From: Pochonia chlamydosporia 170
Taxonomy: Eukaryota; Ascomycota; Sordariomycetes; Hypocreales; Clavicipitaceae
Reading direction: 5' to 3'
NCBI RefSeq assembly: GCF_001653235.2
Contig: NC_035790.1
Coordinates: 2,418,001-2,482,000, forward strand
Length of the DNA: 64,000 nt
The translations under genes and the position numbers were made by a program. Below are positions 1 through 64,000 of this stretch, in pieces. The notes under the pieces were generated by a model. It had not been told where the DNA came from. It searched no databases and worked only from the letters and a program-made list of their open reading frames with translations. Positions within the stretch are counted from its first letter, which is position 1. Every line of letters begins with the position of its first letter.

Positions 1-657
1 TGTCTGCAGACCCCTCACCGTTATGCATGCCAGCATGGCACGTCACATGGTTCTGCACGTGTTGGCCATAATCCCTCAGCAATTTATTGACGTTGCCTAC
101 CCTGGAGCATGACCGCCACGACTGTTGCCCCCCAAATGAAAGGCTTGAGTGAGAAGTTCTGAAATATGCTTAGCAGGATAAAACTTTGGTTGATCATGGA
201 CTAGTCTCAGTGCATCAGACTGTGCATAATTGCCTGCCAATATTGGCTAGGGTATGAGTTGCTTCTGTTCATTTTTATTGACAGGACCTAAGGTTGGACC
301 GGCTGAGACAAAAATTTGCCTAAAACTTATCCTACCATCACGCATAGATGACAAAGTTGGACTCTCGGACGATGGATGGCTTGAAAAGCTATGAAACGTC
401 GGCTGACGGATCGTTGGCGCATACTCGACACAATGTACCGATTGAACACACAGTGTCTTATGGCCACATTTTATCCAACCCTAATACATCCGCGAACATC
501 ACAAAACCGACCACCGGGATCACCAGGCTTCAAACATGTCGACCTCATAATCCATCATGCTCGCGTAAAAACCATACACACATCAAGCAAGGCAGCCAGA
601 AACGCAACAGCATCACGGTCAGAAAGACCAAAGCACAACAAACCCTGCCAACACCCT
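1..657. other. Intergenic, no gene recognised
   Basis: Sequence downstream of the P450 stop codon. The open frames here run antisense into the P450 gene and show no recognisable domain. I see no RNA gene or repeat. Confidence 0.5.
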
Positions 658-2389
658 TCAGAACCCTGGAATAATCCTCGTCTTTATGGGCAGTCCACCC
701 TTCGGCTGTGCTGTAACCCCATGGCGAATCACCAACTTGGACCTGTCCTTCATCTCAGGAGTCACCAAGTCAAACTCAAACCTGCCCACCCATGCGGCCA
801 CCAGACACGCAAACTCCGCCCTCGCAAAATTCACACCAATGCAACTTCTTGGCCCATGCAAAAACGACATGAACGCATAGACACTGCTCGCACCACCGAG
901 ACTGGCGGTCTTGATATCCGCCGCATCCTTAGCAAGCCACCTCTCTGGCTTGAACTCCCGCGCATCGCTCCCCCAGAGGCTCGGGTTCGTGTTGGTAGCC
1001 CACGGCGCCAGCATGACGGTCGTGCCTTTGGGAATGAAGACTCCTTGTATGGTGGTATCCTCGACTGCCTGGCGGGAGGTTCGTGGCACAGAGGGGAACA
1101 GGCGGAGGACCTCGTTGCAAAAGGCTTGCAGGTACGGCATCTTGTCAATGTCAGCCGCGGCAATGTCTGTGTCTTCGTCGACTGGTGGGAGTCGCCCACG
1201 GACTTCTTGGCGGAGACGGTTCTGGACATCCGGGTAGCACGACAGGGCGTACGTGGCCCAAGTCAGCGCTGATGCAGTTGTGTCGTGGCCAGCTGCGAGG
1301 AAGGTCATCAGTTGGTCGACGAGGTTCTCGTCGCTGAAGCGGCCGCTCTCCAGAGCGACGGAGAGGATGTCGACATCTGTGCGTTCCTTGTTTGCCGCGA
1401 TCTTGTTCTTCTTGTCCCGGATGAGGCCCTTGCAGATGTTACGAATGGTCTCGTTCGACTGTCTGATAGCATAGTTTTTCTGCAGCGGAAGACGGCATAA
1501 GAACCAGTTGGGCAGGGCAATCAGCAGCAGCAGGCGAGCCAAGGTCTGACTACTCATGATAATCTTGTATGCCGTGACAAGCGGGTTTGTCGGGTCTTGA
1601 ATGGCTCCAAACTCAACGCCCAGACCCGCGACACCAAGAATATCCAGAGTACAGCGACTGGACCACTCCACCGCGTCCCACTGCGCGATGCCGTCGCCGT
1701 TGGCCAAGGCAGTCATGGCTTGCGTTCCTTCGCGGGCTTTTCTCCAAAACACGGGGTACAGGTCCTTCAAGTGGCGGAACGCAAATGCTGGCGCGAGGTC
1801 GCGTCTCTGCACCTTGTGTACTTCTCCCTCGGTGAGAAGTATACCAACACCTAGAAAGGGCGACAGGAATCGCTTCACGATTTGTGGTCGCTGAAAGATA
1901 TAACTCTTGGCGACAAGTACCTCCGCCAGTGCCTTGCTGGACGAGATGAGAACCCGTTCATCGTTGAACCACCATAAATACCGAAGCAATCCTCCTTCGT
2001 GCGGTATGTTTGTGACCCTTTACTCAAACGATCAGCTGGTATCTCTCGACAAACTATGCAAAAGTCTTGCATAAGGTAGAGCTAAAACCAAAAGGAAAAG
2101 CGCAACAGCAAACTTACCACTCCCTCAGGGGATCCTCTGTCCCCGGCAGGAACAACTTGCCATGCCCAAACAACCAATGCTTCCCCTTCACCGTCGGCAA
2201 ATGCCTCAAAGGCGACACATAATTGGGATATATCTGCGTCAACCACACCAGATACAAGAATTCGCCGCCCAACCAAAGACCAGCAAGAGTCTGGGCAAGC
2301 ACTACCCTCGACCGCACACCATGTGCGAACACCAACACCGCGCAAACCCCCAGGGCTACTGCGAAGAGTACGGGGCCCACGAATCGCAT
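658..2389 (-). CDS. Cytochrome P450 monooxygenase, membrane-anchored
   Basis: Two exons on the minus strand, 2389-2118 and 2017-658, giving 543 residues. The intron (2117-2018) has a GTAAGT donor and restores the frame across a split Trp codon (LREW-VTNIPHEG). The N-terminus has hydrophobic segments (about residues 3-20 and 28-45), typical of an ER anchor. Visible P450 landmarks are the I-helix AGHDTT at about 333-338, the K-helix ExxR (EVLR) at about 393-396, and the haem loop FLHGPRSCIG with the axial Cys at about 483. The family uses NADPH-P450 reductase electrons to hydroxylate hydrophobic substrates; the substrate here cannot be read from sequence. No biosynthetic cluster genes lie next to it, so a role in lipid or xenobiotic oxidation is as likely as secondary metabolism. 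Length is normal for a fungal P450 and all key residues are present. Confidence 0.93.
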
Positions 2390-4257
2390 AATGGCTAATC
2401 GCTCGTGAAAACGCAGTGCGATTGAATCTGGGAATCGCAAAATCCGGGAGTCACAAGTTGATATGTGCTGCGCCCAGTTGGCAAGCTTGTCTACCGATAG
2501 CCATTCAGTGGAGACTGAAAGCTCAAGCCCAGAGGTGGTCGTTTGACGAAGCGGTAATTTGTAGGTCCAGGATACTGTATGATGGTGAGTGCGGTATATC
2601 ACGAATTGCAAAGGAAACAGATGGGTCCGTAACCACGACTCCGAATCTCGTTTTCAACAATCATGAATTGAGACCGTGAGACCGTGTGAAGAGGCAAGGC
2701 CGGCTATTTCTTTTTGTCCATGCTCCCTCCCTGCTGAAAGTTAGAAGCTCGTTATTCATGTCGAGAATCAACTGAGTGTACCGTACAATATCAAGCCATT
2801 GGGTGATGTGGTCTGGTCCGGGCTAAGCTGGCAACCATCCACTACATGTACTTGTCCGTGTGCCATACCACCTCGCTCACCTCCAGTATCAGCTCCCCAG
2901 CCAACGGCAACCTTGAAGTCGCTACGAATGAAACCCAGGAGATACTCCAGGGTCGGAAATCATTCTCCTCCAAGTGGTTTAAAATGTGAGACAGCCTCTC
3001 TCAGTCAGTACAGAAATTAGGAATTGTTGTCCCTGTAATTTCCATAAATTGAGCATGTTGTGTCGAAGTAACCAGACATTTTCTGTCTAACATCTTTGTT
3101 TCCGACATTGTCGCATCCTGTAAGTGACTCCCTACCTACCTACCTAGGTAGATACTTAGTACCCCTGCTAAGTTTGAATAGAACCCGCGGGTGGCACTTG
3201 GCCGGGGAGGCAGTTCGTGTTGATACGTTGACCCTTATTGATAACGAAAGTACAATACTGCATTAATAACTGCTGCGTACTTATTGTTGCGAGTCGGTCC
3301 CAATCCTTACTTACCTAGCCTAGTAGTTGCTGAATTAAAGTACGCACCTTGGTACTCAAGTACCTAGGTACCTACCAGTTGACCTCTACGTACTTCCATG
3401 TCCCCGCAACCCGCCAGACCTGACGTGGACTGGAAATCGAAGCCCCGCACTTATTCTCGCGCTAACCACTTGGAGCGGAAAAGCACATCGATTCGAACCA
3501 GACCAGACGTGGACCCGTGCCTCCACTCCACATGCTCACATCAGGAATCCGCATCGTTCATCAATGTTCTCTCCGATCGTCATGCCTACTGCAGTCAAGG
3601 TTGGAGTTCTCGTTATAGTCTCACCATCACGCCGTTGCCGTCATCAGTTATAGTTTCAGCTATCATATTATTCTTTCGCTGCTAGCTATACTAGCTCTGC
3701 AAACATCCGCTGTCACCGCTCCCCATGTCTACTATGGAAATACAAGTGCACAATCTATAACAAAGTGCCGACTGACTGGTTCCTAACCATGATGATCGTA
3801 GTACCAACTGCCAAAATTCCAAACGCCATACCATGTCCGTGTGTTTGAGTCCGTGAGTCCAACTATCCGCAATATCTCAAAAGCGCCATGACCCTACCAG
3901 TGCAGTCATGTAAATTGCCCAAACCCTAAGAGACCTACATAGCGGGTTGGGCCATGATAAGAAAAGAAAGAAACCGAGGTAAAGTGACCATGAAGAAAAG
4001 GGTGGAAGAAAACAAGGAGACCCAAAGAAAAGAAAAAGAAAAACAGGTTCAAGAGAAGGCAGAGAAAGGGTGGAAATTATGCTGGAAATGATATACTCGA
4101 ATGCATCAATCACACCGCCGTAGCCTCGTAACTTGGTTCACCTGCTGAGTCTGCCCTGTGAGACTGCTCAACCCCAACCGATTTTCTTCTGTCATAGACG
4201 GTGTAGTGTATCTAGGGTGAAAAGGGACATGCGTATCTATACACATGACCGCTCGGC
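2390..4257. other. Intergenic stretch with TACCTAGGTA tracts
   Basis: Upstream of the P450 start and downstream of the RING-protein stop. No coding exon with splice support was found. It contains CCTA/TAGG-rich palindromic tracts and a purine-rich stretch at about 3955-4075 near the 3' end of the RING gene. Confidence 0.5.
3130..3375. repeat. CCTA/TAGG palindromic tracts
   Basis: Perfect palindromes TACCTAGGTA occur at 3141-3150 and 3361-3370, the first preceded by repeated CTAC units. Similar cores recur in other intergenic parts (7391-7400, about 39531-39540, about 43690, about 59298). None lies in an exon of the models given here. Confidence 0.6.
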
Positions 4258-6560
4258 TCACCATGGCCGGTTTCTAGATGGGCGAAGTGGTGTCAACTCT
4301 GCCTCGGGCGCTGATGAGGCGGCCATAGACACAGTGTTCGGCTGAGTTGCTGACGAAGACCTTGATGTTGTCCCTACACCGGGTATGCTCATGGATGGCC
4401 GTCGTTGATTTGGCAATCTTTGAAGCGGATTGGGCATTGCCGGTGGCGGGATAGATGACCCATTGGCAATCACTGTCCCTTGGAGATCGATTCTACGGGC
4501 TCTCGTTGCTCTGGATGCAGAAGACTCGGCAACCGCCCCTCGCCTTCCACTCGCAACAGGATTGTGCCCGACTCCTACCAAACTGGATCTTGGCGGCAGT
4601 TGGCTACTAAACGGCTCGGAAGATATAAAGGCAGGTGGCGATGGAAGCTCCATCCATGTGTTTTGTTCAAAAATTGAACCTGAATAACTGCCCGCAGGTT
4701 GCGATTGCAATTCAGGACCCGGCCCATCAGGTCTTGTGAAGGCTTGTGTCGCTCGTAAATCTGCAATGTGGCTGTCACCAGTGACTCCAGAGCTGCTGCG
4801 GCGCTGTCGGGTTCGACGTTGGTCTTGCCCAGAGGCATCGTCTGGAGGCGAGCGTCTTTCCGCTGACCGAGCCGAACGCATGAATAATTCCTGAAGCTCG
4901 GATTCCCCAATAGGCCTGCTAACCACCCTAGCGATCATCTCCTCAGAAACGCTGTTCGCCCACATTAGCTCATGCACTTAGCGACGTCGTCCGTACATCC
5001 CGTGACCTACCCAGTAGGAAGAGGCAATCCTCGAAGTCTCATCATTTGCATGAACGTTCTTGCAGATCCAAAAGAATGTTTCGGCTCTGACTGCAGCTTG
5101 CTCCGGCAATACGGGCAGCTGTCTGAGTCGTCGAGCCACTTCTTGATGCAGTGATCCCCAAAGATGTGCTTACATTGGGGTATTCGGAGAGGAGCTTCGT
5201 TGATCCCCTCAGGGCTGGCAACTCCATAGTCGTTATAACAAATTACACAAGCTAAAATCACAAAAATAGTTNNNNNNNNNNNNNCAGCTTGTTTGGGCAT
5301 TGAGGTGTTCTCTCCCAGGCTCACTTCTTTCTGTTTCTGGTAGTGCAGACACCTCGACGCTTTCAAGGGCCTGCAAAGCGGCTTTGGACGCAACCATTTT
5401 ACTTTGCGCCGTACCGCGAAACATCTGCATCTGTCGCATCATCATATCTTCAACTTGCACAGCGGACAACCCATGAGGTCCTCGCCGATTCGACCTTGAG
5501 GTTGGACTGTCGCCTAGCATTTGTTGCGTTGTAGAATCGTCTTGTGGTCGCGAAGGATCCGATCCAGATTGCCGAGTGCCCAGAGTGCGCCGCGCCCGAG
5601 AATGTGCTTGTCGACGACGGTCGGATGATGGGGTCAAAAGCCCAGAGTTGTCACGATATCCCGGGCCGGCGGTGGCTACATATGTCGTGTTGGTTAGCTG
5701 AGGAAACATAGCAATGTTTTTGTATCGCAAAAATATTGCAGTACAGCAAGTCCAAAGTTTTTAGCCCATTAAAAAAAAAAGAAAAGCCAAAATCAAAGCC
5801 AAAAGCAAATAAACAGACAAACAAAAGGCAAATAAAAATCAACTTTTGTGGACTGTAAACGTTAAGTTTGAGCCCATTGCTAGGGTAGTGACTTACACGG
5901 TTGTGGTCGATGAGGTCTAAAGGAACTTGGCGACGCAGTCTGGCCCGGGCGACGCGGAGAAATTGGTGATACCGGATAAGAAGGAATTGCAGTCGGTGCA
6001 CCGATCTGATGGCCAGAAGTGTTCAGCGAACCATCAGGATACGTAAGGTGAGAGGGAGACACTGGATGAGTCGCTGACGTCGCACCTCGTGAGGCCCAAT
6101 CAGCCGCAGCAGGCGGACGCAATACCAAATCTCTCGCATTCGTATTCAGGTTTCCGAACCCTCCGGTCGAGGTCGATGTGTTTGCTTCTGAGGTGTTCAA
6201 TGATGCCGTAGTTGACATCCCGGAAATCGGTTGTAAGGGTGCATTCCAATACGGTGACGCCAATGGTAGTCCATGAAGAGGTTCCTGACTCTGGAAGCCA
6301 CGCATATTACGATCTGGATGAGGCAAGCTGCCATGCTGGCCAGAATGAGCCGGAAGGACAGGGCCTAAGCTAGCTGGGGGTCGTGGGAAAACTGGCTGGT
6401 GAGTAAAGTACAAAGAGCTGAGTGGCAAAGGTTGAGACGGCCATGGCGGTATGGGTGAGTTGTGGGAGTGGACCATCCAAGCACCCTGGGCGGCCTGCAA
6501 CGGATCTCTTGAGGATTCAAGCCTCTGGATGTTGTTTGGGAGGAGGTTCATTTGATCCAT
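4258..6560 (-). CDS. RING-H2 finger protein, probable E3 ubiquitin ligase
   Basis: Four minus-strand exons: 6560-5897, 5675-5286, 5251-5011 and 4951-4258, 662 residues. Splice phases agree at every junction (GTAAGT donor at 5896, acceptor TAG at 5676; GTAGGT donor at 5010, acceptor CAG at 4952). The long N-terminal half is Ser/Pro/Gln-rich and looks disordered. The RING-H2 finger is at about residues 352-395: CVIC, then CKHIFGDHC, a Trp, then CPYC, a full C3H2C3 ligand set. Such domains bind E2 enzymes and transfer ubiquitin. The C-terminal region is again Ser/Pro/Arg-rich. No transmembrane segment is evident, so it is probably soluble. The exact target is unknown. A run of N falls in intron 2, so the end of exon 2 is inferred from phase (T split with CT to give Ser) and from a G that could start the donor. 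Confidence 0.85.
5272..5284. other. Assembly gap (13 N)
   Basis: Thirteen undetermined bases lie inside intron 2 of the RING-H2 gene. With only 13 bases there the intron would be about 34 nt, shorter than fungal introns usually are, so the true gap is probably longer. Confidence 0.9.
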
Positions 6561-8492
6561 ATCGAACCTGATACCGTCGCCGGCCCTCCCCGTCCCAGCG
6601 ACGTACTAGCTTGTGCCTTGTTGCTGAGCAGGCCAGAGAGACTCGATTCAGAGCCAACAAGAAGTTGGCCTGGCCTGGGCCGTCAAAATTCTCGATAACA
6701 ACCGAAAGACAGATATCTCCAAGATTTCAGTTCTGCCGGCGAGAAAGTCTTCTAGTGATTCGCTCTAGCAGGATTTTCAGACGAGGTTCAGTGTTGCCTC
6801 TATCATAGATGTTTTTCTTGTTTTCTTTTTGGCGGAAAATTGTCTGCTATTTTGTAACACTATTCGTCATGATATGGTAGGTTGACTTGCGAGATCGAAG
6901 GCACACGACCGTTGAGGTCAGGAAGACAACACACAGGCCAGCGATGCAAATAGGGTGAAAAAGATCGAGGGAACGATGATCGGTGTCGACGCGGGCGTCG
7001 GTCTGAGAGGTGTAAATATGATGTGGAAGTAAATCACGTAGAGACGAGAAGAGCGGGAGATGCGAATGATGTGAGAACCAAGAGACCATAGGCAAACTGG
7101 ATGAGATCAGAAGTAATGCAGAGGCGTTCTGAGGGTAGATGAAGGCTATCGCCTACCCAGGAAGAGAAGCCGGGTCAAGAGTCGGACCAGACGGCAGGCA
7201 CGAATGAGTTTGCCACGCTTTTGGGTATCTCCTTCTCTCCTTCTCTCTGCTCGTGCTCAATGCGAGGTCTTGGTTTTGTCCGGAGGAAGGAAGCTATAAG
7301 ACTGAAATCAAAATCCCGCCCAAGCTGACCATCAGTGAATCAGAAACGTCAAAAACTGCAGATGTCCTCCACGCAGTGATTAAGGCCGAGTACCTAGGTA
7401 CTTAAAATCGGGAGGCTCGTTCCCGTCCGATGTATACCGTCAACCTGTGCACAGAGCGAGTGGCCGACACAACTGGGTCAGGTGCTTGTCACAAATGTAA
7501 ACGTTCGGCTTGTACTCCCTTGGAACCTCCGACAATCTGGAGACGGAATACTAGCTGGCGCAGGGCAACACACCACCAGCGATGTTGACTTTCTCATCGG
7601 CCCGAGCTCAACGTTCAAAGTATGAGATCCCTTCGGTGACGCAACGACGGTGCCTCTGGGGTCCAAGGCGAATCGCAGCGTATGGCAGGGATGAGGCAGA
7701 GAGCACGACAGTCCTCCAAGGTGGTAGAGACAGAAATGACGGACACAGACGGCGAGGGAGGACGAGCACAAGGCAAGACGCAAAATGAAGCAGCAGGAAC
7801 AGACTCTATCGTCACAGAGGCAATCCAAGAGTATCGGTTGAGGTGGGCGGCCGCCAGGGAGCAGAGCTTATACAGTACGAATGAGACGAAGAGAACAACA
7901 GCTCTGGGAACAGCCGGACGGAAGCTGGCCCAAGAGGATGACTTGCAAAGCTGCCAACAAGCCCAAAAATCACGGCCCAAGAAAGGGCACGAGCACTAAG
8001 ATTGGGGACGGAGGAGGCAGAATACGTGGTGTTTTGTGTGTGAGAGGAGAAGAAACCAAGAAAAGAGGAGCAACATCGGCATCAGCATCAAAAGCACCAG
8101 CACAAGCAAGCGAAAGCGGGCACCAGGTTATGTGCACGATGATTCAAGCTCACACGGCTGGCGCTCAAGTGGGCATACATGAATGGACGCAAGGCGGATA
8201 TGAAAGGGAACGCCAATAGTGTCAGAAGATCAATGGACGAGGGCACCATTGAGCCGGGCTTGGATGGGTCGACCATACAAAAAAAGCATACAGCGAGCGA
8301 CGGGAGAGAGGGGTGGGATGCGTGGACGAGGGTAGCAGCACGGAGTCGCAGGTATTACATATTACACCAAAGACAACGATGTGAGCGGGTGTGAACAGAA
8401 TAATTCGTATGGAGAATGGTCTGGTGCCAAAATGGGACGGAAAAGGCGGGAACGAGACAGAGTCAGTCAGAGGCAGTCAGTAAGTCAGCCAG

Positions 8493-8514
8493 TCACTCAC
8501 TCACTCACTCACTC
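8493..8514. repeat. TCAC microsatellite
   Basis: Tandem TCAC units, preceded from about 8461 by irregular CAGT units; intergenic. Confidence 0.85.
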
Positions 8515-8667
8515 AACCGGCATCGCCTCCTCCTCACCGGATGCCGGTCGAGTCTAGTCGAGTACAGTCCAGCCTGGGGTGCGGCTTGGTTTGACTTGGA
8601 TCTGGGATGGGATCCCGGACTCCCTTTGTCTGCACGACTCACATCTATCAGGGTATTCGCTGTTCTA

Positions 8668-8688
8668 CGGCGGCGGCGGCGGCGGCGG
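8668..8688. repeat. CGG microsatellite (7 units)
   Basis: Seven perfect CGG units in non-coding sequence. Confidence 0.85.
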
Positions 8689-9763
8689 AACGCTTCTGGC
8701 GACATTCCTCCACGAAGGAAAGATGCAACAGCCCAGCCAACCACTGTGTGTGGTGGGTGAAAAGGTCAAGTACGGAGTAGTCTGCGACTAGATGTGAGGG
8801 GGCCTGAACAAGGTTTAAGAAATGCTGGGCTCACCTCACGCATGGGCTGTTGTTGGGTCGGGCTTCGGGCATGTCTTGACGGCAATGAATTGATTGCTCT
8901 CACGCAAAAGCCAACGATGGGAACACTTGGTTGGAGGGAAGTATGGCGGATCACAGCTGGTTCGTACGCCAAGGCGGAACCATCAGGCGGGCCAGGCCTC
9001 CTCTGAGCATGGATGGTAAAGTGAGAGGTGAGGGGGTAATCAGCCGGCTGATGTATTCAAGTGAGGAGGAGGAGACTTGACTTGGGTGATGAGGGAATGA
9101 GGACATTGAACCAGGCTCGAACCAGAATGCCCTCGAGTGGCCCAAACGAGGAACAGATGTACCGTGGTGAGCTGGACATGGAGACATGGCATGAGCCATG
9201 GCGCAGAACTGGCGTCAAAAGCGGCGCATGAAGGCTGGAGGGAGCAGTCCATCCACTTACGCACCTGTCAGATGTTACGTGTCTGGTCCTTTGTCCAAGA
9301 CGGACTTGGCCTTACTGTGACAAGAGCAAGGGCACAGACAACGAGGGAGGGATCTGGCTGTCGCCAAACAAATACGACAGGACGGAGCTGAAGTCCAAAA
9401 AGCAGGCCGCATGGCATCGCATGACAGTGCATGTTATGGCACCAGACCAGATTGACCAGACCAGACCACACAAGGACCAACGTTTGTTACCTGTGAACTC
9501 CATATTGATAAACAGACGCTCTGTCATCGACTCATCTGGGCCTGCAGTTGCGACGAGCTGGGAAGGCGAATCTCAAACCCAAAAGCACCAACAGCAGGTA
9601 CCTACCTCCTCGAGATAAAGGCATGGAGCACAATCGGGAGGATGGACGATATGAGACATGGGCTTTTACTTTTACTGGGCCCGACCTTGGCCAGCCTCCC
9701 CTGATACTCGCGGTTTGCCTCACCTGGGTATTGTCCAAGAAAGCCTGCAACTATGGGCCGAGC

Positions 9764-9779
9764 TACGGAGTACTCCGTA
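9764..9779. repeat. 16-bp perfect palindrome TACGGAGTACTCCGTA
   Basis: Two inverted copies of TACGGAGTA sharing the central TA. The same 9-mer recurs elsewhere in the intergenic DNA of the window. Confidence 0.8.
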
Positions 9780-9806
9780 CCTTGCTGTCTGGCGGCAGGC
9801 GAGGTG

Positions 9807-9827
9807 TACGGAGTACGGAGTATAAAG
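9807..9827 (+). promoter_or_regulatory. Direct repeat of TACGGAGTA next to a TATA-like box
   Basis: Two overlapping TACGGAGTA copies at 9807-9822 run straight into TATAAAG (9821-9827). An open frame starts about 105 bp downstream at 9932. Promoter function is inference only. Confidence 0.3.
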
Positions 9828-9931
9828 GTTCGTGTTAGTTTTGAGGTTTATCTGGGATGTTGTGCTCGCTTCCCTGTTCCCTCACCTCGTTCACGAACAC
9901 AAGAGTTGATGCCCTCGGACGGTGAGAGGCG

Positions 9932-10330
9932 ATGAGTCACGACAGCCAGAATTTCTCCCACCGTTGGAGTGATTATCGGGAGACATGCCGCCTGAGTGAA
10001 ATTCTAATGCACGCAGACGCTGTAAGTCCTGGCAAATCTTTCGCCGGACGCGGTCCCCGAATGGTTCGACCTCAAATAAGAATAATGAAGGAGGTCATGT
10101 CAGGCCAGCCGATTATTTTAGCAGAGCCAAAAGTGCCCAACCAAAGACTCCCAAGACTCCCAAGGCCGCCAGACTTTGCACAGACGGCCGCTAAACCAAA
10201 CGAATATTTACCAAACGACACTACTCATGGTGAACAGGTCTCCAGGAATGGATGCAAAAGGCAAATTAGGGAAAAAGCACCAGACCTATTTGGCAATGAC
10301 GACTGGGAGCTGAAAAGGATGTTCAGGTGA
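9932..10330 (+). CDS. Hypothetical ORF, 132 aa, doubtful
   Basis: The longest plus-strand frame in the 6.6-14.5 kb region. It begins with ATG about 105 bp after a TATA-like element and ends just after a donor-like CAG|GTGAGA, so it could be a first exon. The product is polar and basic, with no signal peptide, membrane segment or recognisable domain. Chance is a serious alternative. Confidence 0.2.
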   Translation: MSHDSQNFSHRWSDYRETCRLSEILMHADAVSPGKSFAGRGPRMVRPQIRIMKEVMSGQPIILAEPKVPNQRLPRLPRPPDFAQTAAKPNEYLPNDTTHGEQVSRNGCKRQIREKAPDLFGNDDWELKRMFR

Positions 10331-10634
10331 GAGTCCGATGCAACCAGTACAGGACAGACCAGTTGACCAGACACTTGGAGCATGTGGCAACTACCCCCGA
10401 CCTACGGAGTAGATAGTTGATGTCTGGTGGGGAGTTGAGGGGCTTGTCTCGCTAGCTGAAGTCCTGGCAAGCAAAAGGCAATGGAGTCGCCGACTGGACT
10501 CGATCTCACAAAGGTCAGGATGCAAAGTTAGACTAAGCCCGCATAGGAGACGTCGCTATCGAATTGATCCAAATCAGCGGGCATCACCCACCCCACGACG
10601 AGTCCATTCACTTTGGCCTAAGTGGGATGTTTCA

Positions 10635-10658
10635 TTTGGCTTTGGCTTTGGCTTTGGC
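10635..10658. repeat. TTTGGC hexanucleotide repeat (4 units)
   Basis: Four perfect TTTGGC units. A degenerate relative of the same word lies on the sense strand of RING-gene intron 1 (about 5765-5850). Confidence 0.8.
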
Positions 10659-13600
10659 TTAGACTCCACGATTTTATTCCGAGCTTGCGGATACCACATT
10701 CAAGCAAGGTTAAACCCGGTTTCTGTCTTACTGCCAGTGCAGCACAGTGCAGTGCAGTACCAGTATCACAAACACAGCTTATGTATGTTGGGTGCGTGCA
10801 GGGGGAACATACATGACATACTCGACAAATTTGAATATCCTGTGAAGTTCCCGATGCATGGCAAGGTGCGTTGGTTCCTGGCCCTTGCTCACTAGCCTGA
10901 TTTCAACAATAGCAACAAGCTGAAGGGCATTGGTTTGCCACCGGCATGAAATGTTATTATTTACCGCAGTATCCAACATCCATGAAAAAGGAATATCCCG
11001 TTTTGCCCATTGGGCATCCTGGCTCAAAGGGGCGCCTGACCGAGTTGCGTGTTGCCTAGTTTGCAAGCAATGCTAGACGGTTCTGTTACATACTGTATGA
11101 CACAATCATTGATTTTTTTCTTGCCCGGACACTTCGGCCCGCCATGTCGAGTCAAGTGCTTGTTGAGGCTGCGTTCATTATAAGCCAACTCAACAAGGAC
11201 CAAATGCCGGATCTTGCTCCGTAACGCATTCACTTTCTACCTAGATGGGCGAAAGAATGGGCGATGTTCTCAATCCGCTACACCGGACACCAGCCAGCGT
11301 CAATGTCGATTGCAGGTTGACGACAACAGGCCTGGGCTCGTGGCCACTATTCAGAGTCGGAGTCACAGCCGTCAAGACGCTCGCCAAGTAAGGCAGTGTA
11401 GCCGATCTGTCTGTCCAAGTTTGCCCCTCTAAATGTCTTTTCATCTTATTTCGATTCCGAAATTTTCTTTTTACGGTGAAGGCTCTTTCGAGCTCCTGGA
11501 CCTTGTTCATGTGAGCTTCTACCGCCAGTCGGCACATCACCCTAGTCGGCTAGTCCTCGTGATACAGTTGGCTCCAAGGGACGCCATGGTCGTGTCAAGT
11601 CGGATAGCATGGCTACAAATTGAGATGGGGGGGTGTCGCCGGGTTTGATGGGCCTCCGGCTTCATTCAACTTCGGTGCCGTCGGATTGGCAAAAGCCAAA
11701 GGACAAGGTCCAGAGCGGACGTAATCATGATACGGATGAAGGATCAGAATGGCCCGCCAAGTATTGACGGCACTGGGTTGTTGCTGCGTTGCTCATCAGG
11801 CTTTGCCGGGTTTCGGCATGCGGATCACAGATTCCACACCAGACCGTCTTCCGCAATCTTTCATAACACCAGACAGGGCATGGCTCAGGACGCTCAGTTA
11901 TTGACACCATATTGACCAGACTCAACTCTACTCTGTACAGTACAGTATAGTATATGACTATTTCACAACCTTGGTGATGCAAAATTTTGCCGTAATCTCC
12001 GGCCATTAAGTTTGCGGCTTAGCAGCGATCGACCTGACACGTACCAAAACGCTGGCTTGGAATACATATTATGGCTCTCAAGAATCAAGACTACAACACA
12101 GTGCTGACACGTGTGCACCATCAAACATTGCGATAGAGATACCAATTGATATACTCCGTACCTTCATCCGACGCCCGGCCAGCCATGACTGCCCGCAGCT
12201 ATTCGAAAGCAAAGCAAACCCTGCCTGCTGTCTCATCTTCCCTGTTGGCAACCTTGAAGGACATGGAGGATAAGCGATAAGCCGGGGCACTCCACGGCAA
12301 GTACATACCTATGTGCACATCAATCTCGCCGCATGGCCCTGATAAGAGTCTAGTCTTGTGCAAGTGCCTTCATGTTTGGAATACTGCATGGGGGTTCACT
12401 CAATGGCAAGTTGGTGTTGATGCTGCATGTGTATCATTGATACATGTAGGTAATGCTCAACCCTGAAGCAAACACAACAAAACTGAGCAATCGGTCTTAG
12501 TCTCAGTAGAGGCCATAGCGTGCTCGCCTCGAGCCAATGTTGAAGACCAGAGTGCAGATTTTCGACTCAATGAATGCGATTGGACATGCATTGATACCCT
12601 TGTGCAATTGCAATTGCAAATGCAATAGGAATCGGAGCATCGAGGGCATATTGTCAAGCCACGACAAGGTAAGACGATGGATGGACTCGAAACTTGGCAT
12701 CTAGACTGGTATCGAGTAGATTGAGCAAATCTTCATCCATATGCCATGCCACAGAAATCACGACAGATACACAGTCCAACCATCCACCATCCAATCATCC
12801 ATCTTCAGGACTCACGTCTTGTCGTCCATCGAAACGTCATCATTCCCCCGCAAGCCCTTCCAGCCTTCTTCACAGCTCCAATGGAAAGCCCCGTCGCTCT
12901 CTCCGCACTTCAAATGTTCTAAAATAATCCCCAGCCACATGCAACCTTCCATCCCTCACCATTGTCACCAGCAAACCTATATGTCTCGGCAACCATTTAC
13001 ATTGCTTCATCACCATCCCTACTAACCCTTTTCCGCTAACAAACTGCACCACTGACCGTGCATTTGCTGTATCCCTGTCTGAAAGTTGATAGAACTGTAT
13101 CAAAGAGAAAGCCCCAACAGCCAAGCAGTTGAGAGTTTACCCCCCGTCACAACACTGATGAGTGGCACCAGCATGCAAGCCTAGAAGCCACTTTCACTTT
13201 CACCACGCCCAGCCATTAACATCTGACTGGCCACATACATGTCGATCCCCCATTTTGGAACAGTCCGCACAAAGGCAAGGGGTCGAGGGGACAATCGGGG
13301 GGACGGTCGAGGGGATGACAGGACTTCTGGAGAGTGAACAATAAAAGGTAATCTGTCTTTTTTTTTTTTAAAATACAGTAGTTGTTTGTTTCTTGTTCCG
13401 TTGGCCAACTACATGTACGCATTGTGCCAGATTCATGCACCGCCCAGCCCTGTTTTTGCCATTGGTCCAGCTCTTTGCCGTTTGCATCTCAATCCTCGCG
13501 TACTCATAAGAACTCTCAGTGCCACACTCATAGCAGACTTAATGAGGTGTTTACGAGGGTAAAAGAGCAGCAAGATTCGGCTTTAGAACCAATGAAGCCA

Positions 13601-14462
13601 AGACCAAACGGTACGGCAGAACTTCACTTCTTCGAATGTAACGTCAACTGGTCAAGAGGCAAGGCACATTCACTATTATCTGTATGTTGATTGTCACAAT
13701 GTTTCTATGACTTTCACGTAACTACCTGTACTACTAGTTGCTAATAGTTTCGACTGGCGGCTGCCAACCCGGAACTTCGTCTTTAGCTCGTCCGTCTCCC
13801 CTAGGTAGGAGACTGGGTTCCCCGTTGCAGCAGTGTTGTCAATTTACAATCTGTCTTTAAGGCTATTTGACCCCATTTAAGTCTACACATAACACATTTC
13901 TATATATCATAATATACAATGCGAGTCGCGATACCTTTAACTTGGTTGAACCTTTGACCCGCCTCTGTATATTTTAGGGAGCAGCGCTTCAAACCCAGCG
14001 GTCACTCGGAGTCTCGTTGACAAGATTATAAGGGCGTACAGTAGATTCTGGCACCTTGAAATGTAAAAAGGCTTGAAATGCCTATTTGCTGGCCGCATAG
14101 AATGGCTGTTCCAGATAACTCATTGCTGCCTGTCCGATGACAATATGCGCTCTAGGCATCAGCCGCCCTGCTCACCAGGCTGGCATGTCGTGAAAACTAG
14201 TTCTTGTTTAATACTCTTTCCAGCACAAGAAAACGACTTTCACTATTTTCTCATGTCTCAAGACAGAAGAGTCTCTAGCTTCGTGGCCGCGAGTTGTTGC
14301 GATCCCATCATCCAGCTACAAGCTTGACAGCCTTACTCTTGATATCTATCTCATCGTCCAACTTGCATCCTTACATTCCACTCTCTATAAAATCGTCATC
14401 AAGTACACTTCATTGATAAAAGTTGAACAGAGTTGCCGACACTCTCTGCCAGTCAAGTAACC

Positions 14463-15793
14463 ATGGCCGACACTGCCCCCCAAACAGCCGCGAGGGAGCA
14501 TCACGAACCAACTCAGACGGTGGACCACAAAGCCGAGATACTAGCCTCCCAGATCAGGAAGAGCAAGCACTTTATCATCTTTACTGGTGCTGGAATTTCC
14601 ACCTCTGCCGGTACGTTCTTTTCCGTCACGAAACTACAATGTTGCAACTCACCGACAAAAACTGTCTGAAGGTATCCCGGACTTTCGTGGACCAGAAGGA
14701 TCATGGACTCTGCTCGCCCAAGGTCGACAACGAACAGCCCCTTCAACCAGCACGCTGCAGGCTATACCAACTCCTGCACACATGGCGTTGGTGGAATTAC
14801 AAAATAGAGGTGTGCTCAAGTATGTGGTGAGCCAGAATTGCGACGGTTTGCATAGGCGAAGCGGAATCCTCTCGGTAGGCAGGCACAATCCTCTTATACG
14901 GGATAATATGTAGCAGTGAAAATATAACTAACACGATCACTAGAACAAGATATCAGAAGTACACGGCAACAGTAATTTAGAGCACTGCAAGACATGTGGC
15001 AAAGAGTACCTCCGTGGTAGACTCTCCCCCGGACTTCTGTTCCAAACCACAAGCCAGCAACTAACTGACTTGAGTAGATTTTCGCGCAGTGGCTTCATAC
15101 GAGAAAAGCGTCCACGACCACCGCACGGGAAGAAAATGTGCCGTATGTGGAGGCATGCTATTCGACACCATCATCAACTTTGGCGAATCTCTCCCTGAAA
15201 CAGCCTTGGCACTCGCCTGGGAAAACGCGCAGATGGCCGACTTGTGCCTCGTCCTCGGATCGTCCTGTACAGTCACGCCCGCAGCAGATATACCTGAACT
15301 TGTGGGGCGTAATAAATCGGCGAAACTCGCGATATGTAACCTTCAACAGACGCCGCTCGACGACGTATCCGACCTACGTGTGTTTTCCACAGCAGACGAC
15401 CTGATGGTTCGTGTCATGGAGAAGCTGGGCACTTCCATTCCACGATTCGTCTTGCGTAGGCGTGTAGTGCTGAGTATTGGGACGAGAGCAGACGGAAGCT
15501 GCGGGATTGTTGTTCAAGGCGTTGATGCTGAGGGTGTGCCGATGACATATCTCCGATCGGTGAGGTTAGAAGGGAGTCGGCGGGGATCAACCTCTGAGCC
15601 ACATGCTATCAGTTTGAGGGATGGTTTGGCTGTAGGATGTATAGTGAGGCTGGAGTTGGAGTTTATGGGACATTACAGGGAGCCGAATTTGCAGATTCAT
15701 TATGAAGTTCGTGGGTTGAAAGAGGAGCAGGCGTGCTATGTGCTTGAGTTTGACCCGTGTGGTGGTGGGTGGATGACGAGAAGGGAGAGTTGA
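14463..15793 (+). CDS. Sir2-family NAD-dependent protein deacylase (SIRT6/7-like)
   Basis: Four exons, 14463-14610, 14672-14874, 14944-15016 and 15078-15793, 379 residues. All three introns (61, 69, 61 bp) keep frame, and each closes a conserved motif. The NAD-binding GAGISTSAGIPDFRGPEG spans the first junction, followed by SQNCDGLH, the catalytic His in EVHGNSN across the third exon, zinc ligands CKTC and CAVC, then NFGESLP and the LGSS and VTPAA motifs of the Rossmann fold. The short GIPDFRGPEG pattern and the wide zinc module place it near class IV (SIRT6/7), nuclear deacylases acting on histones and repair factors. A C-terminal extension of about 110 residues carries no known domain. Substrate and localisation are inferred from family only. 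Confidence 0.93.
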
Positions 15794-17062
15794 TTGTGAG
15801 CGAGACTGTCTGGTCGGTTGAGATATTTGGTTGCATGTCATTTTGTCCATGTCATTGGGTGGGCCTTTGTTTGAGAGTCTGCAGCATGTGTTGAGATGGC
15901 GTTTGTTGATATCACAGTTTCCTCGGAGGGATGAAGCCCGGTGTGACTTCTGAAGTTGCCAGTTGAGCCACAGGTGCCGGTAGACTCAGTTTGTAGGAAA
16001 TCTAAAACCCCGTGATACGCAGGTAGTTGTGACTCTGTTAAGTTTATGAGCTGAAGACTGCGATGGAGAATTCAATTTCCATTGCATATGCTAGTTGCAT
16101 GTGGTGCCTCGGAGCTTCGCCGTCTGGTGCACCATGAGCGTCGCAGGTCAGTCACGTTTGATCTCGTTCATGTTCCTCGGCATGGCGTGCAGTTTTCGCG
16201 AGTTGGATGCACGCTGGGCCCCTTTAATCATTACTAGGCTGTATGGGTAAGGTGATTTGCCTCCGTGTTCTGTTCGGTGTCGTTGTTCTGGTGAAGGATG
16301 GGTAGGGAGTGAAGCTGCAGATGCATGAATGAATATTCGGGCTCATGTCCGAAAAGTCAGTCGGGCCTGACAAACAGGGGATGAAATCAAGTTTCTTCAT
16401 TTCCAGCCTGAAGCTGTAATTCTGGCGAATGGCACAGGCCAACTGCGCTTCTGGATGGATGGTAAAGTCGATTTCAGGGTGCCCAAGCTGGGATCTGGAT
16501 GGCTTAGGTGTCAAGTACGTGCCCCCCAGCGCCAGCACATGCACCCTGTCTTTACCTGGCGGCTGCTATTGACTTCAAGTTACCAGCTGTTAGCAATTTG
16601 GGCGCTCTTGGGCTTCAATGCTGACTCTCACTAACACCCACTAGACCCCCCCCCTACAACACTAGACTCGACAGCCTTGCCGTTCTGGGTGTGGACATCA
16701 ATTTGATCTCGCCCACATGCTTGCATTGTATTGATTCCACCCCTGCTCCAGTCTTCATCATCCATGTCAATCCCTAGTTGCCATTCTACCTGCTTTGCCT
16801 CATTTTCTGTCAACATCAGCATCCCCTGAGTTGACATGGCCTAGCAACAGTGCTTCGCCTTGACACGCTTGCAGAGCATTCAAACCTGCAACTCTTTCCT
16901 TTTTTTTTTTTTTGTGAATATATTTTCTTTGTTCCTCATCTACTTCGATTTTCTTCACTCTGACAAACCTTCTTCACTTGGCTTGGGGCGCATATTCTGT
17001 GCTGCCAATGCCGTGCATGTCACCGCCTTTGCGACGTCATTCTACCACACAAGAGTCGCTAC
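15794..17062. other. Intergenic, no gene recognised
   Basis: Sirtuin 3' flank and promoter of the vezatin-domain gene. A 14-nt T run (16900-16913) lies about 150 bp upstream of the next start codon, in a pyrimidine-rich leader common in fungal promoters. Confidence 0.5.
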
Positions 17063-19217
17063 ATGGAACCCATTGTGTATGAGGAGTCGCCTCTAGCCGA
17101 CTACCTCAAAGGTAGGTTATTTCGCTCTAAAACGAAGCAGTCTTTCATCTGAGTTTGCCTGACCCGTGCGTGCTTGAAGATGGAGGAGACGGATCCGAGG
17201 CGGACTGGGCGGCCATGGACAGTTCACCACCGCGACCTTTGTCGACGCTGTCCGACTCGTCGCCACCGCCGAGTCCTTCGCCTTTTGCTCCTACAGGTCG
17301 ACCTATGGTGAAGTCTCGATTTCGAGGCAAAGTTCCGACCGCCTTACAGACAAATGCGCCAAGGGCCATTCGGACAACGACGCTGCAATCCATTAGGAGG
17401 AACTGTTCGGTAGGATACCACTTTTGGTTCAGTGGTGCAATTTGGTAGCTCCTCCTCTACTGACATTTTATTTTACTTTGGCAGGCTGCCGTGGTGGCAA
17501 GCATCGACCGCGCCGACAATTCCAAGTTTCTTGAGCAGTTTCGCTACACCATCATTGCGTCGCAATTGTTAAGCGGCACGTCAATCTTGGGCCATCGACC
17601 TTCTGCTGCGAATGTATCTCACGCGGGCGACGACGACACAAAACAGTCGCTTTTATCGACAGAGGGAATTCTTGCATCAGTTCTCGGAGCCCTTGCTATT
17701 GCCGTTGTCTTGAGTTGGATTTTAGGAAGCGCGCCTTCGTACGTCACGCGAAAACGGCTGGCATTCCTCGTGGTTTTGGTTGCGGCTGCTGCATTTCTTG
17801 GTCAGATATACATGCGCCGGCAATGGCTTCGTTACCGAAGGGAGCAATCTTTGGCCGAAATCGCCGCCTTTGTTTCGAATTCGAACGATTTTGATAGCGC
17901 CTCGGAAGCTACATTGTCGCTCGTGCAGGAGGTAGAGCTTGTCTCTCGTGGGTATCGAATGTAAGCGAGCGGCACAGGACGGAGCTAACTTTGCTCCATG
18001 CTTCATTGACTACAAATACTGATCCATTTTATAGCAGTGCTCCGTTGCCTCCAATTAGCAGGCTTGAAGATCGCAACCAGGCCCGAAAATGCGTGCGACT
18101 GCGCAAAGCCTTGAAGAATTCGTTTGCAGATGTTCTGGACGCGTACAAGCAAATGTCGAATCTCATAAGGGGCTTTTCGGAGCAAACGGAGCTGGAAAAG
18201 TATTATGACATGTACGACATCAATGATCTTGACATGTCCGATGCCCTGCAGGGTTTCAGCGAAACCGAGTTTGAAGACTCTGAATCACTCAGAACTTTGA
18301 AAATCCTGGCTGCGCGATTCCACACGACACGTAAAATGCTTCTCTGTGCGCTGTTGGCCCTTGATGCTAATGGTGAAGGCTCGGATTTGCTTCGATGGAC
18401 AACGGCGGTGGAAGTGCTTCGAAACCTCAATGCTAGCACAAAGGCTGCATTTTACAAGCTCCAGAACATACTGACCGAAGCTGAATGTAAGAACTATCCG
18501 AATGTCACCCAGCTAAAATGGCCCATAGACTGATTATTCTTTGTTTCTGCAGCATTTCCCGTACCCCCAACACCGAAAATCCCCCTAACACCTGGACGGG
18601 AGCGCTGGCGATCGCAGTTGCGGAAATTGAACTCGCTATCTACCGGAATTCGGGGGTTGCAGGCCAAGCTTCACCTGCTTAGAGAAGAATCAGACCGCGC
18701 ACTAGACGACTCGAATGATGTATCGGAACTAGGACCGAACCTGATGTCGCAATACGAGTCTATCGGAGTGGATCTCAAGGAACTGATGTCGGCTTGGGAA
18801 GAGGGAAAAGCTGCTCTCGCTCTCGGAATCGATAGAAACGAAAAGAGACTATCCTCCATGAGCACGCTGATGTCGCCGAGGAGTTCGCTGAGTGGCCTGA
18901 CGACGGTTGGCGAAGGCACCGCCGCGGATGCTTTGAAGGCCTTGACGGGTGAATCACCTATTGGCTCCGATATAAATGAGCCTAGCGAACCAGACACGCC
19001 AGAAGTTTTCGAAGCGGTGGCGCGCCCACGGCCAAAGAGCCTTCTCACCAGAGAGGAACGAATCGTCAAAATGAAGGAGGAGCGTGAGCAAAAGGCACAG
19101 GCTCGCAAAGACATGGATGCTACAAGGGGCATGCTAAGAGAGCTGGAGACAGTCATCAACTTGCGGCCGAAGAATCGTGCCAGTGCTCCTCCGTCCGACC
19201 GAGTTGCCTCCTTGTAA
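17063..19217 (+). CDS. Vezatin/Inp2-like peroxisomal myosin-binding membrane protein
   Basis: Five exons: 17063-17111, 17180-17409, 17485-17960, 18035-18486 and 18553-19217, 623 residues. The first exon is only 49 nt and starts at MEPIVYEESPLADYLK; the acceptor at 17179 was chosen because it restores frame to the downstream exon. Two adjacent hydrophobic segments (about residues 155-175 and 185-205; ILASVLGALAIAVVLSWIL and LAFLVVLVAAAAFLGQIY) form a membrane hairpin. The following helical region, with the conserved GYR-I-S-APLPPISRLE stretch spanning a junction, matches the vezatin / myosin-binding motif of peroxisomes. By analogy with yeast Inp2 it would tether the organelle to a class V myosin for transport and inheritance. 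The C-terminal third is charged and probably coiled-coil. The family assignment is from memory of motif layout, so the organelle is inferred. Confidence 0.8.
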
Positions 19218-20340
19218 AACATACAATCGGAGCGACAATGTGTAACGACTCTTATATTTACACAACCAGTTTACTCTTTACTATTTATATTTCCCGCCTG
19301 TGTTTCTTGGCGGCAAAACGGTACACAGCACAATCTAGGCGCACAGGCAACATCGCACAGGGGTTCTAGGAGTATACGGCGTCAACTAGACGGTTCAGGA
19401 TACGGTGACAAAGATGGGTTTGTTTCATTCCGGGTTAAGCGCAAACAACAATTTTATACGCAGAAGCGGTTCTGGTTACATGACTAGGATGGTGGAGTGT
19501 CACCTTTGGGTTCAATTCTGGTGCAACTTTGATTCCATGCAGCTCGTGCCGCGGCTGGTACGATGCTGCATTTACTTTTTGCATTACTTGTATATACTGT
19601 TATTTCTTTTCGCGGCAACATAATTCTTCTTTGTATTTAAATATTTCAGATGACGTGGGATTGCAGAGCAGAATGGGATACTGATGCTTGGGATTTTCAT
19701 AGCAATAAATTTGTTCCCGAGACTTGGTTAGATGAACCAGACGTTTGCAACACTGGTGATAAATTGGAAACGGGACAATTGGCTGCAGAACGGTTTACCC
19801 AATAGTATGTCTTGCGAATGATTGTCATTGTTTCAATTTATTTCTTGGAGCAATCCAGAGCAGAGCTTGGGTTGAAGCGTTGAAGCCACCACCCAGCCAT
19901 CAGCTGGACACGTCCAATCTTGTGCCCCGCGTAAAGTTGGCGTCACATTTCTTACCTGCCGCTGGTCCCTCTCAAGACCAGACCCAAAGGGAACCCCACC
20001 ACAGACGCGTCTCATTTTACCCACCAGACCAGACAGCTTCCCTCGCGTGTTAAGTGCTTGCTTGACCATTTTTCACAACGTTTTGCTTCCGTGACTTTCT
20101 TCTCCCACACTGGTTCTTTCTGCAAACCATCTCGTGATAAACACAATTTGGAAATTTCCTCCTGAATTTCCCTCCTCAACCCAGTTCGCATCTTCTGAAA
20201 CCTGACCTTGGCTCATTCACCGCCTGTCGTCTCTTTTCCCCCGCTCTTCACACTCACACAAGTTCAGACAGTACGTTTGGAACAGTCGGACTGAAAGACT
20301 GGCAATTGTGAAGTTGCTAACCCTTTTCTTCCTCGCAGAG
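19218..20340. other. Intergenic, includes PCNA promoter
   Basis: No exon found. The last 300 bp before the PCNA start are CT-rich, typical of fungal leaders, and contain an MCB element. Confidence 0.6.
20005..20010 (+). promoter_or_regulatory. MCB element (ACGCGT) upstream of PCNA
   Basis: A perfect ACGCGT lies 331 bp before the PCNA ATG. In yeasts this is the MBF site that drives G1/S genes. Function here is inferred from motif and gene identity. Confidence 0.5.
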
Positions 20341-21353
20341 ATGTTGGAAGCACGGCTTGAGCAGGCTAACATCCTGAAGAAGGTAAACAACTCTTCATTC
20401 TTCGTGCTGCTTCCCGCGCGTTGCCCATGCTAACATCTTCACTCACAGGTTGTCGACGCCATTAAGGACCTCGTCCAAGACTGCAATTTTGACTGCAATG
20501 ACTCCGGCATCGCCCTCCAGGCCATGGATAACTCCCATGTCGCCCTGGTCTCTATGATGCTCAAGGCCGAAGGCTTCTCCCCCTACCGATGCGATCGAAA
20601 CATCGCCCTCGGAGTGAACCTGACCTCCCTGACCAAGGTCTTGCGCGCCGCCCAAAACGAGGATATCCTCACCCTCAAGGCAGAGGATGCCCCGGATGTT
20701 CTGAACTTGGTGTTTGAGAGCAGCGAGAATGATAGAATCAGCGAGTACGACTTGAAGCTTATGGATATTGATCAAGAGCACTTGGGTATCCCGCAGACTG
20801 AATACGCTGCTACTATTGCCATGCCTGCTGCCGAGTTTCGAAGAATCTGCACCGATCTTGCTGCCATGTCTGAGTCTGGTAAGTTTGACTTCAATTCTGG
20901 CGGGTTATCGAGAATCATTGGATTGTGAGAGACGTATATTTTTGTGCTGAGCTAACCATGGCTGTGGTGTCTAGTCAGCATTGAAGCGAATAAGGATGGT
21001 GTCAAGTTTGCATGCAACGGTGACATTGGCAACGGTTCCGTTACTCTCCGAAGCCACACCAACGTCGAGAAGCCAGAAATGAATGTCGACATTGAGCTTA
21101 CCGAGCCAGTGTCGCTGACCTTTTCGCTCAAGTACCTCGTCAACTTCTGCAAGGCTGCTGCCCTGTCGACCCAGGTCAAGATTTGCCTGTCGAGCGAAGT
21201 CCCTCTTTTGGTGGAGTACAACTTGTCTGGTAGCAGTTATCTTCGTTTCTACCTGGCGCCCAAGGTAAGTTTCTTTGTTTCTTTGTTCCCTGATGTCAAT
21301 TTGGAGAATGTTTAGCTAACGACGCGGGATTACAGATTGGTGACGACGAGTAA
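20341..21353 (+). CDS. PCNA: Proliferating cell nuclear antigen (DNA sliding clamp)
   Basis: Four exons, 20341-20382, 20449-20878, 20975-21264 and 21336-21353, 259 residues, the usual PCNA length. The homotrimeric clamp encircles DNA and holds polymerase delta/epsilon and many repair factors. Seen directly: the N-terminal [34 protein letters not shown] with the conserved DNA-facing loop; [13 protein letters not shown]; the interdomain connector region around [24 protein letters not shown]; and [19 protein letters not shown] followed by IGDDE, carried by an 18-nt last exon. All junctions keep phase. The lysine equivalent to K164 of yeast is not present as a simple KFACNGDIG neighbour and would need alignment to place. 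An MCB site lies upstream, consistent with S-phase expression. Confidence 0.97.
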
Positions 21354-22328
21354 GAAATGTAAAACTGAGGTCAGATATGGGAAAACAACATTCACAAATA
21401 AGCGAGAGTCGTAATATTTTGTAGACTGGCGTTTATGGACAATGCAATGCCACGTTGGGGTATACGATGCCGGTTGATGGACTGGATGAGGAAATGTGAT
21501 TCAGATGAAATGGATATGGTGGGTGGATGTCGGGATAGCTATTGGGAATCTTGCTCTATCATGCTACATGTGATTAGATGGGTGGATGTGGTGTATTTTG
21601 ACGATAATGAATCCAGATATGCTCTACTTTTTTGGCCACGGCAAAAGTGATGGTGACTTTGTGACTTGTTATATATTGTGGGCCACCGATCTTACGGCAA
21701 TCGTCATGTCTATCACAGCGAGGTGGGGAAGCAAGAGACGTAGTACAACAACCGTTCATATTCAAATGTTGCAGAAAGTGATATGTGATGCGCCAATGCT
21801 ACTTCGAGATTGGTGATGTTGGGCGAGTTGAGTTGAACTTCAAAGCTGGTTGAATTGCCCTGGGAGGCAGGTAGATTGTCACCATCGCCCCACTCTTCAT
21901 CGCAACCAAGCGTTGAACCTCGCCTTCTGGTTAGAAGACAGGAACCAGTGCGCCCTCGTGGCTTCCCTTTCTAGCGGCCCTTCTAGTGCCCACTTGCGCA
22001 ACGCATGACAAATGAGATCAATTGATGGGTCTGGGGCGAATCGTTTGTGGACTGGACTTATGGATTTGTGCGCCTTTTGCATCGAGAGTCAGAGTCATGG
22101 AGTAGCGCGAGCAAACTTGGAAGTGTCTTGACACTCTAAACAATCTGGAAACCAAGACGTGGTGCCATCTTATCCTGCAGTTTTTGGTCCCTTTCACACA
22201 TTCATTTTGCATAAAGCCGCGTATCTTTCCAGTGGCGTGTAGGTGGCGCCAGCAAACGCTGTTTGCCATCATTGGGGCATTGACGATTCTCATCATCCAC
22301 ATCCAACCACACACCCTGAGCCTCTAGC
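21354..22328. other. Intergenic, no gene recognised
   Basis: PCNA 3' flank and pyridoxal kinase promoter. Open frames on both strands are short and domain-free. Confidence 0.5.
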
Positions 22329-23669
22329 ATGGCAGCCTCGACGCCTGCACCAGCCCCGCGAGTTCTCGCCGTTGCGAGCCATGTACGTATCAATGAATCC
22401 TGTGTATTGAGCTGTGAGAACAAAACACTGACGTGCCCTGTAGGTTGTATCTGGGTACGTCTCCTGAGCCAGCTGGTTTACAGCACCTACTGAAGTGCTT
22501 TGAGCATCGCCCAAACTTGCGCTGTGAAATCACGGACTGTCCTGACCAAATTTGCAGATATGTCGGCAACAAAATTGCCGTATTTGCTCTCCAATCTCTT
22601 GGCTATGACGTTGCAGCCTTAAACACCGTCCAATTCAGTACTTTGTCCCCCTTCGCTTTCGCCCTCTCCGGCTTCGGAGCACCAGCTAATGCTATGCAGG
22701 CAACCACACTGGCTACAGACAATGGACAGGCACAAAGGTCTCTGCCCAGGAAATCACAGACTTATACAATGGCCTGCGCCAGTCTTACCTCGACGACTTT
22801 GACATGATGTTGTCGGGATACATTCCTGGGGCGGAGGCGGTCGTTGCGGTGGGCAATATCGCCAAGGAACTCAAAGAGAGTAACAAGCATGCGCCGGGAA
22901 ACTTCTTCTGGGTGCTTGATCCGGTAATGGGTGATAATGGAAAGATTTACGTAGCTGAGGATGTTGTCCCCGCTTATAAAGGTTTGATTGAGTATGCAGA
23001 CTTGATTCTGCCGAACCAGTTCGAAGCCGAGTACGTTCATGGCGCATTACCCTTATTGGTATGGTGTTTTTTACTAACAAGGCACCCAGGCTTCTTTCAG
23101 GCGTCAAGATTGTAGACTTGGAATCCCTCAACACAGCTATTCAAGCCCTCCATGACAAATATCGCATCCCCCACGTTATCATCACATCCGTCAACTTCTC
23201 ACCGCCTGGACAACCGTCTTCCCATCTATCCGTCATCGGATCGAGCATGACATCAACCGGGAAAGCGCGGCTCTTTAAGATCACATTCCCTTCTATTGAC
23301 TGCTACTTCTGCGGAACGGGTGACATGTTTGGCGCTCTCGTCACAGCCCGGATGCGCGAGGCAGTTCAGGCAGTTCCCGGGCTTATCAGCCAGCCAAGCT
23401 GGTTGAGTGATGACTCTGCATCTGCTGCTGAGTTGCCATTGGCGCGGGCTGCGGAAAAGGTGCTGGCCAGCATGCATGAGGTATTGACCAAGACGAGAGA
23501 TGCTATGCCTGGCGTGATTGAAAGGACAAGGGCGCGGCTGTCGGAACAAGACAGGGCGAGTGGAAAGGGCGAGCAGCAGATCAAGTCTAAGGCTTCGGAG
23601 TTGCAGTTGGTGCAGAATTTGGAGTGTTTGAGGAGTCCTGGAGTCGAATTTAAAGCACAGCAAATATAG
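22329..23669 (+). CDS. Pyridoxal kinase
   Basis: Five exons: 22329-22382, 22444-22454, 22558-22637, 22700-23030 and 23090-23669, 351 residues. Exon 2 is a microexon of 11 nt (GTTGTATCTGG) needed to rebuild the highly conserved VLAVASH-VVSG-YVGNK start of the kinase fold; the flanking introns are 61 and 103 bp. Other family marks are ALNTVQFSNHTGY across the third junction, WTGTKVSAQE, DPVMGDNGKIYV and LPNQFEAELLSG across the fourth, and the anion-hole motif GTGDMFGAL with the catalytic Asp near the C-terminal half. The enzyme phosphorylates pyridoxal, pyridoxine and pyridoxamine with ATP to supply PLP in the cytosol. A charged C-terminal tail (about 60 residues) is longer than in bacterial PdxY. 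It ends tail-to-tail with the dUTPase gene, about 270 bp apart. Confidence 0.95.
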
Positions 23670-23942
23670 ATGTGTGAAGGCGCACGTTGGACTAAAGATA
23701 GATATAGATATGCGCACGCATCAATGGCCCATAATATACACATTTACATATTCGACTGGTTGGTTCATATGGACCTTGGTGGGATCGATTTCCCGTTCAA
23801 TTCGAGGGCTTTTTCTAATCCTAGATCCCTTCTATGACCTCTCATATTTGAAACCTCAAGGAGAATGATCATTACATCATCATGGAAAGATACGTTGAGA
23901 AGCAGTCTCTTAACCCACGCATACCTTTAAAAGCTTCAAATT

Positions 23943-24527
23943 CTAAACAGTACCATTGGCAAACCCACCGGTGCTGCCAAAACCACCCGCTCCACGCACA
24001 CTCTCCTCCAGCTCCTGCACCTCAACCACCTCAGGGGTATAGATTCGCTCAATGATCAGCTGGGCAATGCGATCGCCCTCCTTGATCTCAAAGTCCGTCT
24101 CGGCGTGGTTGAACAGCAGGATCTTCACCTGCCCTCTGTAATCGGCATCGATAACACCAGCGCCCGTATCAATGAAGTGCTTCGATGCCAGGCCAGAGCG
24201 GGGGGCAATGCGTCCATCTTAAAGGGGATCAATTAGTACCTTATATGTGTCCGACGTGTGCGAGTACTTACAAGTTCCGGCGGGCACGGCGATGCTGATG
24301 TCGGTATCGACGAGCACCTTGCCCCTCGCGGGAATGACGGTCTCCTTGGAAGCGTAGACATCGTAGCCGGCGGCAAAGGCGCTGCCGCGGGTCGGCAGAC
24401 GAGCCTTGTCGGAGAGCTTCTTGACTTGCAATGGGGGAGGGGCGTCCATGGTGGAAAGATTGGTCTTGACGCGCTTGGCTGGTGGTGAGGTTGTTGAGGC
24501 GGTGACGGCTTCGGGGGCGGCAGACAT
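23943..24527 (-). CDS. DUT1: dUTP diphosphatase
   Basis: Two exons, 24527-24272 and 24217-23943, 176 residues. The 54-bp intron (GTAAGT donor) splits the Tyr codon in [16 protein letters not shown], the substrate-binding motif. The five trimeric dUTPase motifs are visible: [33 protein letters not shown] with the catalytic Asp; [12 protein letters not shown]; and the Gly-rich C-terminal [11 protein letters not shown] arm that closes over the phosphates. It hydrolyses dUTP to dUMP and pyrophosphate, keeping uracil out of DNA and feeding dTMP synthesis. A 40-residue N-terminal extension with PPAKRVK may be a nuclear localisation signal. Two ACGCG cores lie about 180 bp upstream. Confidence 0.96.
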
Positions 24528-24699
24528 TGTTTGTGAAATGGACGGGTTGGAGAGTTGGAGGGTTTTGTTGGAAGATGGTGTCCAAGAAGTGGGATGGCTG
24601 GCAATGAGGATTATCTATTTGGGATCCAAGGTCTGACCGATGTTCTGCATGTCTTGTCCTTTTTGTTGCTTGCTCAGTACGTGGGGTCAAGTGAGGGAG

Positions 24700-24712
24700 A
24701 CGCGCCGACGCG
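24700..24712 (-). promoter_or_regulatory. Tandem MCB-like ACGCG cores upstream of dUTPase
   Basis: ACGCG at 24700-24704 and 24708-24712, 8 bp apart, 173-185 bp before the dUTPase ATG. The core matches the MBF/SBF family site but not the full ACGCGT. Role in G1/S expression is inference. Confidence 0.4.
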
Positions 24713-25477
24713 ACAGGGCGTAGAGTGGTGCACCCCGGGGGCTTAAGTGATAAAGGGCCAGAAAGAAGCAATGTTCAACATGAATTGGCCAATCATGTCC
24801 GCGATAGTCGCAAGGGTTGGGCTGCGACTAGTGCAACGGGGAGCACGGCAGTCGTGCTCCAGACTGCATGTGGCAACAGTGAAATGTTGTCTCCTGACCT
24901 ACAGGCGGCAATAGCTGAAAATTGAACCCAGCCATGTCGACCTGGCGGTCAGAGTGGGGAGAGGAGCAGCTGAAGCGGCCCTGTAAATGGCTACCGGCAT
25001 ATACATGTAAATGATCATTGATTAGCTGCATGGTTGGGTCGAGTTACACAAGAGACTGTCACTGAAACGTTCAATGTTGTCCCGTCGTTGACTGGGAGTC
25101 TGGGCACCAGCCAAAGTCGTCAAATGACTCCATGGCGGTCGCCTTCGACAGAGCGCTGCTCCGCTTCTGCCTTGAGCCAGGGTCAATCCATGTCCATCAA
25201 CCAAATCTCCAAGTGCCTGGCCCCCCAAGACTAAAAAAATATTTTTGGGCTGAGCTGGTCGCGTTGAGAAAGGGACGAGAAAAAAAGTCAATTGTGTATT
25301 GAACCCAGTTGTGCAACAAAAACGTCTGTTGTTCAGGTTCCACAAATCATCAGCAATCAACTCGCATTTGTGAGTGAACAAGTGCGATTGACTTTGCCTA
25401 TTAGGCTTCACCTTGTCAATCCCTCCTGTGCTGGTCCGGCCCGGCACGGCGGACGGCCTCGCTTCCACTCATCCATC

Positions 25478-26878
25478 ATGGCCCTCACTATCCCCACGCC
25501 AGAAGGGCCATTTGAGTTTATCACATTCCTTGGAGATCGCATGGACTGGCCATCATGGTTGGACGACATCAATAATATCTCGGTTGCCCTGGACATATGG
25601 CGATATGTCAATCCCGACTGCAAAGACCGTCTCAGCGAACCCGAGAAGCCCACTCTGCCAACCCGTCCCAAACTGAAGCAGCTCCCCGCGAGGGAGCAGT
25701 ATGAGACCGACAAGACGTACGACCTGCGTGTGGAACAGGACAGACATGCCCACCTGCTCTCCGTGCGAGAATATGACGTCTTGTACGAACAATATCGCAT
25801 GGACACTGCCAAATATCTTGCGTCACTTGCCGTTTACACAGCTGCCAAGGATGACTTGCAAAAGCTCTACCGACTCATTTTCAGAAGTATCCCCGAAAGA
25901 TATCGAGCTTATCTGAGACTGGATGGTGCAGAGACACCCCGAGATATGCTGCGATCCCTACGGTCGAGGATACATCCTCCTTCCGACAGGGACAGGGCGC
26001 CTATTGCTCAGCGGCAATTCGACGGCAAGTTGACCGCGCAGCCTACAGATGACAAGGAGAGCTTCATTGAGGCCATTGCCCTGGCGGCTGTCGAATTGCA
26101 CCGCCTCAAAGCGTCGACCTTTGACGAAGGCGTTGCGGTTAAGGAACTGATTAGGTCGCTGCAGACCCTTGACAAGCCCTTCGCCGATGCATGGTCCCGC
26201 AGGCTTGACGCGGCTTCTGGACAAGCCTCTAACAGTGTGCTTGATATTGTCGAGGAGTTCAAATACAAGATGCGGATGCAGGACGACAAGCCCTATCTCA
26301 AAGAGCTGTCCGAGGCGGCTCCTGCTCCCGCTCCAGCACCTAATACTGCTGCCGTTGTAGAGCCAGAGAGTCTTATCAATTTGGTCGACGAACCCTTCGA
26401 CCTTCCTATCCAAAACCACGTGGCCAAACATAACGGTGTTGACCAGGCTAAGCCATCAAAGAAGGTCAAGAAAGCCCGGGAGGACGCGGTGCTCGCGGAG
26501 CAACCGCCGTGGAAGCCTAGAAAATCTGAACGAGAATCGACATTCAATGAGAAGCCCGCGAAATTCAAGAAGAAGGGCGATTCAACCGGCCCTCTGGCCA
26601 TGCAGATCTGCCCAGGATGCCAGTTGCGACATCTCATCCGTGGCGATGCCTGGTGGGAGAGCTGCTATGTGTACTACGAACTCAGTGGCCTGGGCAATGT
26701 CCCAGAACACTTCACCATCAGCGCAAAGAAGCTGGATCTGGCGTACTCTCGACTGGAAGACTACCCTGACGAGTATAGGCGGGCACAGGAGTGGGCGAAC
26801 AAGAAAACTGGTGCAACTGGTGCAAATGGAGCGAATGGTGCAAAGGAGCAAGAACCTGAAGAGTTTACCCTGTGGTAA
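25478..26878 (+). CDS. Solitary Ty1/Copia Gag-like protein
   Basis: Intronless, 466 residues from the ATG at 25478 (an upstream in-frame ATG at 25292 would add 62 residues that do not resemble the family). The N-terminus has the pattern of fungal Copia Gag: DRMDWPSWLDDINNISVAL, then a W-x-Y-x-NPD block (WRYVNPDC), a helical central region (about 70-280) and an Ala/Pro linker. A Lys-rich stretch (about 310-365) precedes a zinc-knuckle-like CPGCQLRHLI with a following Cys (378-396). No protease, integrase, reverse transcriptase or RNase H frame follows; CENP-K begins only 240 bp away on the other strand, and I see no flanking long terminal repeats. The frame has no stops or shifts over 1.4 kb, so it is either a recent fragment or a gene kept by selection. 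Gag proteins package RNA; any host role is unknown. Confidence 0.65.
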   Translation: MALTIPTPEGPFEFITFLGDRMDWPSWLDDINNISVALDIWRYVNPDCKDRLSEPEKPTLPTRPKLKQLPAREQYETDKTYDLRVEQDRHAHLLSVREYDVLYEQYRMDTAKYLASLAVYTAAKDDLQKLYRLIFRSIPERYRAYLRLDGAETPRDMLRSLRSRIHPPSDRDRAPIAQRQFDGKLTAQPTDDKESFIEAIALAAVELHRLKASTFDEGVAVKELIRSLQTLDKPFADAWSRRLDAASGQASNSVLDIVEEFKYKMRMQDDKPYLKELSEAAPAPAPAPNTAAVVEPESLINLVDEPFDLPIQNHVAKHNGVDQAKPSKKVKKAREDAVLAEQPPWKPRKSERESTFNEKPAKFKKKGDSTGPLAMQICPGCQLRHLIRGDAWWESCYVYYELSGLGNVPEHFTISAKKLDLAYSRLEDYPDEYRRAQEWANKKTGATGANGANGAKEQEPEEFTLW

Positions 26879-27116
26879 AATGTTTGCTTGCTTGTTTTGA
26901 CGTGGCGAAGGAAAAGTGTACGGGTAGCAGGGGCACTCGGTAATTTGTCTGGTGTATGCGATTTCGGTATTCCTGGCGTTCTCACTCCGAGGGATGCACA
27001 TCTTGAGCGATTTGTGTAGTATGTGCTCTTCTCAATTCATATTTGAGCATCAAAAAGCTAGCTATGACCATAGAAGCATTGACGTTGTGCGTTTATTCAC
27101 ACTTACATTGCCAATT

Positions 27117-28169
27117 TCAATTCTCCAAATCTCTTCCAAAATCGATCAACCTCAACTTATTTGCATCCTTGGGATGAAACTGCGCAACCTTACTCCTCAC
27201 CAGAAATCTCGCCGCAGCCGACTCCCTCTCCAGCACTACATACGACGCCGAATTATCCCCCTTTGCCTGAACCAGCCTATTTGACAACTCCTCCGTCAGC
27301 TCGCGCATTTCCCTCCCCGCTGCTGCAATCTCCTCCTCGCCATCCACCCTACCACTACCACTACCACCGCCGGCACCGGCTCGGCCAGCCGCCGCTCCCC
27401 AAATCTCATCTATCCTCCTCTGTCGCTTATCCTCCTCTCCGCCCTTGGGCTTCTTCAACTTCCCCTGGGTATTGAAGCCAGCCGCCAACTCATCGGGATC
27501 AACTTCTATGATATCCCCCACCACAGGACCGCCCAGCTCCTCCGCCGCCAGCATGGGTGCCAGCTGATTATCAATGAAGTCCAACAATGCCCTCATGAGC
27601 TGCTTCCTTTCCCTGTCGTAGTTTTTTGTTTTGACACGCAGCTCGTCCATTTTCTCGCGGGCACTGTCCTCGGGCCGCATCTCAGCCTTGGCGGCGATTT
27701 CTCGCTGGAGGGCCGCGATCCGGGACGTGAGCGCATCGGTGAGAAGGTGCTGATCTTTGAGGTTGGTGCGGTCAGAATCGAGTTGCTTGCGTTCACAATC
27801 TGCTTCGGAGGCATGGGATTCGAGGTAGGTCCTTGATTCGGTGATGGTTTGGTGGGCGCGCCGTAGGGCCAGGAGGGACGGAAGAACGGAGCCTGCGAAG
27901 GGGAGAAAGGGCTCTGATGTGGTGTTGATGTTTGTTAGGGCTGTTTTTATCACGATGGCTTGGTCTTCTGGTGATAGGGGGGTTTCTGTTTGAGATGAGC
28001 GTATCTGATAGTCTGTGGGTTAGCGATGCAGGTGAGGCGCGACGCGTCGGGAACTCACTTTTTCGAGCTCGGCTTGGTGGTCGCGAACCTTGCGTTGTAG
28101 CTCTTTTAAGGTGAATTCAAGGTTTGCCGCGTAGACGTCGGCCTCGGTGGCTCGGGAGCTCTCATCCAT
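27117..28169 (-). CDS. Centromere protein CENP-K (Sim4-like inner kinetochore subunit)
   Basis: Two exons, 28169-28059 and 28004-27117, 332 residues. The 54-bp intron has a GTGAGT donor and keeps phase 0. The protein is mostly helical coiled coil: LEFTLKELQRKVRDHQAELEK near the N-terminus, then EPFLPFAGSVLPSLLALR (about 70-90), a long charged coiled coil (95-190), a Gly/Ser-rich loop, and a conserved C-terminal FLVRSKVAQFHPKDANKL-RLIDFGRDL. This C-terminal block and the overall layout match fungal CENP-K, a member of the constitutive centromere network (Sim4/Ctf19 complex) that links CENP-A chromatin to outer kinetochore. Assignment rests on pattern memory without an alignment. An ACGCGT word lies inside the intron (28042-28047). 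The gene diverges from the KH-protein gene. Confidence 0.82.
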
Positions 28170-29717
28170 GTTTTGCGTGTGTTGAGGCTCAGTAAGTGAA
28201 GATTGGCGTGACTTGGGCGTTGCAGCGTCGTGTATTCTTATCCTTTGGGGGTGCACTTTGTGTGGTATCGACTACAACGCTAAAGGGCATCCATTGAGAT
28301 GTGTGATTGAGTAGGCGTTTGTATGAGTTGGCGAGTAACTCTCAGTTATTCGCAATGTGAACGAGTAAAGTCAGCATTGAAGTATAAAATGGATATATGT
28401 GGTGCACCTACGAACAGTGTGGATTTACACCCAATGCATTTATAGATCTTGGCTCACACACTGCATTCAACCACACCCAACCATGGCCAAAATTTACCAT
28501 GGCCAGTAGGACAAGTTTTACTCTGCCTTTGATTTCTATGTGCACACTTTAAGATGTGACAATATATTCATTCTGCCATTCAGACAATGCAAAACTCTAT
28601 TCATCCCATTGCAATCAACCTGTGTGTCTAACCGCTGATGTAACCCACCACACATTTCAGCTGCCACGTGACGCTCCGCACACATGTACAGCCAAAGGCT
28701 CTCAAGTTATCAGGTGGCTTCAAGGTTCTCCTCCATCAAACCTCCGCTCCCCAAACTCCTCCTCGCGACGCGCTCTTTGACCAGGCGACCATCATTTTCT
28801 CACAAGGCAGCGAGCTTTTTTCCATCGCAGCGTCCGAAAGGTTCCATCCCTGAGAGCAGGTGTGACGTCTGTTGGCCACACTCCTCCAGCTTTATCTGAA
28901 TTGCGATTACTCTGTCCTCCCCACACTGGTTGGCACATTCCACAGCTGCGTAGTGACTCAAATTGCGAAGCTCCTGTCCTTTGCGATTTTCTGGACATCG
29001 TCCCGTCGTCGTCGTCGTCGTCGTCGTCGGCTTCCGTCTCCGTGCAGCCTCCTCCGCGCGACGAACCTTGGCGATATCTGTCCGCCCGGTTACTAACTTT
29101 GAAGTGTGGCCACAAAGGTTTGGTTTGAGCTGAAAGCTTGCCTCTTCCTTGTTCTACTTTCGAGAAAACCTTCATCCCATTAGTCGATCGCATCACCTTT
29201 CTCAACCCACCTTTACCAGCCAAAGCAACTTCCATCATCGCACCTCCTTCCTCTTTCTCATCCACCATCACCCGGGATCATTTCTTACCACGGAACACAA
29301 ATCCCTCGCTTTTTTTCGGCACCCCTTCTTTGTTACTTTCCAGACCAGTTTGCCAGCACGAGAGGAAATTCATCACCTTTCCACCATAACCTCAACCCGT
29401 CTTTTCACTTCTTTGGCCCGAGTCCTCGTCATCGTCCATCGCCCTCGCGACACTAGCCAAAACTTATCCAGTCACATCACGAGCATTGCAGAACTCTTCC
29501 GACCCCAGCGATTCTCGTCACTACACCAGCACGTTTTCCTTTCGAAAACCCCTGAGTGTAGATAAAAGACGTTAAATATACCGGGGAGATCTTGAACCAT
29601 CTCCTGTCATTTTTCAATTGCAAAGGAAACAGTAACGCCCAACCTCTCTGGGGTGCCTGTGATATTCTTACATCAGCCAAGTAAAAACGAGAAACCCCCG
29701 TCTCAAAAACGACAACC
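28170..29717. other. Divergent promoter region, CENP-K and KH protein
   Basis: No exon found. The half next to the KH gene is strongly CT-rich and includes a GTC microsatellite, suggesting a long 5' leader for the KH gene. Confidence 0.5.
29005..29029. repeat. GTC microsatellite (8 units)
   Basis: Eight perfect GTC units, about 690 bp upstream of the KH-protein start. Confidence 0.85.
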
Positions 29718-31162
29718 ATGTCTGCCTCGCCGCCGCAGCCAACGTCAACGAAGCGTCCCTTGGAGGAGGCTTCTTCGCCATCTCGTGCTACGGACCAACC
29801 CGACGCGAAGCGCCCTGCACTTGATAAGGTCATCAAGAATGACGAGGAGACTGAGGCCAGTGAATCCACCCTCGATGTCGCCGACAAGAATGGAGAAGAA
29901 GATGGCACCAAATCCGATCAGCCTGATGTCCACGTAACAGACGCTGGCAGCGATACCAAGATTGCCGATCCGTCCACCGCAACTGCATCAAGCGACAATG
30001 CTGCCAACACGGCAGCTGCCCACGACGAGACGTCTTGGATTCACATTCGTGCTGTCATTTCGAGCCCTGAGGCCGCTACCATTATTGGCAAAGGTGGCGA
30101 GAACGTTTCTAACATTAGGAAGATGTCGAATGCTAAATGCACCGTCAGCGATTATCAAAAAGGTGCTGTTGAGAGAATCCTGACAGTCAGCGGGATAGTA
30201 GACGCTGTTGCCAAGGTTCGTTCACTGCACCAACAATGCTACAACCGTTCAATGGGCATCAGCTGACCTTGCCGCAGGCTTTCGGTTTGATTATTCGTAC
30301 GCTGAACAACGAGCCACTGGGTGAGGCCTCCACAGCTTCGTCCAAGACGTACCCTCTTCGTCTGCTGATCCCTCACATCTTGATTGGCTCCATCATTGGT
30401 AAGGGTGGTGCCAGGATTCGAGAGATTCAGGAAGCTTCTGGTGCTCGACTCAATGCTTCTGATTCTTGCCTGCCCATGTCAAGCGAGCGATCTCTTGTTG
30501 TGATGGGTGTTGCCGATGCCGTCCACATCGCTACCTATTACGTTGGCAGCACGCTTCTGGAGCAGCTCAATGAACGATTCGGAGGTCCGGCCGCTTCAGC
30601 ATATGCCACTCGCAGCGGTGCCCCTGCAGGATCTATCCCCGGTGGTATGCAAGTCGTTCCATACTCTCCTCAACCTGCATCAGGCCACTATGGACGACCA
30701 GAAAACTACGGCCGCCACCAAGATCGTCGCACGCACCACGCGCCACCAGCTGCTTACCCGCCACATTATCCTCATGGTGCTGCCCCTCCTAATCCCGCAA
30801 TGCCTATGCAATATGGTGGCCAACAAGCGGCTTATGGCGGTGCTCCCCATGCTCAGCAGCATATGCCCCCTCACGTTGGTCCCCAGCCTCACGGCGGCCC
30901 TCAAGGACAACCCATGCACTCTGGTATGCCTGGTGGCCCTCTTACGCAGCAAATCTACATTCCCAACGACATGGTTGGTGCTATCATTGGAAAAGGCGGC
31001 CAAAAAATCAATGAGATTCGACAAATCAGCGGCAGTGTCATCAAGATTAATGAACCCCAGGACAACAGCAATGAGCGACTAGTCACAATCACCGGCACGG
31101 AAGAGTGCAACCGTATGGCGCTGTACATGCTCTACTCAAGACTTGGTATGAATAGCAACTAA
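29718..31162 (+). CDS. Triple-KH RNA-binding protein (poly(C)-binding/Rnc1 type)
   Basis: Two exons, 29718-30215 and 30278-31162, 460 residues. The intron (62 bp) joins VDAVAK to AFGLIIRTLNN in phase 0; its donor, GTTCGT, departs from the usual GTRNGT, while the acceptor GCCGCAG and a GCTGAC branch site are normal. After an acidic, Ser-rich N-terminus come KH1 (about 110-185, GXXG loop GKGGE), KH2 (about 200-270, GKGGA), a Pro/Gly/Gln/His-rich linker, and KH3 (about 390-455, GKGGQ). The arrangement is that of hnRNP K/PCBP, fission yeast Rnc1 and budding yeast Pbp2/Hek2, which bind C-rich or U/C-rich single-stranded mRNA to control stability, transport or translation. The upstream leader of about 1 kb is pyrimidine-rich. 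Target RNAs are unknown. Confidence 0.93.
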
Positions 31163-31861
31163 TGATTGGTCTATGTACTTTGGCACAAGTGCTAACTTTT
31201 GAAAATAGAATCTGAGAAGCACCGAGTTTGATTTTGACATAACATTGACACAGACTTGATAGTAGAGGGTCGCAAAGCTTGAGATTGTCATTGAAACAAC
31301 ATAGGGGGGAGCATTGCGTAGCATGTACTTACTGGCTCAGTTTATGTGCGCCTTGTTATGGACCTAGGGTGCGATCTAGCTAGGCAGACGGGACCATACT
31401 GCATGAGTAATGCACGAGGGCATACCTATATGCAAGCAAGGGAGCAAGGTCGGCGAAACATGTGGTTTGGGGTTAAAATTGGAGTTTATGGACTGTAACC
31501 GAATGGGCTGCCTCAAGTCGTTGTGTGATTTAATAGCGCAGTTATCTATTTGAGTTAATGGAATCATTCACGTCGCGCAATGGAAGCTGGACATTTACGA
31601 CAAGCAAGGCCTACAATTGCACTGCTACGCGCTCCGGATTGTTGGTTGTTTTGTGGCAGACGATTTGAAGCGACTGCTTTGGTCGCCAATATAAAAGTAT
31701 CTTCAAACATATGTCATAGAAGGAGGGGGGGCATGAGGCCGGCTGATAGCCTGGCCTATTGCTCAATTTCAACGCTAAGATCCAGGCTGATATCCAACAG
31801 AGAGACGTGGTAAATGATGAGAATGGAAAATCAAAGTCATACGTCATGAACCGTCCGCCAA
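31163..31861. other. Intergenic, convergent 3' ends
   Basis: Between two genes that point toward each other; no gene, RNA or repeat recognised. Confidence 0.6.
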
Positions 31862-32725
31862 TTAAAGTCTGTTCAATTTGACGTGGTACTAGAAAACGAA
31901 CGCTGTTAGTCTAAATGGGATCTTGGGTTGAAATTTTGACGGGATGAAGCAGGGAATATGACCTACCATGTCGACTGATTTTCTCTCCTCTCTCGTGTAA
32001 TGAATATTTTTGTCAATTACTAGACAGTTTGTCAGCAAATTTTTCTTACACAAACAGGTGTGTGATGCGGAAGAATAAGGAACTGAATGTGGTTTCGGGT
32101 GGTGGTTGTCACCACACAGACTGCGACTGTCGTACTCACCTTTGCCTTCGCCACGCTCGGCTAGATGCGCCTCTTTGCTGTCCCAACCGAGCATCATGCT
32201 AACTGTATTCCCCTCAGGAGGATTCGGTGTATCATGCATAAGGACGTCATACTGCCCATAAAATGAGCCGTGGTGACCGGGGAGTTTGGCAGAATCGACA
32301 TTTTCTGCAAAGGGCTTCATTCGCATCTCGAGCCAGGTATCAGATGTTCCGTATGCTGTGAAGACCTCGGTGCAGGGGGCATTTAATGTGGCACTGAGGC
32401 TTCCGCGAACCAAGGCTTTCCAGAAGATATAGGTGTCCACGATGGCACGAAATGAAGAAATCCAGTTCGTAAAGCTAGGTGAAGCAAGAAATGCGTCGTG
32501 TGCGGCTGGAGAAGCCCAGCGGATGATCCAGGTCCATGTTCCACGACGCTCGATTTGTTCGCCAAAATACGTGGATGACACGCCTGGAACCGCCTGAAGC
32601 TGACGGCAGACGTCGCGAAATGAAAGTGGCAGCTCAGTTCCCTGCTGAAGGGACGGCTTGAATTTTAAAGTTGCAATTTGGATGAGCTCTGAAGAGGTCA
32701 TTTCCTGTTTTATAATATGATTCAT
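31862..32725 (-). CDS. Dimeric alpha/beta-barrel (ABM-like) protein of unknown function
   Basis: Three exons: 32725-32140, 32019-31967 and 31888-31862, 221 residues. The last exon is only 27 nt (YHVKLNRL plus stop); splice phases and consensus (GTGAGT, GTAGGT donors; GTCTAG, TTCTAG acceptors) agree. The reading frame would otherwise run on through both introns, which end in an unrelated tail. The order of strands and helices, with FRDVCRQLQAVPGVSSTYFGEQIE and WIIRWASPAAHDAFLASPSF, suggests two ferredoxin-like ABM repeats such as in small monooxygenases and stress-response barrels. The second repeat includes MLGWDSKEAHLAE. No signal peptide or membrane segment. It could bind a small metabolite; I cannot name a substrate. 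An alternative start at 32701 would remove eight residues. Confidence 0.7.
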
Positions 32726-34619
32726 TTTGACGGAAGAGGAGGAGGAGAAGTAGATCAGAGTTGAGTGAGATATTGCCGTATTCGATGGAGGTCGTCGACA
32801 GTGGGGATCCCTTTGTTCGCCGACAACGCAGAGCTGATTCGGAGGGTAGACGCTTGTTTGGTTAATCACGACAATAGCGATCAGGTCGTTGGCAGCAAGT
32901 TGCAATGTTTATGTTGTCTGAGGTAGTATATAGAAAAGGCCAAATAATCAAAGAACAAAAATCGGTAAGAGACAGGAATAGTGAGGAGATTGGCAGTAGA
33001 GCTTTATTACACCAGGCGGGAAACGAAGGTGGGCACAAGACCAGATACACTGGAGACAACAAAGCGAAGAACGATGGACCTTCTCCCACACAGCTGCGAT
33101 AACGGGGGACAGAACCTGGACCTGGACCTGAGGAACTACCTGAGTTGCAGGCGTCGATTCCAACCATGGAGATATGGAGACCTCACGGCCGAGGAGGCTC
33201 CCGGCGGGGCCCTACGTAAAAGTGCAAAAGAACCAGTTGGCCATGTTTCCTTATCCACAACTTTTGCTGTGAGTGGCGAGTTTGTTGAGTACAAGGCGGC
33301 TCCCGAAGGCAAAAGAAGTCCGATCCAATTTTCTCCGATTGCCCGAAGAGCCGTAGCATACCGTCAAGATGTAACAATACTCTGAAAATTCAAAATGTTG
33401 GCGGAGCAAGTGGTAAAAATACCCAGGCAAAGAAGAAAAAGTTTTCTTCTTCAACAAAATAATCCTGTCACCCACACGCATACAAGGCCGGAACCCAGGA
33501 TCTCGGCCAGTGAAGCTAGAAGTCGGGTGGTGGAACAAAGTACGCCGAAGGTCAGGAGATCGACAGGAAGGGGAGACGGGAACCGAGGGAGGATGAGGAG
33601 GCAGCCGCTTGACCAAGTGCTGCAGAGATTGCGCCAAGCGAGATCTGTATCGCCCTGTTACGTCGATCTAGCCAGGTGGATATGGCCTTTCCAAACTGCG
33701 CCAGAAGCTTTGAAGCTGGCTGGACCACGGCTGGCGAGTTCTGGTGTGCCTCCGAACCCGGTGCATGGTGAGGCGGTCCGGCAACGGAGGAGCAGCTTGC
33801 GGGGATGCAAGAAATGTCAAATCTGGTGCCACCGTCTTCGACCTCTTTGTGCCAAAGATTGCGCATGTCCGTCCGTGGAGCACGAATGTCCACGTTGCCC
33901 AATTTTATTCTCTCTGGGCGGTTTCTGGCGGATGCTCATACCAAACTCGGCAGGCAATCTCTAGGGGCTGTGGCTAGGCCCATCAGACACATCGGATCTG
34001 GGATCCTCATGGAGAAGGACGAAACCAGTATGCGATGCGGTGAGCAGAGTTCGGTTCTGAGAACCCTTGTCACCGTATCTTGCGGCTCCAGCGCCGTTGA
34101 TGTGGGAAATTGCTGCCGAATTCTCAACCGGAGACGGAGCAGTTCGCATGGGAGTGCTGTAGCCATGTATCTGCATGTGGGCTGTGAACAACAATGCACA
34201 ATGAGCTTAATTGGGACACAGCTCTTTGTCTTCGCGGTGGATCGAGGCTGCCAATCAGCCATAGGTTCAATCGGTGGGCCTTCGGTGCAATTTACCAATA
34301 AGTCAAAGGCTTCATCATTTGAACATCATTGAAACGTATGAAATAACTGCCCGGTGGAAAAAGTGAAGCAAAAGAGTGTAGCTATTTGGTAGAGATTTTC
34401 TGTCGAATAGAGAAGAAAGCTGTTTTCCACGGTCGAGCTGAGGCAATTGCCGTCATCGTACCTTCCGTGTTTCCAGCTCATCACCTTGCATCACGTGTCC
34501 AGCCACTGCTCACCACGAAGCCAGCCAGCAAACCATCATCCGGACATCCGCTCAAGCTCACCATATAATCCATGACCGAAAAGCTTGGGTAAATCTCAAT
34601 ACACTTCAGACGGCTTCCT
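32726..34619. other. Intergenic, no convincing gene
   Basis: Open frames of up to 189 codons exist on both strands around 33.4-34.3 kb, but they overlap, lack domains and lack matching splice phases. I do not call any of them a gene. Confidence 0.45.
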
Positions 34620-36135
34620 ATGGCCCGGTCCAGGAACGAAAGCAGCCACGCGCAGCAAGATACTGCCAATGGCTCTGATACAGCCCTCCCGTCTGAAATC
34701 ACTCTCCTGACACTCAACTGCTGGGGTCTCCTCCATATATCAGCTCTTCGCACGCCTCGCCTCGCGGAAATAGGCAGACAAATTGCTGCTCTCGAACCAA
34801 CTCCTCACATAGTATGTCTGCAAGAATGCTGGGTCCAGGACGATTACCGTGCCATCCGTGATGCCACCCGAGGCATTCTGCCCCATGGAAAATTCTATCA
34901 TAGCGGCGCGTTTGGCGGTGGATTGGCCATTTTAAGTCGGTGGCCAATTGAGGAGAGTTCCATGCATCCGTACACCCTGAATGGACGGCCCACTGCTTTC
35001 TGGAGAGGCGATTGGTATGTTGGAAAGGGAGTTGCAACTGCCAAGGTGAGATATGGCCCAGGTAGGAGGGACGTTGTTGAAGTGTTTAACACCCACGTAA
35101 GTGATCCCAGGTTCTACCAACTCATTTCTTTACATCGTTTAGCATATTAACAGTCTTGTCTGTGAAAAGACTCATGCTCCCTATGAAAGCGGTCCCAATG
35201 ATTCCTATCTCTGCCATCGGACCGCTCAAGCATGGGAAATTGCCAAACTCGTCCGCGGTGCCACTGATCGCGGACACTTGGTCGTCGCTCTAGGAGACTT
35301 CAACATGATTCCCCTCTCCCTCGCCTACCGCATAATCACCTCCGGCGCTCCAATTCGTGATACATGGCGTGTCCTCCACCCAGATAGCTCCATCGGGGCA
35401 TCGGACCAGGCCGAAGAGAAAGCCCGTGGTTTACCTGTCCCAACAGCAGAGTACAACAAAACCATCAATGGGGCTGCCAGTGACACAGTTTATAATACGT
35501 GGCGTTGGACCAAAGAAGAGCAAAAGAAGCTCAAACACAACCCTTGCCCCGTGGATCCGAATACAAAAGATCCCAAGGGCAAACGAATAGACTACGTCTT
35601 CGCATCAACTGGCGACGTTTCGGATGGAGTAGGTTGGGTCGTGAAATCCGCCGCTGTAGAACTCGCTGGTCGTCATCCGGAGCTGAATTGCTCTCTTTCC
35701 GATCACTTTGGTGTTCGAGCTACTTTGCAGCGCCACACGCTTTCCGCCTCTGCTGCCAACAAGCCCACTGAGCAGGACTTGCAGCTTCGCTATAATGCAG
35801 AACACGCCAGCGCGCTCACGCTCTCCGACTATGATGAAATACTGGCCATGACGCACAAGTATACTATGAGGGAGAGGAAGCAGCGGTACTGGCGTGGTAT
35901 TCACTTCTACGCTGCACTGCTTATCTGGGCTGGCTGCCTGGTAGCTGTTTGGTTCAGTCCTCGGAACTTCGTTTCATTTCTCCTCATGCTGCTGGCAAGT
36001 CTTGGCCTGACTGTCGGTGTCATTGATGGGCTTCTTTCACTGCTCTTCTTCTCTAGGGAGATCCGAGGTCTCAAGGAATTTGAGTGGGAGGTTCAAAATG
36101 CAAGGGAAGCCGCCGTGCGCGAGGGCTCAACTTAG
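34620..36135 (+). CDS. ISC1: Inositol phosphosphingolipid phospholipase C / neutral sphingomyelinase
   Basis: Two exons, 34620-35096 and 35170-36135, 480 residues. It belongs to the endonuclease/exonuclease/phosphatase fold: TLNCWGL (about 30), the metal-binding Glu in CLQECWV, GGGLAILSRWPI, VFNTH-THAPYE over the junction, HRTAQAWEIAKL, GDFNMIP and the catalytic SDHFGVR near 360. Two hydrophobic stretches at the C-terminus (about 412-432 and 438-465) form the membrane hairpin typical of Isc1 and nSMase2-like enzymes. The enzyme cleaves inositol phosphosphingolipids to ceramides at ER or mitochondrial membranes. A second in-frame acceptor at 35142 (TTTAG) would insert nine residues before THAPYE; I chose 35169 because it gives the conserved spacing. 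All catalytic motifs are intact. Confidence 0.93.
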
Positions 36136-36328
36136 TTGTCGAATCACAACGACTAATGTTCTGCCGTGTACCTTGAAAGTAAAACCAAGAAATAATGTTC
36201 TATAATACTAATTCTAATGTGGCATGCTAGCCAGGAATTCATTTTTATCACTTTTCATGCTCGGATTCTCATACACTTCTAACAGCTTACTTGCGCTTCC
36301 TGTTCCAAACTTTCAACGCTTGGGTGGT

Positions 36329-39110
36329 CTAAAGCTCGGCCATCTCATCTTCTCCTAGATTTGGCGTCATGTATCCTCCATGACGCATCCGACGCCAACT
36401 ATACCCCATGAAGGCTGTCTTTTTCCTGACCTCCAAGGCTGGCGCTTTGGTGTCTTGGTCTCGCAACAGTATGTCTCGAGGTCGCTTTCGTTCCTTTCTG
36501 CCATACATGCGAATAAATGTTTTCAGAGTCTTTCGCTCTTCAAACGTTATCCCAAATATCTTGTCAATTCTCCGATCGGCACTCCGCAATCGTGCCGAAT
36601 CGTACGGCGTCGCAATCAGGTCGATTGCCAAATTCTGAATCAACTGCCGGCTATCTCGAAGCAGCCATCGAGTATGGTCTGGTGTTGGGTCAAATGGGTC
36701 ATCATCCAAGGAAACCATAGGTTCAGTAAAAGGATCAGACTCATCAAAATAGTGAGTGTCATCAAGGCTGGTTATGCGTGGTACAAATGGTGGCGTGATG
36801 GACTGCACGCGATCCCATGGAAAATTCTTGAACCAACGGTGAGACTTGATATCCTCCGCATCGTCTGGAAAGACGTGTCGGCCGAAGACGTCCTTGTATC
36901 GCCTGTTGTCAATCTGGCAACGATCTTTCATTTGGTACCGTCGCGAGCAAAGCCGAAGCTCTCTATCCTGAATCAATCGATATATCAAATCCTTGCATTT
37001 ATCGCTGACTGGCGGTCGATGTGGGAACGAGAAGGTCTTTTTATGGTCCTATAAACAGCAACATTAGAAAGTTCTCAACCTCTCATGGCCAATCTTGGGA
37101 CAAATTACCAATATGTTGCTCTTGGTCTGTTTTCGACCATCGTCCGCGAAGAAAGGGGTATGGCCGTAGAGGCATTCATACAGGATGATGCCAATGCTCT
37201 ACTAATCGCATCTTCCGTCGTACTCAGAGCCCTTACAAGCTCTAATCACTTCTGGTGCCATGTATTGGCTGGTTCCGACGACTGAATTCGCCGAATCGCG
37301 GTTGCCGCATCTGTTTCTCTAGCCCAGGAGGCCAGGCAAGCTATTGTCGTCCCCTGCAACTTTTCTTTCATGGCGGTCCAAAATGTCCTTCATCGCTTGT
37401 AGCCAAGGTATCTGCGAGCTAATATTGAAAGTCTTCTTCTGATCTTCTGCATCGCCATCCACACGGATGCCCAATTTTCCCAGCAAGGAGTATCGTTGGC
37501 AGTTGTAGTAAGATAGGTCATGCGACCAGTGACCATCAAACGCGAGCCCAAAGTCGGATATCTTTAAATGTCCGGATGCCGATATCAAAAAATTGTCAGG
37601 TTTTATGTCACGATGGATGAACTTCAGTCGGTGTGCCTCCTCAACAGCTAGAATCATCTCGGCAACATAGAACCTCGCCATCGGCTCAGGAAGCATGTTC
37701 TCTCGTATCAGCAGACCCAAGAAATCTCCCCCAGGCATATACTCCATTACCAAGTAAAGATTGGTCAAATCGTCGAAACTGGCTACGAGTGGGACAATCC
37801 TACATGGACGAGTCAGCAGAAGGAACCAGGCTGATAATTCAGAAGAGCAAAAGGTACACACCAATTGGAGCCTTCTGAGGCAACGAGAAAGTCCCTCTCT
37901 GCCCTCAAGTGACCTTCTTGGCAGCTTCGAAGCATTTCTGACTTTCGTATAACCTTCATTGCGAAAAGTTGCTGCGGGAAGGTGTGTGCCTCGTTGGCCC
38001 TTTCGCGAACCAGCTTGACCACGCCAAAGCTACCCCGACCCAGAACCTTCAAGCATTCAAAGTTCTCCGCATACGACAGGTCCTGACGATCTAGAGAAAG
38101 GAGGGACTTTGTTTTCATCACGCGTGTTTCTCTTGAATGACAAGCCTCTTGGTAGTAGAATGACCGCCTGATGACATCCTTTTCATCCAGATCCAAGTGT
38201 GGACTGTAGTAGAGTTGAGATTCCAGATATTGCTGACGCGTAGTCCGAGTATTGGGCCGATTCAGAAGACTGTTAAAGTAGGTTTCCAGATATACCTTTG
38301 CGGCTGCTGCCTTTTCAACCGTAAGAATCGTGGGCTGTGGTTGATAGAAGCCCTCGTCAATTGTCTGCAACGTGCCACCATCCGGACTTGACCTGGACCA
38401 TGGGTGCCTACGGCTGCGACGTCGCTTTGGACTCGTTTTGTTAGAGGTGGAATCAGAAATTCGAGAGTCCATCGATGTCTTTCGAGTTGAAATGTTTCCA
38501 ACAATGGATGATTTGTCCGTGTACAGCGACGAGATCGAACTGACGGCATCCCCGAGGGGAAGTGTAGGAGAACTCGGCATGACTTGAAGAGATGTTCGCC
38601 GTCGTAGAAGAGAACCGCGTAGAACTACCGTGGAATTGGATGGAGTTGGAAAGTTATCAAATCCGAGTCTCTTGGCAAGAGCTTTTGGCGACAGGCCCTT
38701 GGCTCTGCGCAGAGGAGTTGGCGTTGCACTCCCTCCAGTCCCCTGGTTGCCGAATCGTCCGTCCAAGTCTGGAGATGATGAGCGCCGTTGACTCCATTCA
38801 AGTACATTCGACGCCTCAGAGCCTAGTTTGCAAAGGTTAGTCATGATTGCCATCATCAGATTACTGTGAGGAAGGGTCAGCGGGATGAATATGAATACCT
38901 ACAGTTGTACGTGGTTCGCCGAATCGCCCGAATGGCACTTCGTATCTCAGACAGGACCTTGACACTGCCAGGCCAAGCCTTGGCTGGATTCAACTCTGCT
39001 TGGTCGTCGTCTTTTCGGTCATCCGTCTTTGACTGCGGTACGATCGATTTCCTGGCTCCTGGATCTAGCACTGGGCAGCTACTGCGTTTGCTGAGTAGCT
39101 TCGGCACCAT
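36329..39110 (-). CDS. PUK1: PUK1-like AGC/NDR-type protein kinase with three in-frame TAG codons
   Basis: Four exons: 39110-38903, 38822-37862, 37799-37109 and 37048-36329; 860 codons including the final stop. Splice phases agree at every junction. Kinase landmarks: GRGSFG at 331-336, the ATP-binding Lys in AMK (359), IHRDIKPDN with catalytic Asp 454, DFG at 472-474, an NDR-type insert, VVGTSQYMAPE to 573, then DGRCD followed by TAG-TAG (codons 589-590), SIGIILYECLYGHTPF, and a C-terminal AGC extension (WFKNFPWDRVQS onward). Another TAG is codon 550. No other stop, shift or missing key residue occurs, so this is not ordinary decay. In Fusarium graminearum the orthologous perithecium-specific kinase PUK1 has tandem UAG-UAG in the same place, edited A-to-I to UGG-UGG; I infer the same here. 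Unedited mRNA would give a 549-residue protein lacking the activation segment and C-lobe. The long N-terminus (1-320) is basic and Ser-rich. Confidence 0.85.
37199..37204 (-). other. Tandem in-frame UAG-UAG, predicted A-to-I recoding sites
   Basis: Codons 589-590 of the kinase, between GRCD and SIGIILYE. Kinases of this class have Asp-Trp-Trp-Ser here (PKA D220-W221-W222, helix F), so UGG-UGG is expected. The sense RNA around them folds as GAUGC, loop GAUUAGUAGA, GCAUU: five pairs (one G-U) with both UAGs in a 10-nt loop. Edited adenosines would be CDS positions 1766 and 1769. Confidence 0.75.
37319..37321 (-). other. Third in-frame UAG, possible recoding site
   Basis: Codon 550, context PGLLG-stop-RNRCGNRD, just before VVGTSQYMAPE. 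A Trp before RN is plausible for this kinase family. There is no consensus donor nearby to splice it out. A weak CUG/CAG stem with an 11-nt loop surrounds it. Confidence 0.45.
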
Positions 39111-40007
39111 GTTGCTTGGCACTTGACGCGGCCTTGGTGTGATCAATTGCCTGCATTCGCCGAGTTTGCTTTGAAGATATCTCTACCATATATGTGCAGA
39201 TAAACTAGGCATGCAGAAAGGCGGGTTAACTCCCTCAAGCCCCGTCCTGGGCAGATGTAATGCTGCTCGTCAGTGTCAGTCAAGCAAAGGCACTGATGGC
39301 AAGGAGGCAAAGTTTCAACATTCGACGCCGTTTAACACTTGAAGCTAACATTCACGTGGAAACCAGAGTTCGCCTCATTGCTGGCTGCTCTTTGCTTCCG
39401 TTACCGATATGACGTAGGAGGGAAGCTGAGTTCTTGCCTTTTCAGCTTTGCATCACAAGATTACGGCTGCCTAATGGATTGTTTAGAAGGTACCAAGGTA
39501 GGTATCTACTCCGTACCTTGGGTACCTAGGAACGCATTTGATGTCTCACATTAACGGCAACAACACAACAGTCACGACCAGCCAGGTAAGCCCAGTTCCA
39601 TCAAACATAGCTTTTATTTATATATACGCCAGAATTCCTACAAGTAGGCCCCTGATTCTCTCCATCAGCGGCGATCTATGCTAGAGTTTGGCGAACTGCT
39701 CAATACATACGCCAAACATGCAAATGCGGATCATTGCCTCATCCTCCCCTCTTTACCCAACTGCATTATTGCGTCCAGTATTCGTCAAACATTGTCCGCA
39801 AATCCTAACAGAGGAGATAGGTCCAAGACTATTCAGCATCGCAGTGGGGTTTCCGATGGAAGTTCCAAATTTAGAACATGACAAACGCCTCTTTCCCAGC
39901 TCGTGCCAGTATCAACTCAGAGTGGCATCTTGGAATATTCTTTACACGTGAAAATCAAGAACAAAGGGTAAAAAATCAATACATCAAGTCAAAAGAGCCT
40001 TGGAGGT
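39111..40007. other. Intergenic, with repeat words
   Basis: Kinase promoter and FKBP 3' flank. A cluster near 39489-39540 combines GGTACC, TACTCCGTAC and GGTACCTAGG words. No gene recognised. Confidence 0.5.
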
Positions 40008-41713
40008 CTATTTGATCTCGAGGAGCTTGACATCGAAGGTCAATTGACTGTTGGCGGGAATACCGGGCATGCCACGAGAGCCGTATCCCAAATGAGCAGG
40101 AATAGTCAATCGTCGCTCACCACCGATGGCCATACCGACAACACCGACGTCCCAGCCCTTGATGACCTGGCCTTTGCCAACCTTGAATGAGAAAGGCTTG
40201 CCCTTCTTATTGGCTATTTCTACATGTTAGTATAGCTGCACGGACAAATGACGGAAAACTGATGTCGAGGGACTACATACCGTCAAACTGCTGGCCGTTG
40301 GCAAGCTTGCCAATGTATCGGACACCAACAGTGTCGCCGCTCTTGACAGTGCGGCCCTTTCCAATGGTGCGGTCGTCAAGGGTAACGCCCTGAACAACCT
40401 TGACGCCAGTGGCAGGTTTGCCAGCCTGCTTACCAGAGCCAGTAGGGCCCTGCTCGAGGTTCTTGGCAAACTGAACCTTCTTGTCCTTCTTGCCCTCCTC
40501 AGCGGCAACAGCCTCGCCCTTGTTGTTCTTGAGCTTCTTCTGCTGTTTCTTAGAATCGGAGGCCTTGGCAATCATCTCGTCAAGACCCTCAGCTTCCTCG
40601 GCGGCACGCTTGTTCTTGCCCTTCTTGGACTCAACCAGCTTGGGGGCTTCATCCTCCTCGGAGTCGACCTCAGTGACGCGGGGGTCCTCAACATCATCGA
40701 GCTCGTCACTCTCGTCGTCGCTAGCATCCTCGCCCATAGCATAGTCGAGCTCCTCGGGGTCAAAGTCGTAGTCCTCCTCGTCATCCTCGCTGTCGTAGTC
40801 GTCCTCGTCGTCCATGATGTAGTTGCCAGTGAGGTAAACAGTGTGAGTACCAGTGACGACAAAGAAGACCTTTTCGCCGTGATTGACAGTGATGTCAAGG
40901 GGCTGCTGGTAGTTCTACACGAGTTGGTTAGCATAATGGGGCGAGAAAAGTATTTTGGCATGGTGAAAGTAAATTGCACTTACTCGCTCAGTGTCAAGAG
41001 TGCAAACCACGAAGTTCTCGAGGTCAGCACCGTCGTCACTGTCATCATCATCCTCATCATCTTCCTCCTCATCATCTTCCTCGTCTTCGTCATCCTCCTC
41101 AACAGCCTTGGCCTTGCCTTTGCCCTTGGCCTTGCTCTTAACACCATTGGGCTTGGCATCCTCCATATCCTCGTCCTCATCCTCGTCCTCATCGTCCTGC
41201 GTAGCCTCAAGAAGCTTCTTGATGGCAGCAGCCTGCTTTTGCTTCTTAGCCTTGGCGGGGTCGCTGGGGCCACCATTGGCTTCCTCCTCCTCGTCCTCAT
41301 CGTCATCATCGTCAGAAGCAGCCAGCAAAGCCTTCATGTACTCGTCATCAATCTCGTCGTCCTCGTCCTCGTCATCAAGCCCAGGGAAGGCGCGCTTGAC
41401 AAGTCGCAGGGTAGCGCGAGGAACGGCGGGGACGTTGCCCTCCTCATCAGCCTCGGGCTCCTCAGTAGGGTCCAAGGCAGCCATGGTGATGCGGAACTAG
41501 GTTGATAGCTAGGTTAGTTGATTTGCGACAGAGAAAGTCGGGCAGCGAAAAATTGCGCCAATTGCAACCAAGACCGTCGTAGTGTCGAATTGAGGCATCA
41601 AGAAATCGCGAAGGAATCGTACTCACAGAAGCAGGGAAGTCCATGGAAGCCGGGATCAAGATCTCGCCAGGCGGGACCTCAAGGCCGTAAACGGGACCAG
41701 GAACGGCAGACAT
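40008..41713 (-). CDS. Nucleolar-type FKBP peptidyl-prolyl isomerase (Fpr3/Fpr4-like)
   Basis: Four exons: 41713-41627, 41496-40984, 40914-40281 and 40213-40008, 479 residues. The N-terminal nucleoplasmin-like domain (about 1-180) starts [16 protein letters not shown] and includes [10 protein letters not shown] and [29 protein letters not shown]. It is interrupted by long Asp/Glu runs with a Lys-rich stretch that should contact histones or act as nuclear targeting. After a second acidic and Lys-rich linker comes a C-terminal FKBP domain (about 370-479): [53 protein letters not shown] and [11 protein letters not shown]. The FK506-pocket residues (Tyr, Phe, Trp, Tyr) are visible. Relatives are histone chaperones and proline isomerases of the nucleolus (Fpr4 acts on histone H3). 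Function is inferred from this domain order. Confidence 0.95.
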
Positions 41714-42416
41714 TTTGCTAGATTATTTGGAAAAATTGAGAGGCCAATAATGCAGTAAAATATGCGAGAGGTGCCAGATATGTTCTTGGGACAGAAATGG
41801 GCGTAAAAGCTGGCAGAGATATGAGGGGTGGGAGGTGAGAGAGAAATTAGCAGATGCAAAAAAAAAATTGATGCCTTCACCAGATTGGCACTGACAAGGT
41901 GAGAGAGAATTGAGGCTGGCTTGACAAGGGACTGGAGCTTTCGAAATTTTTCTTTACCGTACTTTTTTTCTGGGCCCTGGAAAGCAAGGCTCTCCGCTTT
42001 TGGGTGGGCGGCCAATCAACTAATGCGATAAGGCTCTTATCGAAACGTGGAACCAGCGCTGTCTCAGCAACGGTGCCCCGCCAACCTTCCTGCCGATTCA
42101 GTTCATCGTCACAGTCCTGCCTGCCTGTAAAGGCGAGGCAAGACGACATGATTCTCACATGTGCACAATTTTCTTCTTCCTGCTTTTCTTCTCAGCAGCA
42201 AGTCGCAAATCTTGTGGACTTGACCTTCTATTTCTGAGATCTACCTCACTTCCTCTAACAATATCCCGCCTAGAGTAGGAGATGTTCCCATTTACGCTAC
42301 ACCACCACAACAGTTGATGAGAGTCGACACTTCACCATTCTCACCATTTTCACCACCCACTCTGTTCCACCTCAGCGATCTCACCAACATCAGCTACCCG
42401 CTCTGTCACGATAGAC
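41714..42416. other. Intergenic, no gene recognised
   Basis: FKBP promoter and DJ-1/PfpI 3' flank. An A run at 41858-41867 is the only low-complexity feature. Confidence 0.6.
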
Positions 42417-43256
42417 TCACGGCGCCTTCACCTTGGCCGTCTCCTGTCCTCGTGTCAGATTCACAAACCATCCCTTGACAAGTTGCCACGCAAAGCGCAG
42501 ATAGAATCCAGTCTGGTTACCTTGATAAAATTGACCTCGGTCACCGACCTCTGTCAGCATGAGGCCAGTTTCAACAATCGGCTGAGCCCAATGCTTGCTT
42601 GCCCGGGCATACGCAGCAACCAGTTCATTGCCATTCGTGACGCCACCTAATCGCAAGCAAGTTAGCGTTCATATTCCAGTCGTATTCACGCACCAAATCA
42701 CCATGGAAATTGCAAACATACCACTTGACCAGAAATTACCGTCCTGCACCCACCGGTACTTGTCTCCCACGAGATTCACCTTTGGAAACTTATCCTTCAA
42801 CATGCTCTGCAATCCTCTCGGTCCACTTGCCCTTTTGCCGTCGGCAATGCCAGCAGAAGCACATATAAACAGCCCCGTACAAATACTCAGCACATCAACT
42901 CCCTTGGCCTCCGACTGCTCCCGTAGCCACTTGAGTCCGCCCTCTGCGAACTCCAGTCCTGGATCCGGACCTGGAACAACCACAATATCCAACCGACCCG
43001 GCGCAACCTCGTCATCTGTGTATAAGTGCGTAGCCTTGATGGTAGCTCCCGAGGTCAGTGGGATTTCAGACCCTTGCTCAGGAGTACTAATGTAGTAAAT
43101 GGCCACATCTGGCGCAAGGGACGTGACATGGGCCGGGAGAAAAGGAATAGCACCAAGGTACGCTTTGGACATGACGCCAAAGGAGTCGACGCATGCCACG
43201 TCGAGGAACTGAGCGCCGTTGGGGATAAACACGCCTATCTTGATGTGTGACGACAT
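42417..43256 (-). CDS. DJ-1/PfpI family protein
   Basis: Two exons, 43256-42722 and 42646-42417, 254 residues. The 75-bp intron has a GTATGT donor and GCTAAC branch site and splits Gly in SSG-GVTNGNEL. The fold is the class I glutamine amidotransferase-like / ThiJ-PfpI type: IGVFIPNGAQFLDVACVDSF at the N-terminus with the conserved acidic residue, LDIVVVPGPDPG, and the nucleophile elbow SICTGLFICASAG with Cys at 126. In relatives this Cys supports glyoxalase, protease, chaperone or isonitrile hydratase-like activity; the subgroup here, with EVAPGRLD and no clear bacterial-type HTH, is common in fungi and mostly uncharacterised. Start chosen at MSSHIKIG; an upstream in-frame ATG (43295) would add 13 hydrophobic residues. 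Confidence 0.9.
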
Positions 43257-43396
43257 TTTGAAGATTGCCTTCTTCGCAAATATCAGCACAAACAATGTAA
43301 GTGATGATGATGAGACAACGCAGATTTGGTGTAGGAGACGATATTCTGTGGTGTTTGTGTCGGATCAACACATGAACCTGCGAATTGCAATGCAAG

Positions 43397-43657
43397 ATGA
43401 AGAGGAATCTTTATCAGATTGAAGCAGGCACGATATTTGTACTCCCTTTGGGAATATATTCCCGTGACGACTCGGATTTGCGAATCACAGAGGCACTAGA
43501 CAAGCTCTTTGCCGTGCCATTCAAAGTGCCGGCTCTACATCCGGACCCGCTCGGAGTTGAAACGGCGACGGAGGAATGGATCCACTCCGCCTCTCAAGAT
43601 GTCAAGAAGCTATCAAAGGCTGCTGTTAATGTGAAGTTGGTCAAACGGTACCATTGA
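43397..43657 (+). CDS. Hypothetical small ORF, 86 aa
   Basis: Plus-strand frame starting 140 bp from the divergent DJ-1/PfpI start. The predicted peptide (TIFVLPLGIYSRDDSDL, ALDKLFAVPFKVPAL, then a Lys-rich end) looks protein-like in composition but I recognise no family. It could be an exon of a larger gene or chance. Confidence 0.28.
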   Translation: MKRNLYQIEAGTIFVLPLGIYSRDDSDLRITEALDKLFAVPFKVPALHPDPLGVETATEEWIHSASQDVKKLSKAAVNVKLVKRYH

Positions 43658-44253
43658 CGATAATTCATGTTCTTTGACGGATGAATACTGCCTAGGTACT
43701 GGACACTCTTGGCAGATGAACCAGTCTCTACGCACCCACCCATAATCAGCGGCACTTGCCAAGCAGCGAGTACACAATCATCACAGTCACCACATAAAGC
43801 AAAACTTGCGTCTACATCATTAATTATTATCCAGTCCGTCGATTAAATACCCCGAATCCCGCCGTTGTCGCCGTCCCCGCCCCCGTCGCCACCAACAAGT
43901 TCCCATTACAACATTATGCGACAGACAAGCTCGACCGTCTCCGTCTTTCTCATAGCCCCGTCAACTCCTAATGCTTCTAGCGAATGTGACAAGACCAGCC
44001 AGTGGACACGCCCAACCGCCCCCTTCCAAAACGCCAGCCATGGAATTACAGTCCCCTTCCTCTCTCGAATCATGGATTCATGATGCTGATTCCAGTGCAT
44101 GGAAAAGCGATGGATGTATATGCACGCTGAGTCTTTGCAAAAAGTACTAAAAACAATAAAAATAACATTGCCGATGCGAAACATGTCGCCTTGCAATGGT
44201 ACTGCGAATCGCACATGTAGCGCCCCTGTCTGAAAGCAAATCATGAAGTATTC

Positions 44254-46451
44254 TTATGCCATGTTCATCGCGGCGTCCGATTTTGCTCGTTGTCGTGTGA
44301 CTTTCTTGCTGACGGTGTACACAAGGTTCACTGTCCAGAGGTGACATATCTCAGCTTGAGCACAGGGTATGGCACCGTAGAGAGGCGCCACGACAGGCAC
44401 AAGGACATAGTCGATGAAATTCTTCCTTACGGATCGGTGGGAGAAGCACATGCCGTCTGCGAGCTTGGCCCGCGTCATCTCCCTCTCACGGGCGTTGACG
44501 CAAATTCGGTGGAAGCTCTCGTACAGGAAAAGATAGCATGCTACTCCCATGAAGCCCATGGTTCGCAGAATATTGGACAGCGAGAATATCCAAGCAACGC
44601 TGTGAGGATCACCGCTACCGTCTGCAAACCAAACGAATAGCGCGGAAGCAAAGACGAGAATCGTCATGTGAACAGGTAGGAAGTGCGCCTCGAAGAGCCG
44701 GTGGAAGAGGTAGAAAATCTTCTCCAAGTGCGGTTCCTTGATGGTATCCTGGGTCAGGTCTGAGAAGATGCCGTTCTCCGGAGACATGTCGGCACTATTG
44801 GTGAACTCGATGTCGGGGATGTACTGGCTGGATTCGTTGCCCTGCTTATGGAGAGGTCGGAATGTCCTGGTAGTTCGCTTTCGTTCTTTCCACATTTCGA
44901 CGGCCTTGCGCAAGGCGAATCCGGTATCTAGGGCTCCCCACATGTGGCGGAGTGCTTGCTTATATCGTGCCTTGATATCAATCACGGTTCCACGGATGCC
45001 TCCCTTCCCACCACCTGTTACATTGCTCTGGCTTACAGGGCTGAGAACCGTACGGCAGGTCAAGTTGCCATTTAGGGCAAAGAAGCACTTGATGTACATG
45101 TGCAAATCCTCGCCAATGGCTTCGGCGTCGGTGTCCCAGCCGCCAACGCGGTCAACCAAAGTGAGTGGCAACGAATAGACAGAGGTAGGGGGAGCTGTAA
45201 GTGAACCCTGATAGAGGCCAGAAATGCCTGCCGCGCACCAGAGAACATCTGCCACACGAACAATGGCCGGCACATTGTGAGCGTTGCGATCAAAGATGAT
45301 TGGCGCGGCATAGAGCGTGGTGGTAGCTGTCTCAGGGTGTTCATGGTGCATGCTGGTGATGTTGGTGAAGTAGCTGGATGAAAGATGGCTGTCGGCTGCA
45401 GAGTATCTGTGAGTTATCCTGCGTTGATCTGGTATGGCAGCGTGAAGGGCCAAAGGGCTGAGCTTACCATCAATTCCTGTCACAATGACATTTTGTCGAA
45501 TTAACATTGAATACTTGACGCTGAGTTTTCGCGCTGCCCAAGCCAGATTGCTACCCTTTCCAGCTGCTTCCCCGGGAATATCCGCAGGATGAATAGAAAA
45601 GTCAATGGAGCGAAACTTCTTGGCGAATTCTTGGATAAGTCTGAGAGCTTTTGACTCGGCTTCCGTCTCGCGCTCTTCCATGCCAAGATAGACCTAATGC
45701 TCGTATCAGCCCTGAATTTTACCACATGAATAACAAGGATTTTGCAATTGGCGACTCGGAATACATCAAATGCTCTAGAGAGGGTTGGCCTTGTTGCCAA
45801 TGACCAATATTCGCCAGAATTCCGACCTCTGATGTATGGTATCAGGGGAATACTTACATCGTAACAAGCTCGGGCTTGAGAATGAGATGCCAGAACATCC
45901 AATGTCTCCTTCAACGTATCCATTTCCTCCTTATAATTAGGTATGATAATTGCATGGATGACCGGTTCATCAGGGTAGTCGGAGGCGTCCGTGTAGGTCT
46001 CGAGCTCACAGTCACTTGCCTCGCTCACAGTCGACGACACAGCATTGCTTTCTGAAGCTAGAGTTTCCGACGTGAGGGTATCTGAGCTGCTGACAGACGT
46101 TAAAGACACACGACGGCGCACAACGGTCTTCTTATAGTTCTCAATCGCCTTGCTCTGAGCTGCCTTCCTAAGTGATTGGGTAATTGTCCAAACAGACCAG
46201 CAAGCTCGGACAGGGAAGACGAACACGAGCACATGAATTAACAGACAATAATATGAGAACACTAGAGTCCAGATTCCGGCGCCGTGTGAAGAAATGACAG
46301 CTTGAGGCGTTGAAGACTTGTTGTCGCCGCGAAAACTATCGTTTCGTCGGTCCTCTTCTGCTTCTCGAGAGATAACCCAGTAGCACAAAGCTACCAAAGC
46401 CATCATGCTCAAGGCACCAGCCCGTCTCGAGCACCACGTGAACAGGGACAT
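44254..46451 (-). CDS. Membrane GT2-family glycosyltransferase
   Basis: Three exons: 46451-45858, 45693-45468 and 45395-44254, 653 residues. The second intron (72 bp) is a multiple of three with no stop, so it could be read through; splicing rebuilds the conserved metal-binding TGIDADSHL and is preferred. Membrane segments lie near the N-terminus (about 10-25 and 55-80). The cytosolic catalytic domain shows HAIIIPNYKEE, GKGSNLAWAARK, the DxD-like DAD, YAAPIIFDRN, GEDLHMYIKCFFALNG (acceptor-base ED) and a degenerate RHMWGALD in place of QxxRW. Three or more C-terminal membrane segments follow (about 520-640). This resembles processive GT2 enzymes of the cellulose/chitin/hyaluronan synthase superfamily, but it is shorter and diverged. 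Product and sugar donor are unknown. The in-frame ATG at 46592 is an alternative start. Confidence 0.85.
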
Positions 46452-49400
46452 TGTCAGTTTGGTAGCTTGCGCAGCTTCGTACCGTGCTCTACAACAAAGA
46501 GACTGACAATTTAACGACAGCAGCGGCAGTTGCTCTACAGGGGCAAAGCAACGGTGAAATTGAAATGAGCCGCTGTATCGTGGATGTCCCACAAACTTCT
46601 AAAGGAGTGATGTTCAGAGGGAGTCAAACAGAGGATTGTAGGGAAATCGCAGCGCAAAAGGAGGAAGACGAAAATAAAAAAGGGTAGCAACACCAAAGAG
46701 AGCTGGAGTACGGGAGTAACTGGGACAGATGTACTAACAACAGATCTCTTGGCTCCCCTATCAGGAAAACTGTCGACTCATGACCCACCCCAGGGGCATT
46801 TCATGAAAGAGATGGGTGGAAAGATGACGAAATTAGACACACAAGAGAGCAAAACGGGTCCTTCTCCAAGAGAGGGCCAAGAAAAAAAAAGACTCGGTTG
46901 AACGTCTGTTCCACAAAGTCGCCAGCCAACGTTGTTCACGACTTGTGGGATAAGGTACATGTGGGTAGTGAATGTGGCGCCAAGGGGACATGTTCGCATG
47001 GGAGTGTGGATGGATGGCCCTTTGTCCGTAACGAACGGTGATTGTCTGAGTATGGCCTGTATAGATCGGCAAAACGTGAAGGTAAAATGGTACATGGTCC
47101 TCCTCGCGGCCGGGTCACATCCGTCACATTTGAAGACCATATTGCGGTCTGCTTCCAGGCCCGCCTATAGCTGAGCCGCAATGACACACGCAAAGCTCCC
47201 TGATACTATTGGGTGAATCAACTCTCAGCCTCTTCAAAAGACCTCGCCAAGCCGTTCATAAAACCAATGTGTCGTCCTGCCGAACGGCAGGAAGTCTGGG
47301 CGAGTTTTGCGTGGCACCAAACAAGACGCTGAAGGTGGATTTCAGCACACTTTCAATCATGTACTGTAACATGAATGTCGGTTGTTGGCATGGGGGAGGC
47401 TGTGAGAATAGCACAGCCAGGCCATGTCCTCCATCCGACCTGGGCCATGGTAACCAACAAACTCCGTATTCCGTTCCTTGAAGAAATTCTTGAGCCAAAA
47501 AGGAAGGGAGTCCAGAACCGAGAGCCTTCGAATGTGATACTGGTATTACGCAGCTCATCTGGGGTGCCAGCATCTCCATTCTGTGCAACCAACAACATGT
47601 AACACAAAGGACCTCTGGTATCATCATGATTCAGAGTCCAGTCTCCCCGTGGTGCCTCACGACCGTCAGAGTTTCAGAGTCTCTGGTACAAACTCGTTAC
47701 TCCGCCTCGATGATTAATAGATTCGAGGTCTGTTCCTGCGCACAACTTGGGGCATCTCTGTGTCTCCGAGGTACAGTACAGTACTTATTGGGGTTCTTGT
47801 TCTCAATGTCGTCAACACCAGTGGAGCAACCACTTCTATCATTCACCTGTGGCTTGCCAAGAAGATAATCGCCCAATTGGAGGCTTGGCACTGACTGGGT
47901 GGAGGCATTGGACCAAAATCTGCGAAATGAAAGGCGCCTTGCACGGATTTGGTCTGGTCTCACTGCAAAATGTCTGGGGACTCAACCGACAAAGTCCCAG
48001 AACCCAGCTCTGCGTACTTTGTTTGCCCATGCAGTCGACTCTTGGCTGTGATAGGTCCATGGCTTAGACAATAAGGGTCGCTGTGCGAATGGGCCACATC
48101 AGGTAGTTGAGTGATAACCAGTCTAGCGAGAAATGATATCCGTCAGTTGTCCGTGGCGATGTGTTGTGTCTTGATCTGTGGCTGTGAATTGGCTGCCTCC
48201 CTCTTCTCGCCCAAAGGAACTGAATGTCAGAAGAGTCAAAAAGTGCCATGCCAAGCAATCATGACCATCCCATGACATACTGTAGCACGACGCGCAACGC
48301 AAGTACGCAGCTCAGTATCTTATTCGCAATGGGCTCCGTGAGCCGAGCTGAGCCTTGCCTAACCAACTTGGCAAATTGTCAATTCAAAGCCAAATGGCAT
48401 TGCTAATATGGTGCTCCGTGCATGCACGACATGCGAAATTGGGTGGTCTCTGCGCCACAGGGGAGACTTGTCTTGGCTTTCGGTCAGGACCCAAAATCTT
48501 TCGACTCATTGTCCAGCATTCGGCCGGCTCTCTTCCACAATGTGGATCTTGATGGGCCATCAGATATTGTGTTTGCTGCCATATGGAGAAAGTATGCCGC
48601 AGACACGCAGAGCAGGAACCCATGCAGCTTGGGTGACTTGACCGACCAGACAATATTTTCCCTCTTTGGTGTCCGTCTGATACAGTAGCGTTGCAACACA
48701 TAACCATGAGCCTAGTCCAATGTTGGCGAGGTTACAGTATTGTATTACTCCGCACTCCATCGATCAGTGTGCTAACCATGGGGACATTCTTATGTCAGAT
48801 GGAAATCCAAACATGCGGCATAAGTGCCGTTCGGTAGTTCTGTTTAAAACACTGGGTCTGACATCGAATACGGAAAGCTGTTTCCAGTACGGGGTATAAC
48901 CAGGGAACTGTACTTCATGATGAGCCTAGGGGAATCAAAGCCTTTTGATCGTTTTGCGGCGGCTGTAACTCGGTAACCAGTACCATGTGCGAATTTGTTT
49001 TATCAGCAATAGAGGCAGCACGCAGCACGCAGCAAATCAAGGTTCGCTTTCAACTCCAATGTTGGCCAAGACTCGTAGCGCAATACGCGATAGAAACTGC
49101 ATGCAGCCTTGGTTTCGCCAGCTTCCTCGCCGGTTCGTTCGATCCTTGTTTGGCAACGTGTGCTCCTATCTATCACTGGCTCAAAGCGTGGCTGTCATTT
49201 TGCGCATGGGTCGGCTGTTCCTGTGCCTTTATTTCTTTGCCATCGTCAATCGTAACTCCAGACATCCCCACGAGGCGTTCCAAGTGGTCAACAGACCCAC
49301 GCTTCTCAATTGTCGCATGGTGATTTCCGCTACCGCTATTGGTCCGACTTCATATCTTGAATTGAGACCGACACATGAACTGGCGGGCTCAAGTGTCATC

Positions 49401-50422
49401 ACAAGACTTCTTGTTAAACCCCTAGCCCCCAAATCGAAACTACTACTGATGGTGGCGGGCGCGATCGTGACAGTGGCTGATGAGCCCATGGATAAGACAT
49501 TGTCGACGGGCGCAATACCATTTAAAACGGAGTCAACGTCGAAAGAGTCGTCGCCATGACCAAATTGCAGAGCAAGGATTCTGCAGCCACGTGTGTCCAA
49601 CGACTCGTCCTGGGTGTTGAAGGTTGGGTCTCATCGCTAGCCTGCTACCCAGCGGAAGACCTTTCTGGATGTCACCGTTCCATTTATTACTGGCACGGTT
49701 GTCACTCTGAAAGATAATGTACTCACGGGGTACTTGCAATATTTACGATACAAAGTGGCCGTATGTATGTATTTGATCTTGAGAGGTTATATTGGCTTCA
49801 TTTCGGGCCCCTACCCGAAAGTCTTGTGTGCTTTTTGATTGTAGATGCTCCCGCCATGATGTCCATTTCGAGCTTCGAGTGATAGAAAGTTTCGTCTGCT
49901 GTGGCATAGTGGTCGACCAAAGTGGATCCGTACCTTCGATTCGCGGGCACCCGTGTCAAGCAGTATAATGTTCACAGAATCTTCCTTTGACGTTCCTTCG
50001 TATAGGTATATGAGTGCGATTTATCATCAGCGTTTGACAGTTGTCAACGCCGGTGGGAAATAATCGGAGAGATCTGAGAGCAAGGGCATCTTGCAAAGGA
50101 GTTTCGGTAGCAACACCGTGAGCCACGGGCTGCTTTCATATAAAGTATTCAGAATTGTACCCAGAGGTAGGCATCGTCTAGAAGGGGTTGACCAGAAGAT
50201 GCATCCCCTCAACTCTCTCTCAACCATCTAGATGCGAACCATGGTTAAAGGTTCGAAAATAAGTCAGTCTTTGAGTAACTTTTTCATTGTCAGTACTGTT
50301 TCGACTATAGCAAAAGTTTGCCATCTGGGTATTGTGGTCTGATCAGGTCGGTCCCGAAAGAGGAATGGAGCTGTTAACGAATTTTGTTCTAAAACATCAA
50401 GGTTCTGTGATGTAAGTCTTGC
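46452..50422. other. 4-kb intergenic stretch, weak ORFs only
   Basis: No exon set with domain support. Three weak frames are worth noting: 48422-48688 plus (88 codons, protein-like composition), 48987-49559 plus (190 codons) and, overlapping it, 49229-49600 minus (123 codons, no ATG at its start). The plus and minus frames over 49.2-49.6 kb cannot both be real. I make no functional call. Confidence 0.4.
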
Positions 50423-51193
50423 TCATGGCGCCTTCTCAAACAGCTCCAGAATAGGTTTGGCAGCCTGCAGGACAAATTAGTGGTTATCAACAAGGACGAG
50501 AGTATCGCAAAGGCATTTGAGGCAGCTCATACGTCAATAAACTTCTCAAGGTCTTGATCCAAATTGGCCAAATCGTCTTTTCTTCGCTTATTCTCAGCAA
50601 TGAGCTTCTGCTTTCGCTTCAGAAGCTCCTGACGCTGCTGTTCCAGAGCCTCTCGCTCCGTTCGTTCGTGATCGATTCTCGCGACCATGAGCTCATTTTC
50701 ATCGATGTCGGCATGCTGTGGATTCTGAGCAAGAAATTCGTCGACGGGAATTAAAGGAAGCTGCTGGTATTTGTGGCTAAGCGTGGGGAGGTTAGTTTGC
50801 ACAAAGAAAGACTGCGTTGCGCAATGTGGGCAAGGGCAATACACACTCGTATGATTCGCAAGCTGACATCTCGCCTTGGAGATGCCGCTGCTCATAGTAA
50901 AGGTTTTGAAGCTGCAGATGCAGACGATCGACTTCCTGACGAGCTTCGGCAGTCTGGGCTTTTGTTTCGCGTGCGGAGATGCAGGCGTTGCGGTGCAGAC
51001 CTCGGAGGTGCGATATGCTGGTGAATAGTTGTTTCTGTTGCTTGGCCATCTCAGCTTGGGATTCGGCGGAGGTACGAGAATCGCTGGCCTCGTCGGTCAA
51101 TTGTAGGAGTGTATGGGCCTGGTCGCGTGCTTGATCTGATATTTGCAGAACTGCCATGAGGCTGGGCTCGGAAACGATTGTGTCGACAGCCAT
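50423..51193 (-). CDS. THO complex subunit THOC5 / Fms-interacting protein-like
   Basis: Three exons: 51193-50847, 50776-50533 and 50464-50423, 210 residues. Donors are GTGTGT and GTATGA; the last exon is 42 nt and encodes AAKPILELFEKAP. Phases agree throughout. The protein is nearly all coiled coil: LQISDQARDQAHTLLQLTDE, then EVDRLHLQLQNLYYEQRHLQ, ESYDHKYQQLPLIPVDEFL over the first junction, and RIDHERTEREALEQQRQELL with the conserved DLANLDQDLEKFID end. This order (NLYYEQ, LPLIPVDEF, LMxARxxHE) is the THOC5 signature. THO couples transcription elongation with mRNP packaging and export in the nucleus. It is much shorter than animal THOC5, keeping only the conserved N-terminal coiled-coil part, as is usual in filamentous fungi. 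Confidence 0.9.
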
Positions 51194-53587
51194 CGTGATG
51201 GGGATGAGGTTAACGGGGATGGAATGAATGAATTATGAGCCTTCTCTATGGTCTTCTGATGGACTAATGGCCGAGATGCGTGACGTTTCTGGTTGTTGAA
51301 GGCGGTTGTCCGTGACAGAGGTTACAAAGAAACTTGCGCGTGTTGCTGACTGGTGGAAGCTTGGGAGTTGCGAGGCACAAAAATGTGAGCCAACCAGCGA
51401 GAGGTTCCGGGTAGGGCGGAATGTTCCGCTGTTCTTCACATCACACTTTGGCAATTGTAGTACAAAGGTCCTGTTGCATCTCTTCTCGTGAAATCTAAAT
51501 ATATTCAGTTGTCGCTTCACCAACAGTTGAAGTTGTTCATTTGGCCAATTACGACTCTGAATTGGCTGAAAAGTTTAACAGGTAGGAGAAGGTAGGAGAT
51601 AGTTGGTCTAGAGCACGGCTGAGATCCCACAAGCAGTCAACCCATCATTGACACCAGTGCATATCACAATCACAGAACAAGCACGATCACCCGGTGCACC
51701 AAAAAAGAAGGAGAAGAAATTCGTCCATTCTGGAGGGACTCTGTACTGATGTGAGCTTTTAGTTCAATGTGAAGAAATGGATGGTAAAATGTGCCAAATA
51801 TTTCCAAGTGAACGGAGGATGTAGCCGTTCAGAGCCAACTGGGAGCCTTGCAGCCAACACCATACGTCTGATCTTCTCACCAGCATCTCTCGGTACAAGG
51901 GCACGGGAACTCACACTCACAACCCGGAAGCTTTGTGATGGCCTCGGGCCTTGTTGTCAAGCTGGCAGAACATGCTATAGTTTGAGATGAGGCCGAACAG
52001 CGTTGACTTGGCTCAGCGGACGAAGCCAAGCCCGATTTTACCAAACTAATGGGGACTGGTAGGCATTTTCAAGGAAATACAGCAAGTCCTACCCAAGGAA
52101 GGGTCTGACAAAGGTTTCCCTCGATGAGGATCGTGATGGCGCATTTCAAACTTAGTCTCTACGGAGAATCCGGCTTCACAAACGACTGGCTGATGGAAGT
52201 TGCCGTCTGATGTCATGTCTGATGCAACGATAAGTGTTTCTACTGTCGCCTTACCCAGATTCAATCCAAGATCCTACACACCCTGGCATCTTATTGAAGT
52301 AATGTCAGAAAGAACTTCTAATGTCATATCGCATCCATCGAGAGGGAAGGGGGGGGGGGGGGGGACTTGAGATTTGTCACAAAAGCTCGCTTAGATCTTG
52401 GTTGAGAAGCTAGCTGCACGAGCCGTCCAACCAAATCTGACGCCAAGACAACCATAGGCGGGAACATTGCTTGATGAGGACCGTCATTTTTCATTTGCCT
52501 CTGTCAACCACCAATCTCCCCTATTCATAAAATAGTGTACAGTAAGGTGTTGGGCCGGGCTTATGTGCATACGAAGAGGTGTCGTGTGAGACAGTGAGAG
52601 GAATATTGCTTTTGAGTGAGAAAAGTGCTCATGCAGTCAACCGGACCTTGGCCGGCCTGTTGCAACCCGTCGAGTCGTCGGTGACCAGCCATTGTGATTG
52701 TAAAGTCTGGTGGCTTCGTTGCGCCTGCACATGTGCTGGATTGCAGATTTGGGCTTGGCGCAGTTGATTATCTGGATTGGCATCGGTCAGGTTGATTTGC
52801 ATTTGCACCAAAGAGAAGCCCTTGGTCCTGGTTCAATGTTGATAGGCAAATACGGAGTAGGCAAGTACGAAGTAGGCAGGAGCGAGTGAGCCAGTCTGGT
52901 GCCTCGGGTCAAGATCTGCTCTGGTCTGATCTCCATCAAATGTCGATGTCAACATCTGAATGTGCTGCCCCAACATCCAGCGGATGCTGCAGGAGGGAAC
53001 ATTGAAGGAGCCAATCCGCTTCAGTGTAGCCCGTCAACCCGGTCCAGTTCACCCGCCCCCAACAGCGCCGTCGCCCCTCAGCTCTCCATGTCTACCAGAC
53101 ATTTGATGGACATTGATGGAGACAACATTGAAAATCTTACATGGGCTTGGCCGTCAATGTCGCCCCCGAAAGGTTCCGGTCCGGACTGGTCCCTGACGAG
53201 ACCATACAGTCCGTCGCACTTAACCGCCTGCCTCGCTTCAAGGTTCTTCTGTTCCATCAAATCAACCAATTTGCGGCCATCAATGCCAGCACATGAGTGT
53301 TACCAGTTGACCTTTGTTCGCATTGCCCAGCCGCAGCCCCAGTTTTTGCGCCCAACCTCTGAAACCTTTGAAACCTTTGAACTATTGCACCAATTGCCCT
53401 CTGTCACCCTCACTCGTGCCCTCTCTGCAACCTCTCGACTGGCACATCCATCACAACCACCACCAGACAACAACATTCTTCGACATTCCCTCCTCACACT
53501 ACCTACGTCCAACCAAAGTGGCTGTCTGTCAACCTACATATTCCCACCCTCCGGCCGTCTGGCCATGACATTCCTCTCTTCTTCATC
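51194..53587. other. Intergenic, Izh3 promoter side CT-rich
   Basis: No exon recognised. Contains a 16-nt G run (52349-52364), a TACGGAGTA at 52851-52859, and a long CT-rich leader from about 53320 to the Izh3 start. An open frame at 52899-53591 is largely this leader and lacks a domain. Confidence 0.5.
52349..52364. repeat. Homopolymer G run (16 nt)
   Basis: Sixteen consecutive G in intergenic DNA; exact length is prone to sequencing error. Confidence 0.8.
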
Positions 53588-55132
53588 ATGAGTGACGTGA
53601 CAACTGCCATCACGTCCGCTTGTGCCTACAAGTCGCGCGATGATGAGCAAGTAGGGACTGCCGCTACAGCTTCGGGATCCGACCTGCAAGATACCGAACG
53701 TCCCGTCAACCGACGACGACGACACTCGTTTTTCCTACCGCGACGAAAGTCAATAGTTGAGACCATCATGGACGGGGAAGAGGGCTTGCTGCTCAAGGTA
53801 GACTTGTTCCTCTCTGAGTTGGAGCGCCGCTTGGACTTTATCGAGAATTACTACGGCGACCTCGGCAGAGATTACAGTTTCTCTCGCGCCTTTGCCACTC
53901 TGCAGGCCGTTAGGACAAGATGTTCTCAGGCCTCAGAGGAGGTCATCGGTGCCGGTAGGCGGCGCCTGCAAATCATGGTTGAGACACTAGAGATGCGCTA
54001 CCAAGAAACTTTGACAGCGGCCGAGTCCATGCATGAAAAGGCACGGGTGGGCGTTGATCTCCTCGAAGAGATGCTCTCCGAATTTGAAGCGCGCGCACAC
54101 AAGCTGCGCGAGCAAGGTCTTGCCGGCGCCACCACTGCCGCCGAGGCCTTCATGGACGAAGGTCGCCGCGTTGCGCACGAGAGCATCGAACGAGCCAGGG
54201 GAGTCATGGACGAAGGTCTCGAAAGGGCCCGACGAGCAGCACTGTCTTTGGAAGAACACATTCAGCAAGCCATTGTAAAGGCAAGAGAAACACGCCTACT
54301 TCACTACAACGACCTGCCCACCCCTTGGCGCAACAACCCTCACATCACCAAGGGCTATCGCTTCACCGAATCCAAAATCGAATGCGTCCAGTCCGCCTTC
54401 AACATATCCAACGAATTTTTCAACATTTGGTCCCACGTCATTGGCCTTATCCTCGTCCTCTCCGTGGCCTTTTACTTCTACCCTGCCAGTGCCAACTTTT
54501 CCCTCAGCTCCAAGAGCGACATCTTTGTTGCCGCCGTCTTCTTTGTCATGGCCTGCCTTACACTGGTTTGCTCGACCATTTGGCACACCATGAACGCCGT
54601 CGCTGACGTCGATGCAATTTCCATATTTGCCTGCGTCGACTACACCGGCATCTCCCTCCTGATTGCCGCCTCCATCATGACCACCGAGTACACCGCGTTT
54701 TACTGCGACCCCTTGAGCCGCTGGATATACATGTCCCTCACCGCCGTCCTGGGCATTGGCGGCGTCATTCTTCCATGGCACCCCAAGTTCAATGGTAGCG
54801 ACATGGCTTGGGCCCGAGTCGCTTTCTTTGTTGGACTTGCCTTGACGGGATTCATGCCGATGCTGCAGTTGTCGTATACCCATGGCCCCGACTTTGTCGT
54901 CACGTTTTACTCGCCGATATTGAAGTCGATACTTGTCTACTTTGGCGGTGCCATTGTCTACGCGAGCAAGATTCCGGAGAGATGGTGGCCAGGCATGTTT
55001 GACTATGTTGGCGGCAGTCACAATTTGTGGCATGCTGCCGTCTTGGGAGGCATACTGTTTCACTACACGGCCATGCAGACATTTTTCTCGAACGCATTCC
55101 ACCGTGCTGAAGGTGGCTGTCCAGCGTACTAG
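53588..55132 (+). CDS. IZH3: Izh3-like adipoQ-receptor/haemolysin-III family membrane protein
   Basis: Intronless, 514 residues. The N-terminal half (about 55-240) is a charged helical/coiled-coil extension starting with a basic RRRRHSFFLPRRK patch; this long extension distinguishes Izh3-type proteins from shorter Izh1/2. From about 250 the PAQR core begins with the conserved ITKGYR, then NIWSHVIGLILVL and seven hydrophobic segments to the end. The putative metal ligands are present: STIWHTMN after TM2 and the SHNLWH histidines before TM7, plus Asp in VDYTGI. Yeast Izh proteins affect zinc and sterol homeostasis and may have ceramidase-like activity. No close neighbour points to a specific pathway. 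Confidence 0.92.
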   Translation: MSDVTTAITSACAYKSRDDEQVGTAATASGSDLQDTERPVNRRRRHSFFLPRRKSIVETIMDGEEGLLLKVDLFLSELERRLDFIENYYGDLGRDYSFSRAFATLQAVRTRCSQASEEVIGAGRRRLQIMVETLEMRYQETLTAAESMHEKARVGVDLLEEMLSEFEARAHKLREQGLAGATTAAEAFMDEGRRVAHESIERARGVMDEGLERARRAALSLEEHIQQAIVKARETRLLHYNDLPTPWRNNPHITKGYRFTESKIECVQSAFNISNEFFNIWSHVIGLILVLSVAFYFYPASANFSLSSKSDIFVAAVFFVMACLTLVCSTIWHTMNAVADVDAISIFACVDYTGISLLIAASIMTTEYTAFYCDPLSRWIYMSLTAVLGIGGVILPWHPKFNGSDMAWARVAFFVGLALTGFMPMLQLSYTHGPDFVVTFYSPILKSILVYFGGAIVYASKIPERWWPGMFDYVGGSHNLWHAAVLGGILFHYTAMQTFFSNAFHRAEGGCPAY

Positions 55133-56008
55133 TTCTGAGGGCCAAGGATTTAAGACGGATCACAGTATCTGGCCAAAGCTGGAATCATAATGGCGACGTG
55201 TACTACGACACAGGGCTTCAGCTGGCCAGGCGCAACACGCAACCCCCCCCCCCTTGCCATGACAGTCGCCCACAAGGAGCAAGGTACCAGTCGACATCAA
55301 CACAACAAACCAGCCAATGCCAAGAGATATGATGGAGAAATGATGGCACGTTAAAACACGACGAAGCGAGACATGATGTTTGAACAGGGATTTCGATTCT
55401 TCAGACGGGGAGTGTATCCCCTTCTTGGCTGCTTTTCTGTCAGCGACTTTTATACTCAGCATTTACACCTGGCGTTTTTGGGCATTTACAGAGCATTTGT
55501 ATATAGTAGACGTATATATCAAAGTCAAGACTAGAATACATACAAATATTGTTTTCTATCCAACTCCACGTTCCACTGGTGACAGATTATGCACAAAGAC
55601 AGAAGTACAGACCAATATGTTCGCATTAATGAATACAGTATCCTATCATGTTGTACAGTATTGTCGTGTACTTTACCCTCTACCGTGGGTTGCCATAATT
55701 TCCAAACTAAATGATACCAAAAGAGCCTAAATAATGCACATATTCCATGAATGCCCACCCCTTTCTTGTAACCCATTTACTCATTTCTCCGTCCAAATAG
55801 TCCCATCATGAATCATACAGTCGTGCCATAGCCGAGCCCTAACTACATATAGAAAATTGCATATCCTCAACAGGCTGAAACACCTTCCACAAATAAAAGA
55901 AGTACATTAAGTTTGCGTGCACGGTAGCATGTGCAAGCTGTCGTTCTTGCGTATTAATTGGCGTTTAGTGCGGGCGAGACCCTTATTTGCTATGGATCAA
56001 CGAGTCGT
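55133..56008. other. Intergenic, convergent 3' ends
   Basis: Between Izh3 and Bub2 3' ends. A C run (55243-55253) and AT-rich sequence from 55480 to 55960; no gene recognised. Confidence 0.6.
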
Positions 56009-57561
56009 TTACAACGCATGCGTGGTAATTTCACCATAGACGTCATCGGGAATCTTTTTGATGATGCCAATAGTGACACTCTTGATTAAATCAGAGTTCA
56101 AAGGCGGGAATGACCTGAGGACCTTGTTCGGGCTGATCGGTGGGTTAGTATAGCGGCAAGCGGTAGCCAATCGTTTGAGCAAACATACCTCGGAGACTGG
56201 AGAATCTGTGACCTCATTATAGTCAATTGAGCAACAATACACAATATGTTCAGGTGTGGTCCGTATGCGAAGAGAAAGTCCCACAGGCGTAGAACCTCTG
56301 GCAACGGGGGTGTACAAGCACACAGCGTCAGGACGGATGGGAAGGCATAAATCTCGGCCGACAAGCCTTTGGCAGTCAGGTACATGCTGAGCTTGGGATC
56401 TACAATAGCCAGCACTTTATCGACAAGAGCCAAACCGCGATGCACGCCGTCCATAGCTCCACGTATATATGCAGGGCACTCCTTGGTGAGCAGAGAGTGA
56501 AATGCAACAAAGGCTTCTGCTTCACTGCGGGCTGCATATAAGAATGGAGCGGCTAGTACGTTCATGCCTTGCACGTAGGTGCCAGGTTCAGGACCAGTGC
56601 CTGACTCTGCCCGGAGATTAGCAACCACGATCATTGTTCACGTGTTAAGTGAACCTCTGAATGATGTAACATACTGGCTTGTGAATGTCCGGACACACTT
56701 CCTCCAAGGCTCTGTCTTGGATGTGCCGAATGGCTGCTGCTTGGTCGACTACTTTGCCGTTGTTCCTCCTTGGCATCATGTAACTGCCACGCGATAGCAT
56801 TGAGGAGACGAATCAGGCTGGCCTCGCTCACCCGCCGTCGGAACAGAGGGTCCGTGGTGAGGGTTCGGAACGTGTCGTTGCGGATTTTGGAATATGCTGG
56901 CGAAGCACCTCGGTGCACCAAGCTGAGGTATTCATCGGTGGGCATGATCGGAGCGTCTAGTAGAACAAGCCAGACATATATCCTCAACGGTGACTGCATG
57001 AACAAGTTAACGGTTGTCACCGTCTTGAGGAACAAAAGTAGGTAGACTAAGAGTCAGGGAGGGAGTATCGTGTCATACCATTCCATCCTCCGCACTCTTG
57101 ATGCCCTCATCAACGACCTTCCATCTGGCGCTTTCCAAGGCTCCCAAGTAATCTCCATCACTCGGCCCATCTCGAAATATTTGCTGGAGTGAAAGATGGC
57201 CATGTGAAAACACAGGCTTCTTCAGGCCAGAGCGTTTCAAGCCAGCCACAGCACCCATGTGGTGCATTAGCGGCGAAGCTGCATCGCTATTGGCACGGCC
57301 TCTCTGAGGCGAGCGGTTTGTTTTTGGATCCCGCGTTGGTGAGTTATTCCGTTGCAACTCTCGACGTTGTTGAGAAATAAGAGACGGCTGGTTCGAGGAT
57401 CTTGCAGCTCCGAGTGTATGAGCGGATTGCAGGCGACGAAGGGCTCGATGTGTCCGCGGAGAGGGAGGGACCTGGAGGTCGATATGTCCTGGCGTGGGGT
57501 GAGAGGCTGGCTGCGGGAGGGAAGAAGGAGGAAGACCTGCTTCTCGTGATGGACTAGGCAT
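56009..57561 (-). CDS. BUB2: Bub2-type Rab-like GTPase-activating protein (TBC domain)
   Basis: Four exons: 57561-57079, 56993-56675, 56606-56189 and 56132-56009, 447 residues. Introns of 85, 68 and 56 bp keep phase; the second was placed at a GTATGT donor and GGGCAG acceptor to join a Ser-rich insert to GTYVQGMN. The N-terminal 110 residues are disordered; LSLQQIFRDGPSDGDYLG precedes the TBC domain (about 145-440). Both catalytic fingers are visible: the IxxDxxR Arg finger in IRNDTFR and the YxQ Gln finger in TYVQG. MNVLAAPFLYAARSEAEAF, LSMYLTAKGLSAEIYAFPS and LRLWDFLFAYGPHLNIL are Bub2/Cdc16 hallmarks. With Bfa1/Byr4 it acts on the Tem1/Spg1 GTPase at spindle poles to restrain mitotic exit and septation. 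An in-frame ATG at 57696 could extend the N-terminus. Confidence 0.93.
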
Positions 57562-59066
57562 GGTTGGAAATTGATCAACGGTGCGCTGTGGCACGAGGAT
57601 ACATGGCTCTTCGGAGGTGAGGGATGATGATGGTCGAGCCGAATTGTTCGCAGCTATCCGTCGAAAACGAGTGAGAAAACACCCGAGACGCGACAATGGT
57701 TATGTGGTTGGCGCAAGCTGACGGTGGAGTTGGCGTGATGTGGATGGATTTGATGGCGGGGAGGTTGGGATCGTGTCACAGAATCGCCGACTCACAGACT
57801 CACAGCCCCAAGCCTCAGGTGTTGCGTGTTGCAGGTCTGGTCTGGTTGCACTTGCCCAGAATGGCAGTCTGCTTGGTTCTTTCCGAGATGGCGTCGCTCG
57901 ACTCAGACTCGACTCACAACTTTTGATTTTCAATGTTATTTTATTTTATTTTTGTTCAATTTGCACTGCTCAGCTTCTTGTAACCCCGATCGCCTCTAGA
58001 CCCATCTTCAAGTCTCTTTGTTTGCCAATTGTCCATTCGCAGCAGGAACGCGAGGTCCAGGATCTTTGTGTCCTCCATACAACTTTGATGCGCCCAGCAA
58101 TGCACACTGATGCTATGGCTATATGCACCGAATAAGCTCGCCAAAATGGTAGACAGCTAATGTATTCGATTGTGGAAAATAGGACCTGCAGGCCGGGATG
58201 GAAGATATCCTTTATGAGACAAACTAGCTGTGCTCAATATGGATGATCGCCTCCCACTTTTTCGTCATGTACGGAGTACTGATAACTACTGACCTTCACT
58301 CGCAGGGAACATCGCAACTGCTTGACTTTATATTTTAAATGATTCACCGGGAAATTGGCAACTAAAAGGGCTCTGGGGCATTTCGACTGATGGCAGGACA
58401 TCCCCACCCCGTGCTGTTCACGAAAATATTAGCCCAGAGCTTGGAACATTTTACTCCGATTCGTACATTCAGATTATGGGTTACAGACGCTGCAGATCAT
58501 CTCAGTGCACTCACCACAACACCATGTGGTCCTCATTAAACTACCAACAGAGCCTAGAAGCTACCAACGCTGACATTGTCGTATCCCAGCAAAATATTGC
58601 TCTCATTTCTTGAATGGCTTTCGCCTTGGTGCTGCATCCTTCTTGTCTGGCCCCAAGAGCATGGTACCTCAAAAATCGCGCTGGATGACCCAATGACCGG
58701 CAGTTGGATGACCAGCTCAGCACCAACCAACCCTTCCTGCCAAATATTGGCAGTCTCGAGTCTGCATGTCTCGGTCACGACATCTCAGTGCTACAAGCGA
58801 CGAGTCCGGGAAACTCCTCGGAGACGTTGACAGACCAGTCCCAAGAGAGGACTCCGCGCAGCTAGCCGCATATCTCACTTGTTAGTGAGTTAGGCTCCTA
58901 AGCAATGGTGAGATTTATCTATACGTATAACCTCAGGCACGTGGGAGTACATATTTTCCAAACTAATATGGATAATATGCGAGCGCTTTATGCTGATCGT
59001 AAACAGTGACGGCCGGGCTGTCGGTTGGTTGGACGTTGCTGTCCAGAAGAACTGAACCGCTCCTGT

Positions 59067-59699
59067 TCACAGGCCACAGTCCCATTTACATTCCAAAACT
59101 GTCTGATAACATGAGATTTGGTATAGGGCTGATCTGATCGTAGAAATTGTTTCACATTCTATACAAGAATATCTGAACCCGCGACTCACCCGGTGAGACA
59201 AACCCTCATCGGTCGTGGCATCTTTACTGGCGGTGTACCAAGTGATGGGCGGACTGAGGCAACAGAGAGCTGGAGGAAAATGGCCTGAGATGGTGACACC
59301 TAGGTAATTGACCACTACTATGGACATACCAGACGCGATAAAAAAGGCTAATCTGTGATTTGAGCTTGGTTGGAGTAAGGTGCCTTGTATAGCACTACAG
59401 GGTCAAGGTGAATTATGCATGCACCAGACACGACATACTTAAATACCTAAGTATTGAACTGACTTACCTGAGGCACCACGACAGACTCTGTAGGAGGGAG
59501 CTCTGACATTGACATTGTCTTGAATGGAGGCCGAGAATTGTATTGCATTGGGGCAAACACGGTAGACTGCATACCAATTGTGATATTCTGAATGACTGAC
59601 CATGACCAAGTCAGGTGCAACGGTACCTACCACACTTGCCGACGATCCGAGAGACGCCAAACGATACACCTCCCGTTTCCATTCAATGAGGCACGGCAC
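59067..59699 (-). CDS. Possible two-exon small gene, unrecognised
   Basis: Frames 59699 to about 59466 and about 59305-59067 can be joined in phase by a consensus donor (CAG|GTAAGT) and an acceptor (ACCTAG), giving roughly 157 residues. The product is Cys/Ser-rich with no domain I know. The same splice sites also join a second frame (MSMSELPPTESVVVPQ-VSPSQ), so the correct phase is unclear. Confidence 0.2.
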
Positions 59700-60743
59700 T
59701 CACTGACCATTATTACACGTATTGAATGGGTAATAATCTGGGGCTACTTCCGGGCACACCATCATTTGAGCAATTGGAATTCCCAGTTTGAAGCAGCCAT
59801 CTCCGCTGCGCTATGCTCTTCATGGAATCAAGGCGATGGCGACATCTGTGACGTTGTGGGGCGAGTTGAGCACCTCATCGCTTTCGGTGTGAACCGTTGA
59901 CCATTTGCAACTATCCCAAGGCAAGAAGAGAATTTTCTTGCTGAAGAATCAACCAATATTAATGCTTCTTTTTTGCATAAGCGCCTTTGCCTTTGACTTT
60001 GCCTTCTTGAGAATACAGTACAGTGTGGTGTCTTTTTTTTTATGCATTCCACCATATCGTGCACCAGCAAATCTGTGGTTGCGATGATGGTTGCGGCTGG
60101 CAGCCCGAGCATTCGACATCAAGTGATCATGTCCAAACAACCAACCTCTTCCCATTGCCGTCATTTATTCTCATCTTGAACGACTGAACCCCTGCTCTTG
60201 CGTGCTATTGTGTGGCTTTCATCTGCATATTTTCACTCTTGTTCCCTCCCGCACACTGGACTGCCTGATACCATAACACATACATATACACAGACAAAAG
60301 GGCACCAACGGCTCATCGCGGTGTTCCCAACGCTATGGTTTTGTACTTTCACGCACGGTTGCTCGGTGCCCTGTATCGACTTCCGTTCAATGGCCGAGTG
60401 GGCGGCATTTTCTCCTTTGGATCTAAGAAAGTGAGATCCTTCTGGATCAAGAGTCTTACTATTTGACCTACTCCCGCCTCATCCGTGTTCCACCTGTTAC
60501 GACATTCCTCCACAATTCTTCCACTTTTGTTATATCCATCTCCTTCTTCTCCCCTCTCCTCTTAAAGTAGCCTCTTAAAGTAGACCGAATCCCCTTGTTG
60601 ACTATATTACCCTTGGTCTGCCCCTTCTGCCGACCAGGGCTGTCTCGACCGGCTTCCTCCTGTATCAACAAGACCCTTGGCCTTGGGTATTCAATCTTTC
60701 NCCCTATCTGCTCACAACGCACGTCATCGCAACGCCATGACTG

Positions 60744-60750
60744 TATAAAA
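60744..60750 (+). promoter_or_regulatory. TATA box of the sulfate permease gene
   Basis: TATAAAA 115 bp before the start codon, followed at once by a GA dinucleotide repeat. Position fits a core promoter or proximal leader element. Confidence 0.4.
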
Positions 60751-60858
60751 GAGAGAGAGAGAGAGCTTACATCACAACATCCGCCTGCCCTCTCACCTCT
60801 CTCTCGTCCTACCAACTTGCAGGCATATCAGGGTCGACTGTGTTACCGGTGGCCAACC

Positions 60859-63403
60859 ATGTCGTCGTCTTCCTCCTTTTCAACCAAGGTTGGCCATGGC
60901 TTGGCCAAAGTTCTTGGTATCAAACTTGAGAACCCAAAAGAGGACGATGTCACTCGTGGAGAGTCAATTCTATCCTCACAGACCGGTAACACTTTTGTCG
61001 AAGGACATCCTACCACATCTGAATGGCTTCATGACCTGGTACCGCCGCCACAAGAAGCCGTGTCATATGTCCGGTCCCTGTTCCCCTTCCTCTCCTGGAT
61101 AGGGCACTACAATCTTCAATGGTTTGCTGGTGACCTTGTCGCAGGTATTACTATTGGCGCGATTATTGTGCCCCAGGGCATGGCCTATGCTTTGCTGGCC
61201 AAGCTCGAGCCTCAATTTGGTCTCTACTCCTCCTTTATGGGCGTTGTAATCTATTGGTTATTTGGAACGTCCAAGGACATCTCCATTGGACCTGTGGCTG
61301 TGTTGTCGACAATTGTTGGAACTGTTGTTGAAGATATCACCTCCGCTCCAGAAACCAAAGACATTCCGCCTCATGTCATTGCTTCGGCCCTGTCCGTCAT
61401 TGCTGGGTGCATTGTTTTGGCCATGGGCCTTTTGAGAATTGGTTGGATCGTTGACCTGATTTCCACTACGGCACTGGCGGCGTTCATGACGGGTTCTGCC
61501 ATTACCATTGCGTCTAGTCAGCTGCCTGCTCTCATGGGTCTGCATGACTTGTCAACAAGAGATCCGGCATACAAGATCATTATCAACACCCTGAAGCATC
61601 TTCCTGAGTCAAAAATTGACGCATCATTGGGATTGACTGCCCTGTTCTTATTGTATCTTATTCGATGGGCCCTTACATCGGCCGCCGCACGGTTCCCTGC
61701 CCATAAACGGATCATTTTCTTCATGACTACTATGCGGACCGTTCTTGTCATCCTGCTGTATACCATGATTAGCTGGCTAGTGAATATGCATCGGAGGGAC
61801 CAACCGATGTTTAGGGTTATTGGAAACGTGCCAAGTGGTAAGGAAATTGCCACAGATGAGTCTCCTGATGAATCTTGACTGACAATCATGGATAGGTTTC
61901 CGCAATGCTGCTGTCCCCCAGTTTCCAAAGAATATCATTTCGCGTTTCGGCTCTCATCTGCCGGCCATAGTCATCGTCATGCTTGTTGAGCACATTGCTA
62001 TTTCCAAATCCTTTGCCCGAATCAACAACTATGCCATTGACCCTTCACAAGAAATGGTTGCCATTGGCATGACTAACGTTTTTGGCCCGTTCCTAGGCGC
62101 TTATCCATCCACAGGCTCATTTAGTCGAACAGCAATCAAATCCAAAGCGGGTGTCCGAACTCCGGCCGCCGGGGTCGTATCTGGTATTGTTGTACTGCTG
62201 GCCACGTACCTCTTGACCGCGGTCTTTTTCTACATTCCTAGTGCAGCACTTGCAGCCGTCATTATCCACGCTGTTGGCGACCTCATTACACCGCCGGATA
62301 CCGTTTACCGGTTTTGGCGTGTGTCCCCCCTCGAAATGTTCGTCTTCTTCGTCGGCGTCTTTGTTAGTATCTTCGCTCAGATCGAAGATGGTTTATACGC
62401 CACCGTCGCTATTTCAGCCGCCATTCTCATATACCGCATCTTAAAGGCACGCGGACGGTTCCTCGGCAGGGTGCGAGTTCACTCTGTCCTTGATGACAAC
62501 GTTATTGGCGAGGATCACAAGAAGGTGTACGGAGAGTACGGTACTTTCGACGGAGCATCCCAAGGCCCTTCTCGAAACGTCTTCCTTCCTCTGGATCATG
62601 GAGACGGCTCCAACCCTGAAGTTGAGCTGGAGAACCCTTATCCCGGCGTTTTCATCTACCGTTTCTCTGAGGGATTCAACTATCCCAATGCCAATTATAC
62701 CTTGGATTGTCTCACCGATTTTATCTTCTCACAAACCAGGCGTTCCAGCCCTGAGTTCTTTGAGCGTCCTGGCGACAGGCCCTGGAACAACCCTGGTCCG
62801 CGAAAATCGGCAAAATCTCCTCAGGATGGCGAACTCGACGCAAAACCAACGCTCAAGGCCATCATCTTGGACTTAAGTTCCGTCAACAACGTTGATGTTA
62901 CTTCAGTCCAGCAACTCATCGATGTTCGAAACCAGCTTGATAAATACACCGCCCCCGACGTGGTAGACTGGCACATCGCATGCATTAACAACCGCTGGAC
63001 AAAGCGTGCCCTCATTGCTGGAGGGTTTGGAATCCCCACCAAGCCTCAGGACGGCCTACACCACAGGTGGAAGTCCATATTTAGCGTTGCTGAGATGGGT
63101 GGCAAGAACTCTGCTGCCGCTGTGGCAGAGGTCGCTGCCAACGAGAGAGGCCTTCAATCGAGCCACTCCCATATGTCTAAACTGGACGTTGAGATGGGCC
63201 AAAGCTCTGATTCGGACGAGGCTTCGACTAAGCCAGGCGATGAGAAGGTGGAGGAATCGGCGAAGAAAGTTCGACGAGGGGCGGTGGTTCATGATCTTAA
63301 TAGGCCTCTGTTTCATGTTGACCTGACGAGCGCGGTGCAAAGTGCCATCGCGAATGTTGAAGCTAGAGAGGAGTTTAGAGCTGCAGCAGGACAGTCAACT
63401 TGA
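60859..63403 (+). CDS. SulP-family sulfate permease with STAS domain
   Basis: Two exons, 60859-61837 and 61896-63403, 828 residues. The 58-bp intron splits Gly in NVPSG-FRNAAVPQF. The N-terminal cytosolic part precedes about 12 membrane segments (about 95-530). SulP signature stretches are visible: WFAGDLVAGITIGAIIVPQG, MAYALLAKLEPQFGLYSSF, SKDISIGPVAVLS and FGAYPSTGSFSRTAIKSKAG in its conserved form (GAYPSTGSFSRTA). After the membrane core a STAS domain follows (about 545-730): AIILDLSSVNNVDVTSVQQL and the WHIACINNRWTKRAL region, with a fungal-type insert between its first strand and the rest. The C-terminal 90 residues are Ser/Asp/Glu-rich. Family members such as Neurospora CYS-13/CYS-14 import sulfate with protons at the plasma membrane, often under CYS3 control; no CYS3 site was identified here. 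Confidence 0.95.
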
Positions 63404-64000
63404 TGCCATCATGGGGGACATGCTGACATGGGTTGTGATTGGAGTTTACATATGTATGTTGCATTTAGCGATGGAATTAGCGAGCATTGGATACATTTGG
63501 TACTTCTTTGTCTACAAGATTTTGTTAAACCGATTTCGTTCTTGTCGTAGAGTGGACTTTCTGTTCATGTTCATTGATAGGAAGAAGCTGCAGGACAGCA
63601 TTGGTCCTGGGTGGCAAGGCGCTATGCTGAGGGTCATTCAAAGTGAATATTTCGAACACTTTCTCAATTTAAACACACATGAAGGTTTTGCCCTCTGCGA
63701 GAGTAAAAAGCAGAAGAAAATTGGTCAAAAATCCGTAAAATGGCGAAGTGTTCTGATGGAATCGTCAAAGTGAAAGCATACGGTCACCTGATTTCGCGTC
63801 CATTTCGCCACGCCCTTCACGGGCCCCGCCAACTTTGCGACTTTCAACTTCACCGTGAAGTCCGTTTGGAGCCCAAGCCAGAAGTTTACAAATTCTACAG
63901 GAGGATTACACTTTTAAAATCACTTTGAATCAAGGCACAATACCGTGGCGGAAGTAGACCGGTTCCCCATCAGTCCACTCACACAATGCCCATTGGCATC
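63404..64000. other. Sulfate permease 3' flank, no further gene
   Basis: An open frame overlapping the permease end and running to 63773 is in another frame and lacks a domain. Nothing else recognised up to the window edge. Confidence 0.5.

Follow-up and report, generated by a model that had tools for sequence, protein, structure and literature searches.

A kinase gene on the minus strand of the 64,000-nucleotide stretch of Pochonia chlamydosporia 170 analysed here (the window) is interrupted by three in-frame stop codons, which raises the question of how an active kinase could be made from it. The spliced-frame translation comprises 859 codons ahead of the normal stop, distributed over four exons. 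Exon 1 (38903..39110) starts with the ATG at 39110 and ends at a GTAGGT donor, and its spliced frame continues into exon 2 (37862..38822, donor GTGTGT), which encodes the N-terminal region and the kinase N-lobe. Exon 3 (37109..37799, donor GTAATT) runs from the catalytic loop to helix F and further and carries all three premature stops. Exon 4 (36329..37048) encodes the remaining C-lobe and the C-terminal tail up to the normal stop, TAG, at 36331-36329. The three introns measure 80, 62 and 60 nt and, by inspection, all contain a CTRAY branch site; the GC content of the locus is 48%.

A preliminary description of the locus had placed a tandem TAG TAG at codons 589-590, between GRCD and SIGIILYEC. 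Both stops were confirmed in the spliced minus-strand frame, at the first (37202..37204, A at 37203) and second (37199..37201, A at 37200) Trp of the helix-F DWW, and the spliced frame also reproduced the four-exon structure and codon numbering of that description. Its claim that the frame is otherwise continuous did not hold. A third in-frame UAG is found at codon 550 (37319..37321, minus strand, A at 37320), the invariant Trp of LLGWRN, directly outside the interval originally described. As the codon numbers given there fit the same frame, the earlier claim overlooked this codon. The three UAGs lie between the DFG motif and helix F of the kinase. All three premature stops are TAG, and no further premature stop and no frameshift are present in the 859 codons.

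The kinase gene is preceded by a gene for an FKBP-type prolyl isomerase with a nucleoplasmin-like domain (window 40011-41496, minus strand). A Stachybotrys model (P0015) contains a kinase and an FKBP domain in one protein, which suggests that the order of the two genes is conserved. Downstream, an ORF with an endonuclease/exonuclease/phosphatase-family domain (35143-36132, plus strand) is convergent with the kinase gene.

The conceptual protein contains a Pkinase domain of the NDR/AGC type, and among solved structures yeast Cbk1 is the best match to its sequence. A structure predicted for a relative, P0014 (mean pLDDT 78.7), most resembles Cbk1 and NDR1; the region around its W355, which corresponds to W550, is of low confidence (block mean 49) and uninformative on the role of that Trp. 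Sequence identity reaches 80% over residues 330-720 among the best 120 of 3072 matches. Residues 1-549 are 85% identical to M. acridum and 81% to M. rileyi (best 120 of 237 matches), and among the matches listed they are 97% identical to a metagenome ORF over 59% of the query. Fusarium models of the PUK1 group (e.g. P0092) occur among the listed matches, none of which is labelled PUK1. The kinase is single copy, the remaining matches in the 44.2-Mb genome being at most 51% identical (best candidates scored). Homology and copy number thus bear out the PUK1 identity proposed earlier: judged by its sequence, the gene is the PUK1 (Neurospora stk-21) ortholog of a Metarhizium-like clavicipitaceous fungus, an NDR/Cbk1-type AGC kinase.

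We then asked which residues the stops replace, using an alignment of the kinase protein with 120 homologs (the best 120 of 3072 matches). At column 550, all 116 relatives with a residue have W, the other 4 being gaps. Column 589 holds W in 57 of the 60 relatives with a residue and Y in 3, with 60 gaps, while column 590 holds 69 W, 33 other letters and 18 gaps and is muddled by models that skip the stretch. Three random stops would all be TAG at Trp codons with a probability of about 5e-4 when the three TAGs are taken as given, 6e-5 if any one-step stop is considered and 4e-3 if only C>T/G>A changes are allowed. As a local control, we searched the genome for Pkinase domains (139 matches) and fetched those containing a TAG, which gave 13 other kinases. 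A loosely defined intron, called by script, covers the TAG in 11 of the 13; in two of the control kinases, L037 and L047, the TAG looks by eye like an intron end or intron. None of these 13 has, by eye, a TAG at the helix-F Asp-Trp-Trp. The kinase gene presents in-frame UAGs at conserved Trp codons with an intact downstream frame, as PSC A-to-I targets do.

The sequence beyond the stops is conserved as well. Past all three stops, residues 591-859 share 80% and 85% identity with two Metarhizium models, and five Claviceps models reach 71-73%. The corresponding values are 71-74% and 58-64% for the first 228 residues, and 92% and 79-84% for the kinase part 321-549. The Metarhizium models, P0004 (3 member sequences) and P0006 (22), pass directly from HERK, which precedes Trp 550, to SIGII, as would be expected of annotation if Metarhizium also stops at 550, which is indirect evidence for such a stop. 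The Claviceps models (P0001, P0002, P0003, P0005 and P0007) keep W550 and skip only Trp-Trp, and Liu et al. report that both tandem A's are G in C. paspali (PMC4817773). Taken together, the Metarhizium jump and the W550 of Claviceps suggest that the stop at 550 has been gained or lost more than once, as it seems from these models.

The genome also appears to encode the editing machinery. A DUF726 gene on contig C1 (3083255-3084343, minus strand) contains VGMVRAEKAG; the diagnostic Met-Val pair precedes the Ser of GYSLG by 31 residues, the same spacing as between M500-V501 and the nucleophile S531 of FgAme1 (PMC11087585); the two remaining DUF726 genes have other residues at the Met-Val position. 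A protein with HAEFMAI and EPCVMC is encoded on C8 (around 818459-818950, minus strand), and another with HCVLRAI, in which Val replaces the catalytic Glu, on C1 (around 7621144-7621602, minus strand). The same replacement is described for FgTad3 (PMC11156358). Assigned by domain and motif rather than by tree, these proteins resemble Ame1, Tad2 and a degenerate Tad3, respectively. Searches with RID- and SPO22-type domains, both named as PSC-edited in F. graminearum, yielded matches free of in-frame stops and so add no support for editing. At C3:2449687-2449941 (plus strand; loci L054 and L058) lies an HMG box with IPRPPNAYILYRKERH, which we take from this motif to be MAT1-2-1-like, and a genome search run without a positive control gave no match to a MAT alpha box. 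The strain may be of one mating type in a heterothallic species.

A recoding reading is supported by the homology and single copy of the gene, by the conserved sequence past its stops and by the editing-machinery genes: the three UAGs (550, 589 and 590) are very probably subject to A-to-I premature-stop correction in sexual tissue. There, a Tad2-Tad3-Ame1 deaminase would turn the A of each UAG into inosine, and the inosine-bearing codon would be read as UGG, so that Trp is inserted and an active kinase of 859 residues results. Elsewhere, translation would end before codon 550, leaving a 549-residue fragment that lacks the C-lobe and should be inactive. The restriction of the active kinase to sexual tissue is inferred by carrying over what is described in Fusarium and Neurospora, expression almost confined to perithecia being the pattern expected of PUK1/STK-21 kinases. 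Editing at one tandem site is seen in more than 99% of the PUK1 reads from F. graminearum perithecia, with 90% of these edited at both, and a PUK1 allele with TAA TAA added behind the sites did not complement the mutant (PMC4817773).

Judged by flanking bases, editing would be favoured at sites 550 and 589 more than at site 590. Scored against the bases preferred in F. graminearum (-2 C/U, -1 U, +1 A/G, +2 G, +3 A/G, +4 A/G; PMC9600606), sites 550 and 589 each match 5 of 6 positions and site 590 matches 3 of 6, while 21 of the 694 A's in the kinase CDS score 5 or 6.

The preliminary description had proposed a hairpin, GAUGC-GAUUAGUAGA-GCAUU (37193..37212, minus strand), around the tandem UAGs. 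The stem with its 10-nt loop can indeed form, but it has the minimum energy only when folding is limited to 31 nt with site 589 at the centre. Longer pieces prefer a GAUGC/GCAUC stem with a larger loop or, for site 590 at +/-30 nt, a different fold in which that A is in a stem. With flanks of five sizes, site 589 was in a predicted hairpin loop in 5 of 5 cases, site 590 in 4 of 5 and site 550 in none, being always in a stem; by way of background, 30 of the 91 UA sites of the CDS fall in predicted hairpin loops at +/-30 nt. The fold around the tandem sites was no better than that of shuffled sequences, with z of -0.51 for 56 nt (57 of 200 shuffles at least as good) and -1.35 for 36 nt (22 of 200), and the surroundings of site 550 gave +0.46 (130 of 200). 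As shuffles fold comparably, we set the hairpin aside as weak evidence for editing. Since more than 62% of editing sites in F. graminearum lie in predicted hairpin loops (PMC9600606), such loops are a preference and not a rule.

To see where public gene models of related kinases end, we combined three homology searches (the best 120 each of 3072, 237 and 515 matches), which together listed 284 different proteins. Of these, 164 run through the kinase domain, 6 have no coverage of the catalytic loop, and in 114 the protein or its alignment breaks off within or beyond the catalytic core, model ends upstream of about residue 480 being outside the classification. A model was considered alignable to its last residue if at least 5 of its 8 final residues were identical to a reference; 54 of the 114 passed and 60 were dropped. 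The next residue was read from 60 references holding CDWWS/CDYWS for late ends, and from 152 references including holders of WRN/WRS/WRH for early ends. A first run had drawn on every non-truncated model and on the window protein with W in place of its stops. It assigned other residues to several Trp-Trp ends and was repeated with the references just named; many of the first references themselves skip the Trp-Trp stretch, which accounts for the odd residues.

The next residue is W for 37 of the 54 alignable truncated models among the best matches listed. The binomial probability of 1e-47 for this treats related species as independent and is not to be taken literally. The truncation points are W589 (18 models), W590 (6), W550 (6), a Trp near 522 (6) and a Trp near 539 (1), with mixed votes for P0200 (a tie between one W and one Q) and P0205 (4 of 7 W). 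The choice of WRN/WRS/WRH references favours W at 550, and the first run, made without that choice, already found WRN for every one of the six W550 models in its six best relatives. These models come from Ustilaginoidea virens, Conoideocrella luteorostrata, Epichloe festucae, Ophiocordyceps australis (two) and Annulohypoxylon maeteangense. The models ending before W522 are four Apiospora clusters, one metagenome relative of them and Gnomoniopsis smithogilvyi. The Apiospora-type models P0192, P0193, P0195, P0196 and P0201 all stop before the Trp equivalent to W522, which is possibly a further recoding site in Apiospora. Among the 17 ends not followed by W, eight lie a few residues past ILYE/ILFE and look like unspliced read-through into an intron. 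A further six (P0110, P0224, P0243, P0256, P0260 and P0262) have tails that aligned poorly or by chance, leaving three otherwise unexplained: P0252, where the next residue is mostly Y, and P0162 and P0208, where it is M where called. The comparison was made on proteins alone. It indicates that many deposited PUK1 models are probably wrong.

Four PUK1-type ORFs from metagenome or unnamed sources (P0211, P0270, P0247 and P0258; fragments) likewise end exactly before Trp 589. As Leotiomycetes are among the nearest relatives listed for them, stops at this Trp may extend beyond Sordariomycetes.

Several observations count against editing as the explanation: the position of site 550 in a predicted stem, folds no better than those of shuffles, the match of site 590 to only 3 of 6 preferred bases, the lack of in-frame stops in the matched RID- and SPO22-type domains, and the 17 of 54 model ends that do not precede a Trp. 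We considered how the stops could otherwise be accommodated. They might be taken out by alternative splicing, as a 42-nt piece with UAG 550 (37360-37319, GTTGCA...CTAG) and a 51-nt piece with the tandem stops (GTGATT...TAGTAG), both in frame by inspection. Many annotated models do skip the Trp-Trp stretch, two Metarhizium models skip everything from HERK to SIGII, and the intron of control kinase L047 seems by eye to start with GTTGGT, so that GTT donors may be used in this genome. Both editing and alternative splicing of the same stop have been reported for F. graminearum BUD14 (PMC11156358). However, neither piece has, by inspection, the CTRAY branch site found in the gene's three introns. 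Splicing out the 51-nt piece would cost the protein the end of its activation segment together with the helix-F Asp-Trp-Trp, and splicing out the 42-nt piece an invariant Trp. Moreover, the same predicted intron in F. graminearum proved by cDNA to be an annotation error (PMC4817773). We consider splicing improbable.

Slightly less probable still is that the gene is a pseudogene in decay, carried by a fungus in which sex is rare. Three stops in frame would fit decay, as would the single mating-type marker found, the HMG box, which is equally expected of one strain of a heterothallic species. Against this, every stop is a TAG at a conserved Trp codon, the 859 codons hold no other stop or frameshift, the splice sites are intact, the sequence is conserved downstream of the stops, and, judged by public gene models, stops stand at the same Trp codons in other genera. 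Ribosomal read-through, a UAG suppressor tRNA or a sequencing or assembly error is very improbable, with nothing specific in its favour. Two tandem stops plus a third make read-through inefficient, and errors would not hit three Trp codons here and the same codons in the models of other species. At the Fusarium and Neurospora tandem sites, the cause is editing (PMC4817773).

The editing mechanism that we prefer is itself known, as are PUK1 recoding and its sites in Fusarium and Neurospora, the enzyme complex, and the way in which models are misannotated (PMC4817773, PMC11156358, PMC11087585, PMC9600606, PMC5381528, PMC11169179, PMC7306014). The open-access literature searched gave no mention of a third UAG at Trp 550, of stops there in other genera or of truncation at the Apiospora Trp. 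The third site and the shifting, Trp-directed stops thus appear new in the literature searched, and earlier notice of them is possible.

It is debated whether fungal premature-stop editing is an adaptation or a tolerated accident. The lack of conservation of individual PUK1 sites has been taken as consistent with neutral evolution (PMC5381528). The model ends suggest that sites move yet mostly hit Trp codons of one stretch of one gene, and a maintained lock would be at least as consistent with this pattern. We tentatively raise the possibility, which we hold to be somewhat less than even, that PUK1 is under a selected stop-codon lock, in which the stopped Trp between DFG and helix F differs by lineage and turns over while the locked state persists. 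The gene described here would then carry a triple lock, in which an active kinase requires three edits on one mRNA, a steep AND-gate that would keep leaky kinase activity from arising outside sexual tissue. If different Trp codons of the same gene are repeatedly put to this use, a nonsense mutation that is simply neutral and tolerated would be a less likely account. Trp 550 provides a new site, with named species, at which the adaptive and neutral views become testable.

Several known systems compare with this kinase. AMD1, RID, AMA1, BUD14 and CHE1 likewise undergo UAG to UGG premature-stop correction by A-to-I editing, but they are unrelated to the kinase, and CHE1 is edited in hyphae (PMC11156358, PMC11169179). 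Cbk1/NDR kinases (PDB 4LQS, 5NCL, 6BXI) are its top sequence and fold matches, whereas PUK1 is said to have no distinct ortholog in budding and fission yeast (PMC4817773). The closest counterpart is F. graminearum PUK1 (FGRRES_01058; UA1831G-UA1834G), the same kinase with the same tandem UAG-UAG for the helix-F Trp-Trp, whose relatives are misannotated in the same manner (PMC4817773). Both tandem sites are edited in F. graminearum perithecia, and one each in the other two species, the first in Neurospora crassa stk-21 (NCU03242) and the second in F. verticillioides FVEG_01191 (PMC4817773). The latter two are described with one stop each, compared with three here (PMC4817773). The earlier proposal that this species keeps the Fusarium switch is thus supported at the tandem UAG-UAG, which stands at the edited position, and has to be widened at the third: F. 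graminearum PUK1 is described with the two tandem sites only (PMC4817773), whereas the additional UAG at the invariant Trp of LLGWRN would make the switch of P. chlamydosporia an extended one.
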